From the NCBI GenBank assembly GCA_027460615.1, contig JAPZAO010000007.1:1-33065 (forward strand): a stretch of DNA of 33,065 nucleotides, in the 5' to 3' direction. This DNA is from Candidatus Methanoperedens sp. (GTDB lineage: Archaea > Halobacteriota > Methanosarcinia > Methanosarcinales > Methanoperedenaceae). Both the position numbers and the translations under genes were made by a program. Shown here in pieces: positions 1-33,065 of the stretch. Numbering within the stretch: the first letter of the stretch is position 1; the number at the start of each line of letters is the position of its first letter. Under the pieces are notes generated by a model. The model was not told the origin of the DNA. It worked only from the letters and a program-made list of their open reading frames with translations, and did no database searches.

Positions 1-2
1 TC

Positions 3-653
3 GCATCTTTGTTGTTTGCTGCGTCCTTCTTAATCACATTGACGCTGCCAGTTACGCAAGATACAAAAGTACGTACAAAAAAGAAAGCGGATTATTTCTC
101 CAGGGACATCCTGAAAAAGAACTGGAACATATATTTTGGATTTTTCCTGCGACAGATAGGAGCAAATAATGTATGGGTGGTTTTTCCACTATATCTTGTG
201 AGCCTTGGGGCAAATGAATTATGGGTCGGGATAATTTATTCATTGAACCCGACACTGCAATTTTTCATCATGAGAAGACTTGACAGTTATAAAACCGCAA
301 CTCTCATTCATGCCGGGGATTTGCTCTCAGCCGCCGCTTTTATTGCGCTCATACCGCTCACGATTTACTACCAGGCTGTTCCGGGCATGGTACTGATTGC
401 CTTTTCCTATTCCTTCCTGTACGTTGGTTCAATGCGTGAGTTAATTGAAACAAACGAGGAAAAAGGCGCAGCCGCAGGATTGCTCAACACATCGATTGCA
501 TTTGCAACAATAATAGGTTCGCTTGTAGGCGGTATTATCCTTCAATATTATGGTTTCAGGGCAGTTATGGCTGCGGGAGCATTTTTTGCATTACTGGGCT
601 ATGCAGTCATGCAGTTGGCCGGTAGTTCAGGCAAACCTCAAAAAAGTTCTTGA
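3..653 (+). CDS. MFS-type transporter, C-terminal part (cut by window edge)
   Basis: This is the C-terminal half of a multi-pass membrane transporter. The frame is open to the left edge, so the true start lies outside the window; the TTG at 9 is only the first start-like codon. After a hydrophobic end and a basic cytoplasmic loop (KVRTKKKAD), about six hydrophobic segments follow, as in the second half of a 12-helix major facilitator protein. The stretch around [19 protein letters not shown] resembles the helix 10-11 region of MFS drug or sugar exporters. The substrate cannot be told. Its last 47 bases overlap, tail to tail, the 3' end of the GMP synthase gene on the other strand. Confidence 0.75.
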
Positions 654-1182
654 GAAGGTCGTTTCCCCGCTCGGTATGAGAAACTTCAGGATGCCACTGG
701 ACGCCGTACAGCGGTTTTGTCCTGTGTTTCATAGCTTCAATTTCGCAGATGCCGGAGCGGGCAAGTTTTATGAAATCCGGCGGGAGGGAGCACACCTCGT
801 CAGCATGGGACGCCCATACCTTTGTTCTTGGACCGATGCCTTTTAGAATATCGTTTTCCTCGATGACTTCTATCTCGACTGCGGCATAACCGCCATAAGT
901 GCCTTTGCCTACAGCGCCTCCGTAAGCCTGAGCCATAACCTGGTGACCAAGGCAAATGCCGAGAATTGGCAGGTCAAGTTCTTTGACATACAGGCTGCAA
1001 TTACCCGCGCGTTCAAGCGTTGGACCGCCGCTGAGAATGAGCCCGTCGGGTTCTTTTGCGAGTATTTCCCCTATGGAAGAAGTATTCTTCATCAGCTCCA
1101 CTTCCTGCTCCAGGTCCCGCACGGCGCGATGAATCAGGTGGCATGTTTGCCCGTAATTGTTGATGACGATGAGCTTTACCAT
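607..1182 (-). CDS. guaAA: GMP synthase, glutamine amidotransferase subunit A
   Basis: This is a 191-residue class I glutamine amidotransferase that releases ammonia from glutamine for amination of XMP to GMP by a separate synthetase subunit. Archaea split GuaA into two proteins, and this length is right for the stand-alone glutaminase. The catalytic triad is complete: nucleophile Cys77 in GICLGHQ, and His164 and Glu166 in QWHPE. The SGGP oxyanion-strand motif is at 51-54. No GuaAB partner lies in the window. A TATA-like box ends about 23 bp before the ATG, which implies a very short or absent leader. The gene is convergent with the MFS gene and overlaps it by 47 bp. Confidence 0.95.
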
Positions 1183-1204
1183 TTAAGTTGAAATTGTTGT
1201 TTGG

Positions 1205-1218
1205 TTATAAAAATATAC
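1205..1218 (-). promoter_or_regulatory. TATA box of guaAA
   Basis: Reading on the minus strand, an A/T-only stretch (GTATATTTTTATAA) is centred 30 bp before the guaAA ATG, the usual distance for an archaeal promoter driving a nearly leaderless mRNA. Confidence 0.55.
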
Positions 1219-1274
1219 CCTCTTTCAGAAAGATGACCAACAATTTTAAATAATATGACTAATACACTTAACAT

Positions 1275-1284
1275 AAAATATAAT
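1275..1284 (+). promoter_or_regulatory. TATA box of the DUF4143-type ATPase gene
   Basis: AAAATATAAT lies 16-25 bp before the ATG at 1300, which suggests a leaderless transcript. It is divergent from the guaAA promoter within the same 117-bp gap. Confidence 0.5.
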
Positions 1285-1299
1285 CTACGTTAATCTAAC

Positions 1300-2553
1300 A
1301 TGGCAAAAATTAAAGATGTACTTTTAGAGTCCAACCCCTGGTGGAAAGAAGAATTCAAACTGGAATATCATGAAAGGGAAATCCATAAGCAAATATCAGA
1401 GTACATACCTCTCCAGCAAATAATCGCCTTCACAGGCTTGCGCCGGGTAGGAAAAACAACATTGATGCATAAGATTGTTTTCGATTCCATTAAAAACAGG
1501 TTTGACTCAAGAAATGTAATCTATTTTTCATTTGATGAGTTCAGGGAAATAGAAATCAGGGAAGTATTGAAAGAGTATGAAGCATTGATGGGAAAAGATC
1601 TCAAGGATGGGAAATATCTGCTTCTGCTTGATGAGATACAGAAGCTTACTAACTGGGAAGACCAGATAAAAAGAATCTATGATACAGCCGGGAAAAATAT
1701 AAAAATAATTATTTCAGGCTCTGAATCGATGTTCATAAAAAAGAAATCAAAAGAAACATTATCTGGAAGAGTATTCGAATTCAAAATTGAAACCCTTTCA
1801 TTTAAAGAATTCCTGGATTTTAGGGGGGTAAAGCTTGAACCCGTCGGGCTTTATGAAAAGGAACTTGCCGGTCTCTTTGAAGAGTACATATTCAACCAGG
1901 GATTTCCCGAACTTGTTGATATTAAAGATAAAAATATAATACGAAAATATATAAAAGAAAGCATTGTAGAAAAAGTAATCTACAGGGATCTGCCTCAATT
2001 GTTTAAAATAAAGGATATATCAGTACTGGAATCGGTTCTTGGAATAATTATGGAAGAACCCGGGCAGCTTATAGAGATTTCTGATTTAGCAAAAGAATTG
2101 AAACTTTCAAGGCAGACACTGTCCAATTACCTGTCATATCTGGAAGAATCTTTCCTTATTAAAAAATTATACAATTTTTCCAAAAGCAAAAGGAAAACCG
2201 AGAGAAAACTAAGGAAATATTATCCTGCAATGATTTCAGATATCATTTTTAAAGATGATGAAATCTCCAGGTCAAAAGTCTTTGAGTGGCTTTTTGCAAC
2301 CCGGTTGAATACAGGTTTCTTCTGGAGAGACGTATATAAGAACGAGGTTGATGTGGTTATTCCGGATAAAATACCCATCCCAGTTGAAATAAAATACGGC
2401 AAAATCGACACGAAAGGCTTAATTGCGTTCATGAAAAAATTCAATGTCACTGATGGATACATAATTTCTCATGAAAGAGAAGAACAGCTAAGGATTGGGG
2501 AATACACAATTAACATTGTTCCTGGATATAAATACCTTCTAAAAATTATCTGA
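1300..2553 (+). CDS. AAA-type ATPase with DUF4143-like C-terminal domain
   Basis: This 417-residue P-loop ATPase has Walker A GLRRVGKTT at 46-54, Walker B LLLLDEIQ at 107-114 and a sensor-like IIISGSES near 136-143. After the AAA core come a winged-helix-like stretch (about 240-285, SDLAKELKLSRQTLSNYLSYLE) and a C-terminal part resembling the DUF4143 nuclease-like fold (EVDVVIP then PVEIKYG near 345-365, the D-x-E-x-K order of restriction-like folds). Proteins of this architecture are common, multi-copy and poorly understood in archaea. The base composition is clearly more AT-rich than the flanking housekeeping genes, which fits accessory or transferred DNA. No partner toxin or antitoxin gene lies next to it. 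Confidence 0.85.
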   Translation: MAKIKDVLLESNPWWKEEFKLEYHEREIHKQISEYIPLQQIIAFTGLRRVGKTTLMHKIVFDSIKNRFDSRNVIYFSFDEFREIEIREVLKEYEALMGKDLKDGKYLLLLDEIQKLTNWEDQIKRIYDTAGKNIKIIISGSESMFIKKKSKETLSGRVFEFKIETLSFKEFLDFRGVKLEPVGLYEKELAGLFEEYIFNQGFPELVDIKDKNIIRKYIKESIVEKVIYRDLPQLFKIKDISVLESVLGIIMEEPGQLIEISDLAKELKLSRQTLSNYLSYLEESFLIKKLYNFSKSKRKTERKLRKYYPAMISDIIFKDDEISRSKVFEWLFATRLNTGFFWRDVYKNEVDVVIPDKIPIPVEIKYGKIDTKGLIAFMKKFNVTDGYIISHEREEQLRIGEYTINIVPGYKYLLKII

Positions 2554-2563
2554 TTTTTCCCTA

Positions 2564-2749
2564 TTATTTATCCGGGATTTCAGCGAGCTTTAACCCTGAT
2601 ATCCCCATAATTACAAGAAATACCAGTAATGCGGCGGTATAGCCATAACCTGACGATGCAGGCATGACAAGCCTTACAGCAGCAATTAAAATAATAAATA
2701 CCGCCACAGAAGCAATGGATAGAATGATTTCAAGAGCTTTTTTTTTCAT
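2564..2749 (-). CDS. Small two-helix membrane protein behind serA
   Basis: This is a 61-residue hypothetical protein with a basic start (MKKK), two hydrophobic segments (about 8-29 and 37-54) and a short polar tail. It begins 3 bp after the serA stop on the same strand, so it is probably co-transcribed with serA. I see no good ribosome binding site of its own, so translation may depend on coupling. I do not recognise the family. The AT-rich, low-complexity nature leaves a real chance that it is not a gene. Confidence 0.5.
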   Translation of the reverse strand: MKKKALEIILSIASVAVFIILIAAVRLVMPASSGYGYTAALLVFLVIMGISGLKLAEIPDK

Positions 2750-2752
2750 AAC

Positions 2753-4321
2753 TTATAAAACCACTAATTTTGCATCGATTATGCCTTCAACTGACCTTAT
2801 CTCGTCAAGAATCCCATCATCCACTTCGCTGTCCACATTAAGCACCATTATTGCTTCGCCTCCCATTTTTATCCTGCCCACCTGCATTCCCGCGATATTG
2901 ATATTGTTCTTCCCGAGTATCATGCAGCACGGTCCTATGATATTGGGATGGTCTTCATGTTTAGCCACTATCATATAGCCGGTTGGGACTACATCAACGC
3001 GGTAAGAGTCTATCTGCACTATGCGCGGTTCCTTGCCTATTATGGAGCCGCTAACTAATTTTTCATCGGATTTCTTGCTTAATTTGACAGATATCTGGCT
3101 TGGATAGCCTTCAGCAGTTTTTGATTTGCTCTCTGTGACTTTTATCTTGCGTTCTTTAGCAATCGTGGGCGCATTTACATAATTTACGCCAGAACCAAGC
3201 ATAGGTTCAAGCAAACCCTTCAAAAGAGCAAGAGTTATTGGGGCCAGGTTCTTGTCTGCGATTTCACCGCTGTAGGTTATTTCCACCTTCTCGTAATTGC
3301 CCATGAGCTGTGTGCCCAGCTTTCCCATCTTTTCAGCAAGAGGCAGGTATGGCTCGATTATCTGCATGACATCAGGCTTGACATATGGCATATTAATGGC
3401 ATTTTTCACGGGAAGACCCTTCAAGGCATTAACTATCTGCTCAGCTACCGAGACAGCCACGTTAATCTGCGCTTCCTCGGTCGATGCACCAAGATGTGGC
3501 GTCATTATAACGCAGTCAAGTTCAAGGAGCGGATTTTCAAATGGCGGCTCCTTGGTGAAAACGTCGATGGCTGCGCCGCTTACGATGCCGTCTTTAACAG
3601 CTTGTGCAAGGGCTTCTTCGTTGATTATGCCTCCTCTTGCGCAATTGATGAGACGCACACCTTTTTTCGCGATTGCAAATTCCTTGCTGCCGATAAGGTC
3701 TTTGGTTTCTTTGGTAAGAGGTGTATGCACGGTAATATAATCGGCACGCCTGACAATATCCTCAACTGTAGTAAGCTCAACTCCGAGTTCGGCGGCTCTC
3801 TCCTGTGATATGAACGGGTCATAGGCAAGAACGTTCATCTCCATTCCCTGCGCCCTTTTTGCTACTTCCGCCCCGATTCTTCCAAGCCCGACAACTCCCA
3901 GCACCTTTCCACGAACCTCAACGCCCATGAACTTCTTCCTGTCCCATTTCTTGCTCTTCAAGGAGGCATTCGCCTGGGGGATATTCCTTGACATCGCCAT
4001 CATCATGGCTATTGTGTGCTCTGCTGCGGAGATTGTGTTGCCTTCAGGCGTGTTCACTACGATTATTCCCCGTTCTGTCGCCGTATTAACATCTATATTA
4101 TCCACGCCAACGCCCGCGCGGCCTATAATTTTGAGTTTTTTGCCCGCATTAATGACGTCTTTTGTCACCTGGGTTTCACTGCGGACGATGAGGGCTTCAT
4201 AATTTCCTATGCGTTTAATTAATTCAGCAGGAGGAAGTCCTGTTGCAATATCAACATCAAATTCTTTTTTTAATATTTCGATGCCCTGGTCGGATATAGG
4301 GTCGCTTACAAGTATTTTCAC
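2753..4321 (-). CDS. serA: D-3-phosphoglycerate dehydrogenase
   Basis: This enzyme oxidises 3-phosphoglycerate to 3-phosphohydroxypyruvate with NAD, the first step of serine synthesis. It is the long form of about 522 residues: catalytic/NAD-binding domain, an intervening ASB-type domain, and a C-terminal ACT domain (about 450-522) that usually senses serine. The NAD motif GVVGLGRIG is at 142-150, and catalytic Arg (NCARGG), Glu (KEPP) and His (TPHLG) are near 229, 258 and 276. I chose the GTG at 4321: GGTGAT lies 4 bases before it and gives the family-like N-terminus MKILVSDPIS. The longer reading from GTG 4330 would place its start codon inside that ribosome binding site. Confidence 0.95.
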   Translation of the reverse strand: MKILVSDPISDQGIEILKKEFDVDIATGLPPAELIKRIGNYEALIVRSETQVTKDVINAGKKLKIIGRAGVGVDNIDVNTATERGIIVVNTPEGNTISAAEHTIAMMMAMSRNIPQANASLKSKKWDRKKFMGVEVRGKVLGVVGLGRIGAEVAKRAQGMEMNVLAYDPFISQERAAELGVELTTVEDIVRRADYITVHTPLTKETKDLIGSKEFAIAKKGVRLINCARGGIINEEALAQAVKDGIVSGAAIDVFTKEPPFENPLLELDCVIMTPHLGASTEEAQINVAVSVAEQIVNALKGLPVKNAINMPYVKPDVMQIIEPYLPLAEKMGKLGTQLMGNYEKVEITYSGEIADKNLAPITLALLKGLLEPMLGSGVNYVNAPTIAKERKIKVTESKSKTAEGYPSQISVKLSKKSDEKLVSGSIIGKEPRIVQIDSYRVDVVPTGYMIVAKHEDHPNIIGPCCMILGKNNINIAGMQVGRIKMGGEAIMVLNVDSEVDDGILDEIRSVEGIIDAKLVVL

Positions 4322-4415
4322 TGTTATCACCGGATAAGTCGGTTAATAGGACTAATAGCATTTCAGCTTTTCGTTAAAGCTTAGATATTTCAGCCATGAA
4401 GTTAAAGAAAGAGTC

Positions 4416-5117
4416 ATGCCACCCGAACGACCATTCGTATTCATCAATGCTGCCATGAGTGCGGACGGAAAGATTGCTACAAGAGAGCGAAAGCAGACAA
4501 GGATTTCAGGAAGCCTTGATTTTGACCGCATGGATGAACTGAGGGCGTCATCGGATGCCGTGATGGTGGGAATAGGAACAGTGCTTTCAGACAACCCGAG
4601 CCTCACCGTGAAATCCAAAGAACGCAGGGAAAAGCGGCGCGCGGAAGGGAAAGATGAGAATCCTGTAAGAATCGTGGTGGACAGCTTAGCAAGAACGCCC
4701 ATAGACGCTGATATTTTCAAAAAAGGTGTGGGAAAAAAGACAATTGCCGTAACGGAAATGGCGCCGGAGGAAAAAGTAAAGCAGCTCGCCGAACATGCTG
4801 AAATTATCGTTTCAGGTGAAAAAAGCGTAGACCTTGGAAAGCTCCTTTGCGAATTAAAGACACACGGAATCAACCGCCTGATGGTTGAAGGCGGGGCGAC
4901 ATTGAACTGGGGGCTTGTATCAGCGGGACTTGTGGACGAGATATATACTTTTATCGGCAGCATCATAATTGGAGGTAAGACAGCGCCCACGCTTGTGGAT
5001 GGCGAAGGATTCATAAGCGATTTTAGTAAACTTTCGCTCATTTCCTGCGAGAAATTGGAGGATGGAGTTCTTGTCAGGTGGAAAGTCCAAAATCAAAAGG
5101 ACGTCCGCAATCTTTAA
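4416..5117 (+). CDS. arfC: 2,5-diamino-6-ribosylamino-pyrimidinone 5'-phosphate reductase
   Basis: This is a 233-residue RibD C-terminal-type reductase (dihydrofolate-reductase fold). In archaea this stand-alone protein reduces the ribosyl side chain of the early riboflavin/F420 intermediate to the ribityl form using NAD(P)H. It opens with FVFINAAMSADGKIAT, typical of the family, and has DAVMVGIGTVLSDNPSLT (about 48-65) and the cofactor-site VEGGATLNWGL motif near 155-165. No deaminase domain is attached, as expected for archaea. It is divergent from serA with an 85-94 bp shared promoter gap, and its end precedes the BlaI-like gene by 26 bp. Confidence 0.9.
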   Translation: MPPERPFVFINAAMSADGKIATRERKQTRISGSLDFDRMDELRASSDAVMVGIGTVLSDNPSLTVKSKERREKRRAEGKDENPVRIVVDSLARTPIDADIFKKGVGKKTIAVTEMAPEEKVKQLAEHAEIIVSGEKSVDLGKLLCELKTHGINRLMVEGGATLNWGLVSAGLVDEIYTFIGSIIIGGKTAPTLVDGEGFISDFSKLSLISCEKLEDGVLVRWKVQNQKDVRNL

Positions 5118-5143
5118 TATCCTTTACGTCAATTGTAAAACTC

Positions 5144-5503
5144 ATGGTTAAGCTTGATCAGATAAACATTTCAAACGATGGGCTCACTAAATTCTTTAGC
5201 CCGATTGAAGCGGCAATACTTCGGGCTTTATGGAGCGGGGGCGAAATGACCACTTCAGAGCTTACCGAAAAAACAAATGTTCCTTTGACAAGCGTTGCTG
5301 GAACCCTTGACAGGCTTGTCAAGGCTGGATATACGACACGGCGTACGGAAAACGTGAACGGCAGGGTAAGGTATGTCTATGAACCCGCTTTTTCAGAGGA
5401 AGAGGCTGCAACAGAAATAACCACCAAAATACTGGACAGCCTTGTGGATGCGTTCGGGCCACTTGCGCGTGAGAATTTCTCAAAATACAGTGATAAAAAA
5501 TGA
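5144..5503 (+). CDS. BlaI/MecI-like winged-helix repressor
   Basis: This is a 119-residue DNA-binding protein. The winged helix spans about 15-85: SPIEAAILRALWSGGEMTTS, then TSVAGTLDRLVKAGYTTR as recognition helix and wing, then RVRYVYEPAFSEEEA leading to a dimerisation helix. This is the layout of BlaI/CopY repressors. The ATG at 5144 gives the family-like N-terminus; the frame opens upstream to 5078 but that part overlaps the previous gene and looks non-coding. It overlaps the next gene, a membrane metallopeptidase, as ATGA. In bacteria BlaI is cleaved in response to the BlaR1 membrane protease, so the coupling suggests a protease-controlled switch. Confidence 0.8.
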   Translation: MVKLDQINISNDGLTKFFSPIEAAILRALWSGGEMTTSELTEKTNVPLTSVAGTLDRLVKAGYTTRRTENVNGRVRYVYEPAFSEEEAATEITTKILDSLVDAFGPLARENFSKYSDKK

Positions 5504-6177
5504 ATATATCCGGTGAATTAAACTGCATCGGGCTTTGCCTGAAGCTTTCCGACTTTGCTCCTATTGTAGCGCTTTTGGTTGTTATTTCAATCTCTTTGCT
5601 TGCAGCGAGCCTTATGCTCAAAAAACCGAAACAGAAACTTATGACATTCGTTTCAGCCCAAATCCTGAGCTTGATGGCAATAGCCGCCACATTTTACCTT
5701 ATGAAATGCGATGGAATGCTCACCCTTTATGTATATTTGGCCTATGTGATTATTTCTATAGTATTAATATTCGGGGTTCTGCGGTACTATGACAGGATAT
5801 TGATCAAGCGCCTTGATGCAAAACCGGCGGCAAGCATGATGGAATGGGTAGAGGGTTTTGTAGGCAGGTTCGTAACCGCCAGGGTCTATTATTTCGATTC
5901 TGCCATACCCAGGGCTTTTGCAGCCGGGCGGTCGATTTTCGTGTCTATAGGACTTCTTGAGATGCTGGATGATAATGAGTTAAAAGCAGTTTTGGCGCAT
6001 GAAGCGTGGCATATCCGGCAGAATACAGGAGCGCCCTACTTTAAGAGGCTTGCATTAATGACATTTTCATCATCAGAATCCGAACTTGAAAGCAGGGCTG
6101 ACCGCTTTGCTGCTGAAATAGCAGGAAGTGCTGCTCTTTCGTCTGCGCGCAATAAGGTTGATAAAGTATTTATCTAA
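5500..6177 (+). CDS. Small membrane zinc metallopeptidase, M56/M48-like
   Basis: This 225-residue protein has three hydrophobic segments (about 20-40, 50-68 and 75-95) followed by a soluble protease domain. The zinc motif HEAWH is at 167-171 in LKAVLAHEAWH, with a probable third ligand Glu in ESELESRADRFAAE (near 197). The segment IPRAFAAGRSIFVSIGLLEML is typical of BlaR1/HtpX-type peptidases. It lacks the extracellular penicillin-binding sensor of BlaR1, so any signal must be sensed through the membrane part or a partner. Its start overlaps the repressor stop (ATGA). It is probably a regulatory protease acting on the repressor (inference). The second protease gene follows 38 bp later. Confidence 0.8.
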   Translation: MNISGELNCIGLCLKLSDFAPIVALLVVISISLLAASLMLKKPKQKLMTFVSAQILSLMAIAATFYLMKCDGMLTLYVYLAYVIISIVLIFGVLRYYDRILIKRLDAKPAASMMEWVEGFVGRFVTARVYYFDSAIPRAFAAGRSIFVSIGLLEMLDDNELKAVLAHEAWHIRQNTGAPYFKRLALMTFSSSESELESRADRFAAEIAGSAALSSARNKVDKVFI

Positions 6178-6215
6178 GATATTTATTCTAAGAGAGAGAA
6201 AGGTGACAAAAAATT

Positions 6216-7175
6216 ATGTGGCTTAAATTAAGATTGTATCTGGTAATGGCAGTAATGTTTGCAATAGTCTACGGTCTAGTAGCATTTGCAGCGAACTATA
6301 TGGGGATAAGTGGATTTTTCTTTTATGGAATTCTGGCATCGGCTATCATGTTCTTCCAATACATGATTGGTCCGAAAATGGTTGAATGGTCTATGGGAGT
6401 GCATTATGTCAGCGAGCAGGAACAACCGGCGCTCCACAGGATGGTGACGGAACTTGCAAGGGATGCACAAATACCGAAACCCAGAATAGGCATTGCCAGG
6501 ATACCGATACCCAATGCTTTCGCATTCGGAAGATGGGCAAGCGACGGGCGCATATGCGTCACTGAAGGTATTATGAACCTTCTCACTGAAAAGGAACTGA
6601 GAGCGGTTCTTGGTCATGAGATGTCCCATCTGAAAAATAAGGACGTGGCAGTCATAACGATGATTAGCGTGATTCCCATGATATGCTGGTATCTTGCTTG
6701 GAACCAGTTATTCTCAGGCGGCAGGGACCGCGGGAACAATGTCCTTATCGGAATCGTGGCGTTCGTAGTATATCTTATTACAAATCTCCTTGTACTATAC
6801 GTTTCGAGAATCCGGGAATATTATGCGGATGAGGGTTCGGTCAGGCTCGGAAACCAGCCGCATTACCTTGCTTCAGCTCTTTACAAACTCGTCTATGGCA
6901 GCGCAAGAATGTCAAAGGATTCATTAAAACAGGTCGAAGGCATGAAGGCGTTTTTCGCAACCGACCCATCGCGCGCAGGCAGTGAAATCAGGGAATTGTC
7001 CCAGATTGACCTTGACGGAAGCGGTACAATCGACATGAATGAATTGATGGCGCTTCAGACAAAGCCAATTAAAGTAAAAACTACTGATAAGATAATGGAA
7101 ATACTGAGCACCCATCCCAATATGCTAAAACGCATCCAGCGGCTGTCCTCTCTCCAGGGGATGTCCGCGTATTAA
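6216..7175 (+). CDS. htpX: HtpX-like membrane protease with an EF-hand loop
   Basis: This is a 319-residue M48 membrane metalloprotease of the quality-control type. It has two N-terminal transmembrane helices (about 8-28 and 32-52), zinc motif HEMSH at 134-138, two more hydrophobic segments (145-163 and 176-197), third ligand Glu in REYYADEGSVR (near 201) and the family STHP box at 298-301. Inserted before STHP is DLDGSGTIDMNE at 265-276, a canonical 12-residue EF-hand loop with Asp at 1, 3 and 9, Ser at 5 and Glu at 12. That suggests calcium control of the protease. A GGTGA site precedes the ATG by about 10 bases. The gene lies just after the BlaI/M56 pair and ends in a poly-T run. Confidence 0.93.
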   Translation: MWLKLRLYLVMAVMFAIVYGLVAFAANYMGISGFFFYGILASAIMFFQYMIGPKMVEWSMGVHYVSEQEQPALHRMVTELARDAQIPKPRIGIARIPIPNAFAFGRWASDGRICVTEGIMNLLTEKELRAVLGHEMSHLKNKDVAVITMISVIPMICWYLAWNQLFSGGRDRGNNVLIGIVAFVVYLITNLLVLYVSRIREYYADEGSVRLGNQPHYLASALYKLVYGSARMSKDSLKQVEGMKAFFATDPSRAGSEIRELSQIDLDGSGTIDMNELMALQTKPIKVKTTDKIMEILSTHPNMLKRIQRLSSLQGMSAY

Positions 7176-7192
7176 TTTTTTTTTGACTTTTT
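7176..7192 (+). terminator. Poly-T terminator after htpX
   Basis: A run of nine T and a second run of five T directly follow the htpX stop, the usual archaeal intrinsic termination signal. Confidence 0.55.
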
Positions 7193-7323
7193 AAATTCAG
7201 GCAGTTGCGATTATAGATTTTAAGCGTGGAAATCAAGGCAAAATAATACTTGTACTTCGTACTCTACAAATTCATTTCTTGTCCGAAAAGGTTAAAAGGC
7301 ATGTGATAGAATGAGGAGAAATC

Positions 7324-7345
7324 ATTCACTCTTTATACAGTGAAT
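7324..7345. repeat. Inverted repeat in the htpX to coiled-coil gene gap
   Basis: ATTCACT and AGTGAAT form a perfect 7-bp inverted repeat with an 8-base AT-rich spacer. It sits in a 350-bp stretch (7176-7532) without a gene. The stretch is AT-rich, holds the htpX terminator on its left and TATA-like sequence (about 7360-7370, ATATAATTA) on its right. The repeat may be an operator for the downstream gene; nothing else recognisable is seen there. Confidence 0.35.
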
Positions 7346-7532
7346 CGGAGCAGTCTAAGATATAATTATTTCAGGATTGTTTTTAGGATTCAAGTGATTA
7401 TGATATTAGAATCTCCTATCAAGGTATAACGGTCCGAATGATGCCGAAAGGCTGTTCCGGGTTATCCGGGACTGTACAGTGCATTATGAAATGCATAACC
7501 CCCAACTGGTGTTGGAAAAGGAGGACTATAGG

Positions 7533-8393
7533 TTGTTAAATGAGTTACAGGACAGAAAAGCGGACTTGAAAGATAAGTCGGAAGAGTATAAGAACAAAAG
7601 AAATGAATTCAACTTGGAAGCAAGTAAGTGCGCCAGCAAGAGAAACGATTTAAATAAGCGCACAAAAGAGTTGATTGACGAGGCGCAACAACTTAAAAAG
7701 CTTCGCGATGAGAACAACGAAAAAGTTGCTGAGGCTAAACTCAAACGCGATGAATTAAATGATGATGCCAATAAAATTTACGCTGAGCTCGATAAGATAC
7801 GAAAAGGCATGAATCTTGGCGATGGGCCATCACTTAAAGAATTAAAAAGAGAAATCGATGCTCTGGAGTTTAAGCAGCAGACAGAGGTAATGACCCCTGC
7901 AAAAGAGCGGGAACTTGTTGATAACATCGCTAGATTGACCGACGAGCTGAAACAAAGAAAACAGCAGCTTGAAGGAAATACTGAATTAAAATCATTACTT
8001 GAAAAAGCCCAATCCCTGCGTGATGAAGCTTTAGTACATCATAATAAAGTCAAAGAGTATGCAGACGCAGCGCAGCAGCATCATGATAAGATGATTGTGA
8101 TTTTTAAGGAAGCTGATGCTGTACGGGCGGATTCGGATGCGGCGCACAAGGAATTTGTGAAAGCCCAGGAAGCGGCGGATGAGCAGCACAGGTTATTCAT
8201 CCAGACCCAGAAGGAAATCCGCGAACTCAATAAAGTAATAATCGGATTGAAGAGAAAGACAAAAGAAAGCAAGGATGAATCCATCAGGGAGCAGGCCAAG
8301 AAGGAAGCTGAAGAGGTTTATAACCAGTTCAAGCTTGGCGAGAAACTGAATACTGAGGATTTGATGCTGCTTCAGAGATCGGGGCTTCTATAG
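7533..8393 (+). CDS. Archaeal coiled-coil protein (COG1340-like)
   Basis: This is a roughly 286-residue, almost entirely helical, charged protein: long heptad-rich stretches of Lys, Glu, Gln and Leu run over about 1-125 and 130-270, with a short break around GMNLGDGPS. It ends in a conserved-looking tail, FKLGEKLNTEDLMLLQRSGL. No catalytic domain or membrane segment is visible. The composition and tail fit the uncharacterised archaeal coiled-coil family COG1340; a scaffold or chromosome-associated role is possible but unproven. The TTG at 7533 has GGAGG 9 bases before it; ATG 7491 or GTG 7479 in the same frame are alternatives without a good site. Many database entries for such proteins carry a misleading phosphatase name. 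Confidence 0.75.
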   Translation: MLNELQDRKADLKDKSEEYKNKRNEFNLEASKCASKRNDLNKRTKELIDEAQQLKKLRDENNEKVAEAKLKRDELNDDANKIYAELDKIRKGMNLGDGPSLKELKREIDALEFKQQTEVMTPAKERELVDNIARLTDELKQRKQQLEGNTELKSLLEKAQSLRDEALVHHNKVKEYADAAQQHHDKMIVIFKEADAVRADSDAAHKEFVKAQEAADEQHRLFIQTQKEIRELNKVIIGLKRKTKESKDESIREQAKKEAEEVYNQFKLGEKLNTEDLMLLQRSGLL

Positions 8394-8403
8394 CCCGGTC
8401 ATC

Positions 8404-8415
8404 TTTTTTTATTTT
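8404..8415 (+). terminator. Poly-T terminator after the coiled-coil gene
   Basis: TTTTTTTATTTT begins 11 bp after the stop codon and precedes the acylphosphatase gene. Confidence 0.45.
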
Positions 8416-8443
8416 AAAACTTTATTAGGAACTCTATCAGGAA

Positions 8444-8719
8444 ATGAACGCCAGGGTTCATATTTTTGTTTCCGGTAAGGTCCAGGGCGTATTCTTCCGG
8501 TCAAGCACGAAAAATAAGGCGGATGAGCTTGGTCTTTCAGGATGGGTAAGGAATCTGCAGGATGGAAGAGTCGAGGCTGTCTTTGAGGGGGAAGAGAAAA
8601 AGGTTGAAAAAATGGTTGAGTGGTGCAGGAAAGGACCGGAATATGCAAGAGTGACTGGCGTGGAAGTGATACCTGAACCTTATAAAGGAGAGTTTTCAGG
8701 ATTCCTGCTGCGGCGGTAA
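8444..8719 (+). CDS. acyP: Acylphosphatase
   Basis: This is a 91-residue enzyme that hydrolyses acyl phosphates such as acetyl- or carbamoyl-phosphate. Family signatures are complete: HIFVSGKVQGVFFRSS with catalytic Arg19 in the phosphate loop, and GWVRNLQDGRVEAVFEGEE with catalytic Asn37. The length is normal. AGGA sits just before the ATG and an AT-rich TATA-like stretch (8411-8426) lies about 20-30 bp upstream, so it seems to have its own promoter. The RNase P RNA gene follows directly on the same strand. Confidence 0.95.
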   Translation: MNARVHIFVSGKVQGVFFRSSTKNKADELGLSGWVRNLQDGRVEAVFEGEEKKVEKMVEWCRKGPEYARVTGVEVIPEPYKGEFSGFLLRR

Positions 8720-8727
8720 ATATAAAC
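8718..8727 (+). promoter_or_regulatory. TATA box of rnpB
   Basis: AAATATAAAC overlaps the end of the acylphosphatase gene and is about 25 bp before the predicted 5' end of RNase P RNA. Confidence 0.6.
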
Positions 8728-8746
8728 CATAACACGCTGAATAGGA

Positions 8747-9070
8747 AGCGAGAGAGGAAGGGCGGCTTCCGGCGGTAACGCTGAGGAAAGTCCCCTCACC
8801 TTCTGGACCGCGGATGCTTGTTAAGGGCATAGGGTGAGAATCCTGGCTCTGGAACAGAAACGATACCGCTACGCAGAAATGCGATGATTTTGTAAGAATG
8901 AGGTCATGCGCATGCGGATGGAACGGCGAATCCACGCGGGTGCAAGCCGAAATAGGACTAAAAGGGCAGTCCAGACCTGTCCGAGTACGGCGCATAGCTG
9001 AATGCTGCACAAGCGCTACAGGGGCACTCGCTCCTTGCGCTAAACATAAAGGGGCTTACTCTCCTCACTC
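8747..9070 (+). ncRNA. rnpB: RNase P RNA, archaeal type A
   Basis: This is the catalytic RNA of tRNA 5' maturation. Hallmarks in order are GCTGAGGAAAGTCCCC (8790s, conserved region I and the 5' P4 strand), GGAACAGAAACGATACCGCT (about 8851-8870, conserved in archaeal RNase P), AAATAGGACTAAAAGGGCAG near 8950, and CATAAAGGGGCTTAC at 9044-9058 (the 3' P4 strand and conserved region V). Bases 8747-8760 and 9056-9070 can pair imperfectly as helix P1, which sets the ends to within a few bases. The length of about 324 nt fits archaeal type A. Overlapping ORFs here are not genes. Confidence 0.93.
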
Positions 9071-9130
9071 AAATTTTACTATCAGGCAAACTTCATATAA
9101 CACAATTAATGAGGTTCCTGGCTCTTATTT

Positions 9131-9523
9131 TTACAACACTCCAGAGTTTTTCAGTTCTTTCTCGATATCAAAGATGAGCTTCTCCACTTTCCTGATAATT
9201 TCTTCCACGCGCTCTTTACTGAATTCCACAATCCTGCTTTTTCTTCCATAATCAGCCTGAACCCTCAGGTCATAAGAACGTTCATACAGTTCCATCATCA
9301 ACGGGCTAACGCTTTCCATTTTCAGTAGAATCCGTTTTCTTGAGATGGTTGTGCCTCCGAACTTCAGTTTCATACATGCATAAACCGCATTTTCGCACGC
9401 TACAAATACTCTATTTGCTGCGGTAAGCCTGTCGCCCTCTTCGAAGTTTCTCTTTGCAGAAGCAAACGCATTCTTAGCCCGGCTGAAATCCTCAATAATC
9501 TCATTTTTTAATTCGTCTTTCAA
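9131..9523 (-). CDS. HEPN-domain protein of module 1
   Basis: This is a helical protein of about 130 residues resembling HEPN domains: SRAKNAFASAKRNFEEGDRL, then RVFVACENAVYACMKLKF, then YDLRVQADYGRKSR, matching the R-x-x-ADYG pattern of stand-alone HEPN proteins that pair with minimal nucleotidyltransferases. The classical R-x4-6-H RNase motif is not visible, so RNase activity is doubtful. It overlaps the 3' end of the nucleotidyltransferase gene. The frame opens at GTG 9532, but GGTGA overlaps that codon and stands 5 bases before TTG 9523, so I prefer the TTG. It probably forms a toxin-antitoxin-like pair with its neighbour. Confidence 0.75.
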   Translation of the reverse strand: MKDELKNEIIEDFSRAKNAFASAKRNFEEGDRLTAANRVFVACENAVYACMKLKFGGTTISRKRILLKMESVSPLMMELYERSYDLRVQADYGRKSRIVEFSKERVEEIIRKVEKLIFDIEKELKNSGVL

Positions 9524-10424
9524 TGCCTTCACCTTTCAGTATTAATTTGTTGAAGAGTTTATTATAGTGCTCTTCCAATATTTCCAGCGCATTTTCTATT
9601 TCAAGTTCGCCTATGCTTCCCAGGACTTTATATTCGCTTGATTTTTTTAATTTAGTCAGGGCATCTTTTCTTGAGAGCGCCTCCATTCCTTCCAGTTTAC
9701 ATGCAAAAAATGCCATATTTTCGGATACTGCCCTGATTATCTCTTTAGAAGAGTCGTAATCCCCGTTTGTGTAATTTCTCCATGCTGCATTTATTCTTTC
9801 TTTTAAAAACCTCAATTCTTTCTGGTCCCCAGGCTGCTTCATGATTTCCCGCACATAGTCCCCGCCATAAACTAAAACGCCATTTATGAGCGCGGTCCTT
9901 ATGAGGTCATTTTCTTTGATTTCCTTATTTGCCTCTTCCGGTTTTAGAAAGTGAATATTTATGTTTTCTCCGGTCAGGTCATGTACCTCTTTCCCTGCTG
10001 TCTTAACATAGTCTTCATTTTCTGTAATTATCAGCAAATCTATGTCGCTATTTTCATCAAAAGTTCCGGCAGCTAAAGAACCGAATAGAATAATGGCCTT
10101 AGATTGATTATAGATTCTTTCCCTGAAAAGTGAAATAGCTGAAATCCTGCTTTCGGGCAATGTGAGGAATCTATGCCTATCAAAAAGCTCTCTTAAAGAA
10201 AAGGTTACAGGATTTATGGTATTCAGTGATATTATTTTTGTTTTCCCAACCTTTTTTATTTTTATTATGTTTAATGAATGTAATCTGTTGATTGTTACCG
10301 CACCTGCGCCTTTCCCGACTTTGCTCTTTCTTATCAGCTCAATTTCCTTAAACTCTTTTACAGGATTTTTTAATAAATATGAGAGTATCTTAATAGATGT
10401 CTTTGTTCCGATTATGTTTTCCAT
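9501..10424 (-). CDS. Winged-helix + minimal nucleotidyltransferase + HEPN-like fusion, module 1
   Basis: This is a 307-residue three-part protein. Residues 1-75 look like a winged helix (TSIKILSYLLKNPVKEFKEI, then VTINRLHSLNIIKIKKVGKT). Residues 105-185 are an MNT-type nucleotidyltransferase with ILFGSLAAGTFDENSDIDLL, giving Gly-Ser 115-116 and metal-binding Asp127 and Asp129. Residues 210-300 are helical and HEPN-like. MNT antitoxins are known to AMPylate HEPN toxins; the fused DNA-binding domain suggests autoregulation. The gene overlaps the HEPN gene downstream. A TATA-like AATTATTTAAAT lies 22-34 bp before the ATG, with a perfect palindrome just beyond it. Confidence 0.82.
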   Translation of the reverse strand: MENIIGTKTSIKILSYLLKNPVKEFKEIELIRKSKVGKGAGAVTINRLHSLNIIKIKKVGKTKIISLNTINPVTFSLRELFDRHRFLTLPESRISAISLFRERIYNQSKAIILFGSLAAGTFDENSDIDLLIITENEDYVKTAGKEVHDLTGENINIHFLKPEEANKEIKENDLIRTALINGVLVYGGDYVREIMKQPGDQKELRFLKERINAAWRNYTNGDYDSSKEIIRAVSENMAFFACKLEGMEALSRKDALTKLKKSSEYKVLGSIGELEIENALEILEEHYNKLFNKLILKGEGIERRIKK

Positions 10425-10468
10425 TCAGTTAATCTTTGTTTTCTGCATTTAAATAATTTTTCTATTTT

Positions 10469-10486
10469 TTAGGGATTATTCCCTAA
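10469..10486. promoter_or_regulatory. Palindromic operator candidate of HEPN/MNT module 1
   Basis: TTAGGGA and TCCCTAA form a perfect 7-bp inverted repeat separated by TTAT. It lies just upstream of the TATA-like element of the nucleotidyltransferase gene. A further TTAGG-type half site follows at 10489-10493. Binding by the fused winged-helix domain is inference. Confidence 0.5.
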
Positions 10487-10541
10487 TTTTAGGTAATAAA
10501 GCCCTTTTTTCAGGGAAAACGATGGGATATCGAACTTGCGG

Positions 10542-10552
10542 AAATATTTATA
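10542..10552 (+). promoter_or_regulatory. TATA box ahead of the GC-rich intergenic segment
   Basis: AAATATTTATA is followed about 25 bp later by the start of an unusually GC-rich stretch; it is not placed for the HD-domain gene, which has its own element at 10741-10748. Confidence 0.4.
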
Positions 10553-10574
10553 GCCTCCAATACGAATCAAAAGC

Positions 10575-10740
10575 AATCCATGAACAACGGTGCAACCGCG
10601 CCCCCGAGTCATACGAATGCCCTTTCTGGCGGAGGCTACAGGTGAAGCGGTCTGGCTGGCGAGAACCTTGACAAGTCCATTATGTCATCTTGAACAGAGC
10701 AGTTAAATCCCCCATCATGCTCGAAAATAATACAGATTCA
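10575..10740 (+). ncRNA. Candidate non-coding RNA in a GC-rich island
   Basis: The 349-bp gap 10425-10773 holds, from left to right, the module 1 promoter and palindrome, a TATA box at 10542-10552, a GC-rich island of about 120 bp, and the TATA box of the HD gene. The island contrasts sharply with AT-rich flanks, as structured RNAs do in AT-rich archaea. It ends at a T-rich stretch. An alternative is a leaderless 21-codon peptide starting at ATG 10580 and ending at TGA 10643-10645. It does not match SRP, RNase P or tRNA hallmarks. Ends are estimates. Confidence 0.3.
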
Positions 10741-10773
10741 TTTTAATACCCCTCGCTCTTATCTAACATCATC

Positions 10774-12591
10774 ATGCCCTCCATCATAGACCCCATCTAT
10801 CGTCGTGTGGAAATAACCGAGCTTGAGCAGCTCATCATCAACACACCGGAAATGGCGCGCCTGCGCCGCATCCAGCAGCTAGGTCTTGCCGACCTTGCTT
10901 TTCCAGGCGCTAACCATACGCGTTTTGAGCACAGCGTTGGGACGCTCTTCATCGCAGATAAGATGGCAAAGGCGCTGGGGCTATCGCATGAGGAAATAGT
11001 AAAAATCAGGATGGCAGCCCTGCTCCATGATGTCGGTCACTGCGCATTCTCCCATGTCGTGGAAAGTGTCCTTAAAAGAAACCCGTTATACCAGCCAGTG
11101 ATAAATGACAAAAAATTCCTGAACCACGAGATGTTCACGAAATACATAATATCAAATTCATTCCACACAAAACCCGAAATTGCAGCGCATGCAGGCGCAC
11201 CGTTCTTTGAAGAGATTGCCCGGATGGCAATTGGCGAAGTTGATGCGGTTTCAAAACCCTATCTTGCTCAGATAATCTCAAACGACATAGACGCTGACAG
11301 GATTGATTTCCTGCTTCGCGATTCATACCACACTGGTGTCTCTCTCGGGCTTGTGGACCTTGACCAGATTATCGGAAGCATGTCGCTATACAACGACAGG
11401 GTAATACTTGGGGGTTCAGAGAGTTACGATGAAGATATGGCGCTCACAGCCGCTGAATCCATGCTGATTGCAAGGGCGCATCATTATTCCGCCATAATCC
11501 ATAATCCGAAAACGCAGGGAGCAAGGGTGATGCTTCTCCATGCTCTTGAAAAGGCGCTTGGCTTATATGAGAAATCGGGGAACGATGTCAAAACAATTAT
11601 GGCGAAATTCTTCACCTCATACATAGACAGCGACCTTTTGAATTTTATAGAATCAAATGGCGATGAGAATTCCAAAAAACTGGTCGCAAATTTGAGAAAC
11701 GCATACATCTGCAATGCAGTTGCGCGTTTTACACACAAGAACCTCAATCCGCTGACAAGAATGGCGCTTTCAACCATTGCCAGGAATGGCGTTGCCAGGA
11801 AGATGTTTGAAGATGAGCTTGCAAAGCGTTTTGCTAAAAAGTACGGCGCTCCTGTGCTCATAGACCTTGATGTTGCAGGCGGAATTCCCAAAAGCACACG
11901 GGTGAAACTCGGGGAAGAAGAAGGATTTTTCTATGACGAATCGGCTCTTGCAAATGGACTGGTAAGGGCGATTTCGCGCCAGATATCGCTGTGCATATTT
12001 TCAAGGCACGAGGATGATTCCACGCTGTCCCAGGCGTCACACGATTTCCTGCTCGGTATCGAGAGCTTATCCCCGAAACTTTTGCACTTTATCAGGAATG
12101 AGACCAACCTGCCTATCGAAGGTCTCCTTCTTATTTTCTACAGCGCGCACAGGTTGTTCAGCAAGGAAGCGGAAGGAAGAATAACTATGCCAAGGCTTCG
12201 CAATATTAACCTTATATACCGCCTTGTAAGGGAATTTGAAAAAATAGACAGGCTGCGCAACCTGTTCGATTACAGGTTCCATAACCGCTACGGTTTCCCG
12301 TACAGTGATAAACTTTTTGAGGATATCCAGCTTCTTGTGGCAATGGGCATGGTGGATGAAGACCTGCGTTATTTTGAGAAAAGGGGCAGGTGGCAGCAGC
12401 GATATGAATATGTCCTGACCAGTGACGGCTTGGAATATGCGGCATTAATCGCTCCCTCTTACCAGAATGAATTAAAGATTATTGAAAATCATCTGGCGAT
12501 TAACAAACATTCTATCCCGAGAGATATGGTGAGCATCGCCAAAAACAGGTATAAAAAAGAATTGAATAAAGGATTAGCTCCTCATTTTTAA
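10774..12591 (+). CDS. HD-domain phosphohydrolase, dGTPase/SAMHD1-like, with long C-terminal extension
   Basis: This is a 605-residue HD-superfamily hydrolase. It starts IIDPIYRRVEITELEQLIIN and has the metal motif set of the SAMHD1/dGTPase branch: His53 (RFEHSVG), His85-Asp86 (LLHDVGH), His94 (FSHVVE) and Asp near 174 (DIDADRIDFLLRDS). Members cleave dNTPs to nucleoside and triphosphate or act on other phosphates; the substrate here is unknown. The core ends near residue 290-400. The remainder is an added helical region ending in a winged-helix-like part (LFEDIQLLVAMGMVDED, then YVLTSDGLEYAALI at about 535-570). TTTTAATA at 10741-10748 precedes the ATG by 26 bp, pointing to a leaderless mRNA. 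Confidence 0.85.
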   Translation: MPSIIDPIYRRVEITELEQLIINTPEMARLRRIQQLGLADLAFPGANHTRFEHSVGTLFIADKMAKALGLSHEEIVKIRMAALLHDVGHCAFSHVVESVLKRNPLYQPVINDKKFLNHEMFTKYIISNSFHTKPEIAAHAGAPFFEEIARMAIGEVDAVSKPYLAQIISNDIDADRIDFLLRDSYHTGVSLGLVDLDQIIGSMSLYNDRVILGGSESYDEDMALTAAESMLIARAHHYSAIIHNPKTQGARVMLLHALEKALGLYEKSGNDVKTIMAKFFTSYIDSDLLNFIESNGDENSKKLVANLRNAYICNAVARFTHKNLNPLTRMALSTIARNGVARKMFEDELAKRFAKKYGAPVLIDLDVAGGIPKSTRVKLGEEEGFFYDESALANGLVRAISRQISLCIFSRHEDDSTLSQASHDFLLGIESLSPKLLHFIRNETNLPIEGLLLIFYSAHRLFSKEAEGRITMPRLRNINLIYRLVREFEKIDRLRNLFDYRFHNRYGFPYSDKLFEDIQLLVAMGMVDEDLRYFEKRGRWQQRYEYVLTSDGLEYAALIAPSYQNELKIIENHLAINKHSIPRDMVSIAKNRYKKELNKGLAPHF

Positions 12592-12663
12592 CTTTTTATA
12601 AAATTATTATTTAGATGAATATATATACCATAAAAAAAGAATAGAAGTCTTGGTGATTACAAA

Positions 12664-12771
12664 ATGAAAGACATAAATTTTGAGAAAGACGATATTATTA
12701 TCGGCTTACTTATAGTTATCATATTTTTGATAGTAATGCTTATCGGCAGGATGTTCTACTCAATCCCCTGA
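12664..12771 (+). CDS. 35-residue single-helix membrane protein
   Basis: A short reading frame gives a charged N-terminus (MKDINFEKDD), one hydrophobic helix (about 11-27, IIIGLLIVIIFLIVMLIG) and a short tail RMFYSIP. A textbook archaeal ribosome binding site, GGTGAT, stands 6 bases before the ATG, and an ATATATA element lies about 40 bp upstream, so expression is likely. The family is unknown. It sits between the HD gene and a convergent zinc-finger gene. Confidence 0.6.
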   Translation: MKDINFEKDDIIIGLLIVIIFLIVMLIGRMFYSIP

Positions 12772-12783
12772 ATGTTAAAGTTT

Positions 12784-13026
12784 TTATTTTTCTGACATAA
12801 CTTCTTTGATAACATCTTTGAGGGCATCTCTCAACTTGCTTTCAGGGTTTGAGAGGTCGTCTGCAATTATATCAACAACAAGTTCCAGGCCTCCGGGACT
12901 TGAGGTCAGGTAATCTCTTACAACAGCATCCATTCTTTCGCAGCAGTCAATGCATAGTTCGACGCCTTCTATCTCGGCATCGTTAACGGGTTCAAGAGCA
13001 GTATGGCAAAGGAAACATTCACTCAT
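12784..13026 (-). CDS. Small zinc-binding protein with two CxxC knuckles
   Basis: This 80-residue protein has an N-terminal metal-binding pattern, CFLC at 4-7 and CIDCC at 25-29, and a C-terminal acidic helical part. The pattern suggests a treble-clef or zinc-ribbon fold. AGGTGA stands 4 bases before the ATG. I do not recognise the family; it may bind a protein partner or nucleic acid. It is convergent with the 35-residue membrane protein gene and divergent from the four-helix membrane protein gene. Confidence 0.7.
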   Translation of the reverse strand: MSECFLCHTALEPVNDAEIEGVELCIDCCERMDAVVRDYLTSSPGGLELVVDIIADDLSNPESKLRDALKDVIKEVMSEK

Positions 13027-13131
13027 AATTTCACCTGCGCCGTAAATGAGTCTAACTTCTTATCAATGTTAGCATTGAAATCGGATTAACAGGGTAATGT
13101 TTAAACTTTAAGCCGTATATTGGGAAGCCAC

Positions 13132-13497
13132 ATGGTAAAAGTAGAAGTCGTGATGGATGAAAAGGCTCTCATTGCGAAGCATATGCTGAACATGAAGTTT
13201 ATTAAATTCTCTTGGGCTTTATTTTTCATACTCATAGGTGGAAGCTGGATTCTTGAAAGCCTGTATAAAATTGATAAATGGGCGCTCATATATGCAGGAA
13301 GCGGCGGGATTCTGCTATTGTTGAACCTCCTGCGGATTATCTGGAAGCTCAATATCAGCAAGTTCACCATCGGGCTTGGCGCTCTGGGAGTGCTCTTTGG
13401 TGCAGCGAAATATTATGCGCTTCCCGATTTTTCGATATGGGCTGCGGCGGTGCTGATAATCGGGATTTTTATGCTGTTTGAGGTGTTGAGAAAATAA
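13132..13497 (+). CDS. Four-helix membrane protein of unknown function
   Basis: This is a 121-residue protein with a short soluble start (VKVEVVMDEKALIAKHMLNM) and about four hydrophobic segments (near 28-46, 52-70, 78-92 and 98-115), resembling DUF5668-like small membrane proteins with paired hydrophobic hairpins. I chose ATG 13132 over the in-frame TTG at 13120, since a TATA-like TTTAAACTTTA is about 25 bp upstream and the mRNA may be leaderless. No motif reveals a function. Confidence 0.65.
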   Translation: MVKVEVVMDEKALIAKHMLNMKFIKFSWALFFILIGGSWILESLYKIDKWALIYAGSGGILLLLNLLRIIWKLNISKFTIGLGALGVLFGAAKYYALPDFSIWAAAVLIIGIFMLFEVLRK

Positions 13498-13514
13498 CGC
13501 CAAAGCCAATTGTC

Positions 13515-13521
13515 TTTTTTT
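13515..13521 (+). terminator. Poly-T terminator between convergent genes
   Basis: Seven T follow the membrane protein gene by 17 bp and overlap the stop codon of lysS on the opposite strand. Confidence 0.4.
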
Positions 13522-15025
13522 ATAGACTCGCCTCTTTAAACCTCTTCACTACAAAATCCTTATCAAGCGACGCCAGGAAATGCCCCGCCCTTGGCCCCGA
13601 CTTGAGCCCCAGAAGCGCCTGATATACAGTCTCGAAAACCTTCTTCCCGTCAAGTCCCGCTTCCTCTGCCACCTTATACATATTATCATGGATTTCCTGC
13701 CCTGTCATGCCCTGCTCAAGTTCATCAGCCAAGATGGCAAGCACAAGCTTCTGCTCTTTTGTGAAACTCTTTACCTGCGGTGGAATCGTCTCCTGCACTT
13801 TGAATTTCACGAACTCGGGCGCATATTTAAGAAGCCAGTTCCTTGCATTGTTCGCCCTCTGCCTTATAGCAGCCACATCCGAGGTATTGTAATCCGTCCG
13901 TTTCAAAACAGTAAGCAGGTAATCAAAACCCCGATCATCTGCGATTTGTACTGCCGTCACCATGTGCCTGAATGGAATCTTGGAAGGTTCGGTGCCCTCG
14001 GTCTTTGAAAGCTGGTACGCCCTTTTATCCCCTTCCACCTGGTCGTACTCATCAATAAGATTGAGGAAAGCAAGTCCGGGGTCAAATTCAATATGTTTTT
14101 CGGGTTTCTGCCTGATAATCAGGTAGCGCAGGACCTCAGGCGGCACTATCTCAAGCATCTCGTTTATCGATATCGCAAGACCCGTGGATGAATGCATGGC
14201 GCCTTTGCCTTTCAGCATTATCCACTCATACACTATCGGGTACGGCGGCTCGTAATCGTATATCTCGCGGGCAATCCTCTTTCCTGTATCGTATGAACCG
14301 CCTGCTGTGGCATGGTCTTTGCCGAACGGCTCAACAGTGGTGCCGAAAATGGGCCACCTTGCAGGCCAGTCAACGCGCCAGTTGAGTTTGCCGCCGCCTT
14401 TCATAGATACAGTCCCCTGAGAGCCGCATTTACAGGCATAATCAATTGTCTCTTTAGCAATGTCAAACCCTGTCACTTTCGTCGTGCTGAGCCGTCCGCA
14501 TTCATTGCATATTGGATTGAACGGGCTCCAGTCAGGTTCAAGCTCCCGCCCTGAAACCTCTTTGAGGATTTGGGCTATGGCATCCCTGTTTAGCAGGGCT
14601 TTTTTTATCGCTTCAACGTATTTTCCCTCTTTATAGAGTTCATCAGCCCTGTAAACATGCGGCTTGATTCCCAGGGAATGCAGCGCATCAATGAAGGGGA
14701 GAAGGAAATGTTCTGAATAACTTTTATGGTTTCCGCATGGGCATGGGATTTGAGAAAGCGGCTTTCCCACATGGGCTTCGTAATCTTTTGAAAGGAAAGG
14801 ATAGACTTTGCGGAGGGGGTCAAGTGTATCCGCGATATATATCAAGCGCACATCTGCGCCCTTGTCCGAAAGCGCCCTGTAAACCGCATCTGCCGTGACC
14901 ACTTCTCTCATATTGCCAATGTGGATGGGCCCCGAAGGTGTGATGCCTGAGGCTACGGTGTGCTTTTTTCCCCGTGCAAGTACATTTTCTGCTATAACAT
15001 CTGCCCAGTGTATTGTCTCGTCCAT
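13520..15025 (-). CDS. lysS: Class I lysyl-tRNA synthetase
   Basis: This 501-residue enzyme charges tRNA-Lys. It is the class I type found in most archaea rather than the class II bacterial/eukaryotic type. Nucleotide-binding motif [12 protein letters not shown] holds HIGN at 35-38, and the KMSKS-equivalent loop reads [10 protein letters not shown] (about 273-282). Cysteines in CNECG (173-176) and CKCG (198-200) form a zinc knuckle. The C-terminal half is helical, as in the anticodon-binding cage of this family. GAGGTG stands 7 bases before the ATG. The leader carries a strong 9-bp hairpin, and the promoter region is shared with divergent coaD. Confidence 0.96.
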
Positions 15026-15053
15026 AAACCGACACCTCGCTTTATGCGGTGTT

Positions 15054-15074
15054 CAGGTATGCTTCGCATACCTG
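15054..15074 (-). promoter_or_regulatory. Perfect 9-bp hairpin in the lysS leader
   Basis: CAGGTATGC and GCATACCTG flank a 3-base loop. On the lysS strand the apex reads GCGAAGC, a sequence known for an exceptionally stable GAA-loop mini-hairpin. It starts 28 bases before the lysS ATG and could be an RNA control element or a DNA operator serving both divergent genes. Confidence 0.5.
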
Positions 15075-15150
15075 TCGTCTGATACCCCCTGAAACTGCTT
15101 AAGAGATATTAAAAGATACTCTTATCGTTTGCCAGTTCAATTTTGCGAAT

Positions 15151-15603
15151 ATGGCACGTGTAGCAGTTGGGGGGACTTTTGATCCTCTTCATGACGGTCA
15201 TAAAGCCCTGTTGATGAAAGCTGTTGAATTGAGCCGCAACGGTGAGTTACTTGTCGGGCTGACCTCGGATTCATTGGCAAGGAACAAAGTTCATGAAGTG
15301 GCTGATTACAAGGCACGCTACAATGAAGTCTTGCGCTTTATTAAAATGCAGGGGATAGCTCCTGTAATTGTGAGGCTGGATGACCCGTACGGCCCGACAA
15401 TACGTGATGATTTTGATTTTCTTGTTGTATCCCCTGAGACGCATCCTATAGGATTGAAGATAAACAAGATACGTGGGGAGAAAAAGTTGGGGCAAATAGA
15501 AATCGTGCTGGTGGATTATGTTCTTGCAGATGATGGGTTGCCGATATCCAGTACGCGCATCAAGAGAGGGGAGATTGATGAGCACGGGCGGGTGTTGAAA
15601 TAA
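15151..15603 (+). CDS. coaD: Phosphopantetheine adenylyltransferase, archaeal type
   Basis: This 150-residue nucleotidyltransferase joins 4'-phosphopantetheine and ATP to give dephospho-CoA. The N-terminal GGTFDPLHDGHKAL (7-20) contains the T/HxGH nucleotide-binding motif, and LPISSTRIKRGEID near 130-143 holds the ISSTxxR-like motif. The length fits the archaeal branch, which is distinct from bacterial CoaD and related to the eukaryotic domain. It is divergent from lysS across a 125-bp gap that holds TATA-like sequence (about 15106-15117, ATATTAAAAGAT). Confidence 0.93.
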   Translation: MARVAVGGTFDPLHDGHKALLMKAVELSRNGELLVGLTSDSLARNKVHEVADYKARYNEVLRFIKMQGIAPVIVRLDDPYGPTIRDDFDFLVVSPETHPIGLKINKIRGEKKLGQIEIVLVDYVLADDGLPISSTRIKRGEIDEHGRVLK

Positions 15604-15654
15604 ATCGAAATAGAAACTGACTTATCTGGAATAATCTCGAATCCAAAACCTTTA

Positions 15655-15674
15655 TTTATTCAAAAAGGAATAAA
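15655..15674. promoter_or_regulatory. Palindromic operator candidate of HEPN/MNT module 2
   Basis: TTTATTC and GAATAAA form a perfect 7-bp inverted repeat with a 6-base spacer, overlapping the TATA-like TTTATTTATT 26-45 bp before the nucleotidyltransferase start. Binding here would block the promoter. Confidence 0.5.
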
Positions 15675-15699
15675 TTGATTCAAAAATGAAAAGATAATC

Positions 15700-16299
15700 A
15701 TGAAATTCCACAATATCCTGGATGAAATGCTGGGAAATAAGACAAAAGTGAGACTGCTCAGGGCATTCTTCACATATCCTGAAAAGGGATTCACAGAAAG
15801 TGAACTTGAGAGGATAGCGGGAATCCCACAGGCAAGCGTCCACAGGAACGTAAAATCTCTCCTGGACAATGGATTGCTCGACAGAAAGCGAATCGGTAAA
15901 GCAAATCTATATTCACTGAACAAAGAACATATTCTTTATCCACTCCTATTCAGCAATTTTGAGGCTGAGAGAAATGTTCTCGTGGAACTTAAAAATATGA
16001 TTGAAGAGTCAGTCCAAAGCCTGCCTCAAATAGAGCTTGCGGTTCTTTTTGGCAGCATCGTAAAAGGCATGGAAAGAGCAGACAGCGATGTGGATATCTT
16101 TATAGTCTGCAAAGGTGAAAAGTCAAAATTAGAAGATAAATTGACATTCCTTACAAATGTTTCTCAAAATAAATTCGGCAATCCTGTATCACTGATGATA
16201 AAGCACGAGGAAGAACTTCAAGACTTGAAAACCAGATCAATTTTCAGGGAAATAAAAAACGGTGAAATCATCTTCAAGCGAGAGGGGTTTGAATGGTAA
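15700..16299 (+). CDS. Winged-helix + minimal nucleotidyltransferase fusion, module 2
   Basis: This 199-residue protein has an N-terminal winged helix (about 12-75: KTKVRLLRAFFTYPEKGFTE, then IPQASVHRNVKSLLDNGLL) joined to an MNT nucleotidyltransferase (about 95-195). The catalytic strand is VLFGSIVKGMERADSDVDIF with Gly-Ser 118-119 and Asp130 and Asp132. Compared with module 1 it lacks the C-terminal HEPN-like part. The stop overlaps the following HEPN gene (ATGGTAA). It is probably the antitoxin or regulator half of a HEPN/MNT pair, repressing its own promoter through the palindrome upstream (inference). Confidence 0.85.
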   Translation: MKFHNILDEMLGNKTKVRLLRAFFTYPEKGFTESELERIAGIPQASVHRNVKSLLDNGLLDRKRIGKANLYSLNKEHILYPLLFSNFEAERNVLVELKNMIEESVQSLPQIELAVLFGSIVKGMERADSDVDIFIVCKGEKSKLEDKLTFLTNVSQNKFGNPVSLMIKHEEELQDLKTRSIFREIKNGEIIFKREGFEW

Positions 16300-16703
16300 G
16301 AGGTATAGCCACCAAACCTGCAAGGATAGGTTCAGACAAAATATATCTCACCAAAGCCGGAGATTTCCTAAAAGGTGCCATAATGGAGGCAGAGAAAGAG
16401 AATTGGAACTCAGCAGCAGTCCTCTCAATCCATGCCGTCATTAGTGCATGCGATGCGATTTGTGTTAAATTTCTACAATTACGCCATGGTGGGGCGGATC
16501 ACATGCAGGCAGTAGAACTTCTGGGCAGTCTCCCTTTTGAAAGATCTGAAATCGAATCAAAGCTGAAACAAGCAAGAAGGATACTATCGTTGAAGAATGC
16601 CGCTGAATATGAAGACAGGCTGATCAAGCAAACTGAAGCACAAGAAATGCTAAAGGATGCCCAGCGGCTTGTTGAATGGGTCGAAAATAAGCTTGGAAAA
16701 TGA
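16293..16703 (+). CDS. HEPN-domain protein of module 2
   Basis: This is a 136-residue all-helical protein: DFLKGAIMEAEKENWNSAAV, then SIHAVISACDAICVKFLQLR, then AEYEDRLIKQTEAQEMLKDA. This matches the helix pattern of HEPN proteins, with AAEYEDRL standing where ADYG-type motifs occur. A clear R-x4-6-H RNase motif is not evident, although HGGADHMQA is histidine-bearing. It overlaps the MNT gene by 7 bases, so the two are translated together. It is convergent with the glutamate synthase operon, 46 bp away. Confidence 0.75.
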   Translation: MVRGIATKPARIGSDKIYLTKAGDFLKGAIMEAEKENWNSAAVLSIHAVISACDAICVKFLQLRHGGADHMQAVELLGSLPFERSEIESKLKQARRILSLKNAAEYEDRLIKQTEAQEMLKDAQRLVEWVENKLGK

Positions 16704-16749
16704 TCCACAAAATAAAATTGTAGATATAAAATATGATGCCTACTCTGAC

Positions 16750-17487
16750 TTAATACACATACAAATTTCCATACGGCCTTATCGACAGCGGCACAAGCTT
16801 CGTGAACTTCCCGCTCATGACTTCATCAAAATCAAACCCGAAATGCTCGCAATACTCCTTGAGATAAGACCCGATGAGCTTCGTATCCTCCTCGCTCAAC
16901 TCAAGGCAGCTCACCTCTTTCCCCAGGTGATACGGGTCAACCTTCCCGCGGATATACATCACGCCGCCGTGCATGCCTGTACCGACGTAGTCGCCCACAA
17001 GCGGGCTCTTCCCGTTCATGCCGAGCAGAATCATTATGCCGCCAGCCATGTATTCGCCGAAAAAGTCGCCGGCAGTCCCGCCAGCTATTATGATAGGGAC
17101 CTGTTTCTTGTACTCCTTCATATGGATGCCGACACGGTAGCCTGCGTCTCCCTTGATGTACAACTTCCCGCCGCGCATCCCGTACCCGATAATATCGCCG
17201 ACATTCCCGTGAACGATAATCTCACCCGCATTCATGGTATTTGCGATACCGTCCTGGGCATTCGCATTAACGATGATTTTCGGCCCGTTCATGAAAACCC
17301 CGAGGTCGTTTCCCGGCGTGCCGTTAATGGTAATCTTAACGCTTTCATTTATTCCGGCGCCGATATACCTCTGCCCGCCTATGTTATCGAGTTCGAACTC
17401 TTTTTCGCCCGATACAATAGCGTCGCGGATAATCTTATTCAATGGCCTGTAGTGCATGCCTTTTGCGTCAATTCTCACAATCATCAC
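16750..17487 (-). CDS. gltB3: Glutamate synthase GXGXG-domain subunit
   Basis: This 245-residue right-handed beta-helix protein corresponds to the C-terminal alpha-subunit domain of bacterial GltB, and is also akin to FwdC of formylmethanofuran dehydrogenase. Repeated glycine turns run through it: GGQRYIGAGINE, GTPGNDLGVFMNG, GNVGDIIGYGMRGGKLYIKG, GGTAGDFFGEYMAGG. It is structural, holding the glutaminase and synthase parts together in known enzymes. It starts GTG 17487 overlapping the gltB2 stop as GTGA; ATG 17484 is equally possible. It is the last gene of the four-gene operon. FwdC identity is unlikely because the neighbours are glutamate synthase parts. Confidence 0.9.
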   Translation of the reverse strand: MMIVRIDAKGMHYRPLNKIIRDAIVSGEKEFELDNIGGQRYIGAGINESVKITINGTPGNDLGVFMNGPKIIVNANAQDGIANTMNAGEIIVHGNVGDIIGYGMRGGKLYIKGDAGYRVGIHMKEYKKQVPIIIAGGTAGDFFGEYMAGGIMILLGMNGKSPLVGDYVGTGMHGGVMYIRGKVDPYHLGKEVSCLELSEEDTKLIGSYLKEYCEHFGFDFDEVMSGKFTKLVPLSIRPYGNLYVY

Positions 17488-18983
17488 TGTCCTATTCCTG
17501 CATGTTTGATCCCGAGTATGTCAAGCGTCTCCTGGGGAAGCCCAACGCCGCGCAGGCGTTCCCTGCTTCCGCGCAATGACTCGATGGCGTTTATACCGAG
17601 TGAGCCAAGCACTTCCTGTATCTCATGCCCCCATGCGGTAAGAAGATTGCACAGCCTGTCAGCCGCCAGTTCTGGATTCAGCCGGCGCACAAGTTCGGGC
17701 TTCTGCGTTGCAATGCCCCATGCGCAGTTGCCGGTGTAGCACTTCTGGCATACCCTGCATCCCATCGCTATTAGGGACGCGGTGCCGATGACACAGGCAT
17801 CCGCGCCAAGCGCTATGGCTTTTACAACATCAGCGCTCTGCCTTATGCTTCCTCCTACAAGGATGGAAGCACGGTTGCGTATTCCTTCCTGCCTCAGCCT
17901 TTCATCAACAGCTGCAAGGGCAAGTTCGATGGGTATTCCCACATGGTCCCTGATAACCATGGGTGCCGCGCCCGTTCCTCCGCGGAATCCGTCAAGCATC
18001 ACAATATCCGCGCCTGCCCGCACGATGCCGCTTGCGATGGCAGCTACATTGTGTACTGCCGCAATCTTCACCGAAACGGGTTTCTTATAATCGGTAGCCT
18101 CTTTTATCGCATATATCAATTGCGAGAGGTCTTCTATTGAATATATATCGTGATGCGGTGCAGGAGATAAAGCATCGGTTCCTACGGGTATCATTCGGGT
18201 TTTGGAGATGTCCTCTCCTACCTTTTCACCCGGCAGGTGCCCGCCAATTCCGGGCTTTGCACCCTGCCCGATCTTTATTTCCACAGCAGCGCTTCTGTTC
18301 AGGTATTTACTCGTCACGCCGAACCGTCCCGATGCGACCTGTACGATAATCCTGTCAGCATAAGGCGCAATATCCTCATGCAGCCCGCCTTCGCCTGTAT
18401 TCATCAGCGTTCCCATGCGCGTTGCAGCCATGGCAAGCGCCTTGTGGGCGTTTAAGCTTATGGCACCGTATGACATTGCAGCGAACACTATGGGTATATC
18501 AAGTTTCACCTGCGGCGCAAGCTCGGTTTTCAGGCTCACGTTCCCATCGAATTCCAGACTATCGGGCTTTGCTCCAAGATACGTGCGCAATTCCATCGGT
18601 TCGCGCAGCGGGTCGATTGACGGGTTAGTCACCTGGCAGGCATCTATCAGCATATGGTCCCAGTAGATGGGGTAAGGTTTGGGATTTCCCATACCTGTAA
18701 GGATGATGCCGCCGCTTTCGGCCTGTTTTAATATGTTCTTTCTTATTTCAGGCGTCCAGTTGTACCCATACTTGTAATCAAGCGGGTTCTCTGTGATAGT
18801 TATGGCGTTCTCGGGGCAGAAGGTTGCGCACCTGTGGCATGCCACGCACTGCCTGTTATTCGGGGTGACCTTATCCTTGAACTCAATCGCACCAAAACTG
18901 CAGTTTATTACGCAGCGCTTGCACCGGCGGCATTTTTCATGATCCACGTTCACGACAAATTCTGCAGGAAGTTGCGACTCCAT
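17484..18983 (-). CDS. gltB2: Glutamate synthase FMN/iron-sulfur synthase subunit
   Basis: This is a 499-residue synthase domain that makes glutamate from 2-oxoglutarate and ammonia using bound FMN. The N-terminus is a two-cluster ferredoxin domain (C18/21/24/28 and C46/49/52/56), which bacterial GltB lacks and which suits ferredoxin-like electron input. The TIM-barrel core includes GEGGLHEDIAPYADRIIVQV, VHNVAAIASGIVRAGADIVM and DGFRGGTGAAP. The [3Fe-4S] loop MGCRVCQKCYTGNCAWGIA follows. I chose ATG 18983 because GAGGTGG stands 4 bases before it and it overlaps the gltB1 stop (TAATG). The frame opens 57 bp further upstream, but that part lies inside gltB1. Confidence 0.95.
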   Translation of the reverse strand: MESQLPAEFVVNVDHEKCRRCKRCVINCSFGAIEFKDKVTPNNRQCVACHRCATFCPENAITITENPLDYKYGYNWTPEIRKNILKQAESGGIILTGMGNPKPYPIYWDHMLIDACQVTNPSIDPLREPMELRTYLGAKPDSLEFDGNVSLKTELAPQVKLDIPIVFAAMSYGAISLNAHKALAMAATRMGTLMNTGEGGLHEDIAPYADRIIVQVASGRFGVTSKYLNRSAAVEIKIGQGAKPGIGGHLPGEKVGEDISKTRMIPVGTDALSPAPHHDIYSIEDLSQLIYAIKEATDYKKPVSVKIAAVHNVAAIASGIVRAGADIVMLDGFRGGTGAAPMVIRDHVGIPIELALAAVDERLRQEGIRNRASILVGGSIRQSADVVKAIALGADACVIGTASLIAMGCRVCQKCYTGNCAWGIATQKPELVRRLNPELAADRLCNLLTAWGHEIQEVLGSLGINAIESLRGSRERLRGVGLPQETLDILGIKHAGIGQ

Positions 18984-20059
18984 TATTCCACCTCTGCATT
19001 CAGTGTACCTATTACAGCCGTGCCTGCTTTCGGGCTCCACACTTCATCAAGGTCGGGAGCAATTTCCCTGATAGCAGATTCTTCAGAGGCCATGTATAGC
19101 ATATCGTCCTTTCGGGCTGCGGTCATGGGGCGAAGCTTGATCCTGTCGTTCAATCCTATCATTCCATTGCTGTGTCCTATGATTATGCTGAACGGCCCGT
19201 TTAAAAGCGTACTTCCGTAAACCTGCCGCAGCATGGTGGCGGTTTTCTTTTGCTCGGGTTCCATGCGGTCTATATCCTTCCAGAATGGGGATGCGAGGGA
19301 CATTACTGCTTTATCGATGGGAAGCTTATGCCGCCGCACGAGCAGGTCAATCAGGTAAGCGATAACTTCTGTGTCGGTTCTTAATTCAAGCTTATAGCCG
19401 AACATCTCAAGGTAACGCTTGTTGATGCCGTATGATGATATTTCACCGTTATGAACCACTGACCAGTCAAGAAGCGTAAACGGATGAGCGCCGCCCCACC
19501 AGCCTGGTGTGTTCGTTGGGAACCTGCCGTGGGCAGTCCAGATGTACGCGCTGTAATCTTCTAATTTGTAGAACCTGCCGATATCTTCAGGATACCCAAC
19601 GCCTTTGAATGCGCCCATGTTCTTGCCGCTTGATGCAACAAAAGACCCTTCTATCTCGGAATTGATTTTCATCACGGTATTCGTGACATAATCCCTCTCG
19701 GTGAGGAACTCAAGCTTGTTCTCGGGCACTTCAAGGAAATACCGCCAGAGTATGGGAGGATTTGAAATGCCATTTTGCCGTTGTGTTGGAATGGGCTCGT
19801 CCTTGTCCACATTAAAGTAGTCCTTGAAGAATTCTTCTGTGGCTTCTTTTGCTTCCATGTTATCATACATCATGTGAAAAGCGTACATGTCTTTTCGTTT
19901 CGGATAAATACCATAGGCTGCAAATCCGCCGCCAAGCCCGTTTGAGCGGTCATGCATGCAGGCAATGGATTGTATTATAATCCTGCCGTCGATGCGTCTT
20001 CCTTGCTCACTCATCATTCCGGATATTGCACATCCCGAAGGTATTCTATCACACTTCAT
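18983..20059 (-). CDS. gltB1: Glutamate synthase glutaminase subunit
   Basis: This is a 358-residue class II glutamine amidotransferase matching the N-terminal domain of GltB. It yields ammonia for the synthase subunit. The likely nucleophile is Cys10 in PSGCAISGMM, which would be exposed by removal of a 9-residue leader as in other N-terminal-nucleophile enzymes. Family motifs are MHDRSNGLGGGFA (35-47), WTAHGRFPTNTPGWWGGAHP and VVHNGEISSYG for glutamine binding, and LRTDTEVIAYLIDLL. AGGAG stands 6 bases before the ATG. The gene overlaps hdrBC upstream by 11 bp and gltB2 downstream by 1 base. Confidence 0.95.
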   Translation of the reverse strand: MKCDRIPSGCAISGMMSEQGRRIDGRIIIQSIACMHDRSNGLGGGFAAYGIYPKRKDMYAFHMMYDNMEAKEATEEFFKDYFNVDKDEPIPTQRQNGISNPPILWRYFLEVPENKLEFLTERDYVTNTVMKINSEIEGSFVASSGKNMGAFKGVGYPEDIGRFYKLEDYSAYIWTAHGRFPTNTPGWWGGAHPFTLLDWSVVHNGEISSYGINKRYLEMFGYKLELRTDTEVIAYLIDLLVRRHKLPIDKAVMSLASPFWKDIDRMEPEQKKTATMLRQVYGSTLLNGPFSIIIGHSNGMIGLNDRIKLRPMTAARKDDMLYMASEESAIREIAPDLDEVWSPKAGTAVIGTLNAEVE

Positions 20060-21389
20060 TTTCTTCTCCTTTTTGATTAATATGATTTAATAATTTTTTT
20101 AATTCCTCTGCCCCGCTTTTTGGCGGCTCCGGAAGTTTCAATTTCTTCCTGACAGACGTGGGTTCTCCCAGTCTCCCATCCTTCTTGAACATCTCGATGC
20201 TGGCTGCAAAACCTTTCGGTCCTTTTCCCTTCTCAAGAGCTATATGCTTTAATTTATCAAATATCTTATTCATGCCCATTTTTTGCGGGCAGAGTTCATA
20301 ACATGTATAGCAATCCACGCACCGCCATATGTTATGCGATTCAATTACGGCCTCAAGTTCTCCGGAAAGCAGTTTTCCGATTATCTCGTTGGGATTGAAT
20401 TCGGGGTTTATCTTCACAACAGGGCAGTCGTTTACGCAGGCTCCGCATTCATAACACTTCCGGATTGCAGGCAGGTCGAATACCTCTTTGAGAGCCTTAA
20501 GATAATTATATCTTGAATCCCATTTCGACAGGAATTCAGCAGCGTCTATCCTGTGCATATCCATGCCAAGCTCTCCTGTCGTGAAACCCATGGCAAGCCC
20601 GAGCAATTCGGGATAATACAGTATCGGGACGTTCAATTTTTCACCGCTTTTCTGCATGAGGTACTGGCGCGAATCATACTGCATAAAACACGATGGGCAT
20701 GTGAGGGAAATCGCATCCGCCTTTTTTGAGACCTCAAGGAGCTTCATGCGAGCAAGGGCAGTGGCCTCATCAGGTTCGTCGGCAGCGTTCAAGTTACCGC
20801 CGCAGCACAGCATCTTTGTTTCATATTCGATGCTCTTTGCCCCGAGGGCATCAATCAGTGCATCGAACTTCTTTGGCTTGTTAGGATCGTCAAAAAATAT
20901 GGATGAGCTTGGGCGGAGCATATGGCATCCGGCGTGCGCTGCAATCTTCATGCCGTCAAAAGGTTTCTTGATGTGCTGCTTTATCTTCGGTATGCCTATT
21001 TCATCATGCAGCACTTCAACGAGGTGCTTTACTTCGATAGTCCCGTTGTATTCAAGTCCCGCAGAGGAAAGTATTGTATTCACCTCTTCCCGAAGACCGG
21101 GATTTATCCTCATTTCGACTTCAACGGATTTTAAGGTGCTGTAGCAGCCGTTGCAGGGTACGAGTAAATTATGACCTGCCTTCTCAGCCAGCGCGAGGTT
21201 CCTTGCTGCCGTCACATACCACGTCATGTCGCCCATGGGCTTTATGATACTTTTTGTGGGGCAGCAGGTTGCCCCTTCAAGGTCGTGGAGAACGCAGCCG
21301 AGTTTTGACATGACAAGCCGTGTTGACTTTTCCATGAAAGGAAAGCGGGCGGGGATGATGCAACCTAAGAACAGTGTATATTCAGGCAT
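20049..21389 (-). CDS. HdrB-HdrC fusion (heterodisulfide reductase-like), first gene of the glutamate synthase operon
   Basis: This 446-residue iron-sulfur protein has two full CCG motifs, C10-x31-C42C43-x35-C79xxC82 and C155-x39-C195C196-x34-C231xxC234. Spacing matches the HdrB subunit whose two noncubane [4Fe-4S] clusters cleave CoM-S-S-CoB. The C-terminal third is HdrC-like with two ferredoxin clusters (C312/315/318/322 and C357/360/363/367). The order B-C is the reverse of HdrD, where C precedes B. No membrane segment is seen, so it is cytoplasmic. It overlaps the glutaminase gene by 11 bp. It probably feeds electrons to glutamate synthase, or couples it to a thiol/disulfide pool; this is inference. 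GAGGA precedes the ATG. Confidence 0.9.
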   Translation of the reverse strand: MPEYTLFLGCIIPARFPFMEKSTRLVMSKLGCVLHDLEGATCCPTKSIIKPMGDMTWYVTAARNLALAEKAGHNLLVPCNGCYSTLKSVEVEMRINPGLREEVNTILSSAGLEYNGTIEVKHLVEVLHDEIGIPKIKQHIKKPFDGMKIAAHAGCHMLRPSSSIFFDDPNKPKKFDALIDALGAKSIEYETKMLCCGGNLNAADEPDEATALARMKLLEVSKKADAISLTCPSCFMQYDSRQYLMQKSGEKLNVPILYYPELLGLAMGFTTGELGMDMHRIDAAEFLSKWDSRYNYLKALKEVFDLPAIRKCYECGACVNDCPVVKINPEFNPNEIIGKLLSGELEAVIESHNIWRCVDCYTCYELCPQKMGMNKIFDKLKHIALEKGKGPKGFAASIEMFKKDGRLGEPTSVRKKLKLPEPPKSGAEELKKLLNHINQKGEENEV

Positions 21390-21427
21390 TTTTCCTCTAT
21401 TTGGGGAAGTTGGCTATCGCTCTAATA

Positions 21428-21437
21428 CTATAAATAA
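21428..21437 (-). promoter_or_regulatory. TATA box of the hdrBC-gltB operon
   Basis: On the minus strand ATTATTTATA lies about 40-48 bp before the hdrBC ATG, predicting a leader of about 20 nt that contains the GAGGA ribosome binding site. The rest of the gap (to 21585) shows nothing else recognisable. Confidence 0.55.
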
Positions 21438-21585
21438 TTAACCCAGAAACAGGCAATACACTGGCGGTATATCTTCATGCTTAACGTTTACAGAAGTTGT
21501 GAAATAGGAACTTGTACACCGCCTAATTCTGTCCCACAGCCTGAAAAATGTATTGAATTAGATAAATGATTTAACTTCAGGGTTC

Positions 21586-23493
21586 ATGATAATGGGTGTG
21601 AAAGAATTCAGGAAACTCGTTACCATGGATGAGGCAAGGAATATTATCGAGAGCCTTGATGTCCACTCAAGCTCAGTCGAGGTGGACATTGAAAACGCTT
21701 CCGGCTGCGTCCTTGCAAAGGATATAGTATCTGAAGTGGATGTGCCTCCATTTACCAGGGCTTCAATGGACGGTTACGCTGTTTGTGCCCCTGATACTTA
21801 CCAGGCACGCGAAGACAGACCCATCCGGCTTAAACTCGTGGGTGCCATTCCAGCCGGGGTAAATCCTGACATACATATGGAACGGGGCGAGGCAGTTGAA
21901 ATTTCAACCGGGGCTGTCATGCCCGCAGGTGCGGATTCCGTCGTGATGGTAGAGTACACGCATATCGACAAGGACCTGTATGTCCACCGCCCTGTTTCTA
22001 TCAATGAAAACGTAATGCATGCAGGTTCGGATATCATGGTCGGCGAGCGGGTATTGAAAAAAGGTACACTTCTCACCGCGCGGGAAATCGGGGTTCTGGC
22101 TTCTATAGGGAAAAAAACCGCAAGCGTTTTGAGATTAAATGTAGGTATTATCTCCACAGGAAATGAGCTTGCAGAGCCAGGCCGTGAACTCGGTGAAGGA
22201 AAAATATATGACATTAATTCTTTTTCGCTCTTTTGTGCTGTAAAGGAATGCGGCGGGACACCAGTTCGTTACGGCATAGTAAAAGATAACGAGAATGAAA
22301 TAACAAAAGCCCTTAAGAAAGCGGCAGAGGGATGCGATATCATCCTGGCTTCAGGGAGCACTTCAGCAGGTTCGGGTGATATCATGTACAGGATAATCGA
22401 GAAAAATGGCGAAGTTTTGGCTCACGGGATAGATATCAAACCCGGAAAACCTGCGATTATCGGGAAAGTATTCGGGAAACCTGTCTTTGGTCTTCCCGGG
22501 TATCCTGCATCCTCGCTTACGATTTTTAATGAATTTGTGGCGCCGCTTATCAGGAAAATGCTTGGAAAAAAAGAAGAGCGCTTACAAACAAAGGCAAAAA
22601 TGGCTGTCCGTATCCGTTCCGAAGGGCGAAGCCAGCTTCTTCCGGTTGGTATTGTCAGGAACATTGCTTATCCTGTTGAGAAAGGTTCAGGCGCCATAAC
22701 CACGCTTTCGGAGGCTGACGGCTTTGTCAAAATCCCGGGAAATGTAGAGATGATAGACGCCGGTGAATCAGTGGAGGTCACGCTGTTTGGAAAGCTTGAA
22801 TCTTCGGATTTGCTATTCGTGGGCAGCCACTGCCTCGGGCTTGATACGCTTGCTGATATCACCGGCCTGAAAATTCGCGTGATAAATGTGGGCTCTTCAG
22901 GCGGGTTAAGCGCTATCCGGAGCGGTATCGCTGATATTGCAGGGATACATCTGCTTGACGAATCCGGAATATACAATGTACCTTTTCTTGAAAGGTTCGG
23001 AATAACTGACTCTGTGCTTGTAAAAGGGTATCTGAGAGAACAGGGCTTGATTGTGAGAAAGGACAGCGGTATAAAGAAATTTGAGGATATAATAAATGCA
23101 AGGATTATTAACAGGAATACAGGCTCGGGGACAAGGGTCATGACAGATATGAAACTTAAGGATATCGCAAAGCAGAGGGGAGTAACATTTGAAGAACTTA
23201 CAGGCAGGATAAATGGCTATCATACAGAAGCGAGAACCCACAGCGCCGTGGCGGCTGCGGTTAAACTCGGGAAGGCCGATGGAGGAATTGGCATCCGTAC
23301 GGTAGCTGAATTAAACGGGCTTAAGTTCATCAAAATCGCGGATGAGGAATATGATTTTGTCATACCGCACAGGCTTTTGGGGACGAAGGAGATTAAGACC
23401 TTCCTTGAGGTCCTGCGCGGAAAAGAGTTCAAAGAAAAACTGCCATCCGGACTCAGGGTATATGAGAGAACCGGGGAGCTGGTGAAAGCGTAA
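21586..23493 (+). CDS. moeA: MoeA molybdopterin molybdenumtransferase fused to a substrate-binding-like domain
   Basis: This 635-residue protein acts in the last step of molybdenum or tungsten cofactor synthesis. The MoeA part is residues 1-400: PPFTRASMDGYAV (54-66), PAGADSVVMVEYTH, the MoCF fold with GSTSAGSGDIMYR, then IKPGKPAIIGKVFGKPVFGL and PGYPASS. The C-terminal 220 residues (SDLLFVGSHCLGLDTLADIT, then RNTGSGTRVMTDM, then SAVAAAVKLGKADGGIGIRT) form a PBP-like domain as in molybdate-responsive ModE/LysR-type sensors. This fusion is known in archaeal MoeA. The added domain may bind molybdate or tungstate (inference). Start codons at 21586 and 21592 are both possible. Confidence 0.93.
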   Translation: MIMGVKEFRKLVTMDEARNIIESLDVHSSSVEVDIENASGCVLAKDIVSEVDVPPFTRASMDGYAVCAPDTYQAREDRPIRLKLVGAIPAGVNPDIHMERGEAVEISTGAVMPAGADSVVMVEYTHIDKDLYVHRPVSINENVMHAGSDIMVGERVLKKGTLLTAREIGVLASIGKKTASVLRLNVGIISTGNELAEPGRELGEGKIYDINSFSLFCAVKECGGTPVRYGIVKDNENEITKALKKAAEGCDIILASGSTSAGSGDIMYRIIEKNGEVLAHGIDIKPGKPAIIGKVFGKPVFGLPGYPASSLTIFNEFVAPLIRKMLGKKEERLQTKAKMAVRIRSEGRSQLLPVGIVRNIAYPVEKGSGAITTLSEADGFVKIPGNVEMIDAGESVEVTLFGKLESSDLLFVGSHCLGLDTLADITGLKIRVINVGSSGGLSAIRSGIADIAGIHLLDESGIYNVPFLERFGITDSVLVKGYLREQGLIVRKDSGIKKFEDIINARIINRNTGSGTRVMTDMKLKDIAKQRGVTFEELTGRINGYHTEARTHSAVAAAVKLGKADGGIGIRTVAELNGLKFIKIADEEYDFVIPHRLLGTKEIKTFLEVLRGKEFKEKLPSGLRVYERTGELVKA

Positions 23494-23532
23494 ACGTTAT
23501 TAGTTTTGCAAGTTTAATAAGACCTGAGATAA

Positions 23533-24537
23533 ATGACAACAAAAAAAATTCTTGTTTTTTCCCTTATACTGATGCTAACCGCTTCTCCGGTATTTGCAGG
23601 GGGCGTAACGCTTAATAGATGGGTGCTGAATGTAACTTTGAACGACACCGGGTCTGTAGACGAGGTTATACAAACCGAGATTGAGAATGGAGGTTCCACG
23701 CCTCTTGAGGGTTTTTCTTTTGTGGTTCCTGCTTCCAGGGTAACAATAACAAATGACCAAATAATAAGTATCCCGGCAACAGGCCAGGAAGTATCGCAAC
23801 AGACAGTTCCTGACGGCGTTAAGATAATCATCAAATTCAACAAGCCGCTTGAAGCGGGAAAGAAATGGGACGGGCGCATTAGTTTGACAGCGGAAAACTG
23901 GGCGGTAAAAGAAGGTTCGGATTATTCTATCAGCATACCCGTCAAAGCGCCCCAGGCAATTGTCGCAGGGAAAGATACTGAAATATCAGTGTCCCAGGAT
24001 AGCGAAATCAGAAGCCAGGTTTTTCTTCCAAAAGGTGTGACCGCCACTTCGGTTGATGTAAAATCCAGCGCCCCGAAGCCATATAAGAAATTGTTACAGT
24101 TCGAACATGTTGTTCTTACCTGGTTCCAATTGAATAACGGCGACGTTATCAGCATTAAGGGTTCATTTTCAGATATATTAATGAAAATAGTCGATAATGA
24201 TGCAAAATACAGGGAATTAACAGCAAGGGTTAAGACTGCAAAGGAACAGGGTCTGGATGTTTCGGAAGCGCAAACTCATCTCAATAATGCCGAGGATTAC
24301 AATAACAATCAGGCGCTCCAATCTTTCTGGAAGAATGACACTGCGGTTGCATTGCAGTATGCGGGATATGCTACTGATGAATTGAAACTTGCAGAAAATA
24401 GTCTTTCATCACCCGGGAAAACAACTCTGCCGGCAGAAACAGCGCAGGGAGCGCAGAGTCAAAAATCCCCGGGGTTTGAAATAGCTGGATTAATTCTCGT
24501 ATTGCTGATTTCCAGAGTGGCTAAAAGGAAAAAATAG
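23533..24537 (+). CDS. Secreted surface protein with PGF-CTERM sorting signal
   Basis: This 334-residue exported protein has a signal peptide at 1-22 (KKILVFSLILMLTASPVFAG). The extracellular part has beta-rich stretches (about 25-220) and a helical segment (230-295) rich in Asn and Ala. The end reads SPGFEIAGLILVLLISRVAK followed by RKK: a PGF box, one transmembrane helix and basic residues, the archaeosortase A recognition signal that leads to lipid anchoring at the cell surface. The function of the ectodomain is unknown. A TATA-like GTTTAATAAG lies about 20 bp before the ATG. The link to MoeA 39 bp upstream may be only positional. Confidence 0.85.
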   Translation: MTTKKILVFSLILMLTASPVFAGGVTLNRWVLNVTLNDTGSVDEVIQTEIENGGSTPLEGFSFVVPASRVTITNDQIISIPATGQEVSQQTVPDGVKIIIKFNKPLEAGKKWDGRISLTAENWAVKEGSDYSISIPVKAPQAIVAGKDTEISVSQDSEIRSQVFLPKGVTATSVDVKSSAPKPYKKLLQFEHVVLTWFQLNNGDVISIKGSFSDILMKIVDNDAKYRELTARVKTAKEQGLDVSEAQTHLNNAEDYNNNQALQSFWKNDTAVALQYAGYATDELKLAENSLSSPGKTTLPAETAQGAQSQKSPGFEIAGLILVLLISRVAKRKK

Positions 24538-24576
24538 GATTCAATCTTCCGTGAGGCCTCTGTCAAGTCCAGAGCC

Positions 24577-24981
24577 TTATCGCAAATGTAAAGCAAGGCT
24601 TTTCTCCAATCCTTCCATGCTCGCATATGGGACTGTGGTTACGCGCCGGTTCCCCAGCACCATGGCTGACGCATTCGTTCCCTCTTTATAGACGCAGACC
24701 ACGCGTTTACCTTTTGATACAGCATAGCATATCTCGTAGCCCACGCCGATGGATGGGACTGTCACATCTGCCACAAGGCAGTCGCACTCATCTATGAATC
24801 TTATATCGCTTAAGAAAATCTCCTCCTCTGTGAGTCTGACCTCAGCCTCCTCAAGCTTTACTGAAGCCACATGCTCACTAACCACATCATGCCCCGACTT
24901 TTTCAGTAGCTCTATTATCTGGTTGTACTCAAGCAGCATGCTGCGCCCGCCTCTTATAGACCCTGCAAAGAACACTTTCAT
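24577..24981 (-). CDS. DNPH1/Rcl-like 2'-deoxynucleotide N-hydrolase
   Basis: This is a 134-residue protein of the nucleoside 2-deoxyribosyltransferase superfamily. Features match the DNPH1 (Rcl) branch, which cleaves the base from deoxynucleoside monophosphates: VFFAGSIRGGRSMLLEYNQI (the phosphate/sugar pocket GSIRGG), HVASVKLEEAE, DIRFIDECDCLVADVT and SIGVGYEICYAVSKGKRVVC with catalytic-type Asp and Glu. ATG 24981 gives the normal N-terminus (MKVFFAGS); an in-frame TTG at 24993 is unlikely. A role in nucleotide-pool cleaning is inferred. It is convergent with the PGF-CTERM gene and downstream of the membrane regulator gene. Confidence 0.85.
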   Translation of the reverse strand: MKVFFAGSIRGGRSMLLEYNQIIELLKKSGHDVVSEHVASVKLEEAEVRLTEEEIFLSDIRFIDECDCLVADVTVPSIGVGYEICYAVSKGKRVVCVYKEGTNASAMVLGNRRVTTVPYASMEGLEKSLALHLR

Positions 24982-25007
24982 ATCTTGTTCCAACCATCCG
25001 CAGTAAC

Positions 25008-26096
25008 TTATTTGACCAGGCGTATCAAATTCTCTTTGCCTTTCCTGATCTTGATGATCAGTCCGTCTTCTTTCATAGCTGCGAGAACCATGCTTATCTT
25101 GGATTTCGAGAGTCCGCTCTCCTTAACTATATCTGATTGATATGCCTGCCCACCCGACCTCAGAAGGTACTGTTCTATCATTTCCTCATACTCTAAATCC
25201 TCCTCGGCACGAGGTGTTTGGGCTTTTTCATCTAATTTTTTCAATCTTTGCTCTCTTGCAGCCTTTTCAAGCTCTTCCACGCTTTGCGTCCCGAACTCTT
25301 TGTGAAGCAACTGCACAAGATTATTCCATACCTCAGGGGTTTTAAGTATTTCCTTAAGCTCCCCATGCTCGTGCTTTGACTCGTTTCCTTTTTCAGTTAA
25401 ATTAGCGCTGCGTTTTATTCTCAAGAACACCACTAAAGCCACGGATACAATAACAACCATGGAAATTATTATCAAAGGCCACATGAAATTTTCCGGCGCA
25501 TTGGCAACAGACGTCGTGGAACGTGAGAGCACAAGAGCAGGCTCTCCTATACTGAAGTTGCGGTACAGCGTCCCACCCCATATCAATCTGCTCCCATCAC
25601 GCTGGTCGTAACTGGGAGATACGTTCATGACATTATAACCCACAGGGATGTTGATTATAAGTACGCTATCAGGGGAAAGTACCATTCCAGAGAAAGCATC
25701 CCCTACAAAAATACTATCAGAATCCCTGCGAGAAAAATTCGTCCACAGGAAGGCATAACGGATAATGCCGAAATCACCTGAAACAGTACTTAGCGTATCA
25801 AAAGAGATAGTGACATCTGCGATTTCCATCGAGCGGTTTGAGAAATTTTGGGATGAACGCTGGAACTGGTTAATCGTATCATTAAACTCCGGGACATCCT
25901 TGTAACGTGAGATATTCTGTCCCGACTTTATGGCTGCTTCCCATTCAGTTAGTTCAGGCTTTGTAAGAGGCAGGCGTTTTTCCATTGTCCAAAATGCAGT
26001 TCCGCTTTCGTTAACATTAACCGTGATGATGGATTCGGCTCCTGCTACATGCATCCCAAGTATTAAAAAAATGCATAAAAGAAACAGTTTTTTCAT
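25008..26096 (-). CDS. Membrane-anchored winged-helix regulator
   Basis: This is a 362-residue one-component sensor: signal peptide (about 1-20, KKLFLLCIFLILGMHVAGAES), an extracellular beta-rich domain with several N-x-S/T glycosylation sites, one transmembrane helix (about 208-230, MWPLIIISMVVIVSVALVVF), a charged linker, and a C-terminal winged helix (about 300-362, YQSDIVKESGLSKSKISMVL, then LIIKIRKGKENLIRLVK). This is the COG2512-type architecture of archaeal membrane regulators. I chose ATG 26096 because it starts the signal peptide and a TATA-like TCTTAATA is about 25 bp upstream; the frame extends to 26204 without a plausible N-terminus. Targets are unknown. Confidence 0.8.
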   Translation of the reverse strand: MKKLFLLCIFLILGMHVAGAESIITVNVNESGTAFWTMEKRLPLTKPELTEWEAAIKSGQNISRYKDVPEFNDTINQFQRSSQNFSNRSMEIADVTISFDTLSTVSGDFGIIRYAFLWTNFSRRDSDSIFVGDAFSGMVLSPDSVLIINIPVGYNVMNVSPSYDQRDGSRLIWGGTLYRNFSIGEPALVLSRSTTSVANAPENFMWPLIIISMVVIVSVALVVFLRIKRSANLTEKGNESKHEHGELKEILKTPEVWNNLVQLLHKEFGTQSVEELEKAAREQRLKKLDEKAQTPRAEEDLEYEEMIEQYLLRSGGQAYQSDIVKESGLSKSKISMVLAAMKEDGLIIKIRKGKENLIRLVK

Positions 26097-26278
26097 CGAT
26101 ATGAAACTATGCGCATCAGTATTAAGATTTCTGCTCGTCTTTGTTGAGGGTGTTAGAGGAGCCAAAAAAAAGAGGTTCTTATGGATCAGATAGCAATAAT
26201 CCATTTGGTATGTGGAAGGTTCGGCTCCTCCTAGTTGTTACTATATATTTATTGGACTTAAATACATCGATGATTTTT

Positions 26279-26330
26279 GAGTTTTTATTGGGTTTTTAAA
26301 GCTTTATTTAAGATTATTATAGTTTTTTAT
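26279..26330. promoter_or_regulatory. AT-rich element shared with the Ig-protein promoter, copy 1
   Basis: Reading on the plus strand, the blocks GAGTTTTT, GGGTTTTTA, AAAGCTTTATTTAA and AGTTTTTTAT occur in this order about 185-235 bp upstream of the membrane regulator gene. The same blocks recur at 28504-28561. Confidence 0.3.
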
Positions 26331-26429
26331 TGATTAAAAATAAGTTTTATTTAAATCAAAGCTATAGCACTAAAAATAAACAAAATTCAGGTCATAGAAA
26401 CTAATATAAATATCTCATTCTGATGACTA

Positions 26430-26580
26430 ATGCAATCGACCCAGGAAAATGGATGCTTTCTAGCTGAAAATGAAATAGAGCGATGAATACTTACGGCTAT
26501 TGGAGACTGAAAAACAACTGCTGCTGCTCGATGGTAAATTCAGTAACGGATTTTCACCAAGGGTATCACTGGAAAAATAA
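26430..26580 (+). pseudogene. Possible remnant of a short leaderless gene
   Basis: The 520-bp gap 26097-26617 is AT-rich. Within it TAATATAAATA (26402-26412) is a good TATA box, 18-28 bp before ATG 26430. The ATG opens 18 codons to TGA; one frame over, a reading frame with protein-like composition (EYLRLLETEKQLLLLDGKF at its start) runs to TAA 26578-26580. This could be the frameshifted, truncated stub of a former gene. The parent family is not recognised. Confidence 0.25.
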
Positions 26581-26617
26581 AAAAAGAAAGGTTTGATTAA
26601 ATCTCCGTTATGGAAAC

Positions 26618-28414
26618 TTAGTCATCCTTTTGTTTATCCTTTTTGTTCTTGTTGGTTGTACCTTTGTTCACTTGTGTGTTGGTATGTACTACTGTGTTAG
26701 TATGTACTATTGTGTTGGTGTGGTCTATTTTGTTGTTGGTATGCTCTACTGTGTTGGTGTGCTCAATCGTGTTGTTATGCTCATGTGTGTTATTGTGCTC
26801 TTGCTCGTGCTGTTGTTCGTTCTCTTCTTGCTCATCCTCTTGCACGTGATGTTGCTCGTCCTCGTCTTCCTCTTCTAGCTCATGTGTGTTATTGTGCGGT
26901 GCTCTTACCGATACGATTGCACTTCCGTTGATTGTGCCGTTTGATGCGGTTATAGTGGTAGTTCCTGCTGATAATGCCGTGAACTTGCCTGAGGCATCGA
27001 TGGTACCAACTGTCGGGTTGCTGCTCACCCATGTAAATATTGCCGAGATGATGTTGCCCAGCTGGTCAAATGCAGTGGCTGTAAATGTCTGTGTGCCGTT
27101 TACTTTTAACGACTTTTTTGGGGGTGAGACTTTTATAGTTGTCAGTGCCGATGTTCCTGGAGCTGTTACAGTTGCACTTGCCATTCCGAGGACAGTTCCA
27201 TCAGTTCCATTTGAGGCGATTATTGTTGTTATTCCTGCTTCAAGTGCTGTAAACACGCCTGTGGTTGAATTGATTATTCCCACGGTGGTGTTGCTGCTGC
27301 TCCAAACCGCTGCAGGACCAATCGATATGGAACCGCCGTTCTGGTCAAAACCTGCTGCCGTAAAGGTCTGTGTTCCGCCCACTACTTTCGATGTTGTTGA
27401 GGGTGAGACCGTTATGGTTGTCAGTACCGGTGTCAGAGTTACAGTTACACTTGCCGTTCCGCTGACAGTTCCACCTGTTCCATTGGTGGCAGTTATAGTT
27501 GTCGTTCCTGCTTCAAGTGCTGTAAACACGCCTGCAGAATTGATTGTCCCAACTGTGGTATTGCTGCTGCTCCAAACCACTGCGGGGCTAATCGTTATGG
27601 AACCGCCGTTCTGGTCAAAACCTGCTGCCGTAAAGGTCTGTGTTCCGCCCACTACTTTCGATGCTGTTGTGGGTGAGACCGTTATGGTTGTCAGTACCGG
27701 TGTCAGAGTTACAGTTACACTTGCCGTTCCGCTGACAGTTCCACTCGTTCCGTTCTTGGCTGTTATAGTTGTCGTTCCTGATGCAAGTGCATTGAATGCG
27801 CCTGTGGTTGGATTGATTGTTCCAACTGTGGTGTTGCTGCTGCTCCAAAACACTGCCGGGCTAATCGATATGGAACCGCCGTTCTGGTCAGAACCATTTG
27901 CCGTAAAGGTCTGTGTTTCACCAACTACTTTCGATGCTGTGAGGGGTGAAACCGTTATGGTTGTCAGTACCGGTGTCGGCGCTGCCTGCACTGTAATCGT
28001 AATATCTTTAAAGTTGGTTATTGGACCACCTGATTTTGTGGAAGCATAAACCGTAACTTTATAAGTACCTGCAGCCGAAGGTGCTGTTAAAGTTGTTGTT
28101 CCTGTTCCGCTACCGCTGACAATAACTCCACCTGAAGGAATGCCAAAAAGCGCATTATCATTTACTACTGACGGCCATTTTGCTGTCGCGCCTGATGGGC
28201 TCCAGGTTACAGTTACAACAAAACTCTCTCCTGGCGTTACTGTCGTTTTTGGGGTTGTTGCGGTGATGCTAACACTACTCGAAAGAGTATGGCAGCCAGT
28301 GCATGCAACATCCTCTGACGGGTATGCTGATGCTCCTGATACAACCACCAGAGCCGCTATTAAAAGCAGCATCCCAATTTTCAATTTATTGTTCATTTGT
28401 TTTTTCCTATTCAT
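26618..28414 (-). CDS. Secreted Ig-like repeat protein with one CxxCH haem site and a His/Thr/Asn-rich tail
   Basis: This is a 598-residue exported protein. A signal peptide (about 1-30, LLLIAALVVVSGASA) is followed by CTGCH at 38-42, a c-type haem attachment motif right after the cleavage site. A beta domain (45-150) begins TATTPKTTVTPGESFVVTVT. Four Big2-type Ig repeats of about 85-91 residues follow, each starting LTTI-x-VSP and containing WSSSN-TTVG. The tail (about 505-598) is first acidic, then rich in HNNTH and HTNT repeats, ending in Lys/Asp. No membrane anchor is seen. ATG 28414 has GGAG 7 bases before it; the upstream extension to 28471 is not needed. It may be a surface or extracellular redox or adhesin protein. 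Confidence 0.85.
   Translation of the reverse strand: MNRKKQMNNKLKIGMLLLIAALVVVSGASAYPSEDVACTGCHTLSSSVSITATTPKTTVTPGESFVVTVTWSPSGATAKWPSVVNDNALFGIPSGGVIVSGSGTGTTTLTAPSAAGTYKVTVYASTKSGGPITNFKDITITVQAAPTPVLTTITVSPLTASKVVGETQTFTANGSDQNGGSISISPAVFWSSSNTTVGTINPTTGAFNALASGTTTITAKNGTSGTVSGTASVTVTLTPVLTTITVSPTTASKVVGGTQTFTAAGFDQNGGSITISPAVVWSSSNTTVGTINSAGVFTALEAGTTTITATNGTGGTVSGTASVTVTLTPVLTTITVSPSTTSKVVGGTQTFTAAGFDQNGGSISIGPAAVWSSSNTTVGIINSTTGVFTALEAGITTIIASNGTDGTVLGMASATVTAPGTSALTTIKVSPPKKSLKVNGTQTFTATAFDQLGNIISAIFTWVSSNPTVGTIDASGKFTALSAGTTTITASNGTINGSAIVSVRAPHNNTHELEEEDEDEQHHVQEDEQEENEQQHEQEHNNTHEHNNTIEHTNTVEHTNNKIDHTNTIVHTNTVVHTNTQVNKGTTNKNKKDKQKDD
26671..26800. repeat. 18-bp tandem repeats encoding the HTNT tail
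   Basis: Plus-strand units of the type GTGTTGGTATGTACTACT recur about seven times at 18-bp spacing, encoding the 6-residue unit H-T-N-T-x-V. Such a repeat can vary in copy number. Confidence 0.65.
27160..27970. repeat. Three near-identical 270-273 bp tandem units coding Ig repeats
   Basis: The landmark AACCGCCGTTCTGGTCA recurs at 27331, 27601 and 27874 (the last with one base changed at its end), giving 270- and 273-bp periods. The high DNA identity points to recent duplication or ongoing recombination. Confidence 0.8.
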
Positions 28415-28503
28415 TCTTTTTCTCCTATCTGCCTGCTTGAGATGCAATAAGGCATCTTTGCAGATTACCAATAGTATAACAATTGCTAATTTAACGATAC
28501 TGA

Positions 28504-28561
28504 GAGTTTTTCAGGGTTTTTGGGTTTTTACAATCTATAAAAGCTTATTTTAGTTTTTTAT
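28504..28561. promoter_or_regulatory. AT-rich element shared with the membrane-regulator promoter, copy 2
   Basis: GAGTTTTT, GGGTTTTT (twice), AAAGCTTATTTT and AGTTTTTTAT lie 90-147 bp upstream of the Ig-protein gene, in the same order and orientation as at 26279-26330. The gap 28415-28718 otherwise shows only AT-rich sequence. Confidence 0.3.
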
Positions 28562-28718
28562 AGTTTACTAAGATATTTTTTTAAATTAAAAGTTGAAATA
28601 ATAACCCAAATCATAAAATATCATCTCCAAGTGCTCAGATGTTGGAGACAAGGGTGAAAGTAGCTAGTTGATTAGAATAAGTTTAATATCTTGCAAAGGT
28701 AGAATCTGATTGGAAAAG

Positions 28719-28871
28719 ATGGCAAAAGCCGTTAGAATAGAATCGTTGACGGGATATAGGAGGAAACTACTTCGGCTTTTGCCTAATCATATTACGTCAA
28801 TTGACGATTTAAACTTTACGGGTAGGTTAAACAAGTGGAAATTCATGCCCGCAATAAGGACACATTATTAG
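28719..28871 (+). CDS. Doubtful 50-codon ORF containing an 11-bp inverted repeat
   Basis: ATG 28719 opens a 50-residue basic reading frame (MAKAVRIESLTGYRRKLLRL at its start) with a weak GGAA site and a TATA-like TTTAATATC about 30 bp upstream. Its last 45 bases overlap the FeoB-coupled Cys-rich gene on the other strand. Arms GGCAAAAGCCG (28721-28731) and CGGCTTTTGCC (28773-28783) form a perfect inverted repeat inside it. It could be a structured RNA, a mobile-element end or a small gene. I do not recognise it. Confidence 0.2.
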   Translation: MAKAVRIESLTGYRRKLLRLLPNHITSIDDLNFTGRLNKWKFMPAIRTHY

Positions 28872-28958
28872 CCCGCATCTCATGAAACGCGGGCAAACCT
28901 TGCAGGCATCACAGCCCATTGCACCAAATCCGGCTCCGCAAAGAGGGCGTGTTCTCAT
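28827..28958 (-). CDS. 43-residue Cys-rich zinc-ribbon protein coupled to FeoB
   Basis: This very small protein has seven cysteines (7, 16, 19, 22, 28, 33, 36) and His38. It ends in CPYCGHEF, a zinc-ribbon knuckle, and has CDACKVC in the middle. Its ATG overlaps the feoB stop as ATGA, so it is translated by coupling; the reading frame upstream of this ATG inside feoB is a shadow. The position recalls the small partner proteins found behind feoB in bacteria (FeoC, or Cys-rich FeoB-associated proteins), but the sequence is not a clear match to either. It may bind iron, zinc or an Fe-S cluster at the transporter. Confidence 0.7.
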   Translation of the reverse strand: MRTRPLCGAGFGAMGCDACKVCPRFMRCGLIMCPYCGHEFPLV

Positions 28959-30961
28959 AAGAGGTGATAATATCCGATAACCTGATTGGCAACTCCTCCG
29001 ATAAGTATTGCAAGAATTATCGTGAATATCATAATCCCGAATGCCCGCTTCCAGCCAAGCTCGCGGCCAAGGACAGCGATAGTAGCAACGCACGGGATAT
29101 AAATCGTGTTAACAAGGGCATACACGAATAACTGGGCAGGCTTCATGAAAAGAAGAAGGTTCTTTGCGCCGCCCCCGTACATGACAACCGCAAGCGTTAC
29201 AAGCAGCTGGAGCGCAAGTTCCTTCCGGAGTACGGCAAATATCAGCGTAAGCCCTGCAACGGCGGGAAGCCCGAGCCACCCCACGACTACCGGGGATAAC
29301 GGTGCTGCCAGTTTCCAGATATAGCCGGTTTCATAAAGCGCCCCCAGAAAAAGAGAGCCGGCAAGCACAATCGGGAATGCCACGAACACGAAATCCTTGA
29401 ACCTGTACCACGTCTTCTTGATGATATTCGACATCAAGGGCATCCTGAAGGGGAACATCTCCATAACAAGCCCTGTGGAACTGCCGGGCATTACTTTGTT
29501 CAGCCCGACGCCCACGAGAAACACAAGCGCTAGCACGATGACGTATATCGCCACCGCAGGCTTCCATCCCACGAGCAGTGAAACCGCGCCCAGAATGACA
29601 GCAGTGCGGGCGCTGCAAGGGATGAGCGTGATGAGGGTGCTGGCTATCGTCCGCTCGCGCATCGTGGTCAATACCCGCGTGCCTATGATGGCTGGCACGT
29701 TGCATCCTGCGCCTGCCACAAGCGGGATAATGGCGCGCCCGTGAAGCCCGAACTTGTGCATCAGCCTGTCTGTCAGGAATGCGACCGAGTTCAGGTAACC
29801 CGAATCCTCAAGGAATGCGAGCATGAAATAGAAGGTGAGCACGTAGGGAATCCCGACGGAAAGTGCGGCAAGGATGCCGGCGTCAAAGCCCCATATGAGG
29901 GTTTTACCTACAAGCCCTGCCCCGAATATATAAAATATTGAGCCATCGATGACAGGCGACATATACAATGCCCAGAGACTGCTGAATAAATTGGAAAGCC
30001 AGTTGCCGCCGTAAAACATGAAAGCAAATATTACTCCAAGAACACAGATGAGAAGAGGTATGCCCGTCAGAGGCGATGTGGTGTATGCCCAGAGCTTATC
30101 CGACCTTGCAGGTGTGGCATCACCCTGCACCTGCGAGGCTACTGTTCCTGCAAGACCATGCCGTTCGCGGGCAATCCGGAGAGGTGATTTTTCGCCATGT
30201 TTTTCTTCGATATCCCGGCTGATTTTATTTGCCTCTTCGAGAATGGAATTTCCATTTGCGTGTTTCTTTACAAGTTCTATGAATTCAGAATCATCTTCAA
30301 GAAGCAGTATTGCCAGAGCCCTCGGATTTATTCCGAAATAATAAGGTGAAAGTAAATCGCCAAGCTTTTTTATGCTGGCTTCAATATCCCCGCCGTAGTG
30401 AATATCGTATTTGATTTTCTGTCTTTGTCCTGCAACATCTACGGCTTTTTGTACCAGTTCATCAAGGCCGCTGCCTGTGGTGGCGATTGTTTTTACCACG
30501 GGGACACCAAGAAGCTGGGAAAGCAGGGGCGCATCGATTATAATATTCCTTTTCTCTGCCTCGTCTATCAGGTTCAATGCAACCACAAGCGGAATCCCGA
30601 GGTCAATGAACTGGAGCGTCATGTAGAGGTTCCTGGCAAGGTTCGTGGCGTCAAGAATCATGATCGCAGCATCTGGTTTACAATCGAGCACAGCCCTTCG
30701 GGCAACCCACTGGTCTTCTGACACCGCGCCGAGGGCATAGCTTCCGGGAAGGTCGATTATGCCGATGCGAAGGGCTTTAAAAGTCGTTGTGGCCATATTC
30801 AGTTCCACGGTCTTTCCCGGATAGTTGGCGGTCACAACACCCATTCCTGTGAGGCGGTTGAATATACTGGATTTACCCACATTGGGGTTACCCGCAAGCG
30901 CAAACGTAAAATCCGTATTGCCCTTTATTTCATTGAGGGCGCCGTGACATGAAAGAGCCAT
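28955..30961 (-). CDS. feoB: Ferrous iron transporter B
   Basis: This 668-residue G-protein-coupled permease imports Fe(II). The N-terminal GTPase has G1 GNPNVGKS at 24-31, the G2-region threonine in NYPGKTVE, G3 DLPGSYALG and G4 NLID. A helical guanine-dissociation-inhibitor-type spacer follows (about 180-270). The membrane part has about eight helices and two Gate-type segments (VPYVLTFYFMLAFLEDSGYL with GAGCNVPAIIGTR, and the second half). An early CH pair (SCHG at 4-7) is typical. It is preceded 1 bp upstream by the DtxR-FeoA gene and followed by the coupled Cys-rich gene. No separate feoA gene is present; the FeoA domain is fused to the regulator. Confidence 0.96.
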   Translation of the reverse strand: MALSCHGALNEIKGNTDFTFALAGNPNVGKSSIFNRLTGMGVVTANYPGKTVELNMATTTFKALRIGIIDLPGSYALGAVSEDQWVARRAVLDCKPDAAIMILDATNLARNLYMTLQFIDLGIPLVVALNLIDEAEKRNIIIDAPLLSQLLGVPVVKTIATTGSGLDELVQKAVDVAGQRQKIKYDIHYGGDIEASIKKLGDLLSPYYFGINPRALAILLLEDDSEFIELVKKHANGNSILEEANKISRDIEEKHGEKSPLRIARERHGLAGTVASQVQGDATPARSDKLWAYTTSPLTGIPLLICVLGVIFAFMFYGGNWLSNLFSSLWALYMSPVIDGSIFYIFGAGLVGKTLIWGFDAGILAALSVGIPYVLTFYFMLAFLEDSGYLNSVAFLTDRLMHKFGLHGRAIIPLVAGAGCNVPAIIGTRVLTTMRERTIASTLITLIPCSARTAVILGAVSLLVGWKPAVAIYVIVLALVFLVGVGLNKVMPGSSTGLVMEMFPFRMPLMSNIIKKTWYRFKDFVFVAFPIVLAGSLFLGALYETGYIWKLAAPLSPVVVGWLGLPAVAGLTLIFAVLRKELALQLLVTLAVVMYGGGAKNLLLFMKPAQLFVYALVNTIYIPCVATIAVLGRELGWKRAFGIMIFTIILAILIGGVANQVIGYYHLL

Positions 30962-30962
30962 T

Positions 30963-31613
30963 TCATTTTACCTTTATCTTTGAAGCCACTTCTCTTCCCA
31001 GGGCATACCGGGAACCTGCAACGCACACGATTAAAGGACCTCCGAAGGGCGCAACTTCTTCCACTTCTACGCACACATCAGGAATCAGTCCGAGCGAGGC
31101 GAGGTACTGGAGCATTTTCGGGTCTTCTTCAAACACACTGACGATAATCCCCTTATCCCCGGCTTTTAATTCCGATAACGGCCTGACTGTTTCTTTTACA
31201 AATACGCCGTCCTTATCAGGTATGGGATGACCGTGCGGGCATGTCCTGGGGTTTCCGAGGCTCTCTGCAATGCGGTCTTCCATCTCAGGACTTATCGCGT
31301 GTTCAAGCCTGCACGCCTCATCGTGCACCTCGTCCCATTTGAAGCCCAGGATATCGGTAAGTAATCGCTCGGAAAGGCGGTGTCTCCGTATGACTTTCTT
31401 GGCGATATTGCTTCCTTCTTCAGTCAGGCATACGCCTTTTTCTATCTGGTTTACAAGACCTTTCTGCGCCAGTTTTTTCACCATCTCGGATACGGACGGC
31501 GGTGAGAGTTTCAGATGTTCTGCAAGACGGGATGTGCTCACTGGATGCTGTTCCTGCTGGAGTTTGTAGATTGATTCAAGATATTCCTCAATCCTGGAGG
31601 TATCAGCTTCCAT
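30963..31613 (-). CDS. DtxR/IdeR-family iron regulator with FeoA-like SH3 domain
   Basis: This 216-residue metal-dependent repressor has a winged helix at 1-65 (STSRLAEHLKLSPPSVSEMV), a dimerisation/metal domain at 70-130 and a C-terminal FeoA/SH3-like domain at 143-216. Metal ligands line up with DtxR at an offset of one: His78, Glu82 and His97 (ancillary site), and Cys101, Glu104 and His105 (primary site). The Cys at the position of DtxR Cys102 is typical of iron rather than manganese regulators. GGTGA within the FTR1 stop region serves the ATG. It probably represses the FTR1-dtxR-feoB operon through the palindrome upstream of FTR1. Confidence 0.92.
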   Translation of the reverse strand: MEADTSRIEEYLESIYKLQQEQHPVSTSRLAEHLKLSPPSVSEMVKKLAQKGLVNQIEKGVCLTEEGSNIAKKVIRRHRLSERLLTDILGFKWDEVHDEACRLEHAISPEMEDRIAESLGNPRTCPHGHPIPDKDGVFVKETVRPLSELKAGDKGIIVSVFEEDPKMLQYLASLGLIPDVCVEVEEVAPFGGPLIVCVAGSRYALGREVASKIKVK

Positions 31614-31614
31614 G

Positions 31615-32454
31615 TCATCTCACCTTTTCCTGTACTTTGAAAGACCTGTAAACAAACACTCCGATAATTATCCAGTAACCGATATACGAAAGTGCCATTG
31701 TCAGTGAAGGGGCTGCGTGATAGCCAATAAGCGAGCTCAGGCCGCCTCCGATAAGACCATTCTCATGAAGAAGAGGATAAGAGCCGTCAGGGTTCTGTGG
31801 GGGGTTCAAGTCCCACACATGCTCTATTACGGGGGGTATGATTCCCACTTCGTTGAATTCACCAACGGCGGTAGCTATCAGCCCGGCTGAGAACAATATC
31901 AGCAGTATGCTTGTATATTTGAAAAATTTGGTTACGTCAAGGCTGTGCATTCCTTTGAACATGACAAACGACATAAAGACCACAACCCCAAGCCCGGCAG
32001 CAAAACCGAGAAGCGTATCAAATGGTGACTGGATAGCAAGCGTTCCAAGAAACAGGACAGTCTCAACCCCTTCCCTGAATACGGCGATAAAGGAGAGGGC
32101 TGCAATTCCCATGGTCTGGCCTTTCGATATTGAGAGGTCTATCTTTTCCTGGACTTCCCCTTTTATCTGTTTTGAATTCTGCGCCATCCAGAAAATCATG
32201 TAGGTCAATACAACGGCAGCGGCAAGAGCGGCGGCGCCTTCGAACAGTTGCTCCGCCGTTCCCTGAAGTTCCCCATATACTAATTTGAATACGAGCGCAA
32301 CCCCGATACTTGCGATAACCGCGCCGATTATCCCGGTGTAGATGTAACGATTGAGGTCTTTTCTGCCTATTTTTGCGACATAAGCCGCGATTATTCCGAT
32401 TATCAGGGCTGCTTCAAGCGCTTCCCTGAAGGTTATTAGAAAACTTGCTAACAT
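31615..32454 (-). CDS. FTR1-family iron permease
   Basis: This 279-residue membrane protein has about seven helices and two REXXE iron-binding motifs: REALE at 10-14 in FLITFREALEAALII and REGVE in FIAVFREGVETVLFLGT. These define the Ftr1/EfeU family, which takes up ferric or oxidised ferrous iron. An extracellular loop between the last helices carries NPPQNPDGSYPLLHENG. No EfeO or EfeB partner lies in the window. It is the first gene of the iron operon; the promoter holds a DtxR-like palindrome. Confidence 0.93.
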   Translation of the reverse strand: MLASFLITFREALEAALIIGIIAAYVAKIGRKDLNRYIYTGIIGAVIASIGVALVFKLVYGELQGTAEQLFEGAAALAAAVVLTYMIFWMAQNSKQIKGEVQEKIDLSISKGQTMGIAALSFIAVFREGVETVLFLGTLAIQSPFDTLLGFAAGLGVVVFMSFVMFKGMHSLDVTKFFKYTSILLILFSAGLIATAVGEFNEVGIIPPVIEHVWDLNPPQNPDGSYPLLHENGLIGGGLSSLIGYHAAPSLTMALSYIGYWIIIGVFVYRSFKVQEKVR

Positions 32455-32475
32455 AAGGTATCCTTTTTCTTTTAA

Positions 32476-32489
32476 TTAGGTATACCTAA
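32476..32489. promoter_or_regulatory. DtxR-like operator of the iron operon
   Basis: TTAGGTATACCTAA is a perfect 14-bp palindrome 22-35 bp before the FTR1 ATG, at the predicted transcription start. It shares the TTAGG/CCTAA arms of known DtxR-family operators. TAGG and CCTA half sites follow at 32494-32510. The TATA box (minus strand CTTTATAGG) is at 32507-32515. Confidence 0.7.
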
Positions 32490-32572
32490 CTTGTAGGTTT
32501 TGTTAGCCTATAAAGATTTCGGTGAGTTATTATTTGGAAATTCACATATAATCTATAATCCATCCGCCCAGC

Positions 32573-32809
32573 TCATCGCACGCTCCGCAGCTTATGACTG
32601 ACTTGCTTCCCCAATTCCGTCAAAGCATATTTCCCGCCTGAAAGTGCTAACAGCTTTTTCCCCACCAGTTCTTCAATACTCTTATCCGCCCCCACCATCC
32701 GCGCTGTTTTCGCTATGGTGGCGCTGTCCAGAGGCCCCTTTGAATCCAGTACGGCAAGAATCTTGCTTGCTTTTTGGTTGCTTGCAACAAAACCGATTAA
32801 TTCTTCCAT
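32573..32809 (-). CDS. Small archaeal winged-helix protein
   Basis: This 78-residue protein has a single winged-helix fold: ASKILAVLDSKGPLDSATIA, then VGADKSIEELVGKKLLALSG, then GKYALTELGKQVSHKL, where KYALTELG is the wing and closing strand. ATG 32809 has AGGT 6 bases before it; the in-frame extension to 32854 would run into the SRP RNA promoter and is unlikely. The regulated genes are unknown. It is divergent from the SRP RNA gene and reads toward the iron operon promoter. Confidence 0.75.
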   Translation of the reverse strand: MEELIGFVASNQKASKILAVLDSKGPLDSATIAKTARMVGADKSIEELVGKKLLALSGGKYALTELGKQVSHKLRSVR

Positions 32810-32838
32810 AATAATACCTGATGACCCCAGTTGAGATA

Positions 32839-32850
32839 ACTTTATTGCAT
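32839..32850 (+). promoter_or_regulatory. TATA box of the SRP RNA gene
   Basis: ACTTTATTGCAT lies about 25 bp before the predicted 5' end of the RNA. Confidence 0.45.
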
Positions 32851-32867
32851 GCAAATAACAATATCAC

Positions 32868-33065
32868 AGCGGCGGGCTAGCCCGGGTAATTCGGCGTTAC
32901 CTGTAACCCGAAACCGTCGATAGCGGGGGGCGAAGCCAGAGGAAGAAGTTTTGACTGTTGCCCGGCCCGCAGGTTCTACTGTGAAACCCCGTCCTGTGGG
33001 GCTAGTGTCGGTGCAAGGGCTTTCCTGAAGGAAGGTTTTTGTATCTTAATTGCGGACAAAGGTCT
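32868..33065 (+). ncRNA. SRP RNA (7S), 5' part, cut by window edge
   Basis: This is the RNA scaffold of the signal recognition particle. The 5' domain is clear: GCGGGCTAGCCCGGGTAATTC, then GCGTTACCTGTAACCCGAAA, then CCGTCGATAGCGGG, the conserved archaeal Alu-type fold with its GTAACC loop. GGCCCGCAGGTTCTACTGTG and the start of the long S-domain rod follow. The GGAAGGGAGCAGC tetraloop region of helix 8 has not been reached by 33065, so about 110 nt should lie beyond the edge. The high GC content against AT-rich flanks supports a structured RNA. Confidence 0.9.

Follow-up and report, generated by a model that had tools for sequence, protein, structure and literature searches.

A Conserved Gene for a Small, Predicted Zinc-Ribbon Protein Directly Follows feoB in Candidatus Methanoperedens and in Diverse Archaea and Bacteria

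A 33,065-nt stretch of a Candidatus Methanoperedens sp. assembly (contig JAPZAO010000007.1, positions 1–33,065; hereafter the window) carries, directly behind the iron transporter gene feoB, a gene for a 43-residue cysteine-rich protein. It is a real, easily overlooked gene and not a chance frame, and its product belongs to an apparently undescribed family of small FeoB-linked zinc-ribbon proteins with members in archaea and bacteria. Judging from sequence and gene neighborhood, we put the chances at about even that this protein resides in the cytosol, binds metal and serves FeoB as an accessory subunit, with a role similar to that of FeoC and an unrelated fold.

The gene occupies positions 28827–28958 of the minus strand, including its TAA stop codon, and encodes MRTRPLCGAGFGAMGCDACKVCPRFMRCGLIMCPYCGHEFPLV. 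The initial annotation had described a start codon overlapping the end of feoB, and indeed the ATG of the small gene and the TGA of feoB share a single ATGA (28955–28958, minus strand); translation of the two genes is probably coupled. No obvious Shine–Dalgarno sequence was seen just upstream of the start of the window copy. An 88-residue, GTG-started version reaching back into feoB, proposed by an ORF caller, was rejected: its start is not conserved, and it is unsupported because in relatives the start is the overlapping ATG or lies only a few bases beyond it. The zinc-ribbon-type end noted earlier is present as CPxCGxEF at the C terminus, and the expectation that annotation would tend to miss the gene holds insofar as it lacks a curated family name: no Pfam family model among the matches listed, and no NCBIfam model, names the protein.

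The gene lies in a minus-strand operon ordered as FTR1 permease, DtxR–FeoA fusion, FeoB and zinc-ribbon gene, with 1-base gaps among the first three genes and the overlap between the last two. The first gene (31615–32454, minus strand) encodes a 279-residue FTR1/EfeU-type iron permease (PF03239, 167 bits). It is followed by the gene for a 216-residue DtxR-type regulator with a C-terminal FeoA domain (30963–31613, minus strand; PF01325, PF02742 and PF04023 above cut-off), whose closest NCBIfam models are MntR-like and far under their cut-offs. The 668-residue FeoB (28955–30961, minus strand) scored 426 bits against TIGR00437, with a cut-off of 316, and also matched PF02421, PF07664 and PF17910; it carries the pore motifs GAGCNVPAIIGTR and IPCSARTAVI and ends in ...YYHLL, immediately before the TGA within the ATGA. 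Elsewhere in the window, the minus strand encodes a putative exported 617-residue protein (26618–28471) with one N-terminal CxxCH haem-type motif, repeated Big-like domains and a His/Asn/Thr/Glu-rich low-complexity tail, and a long plus-strand antisense frame at 26886–28049 is probably a by-product of the composition of this gene.

Upstream of the FTR1 start lies a perfect palindrome, TTAGGTATACCTAA (32476–32489, minus strand), a probable DtxR-type operator, with a probable archaeal TATA-box region (ctttatagg, 32507–32515, minus strand) just upstream of it; relatives are arranged alike. At one mismatch or fewer, 0.05 chance matches to the palindrome are expected in the window, and no second exact match was found in the genome assembly. 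The palindrome or a variant differing by 1–2 bases precedes the first operon gene at 18 of the 19 congeneric loci with upstream DNA, mostly at a distance of 31–55 nt from the start. TTAGG-type boxes are known for the DtxR family, and the palindrome is likely a site of autoregulation by the DtxR–FeoA protein, with either Fe2+ or Mn2+ as the possible signal.

The 43-residue sequence was searched against 60 related genomes, 30 of them congeners (Methanoperedens-type). Strong matches (E-values from 2e-19 to 2e-8) were obtained in 23 of the congeners and in one other genome of the family, at loci assigned to Candidatus Methanoperedens, Methanoperedenaceae and uncultured archaea, and every one of these matches lay directly after feoB. 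Most start at the same ATGA, some about 5–10 nt past the feoB stop, and two follow a spacer of about 80–150 nt. A search of a plasmid collection returned a sole, irrelevant match inside dapF. Codon statistics indicate that the gene is under purifying selection: the median dN/dS was 0.14 (pairwise NG86, 55 unsaturated pairs), and codon-position entropy was 0.97 at third positions versus 0.41 and 0.32 at the others. The congeneric matches, the position after feoB and this selection confirm the earlier suggestion of a genuine gene, and its predicted conservation downstream of feoB is seen in the full-length copies of 22 of the 30 congeners.

An alignment of 46 FeoB-linked members yielded the pattern CP[L/F]CGxxF-x(n)-CxxCP-x(4)-C-x4-CPNCGxE. 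Six of the seven core cysteines are invariant among these members, and the seventh, C5, is absent from the window copy alone. The count of seven cysteines given initially for the window copy is correct, but only six of them belong to the family core; the additional C16 is a non-core residue common only to the closest relatives, L003, L004 and L006. The seven-core-cysteine pattern CxxC-CxxC-C-CxxC is accordingly present with six of its positions. Relative to ACACAATGCCCT in L004, the window sequence ACACGCCCT has a 3-nt deletion that removes C5, so that the second CPxCG knuckle is whole and the first is reduced to PLCG, whereas the cysteines of both knuckles are kept in 45 of the 46 members. 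We place the window copy in the family because of its homology (79–74% identity to L003/L004; 59.6 bits against the family profile) and its position, and not because of the seven-cysteine feature; with core C5 missing, it represents the family poorly.

The incomplete first knuckle may cost the window copy part of its function, and the deletion of C5 may also be a sequencing or assembly error. This copy may even be a decaying remnant with little or no function, a reading that we think rather unlikely and that is compatible with any interpretation of the family as a whole. The loss of C5 by a 3-nt deletion is unique among the 46 members, dN exceeds dS (0.089 against 0.043) in a comparison of few sites with the nearest relative L004, and the gene has been degraded or lost independently in about six congeners. 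On the other hand, the frame is intact, the ATGA overlap and the other six core cysteines are retained, and dN/dS is 0.42 in the comparison with L003 and lies under 0.4 for every other relative that gave a usable estimate, with few sites making the branch estimates noisy.

The congeners without a full-length gene differ in what is left of it. One copy is truncated by an internal deletion (G008), two genomes hold only remnants with feoB present (G009, G029), and in three (G015, G017, G030) nothing recognizable follows an intact FeoB that is 83–84% identical to that of the window; a window-type FeoB was not found in G025 and G028. Since feoB persists in the congeners that have lost the zinc-ribbon gene, the gene is accessory and is not needed for the retention of FeoB. 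Comparison of the FeoB proteins of the gene-losing congeners revealed no clear compensating residues, only conservative scattered changes. Such repeated loss beside a still conserved FeoB argues against the idea of a purely structural or stabilizing subunit, which would guard FeoB from turnover or help its assembly without any sensing. Overlapping start and stop codons would fit stoichiometric co-assembly, and Salmonella FeoC is reported to protect FeoB from proteolysis (PMC8749426); yet the invariant three-cysteine middle motif also exceeds the needs of a structural ribbon, and we consider this explanation quite unlikely.

A scan of genome contigs with the first alignment recovered 66 loci, many of them outside Methanoperedens and with FeoB directly upstream. 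Archaeal homologues directly 3′ of feoB were found in Baldrarchaeota, Odinarchaeota, Hermodarchaeota, Helarchaeota, Desulfurococcales, Pyrodictiaceae, Thermoplasmatota and Methanolobus, and bacterial ones in Anaerolineales, Aquidulcis, Dehalococcoidia, Nitrospirae, Neomarinimicrobiota, Zixibacteria, Omnitrophota, Saganbacteria and Firestonebacteria. The feoB-adjoining homologues, which have the core CPxCGxxF-CxxCP-C-CPxCGxE, span Asgard archaea, Thermoproteota, Thermoplasmatota, Methanosarcinaceae, Chloroflexota, Nitrospirota, Marinimicrobia and others. With its bacterial members the family is not specifically archaeal and reaches further than the original proposal of an archaeal counterpart of FeoC supposed.

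Profile searches were performed on samples from five phyla, and tblastn was used to check for FeoB neighbors. Of 49 matches scoring above 55 bits, some of them seed sequences of the profile, 45 adjoined feoB on the same strand and immediately 3′ of it; at or below 55 bits, the proportion was 3 of 27. In the window's phylum the gene is a minority trait, with 17 matches above 55 bits in 247 genomes and FeoB-like matches in 199 of them. Of 78 loci, 46 showed an NTGA overlap, and at 20 others the gene started no more than 30 nt from the feoB stop, a few loci in this count being the same place counted twice. Where genomes carry several feoB genes, only one copy was accompanied by the zinc-ribbon gene in the cases inspected; in G049, for example, it accompanies the feoB at 1863489–1865336 and not the one at 2174379–2176172. 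No natural FeoB–zinc-ribbon fusion was seen, the long frames at some loci not being FeoB frames.

The four exceptions above 55 bits are Asgard homologues (L152, L159, L163, L164) that do not lie beside feoB. They are of Jordarchaeum type, one coming from a Jordarchaeum genome, and their conserved neighborhood contains genes for a small CxxC-containing HTH protein and a ThiF/MoeB-like protein, both named from sequence. A Halanaerobiales homologue (L078:3475-3711) lies between genes for a Fur-family and a Crp/Fnr-family regulator, likewise named from sequence. No FeoB was found next to a related class of small zinc ribbons (SYARAxSCxxC ... CPxCGHEF; L069, L070, L071, L074, L075, L086, L092, L096, L097) from Thermoproteota, Bathyarchaeota and Asgard archaea, which was excluded as a separate family.

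Two operon orders were observed: DtxR–FeoA, FeoB, zinc ribbon, as in the window, and FeoB, zinc ribbon, DtxR–FeoA, as in Methanosarcinaceae, Nitrospirota, Marinimicrobia, Dehalococcoidia and Pyrodictiaceae. The FeoB proteins of the two groups are only ~30% identical to each other. Because the zinc-ribbon gene directly follows feoB in both orders, its linkage is to FeoB rather than the regulator. This arrangement weighs against the possibility that the protein is a small transcription or translation factor regulating the feo operon together with DtxR–FeoA, in the way that Brz regulates bop in Halobacterium (PMC2253796). Brz itself demonstrates that a regulatory role is open to small CPxCG proteins, the C-terminal tail of group II members is basic, an HTH gene lies near the four Asgard homologues, and the Halanaerobiales homologue is flanked by Fur- and Crp-type regulators. 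Nevertheless, adjacency to feoB is kept whether DtxR–FeoA comes before, after or is not seen in the stretch, and the window-type protein is without the basic tail, which makes a regulatory factor very unlikely in our view.

When 83 FeoB membrane domains were placed in a maximum-likelihood tree, the presence of the zinc-ribbon gene required 3 changes, versus 18.8 for shuffled labels; the tree demonstrates clustering and not a single origin, because the FeoBs without the gene came solely from the window's phylum. Window-type partner FeoBs carry the pore motifs GxGCNVPAxxGTR and PCSARxxVI, the other partner group (L083, L094, L058 and many others) mostly GxGC[DAS]TMATxxTR and PCSAQLGxI, and FeoBs without the gene mostly GCNVPA with SC[SG]ARLP or PCSARTVII. 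The divergent GxGC[DAS]TMATxxTR subfamily may differ in metal specificity.

Among known systems, FeoC and the PF12669 proteins are described as feo accessories in a 2022 mBio study of Feo evolution (PMC8749426). Like FeoC (PF09012), the zinc-ribbon protein is small, predicted to be cytosolic and encoded 3′ of feoB in a feo operon, and its cysteine-rich motif makes it a candidate Fe–S or redox modulator of FeoB. FeoC, however, has a winged-helix fold and carries at most four cysteines at its C terminus, whereas the family consists of predicted zinc ribbons of ~45–60 residues with seven core cysteines; for the zinc-ribbon protein, binding to the FeoB cytosolic domain, as in FeoC, and a [4Fe-4S] cluster, as in FeoC of the E. 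coli type, are putative. PF12669 proteins are likewise small and cysteine-rich, encoded directly downstream of feoB and sometimes fused to FeoB (PMC8749426). They are membrane proteins with a Cx3-5Cx2-3Cx6-8C pattern, mainly from Firmicutes and Bacteroidetes, whereas the zinc-ribbon family has a CPxCG pattern, occurs in archaea and other bacteria, and shows no transmembrane segment (highest mean Kyte–Doolittle value over 19 residues, 0.88). Neither PF09012 nor PF12669 appeared among the matches listed for any family member. The zinc-ribbon protein is neither a FeoC nor a PF12669 protein, and FeoC-like is a fair functional analogy, not a statement of membership. Within the window, PF09012 scored 25.7 bits (cut-off 21) on the winged helix of the DtxR-type regulator (30963–31613); profile-based reports of archaeal FeoC therefore need care, and some of the reported proteins may be DtxR proteins.

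The haloarchaeal C(P)XCG micro-proteins (HVO_2753, HVO_0758, Brz) resemble the family in being tiny archaeal proteins with two CPxCG knuckles; they differ in lacking the additional CxxCPxxxxC, gave partial half-ribbon scores only, and have, to our knowledge, no operon link to feoB. Several of them have been shown to bind zinc (PMC11241148). Generic zinc-ribbon families (PF10571, PF12773 DZR, PF13717) matched as CPxCG half-ribbons with up to 30.8 bits (PF10571, one member), but the matches were mostly below curated cut-offs, mostly covered one knuckle and imply no function. The accessible portions of feo surveys in bacteria (PMC8749426) and methanogens (PMC8351635), and of another methanogen paper (PMC10846266), make no mention of the zinc-ribbon gene, and a full-text literature search combining FeoB with zinc ribbon or zinc finger returned nothing relevant, an earlier mention in subscription papers being possible.

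A zinc-ribbon fold is only moderately supported by structure prediction. The model of a longer member, L083, combines two CPxCG knuckles and short strands with a helix at the C terminus (pLDDT 70 on average and 83 in the knuckle blocks), while the AlphaFold model of the window protein was uninformative (pLDDT 50). A Foldseek search with the L083 model gave no significant hit (best E-value 0.8). Profile matches in the PDB, covering half a finger in designed C2H2 fingers and in rubredoxins, were judged compositional.

In the mechanism that we favor, an accessory subunit of FeoB, the feo operon would express the zinc-ribbon protein under the DtxR-type metal-responsive operator, with its synthesis coupled to FeoB translation. 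The paired CPxCG knuckles would hold one structural zinc, and the middle CxxCPxxxxC could use its three cysteines as a second site, holding Fe2+, Zn2+ or an Fe–S cluster. We favor docking of the protein on the cytosolic side of FeoB because of the cross-domain linkage to feoB, its retention in either operon order, the gene overlap and the clustering in the tree. Once docked, the protein may modulate or stabilize import according to metal or redox state, as proposed for FeoC; the role of a metal or Fe–S sensor suggested initially is thus a possible one, and sensing or gating of this kind is inferred. The same three-cysteine site could instead belong to an iron metallochaperone that would bind incoming Fe2+ where FeoB opens into the cytosol and pass it to Fe–S assembly. 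A gene directly behind that of the channel, a motif beyond a single zinc ribbon and an operon with a DtxR-type operator would all suit such a carrier, but CPxCG knuckles usually bind zinc structurally and transient Fe2+ carriers are rarely all-cysteine, so that we regard this role as unlikely.

Anaerobes import ferrous iron mainly through FeoB, whose control after synthesis is unsettled, and FeoC is absent from most feo operons. As a tentative extension of the accessory-subunit reading, one that we hold to be possible though rather improbable, the protein would be a cross-domain third Feo component that senses metal or redox state and thereby gates FeoB in two subfamilies, one of them with an altered pore motif (GC[DAS]TMAT...PCSAQLG instead of GCNVPA...SC[SG]ARLP) and possibly an altered metal preference; it could then be the missing post-translational regulator of Fe2+ uptake in many anaerobes without FeoC. 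Overall, this conserved, uncatalogued partner gene of feoB in archaea and bacteria provides a concrete candidate for the control of FeoB activity and connects it, in a testable way, to FeoB subfamilies whose pore motifs are unusual, and it suggests that small partner genes in feo operons have been overlooked.
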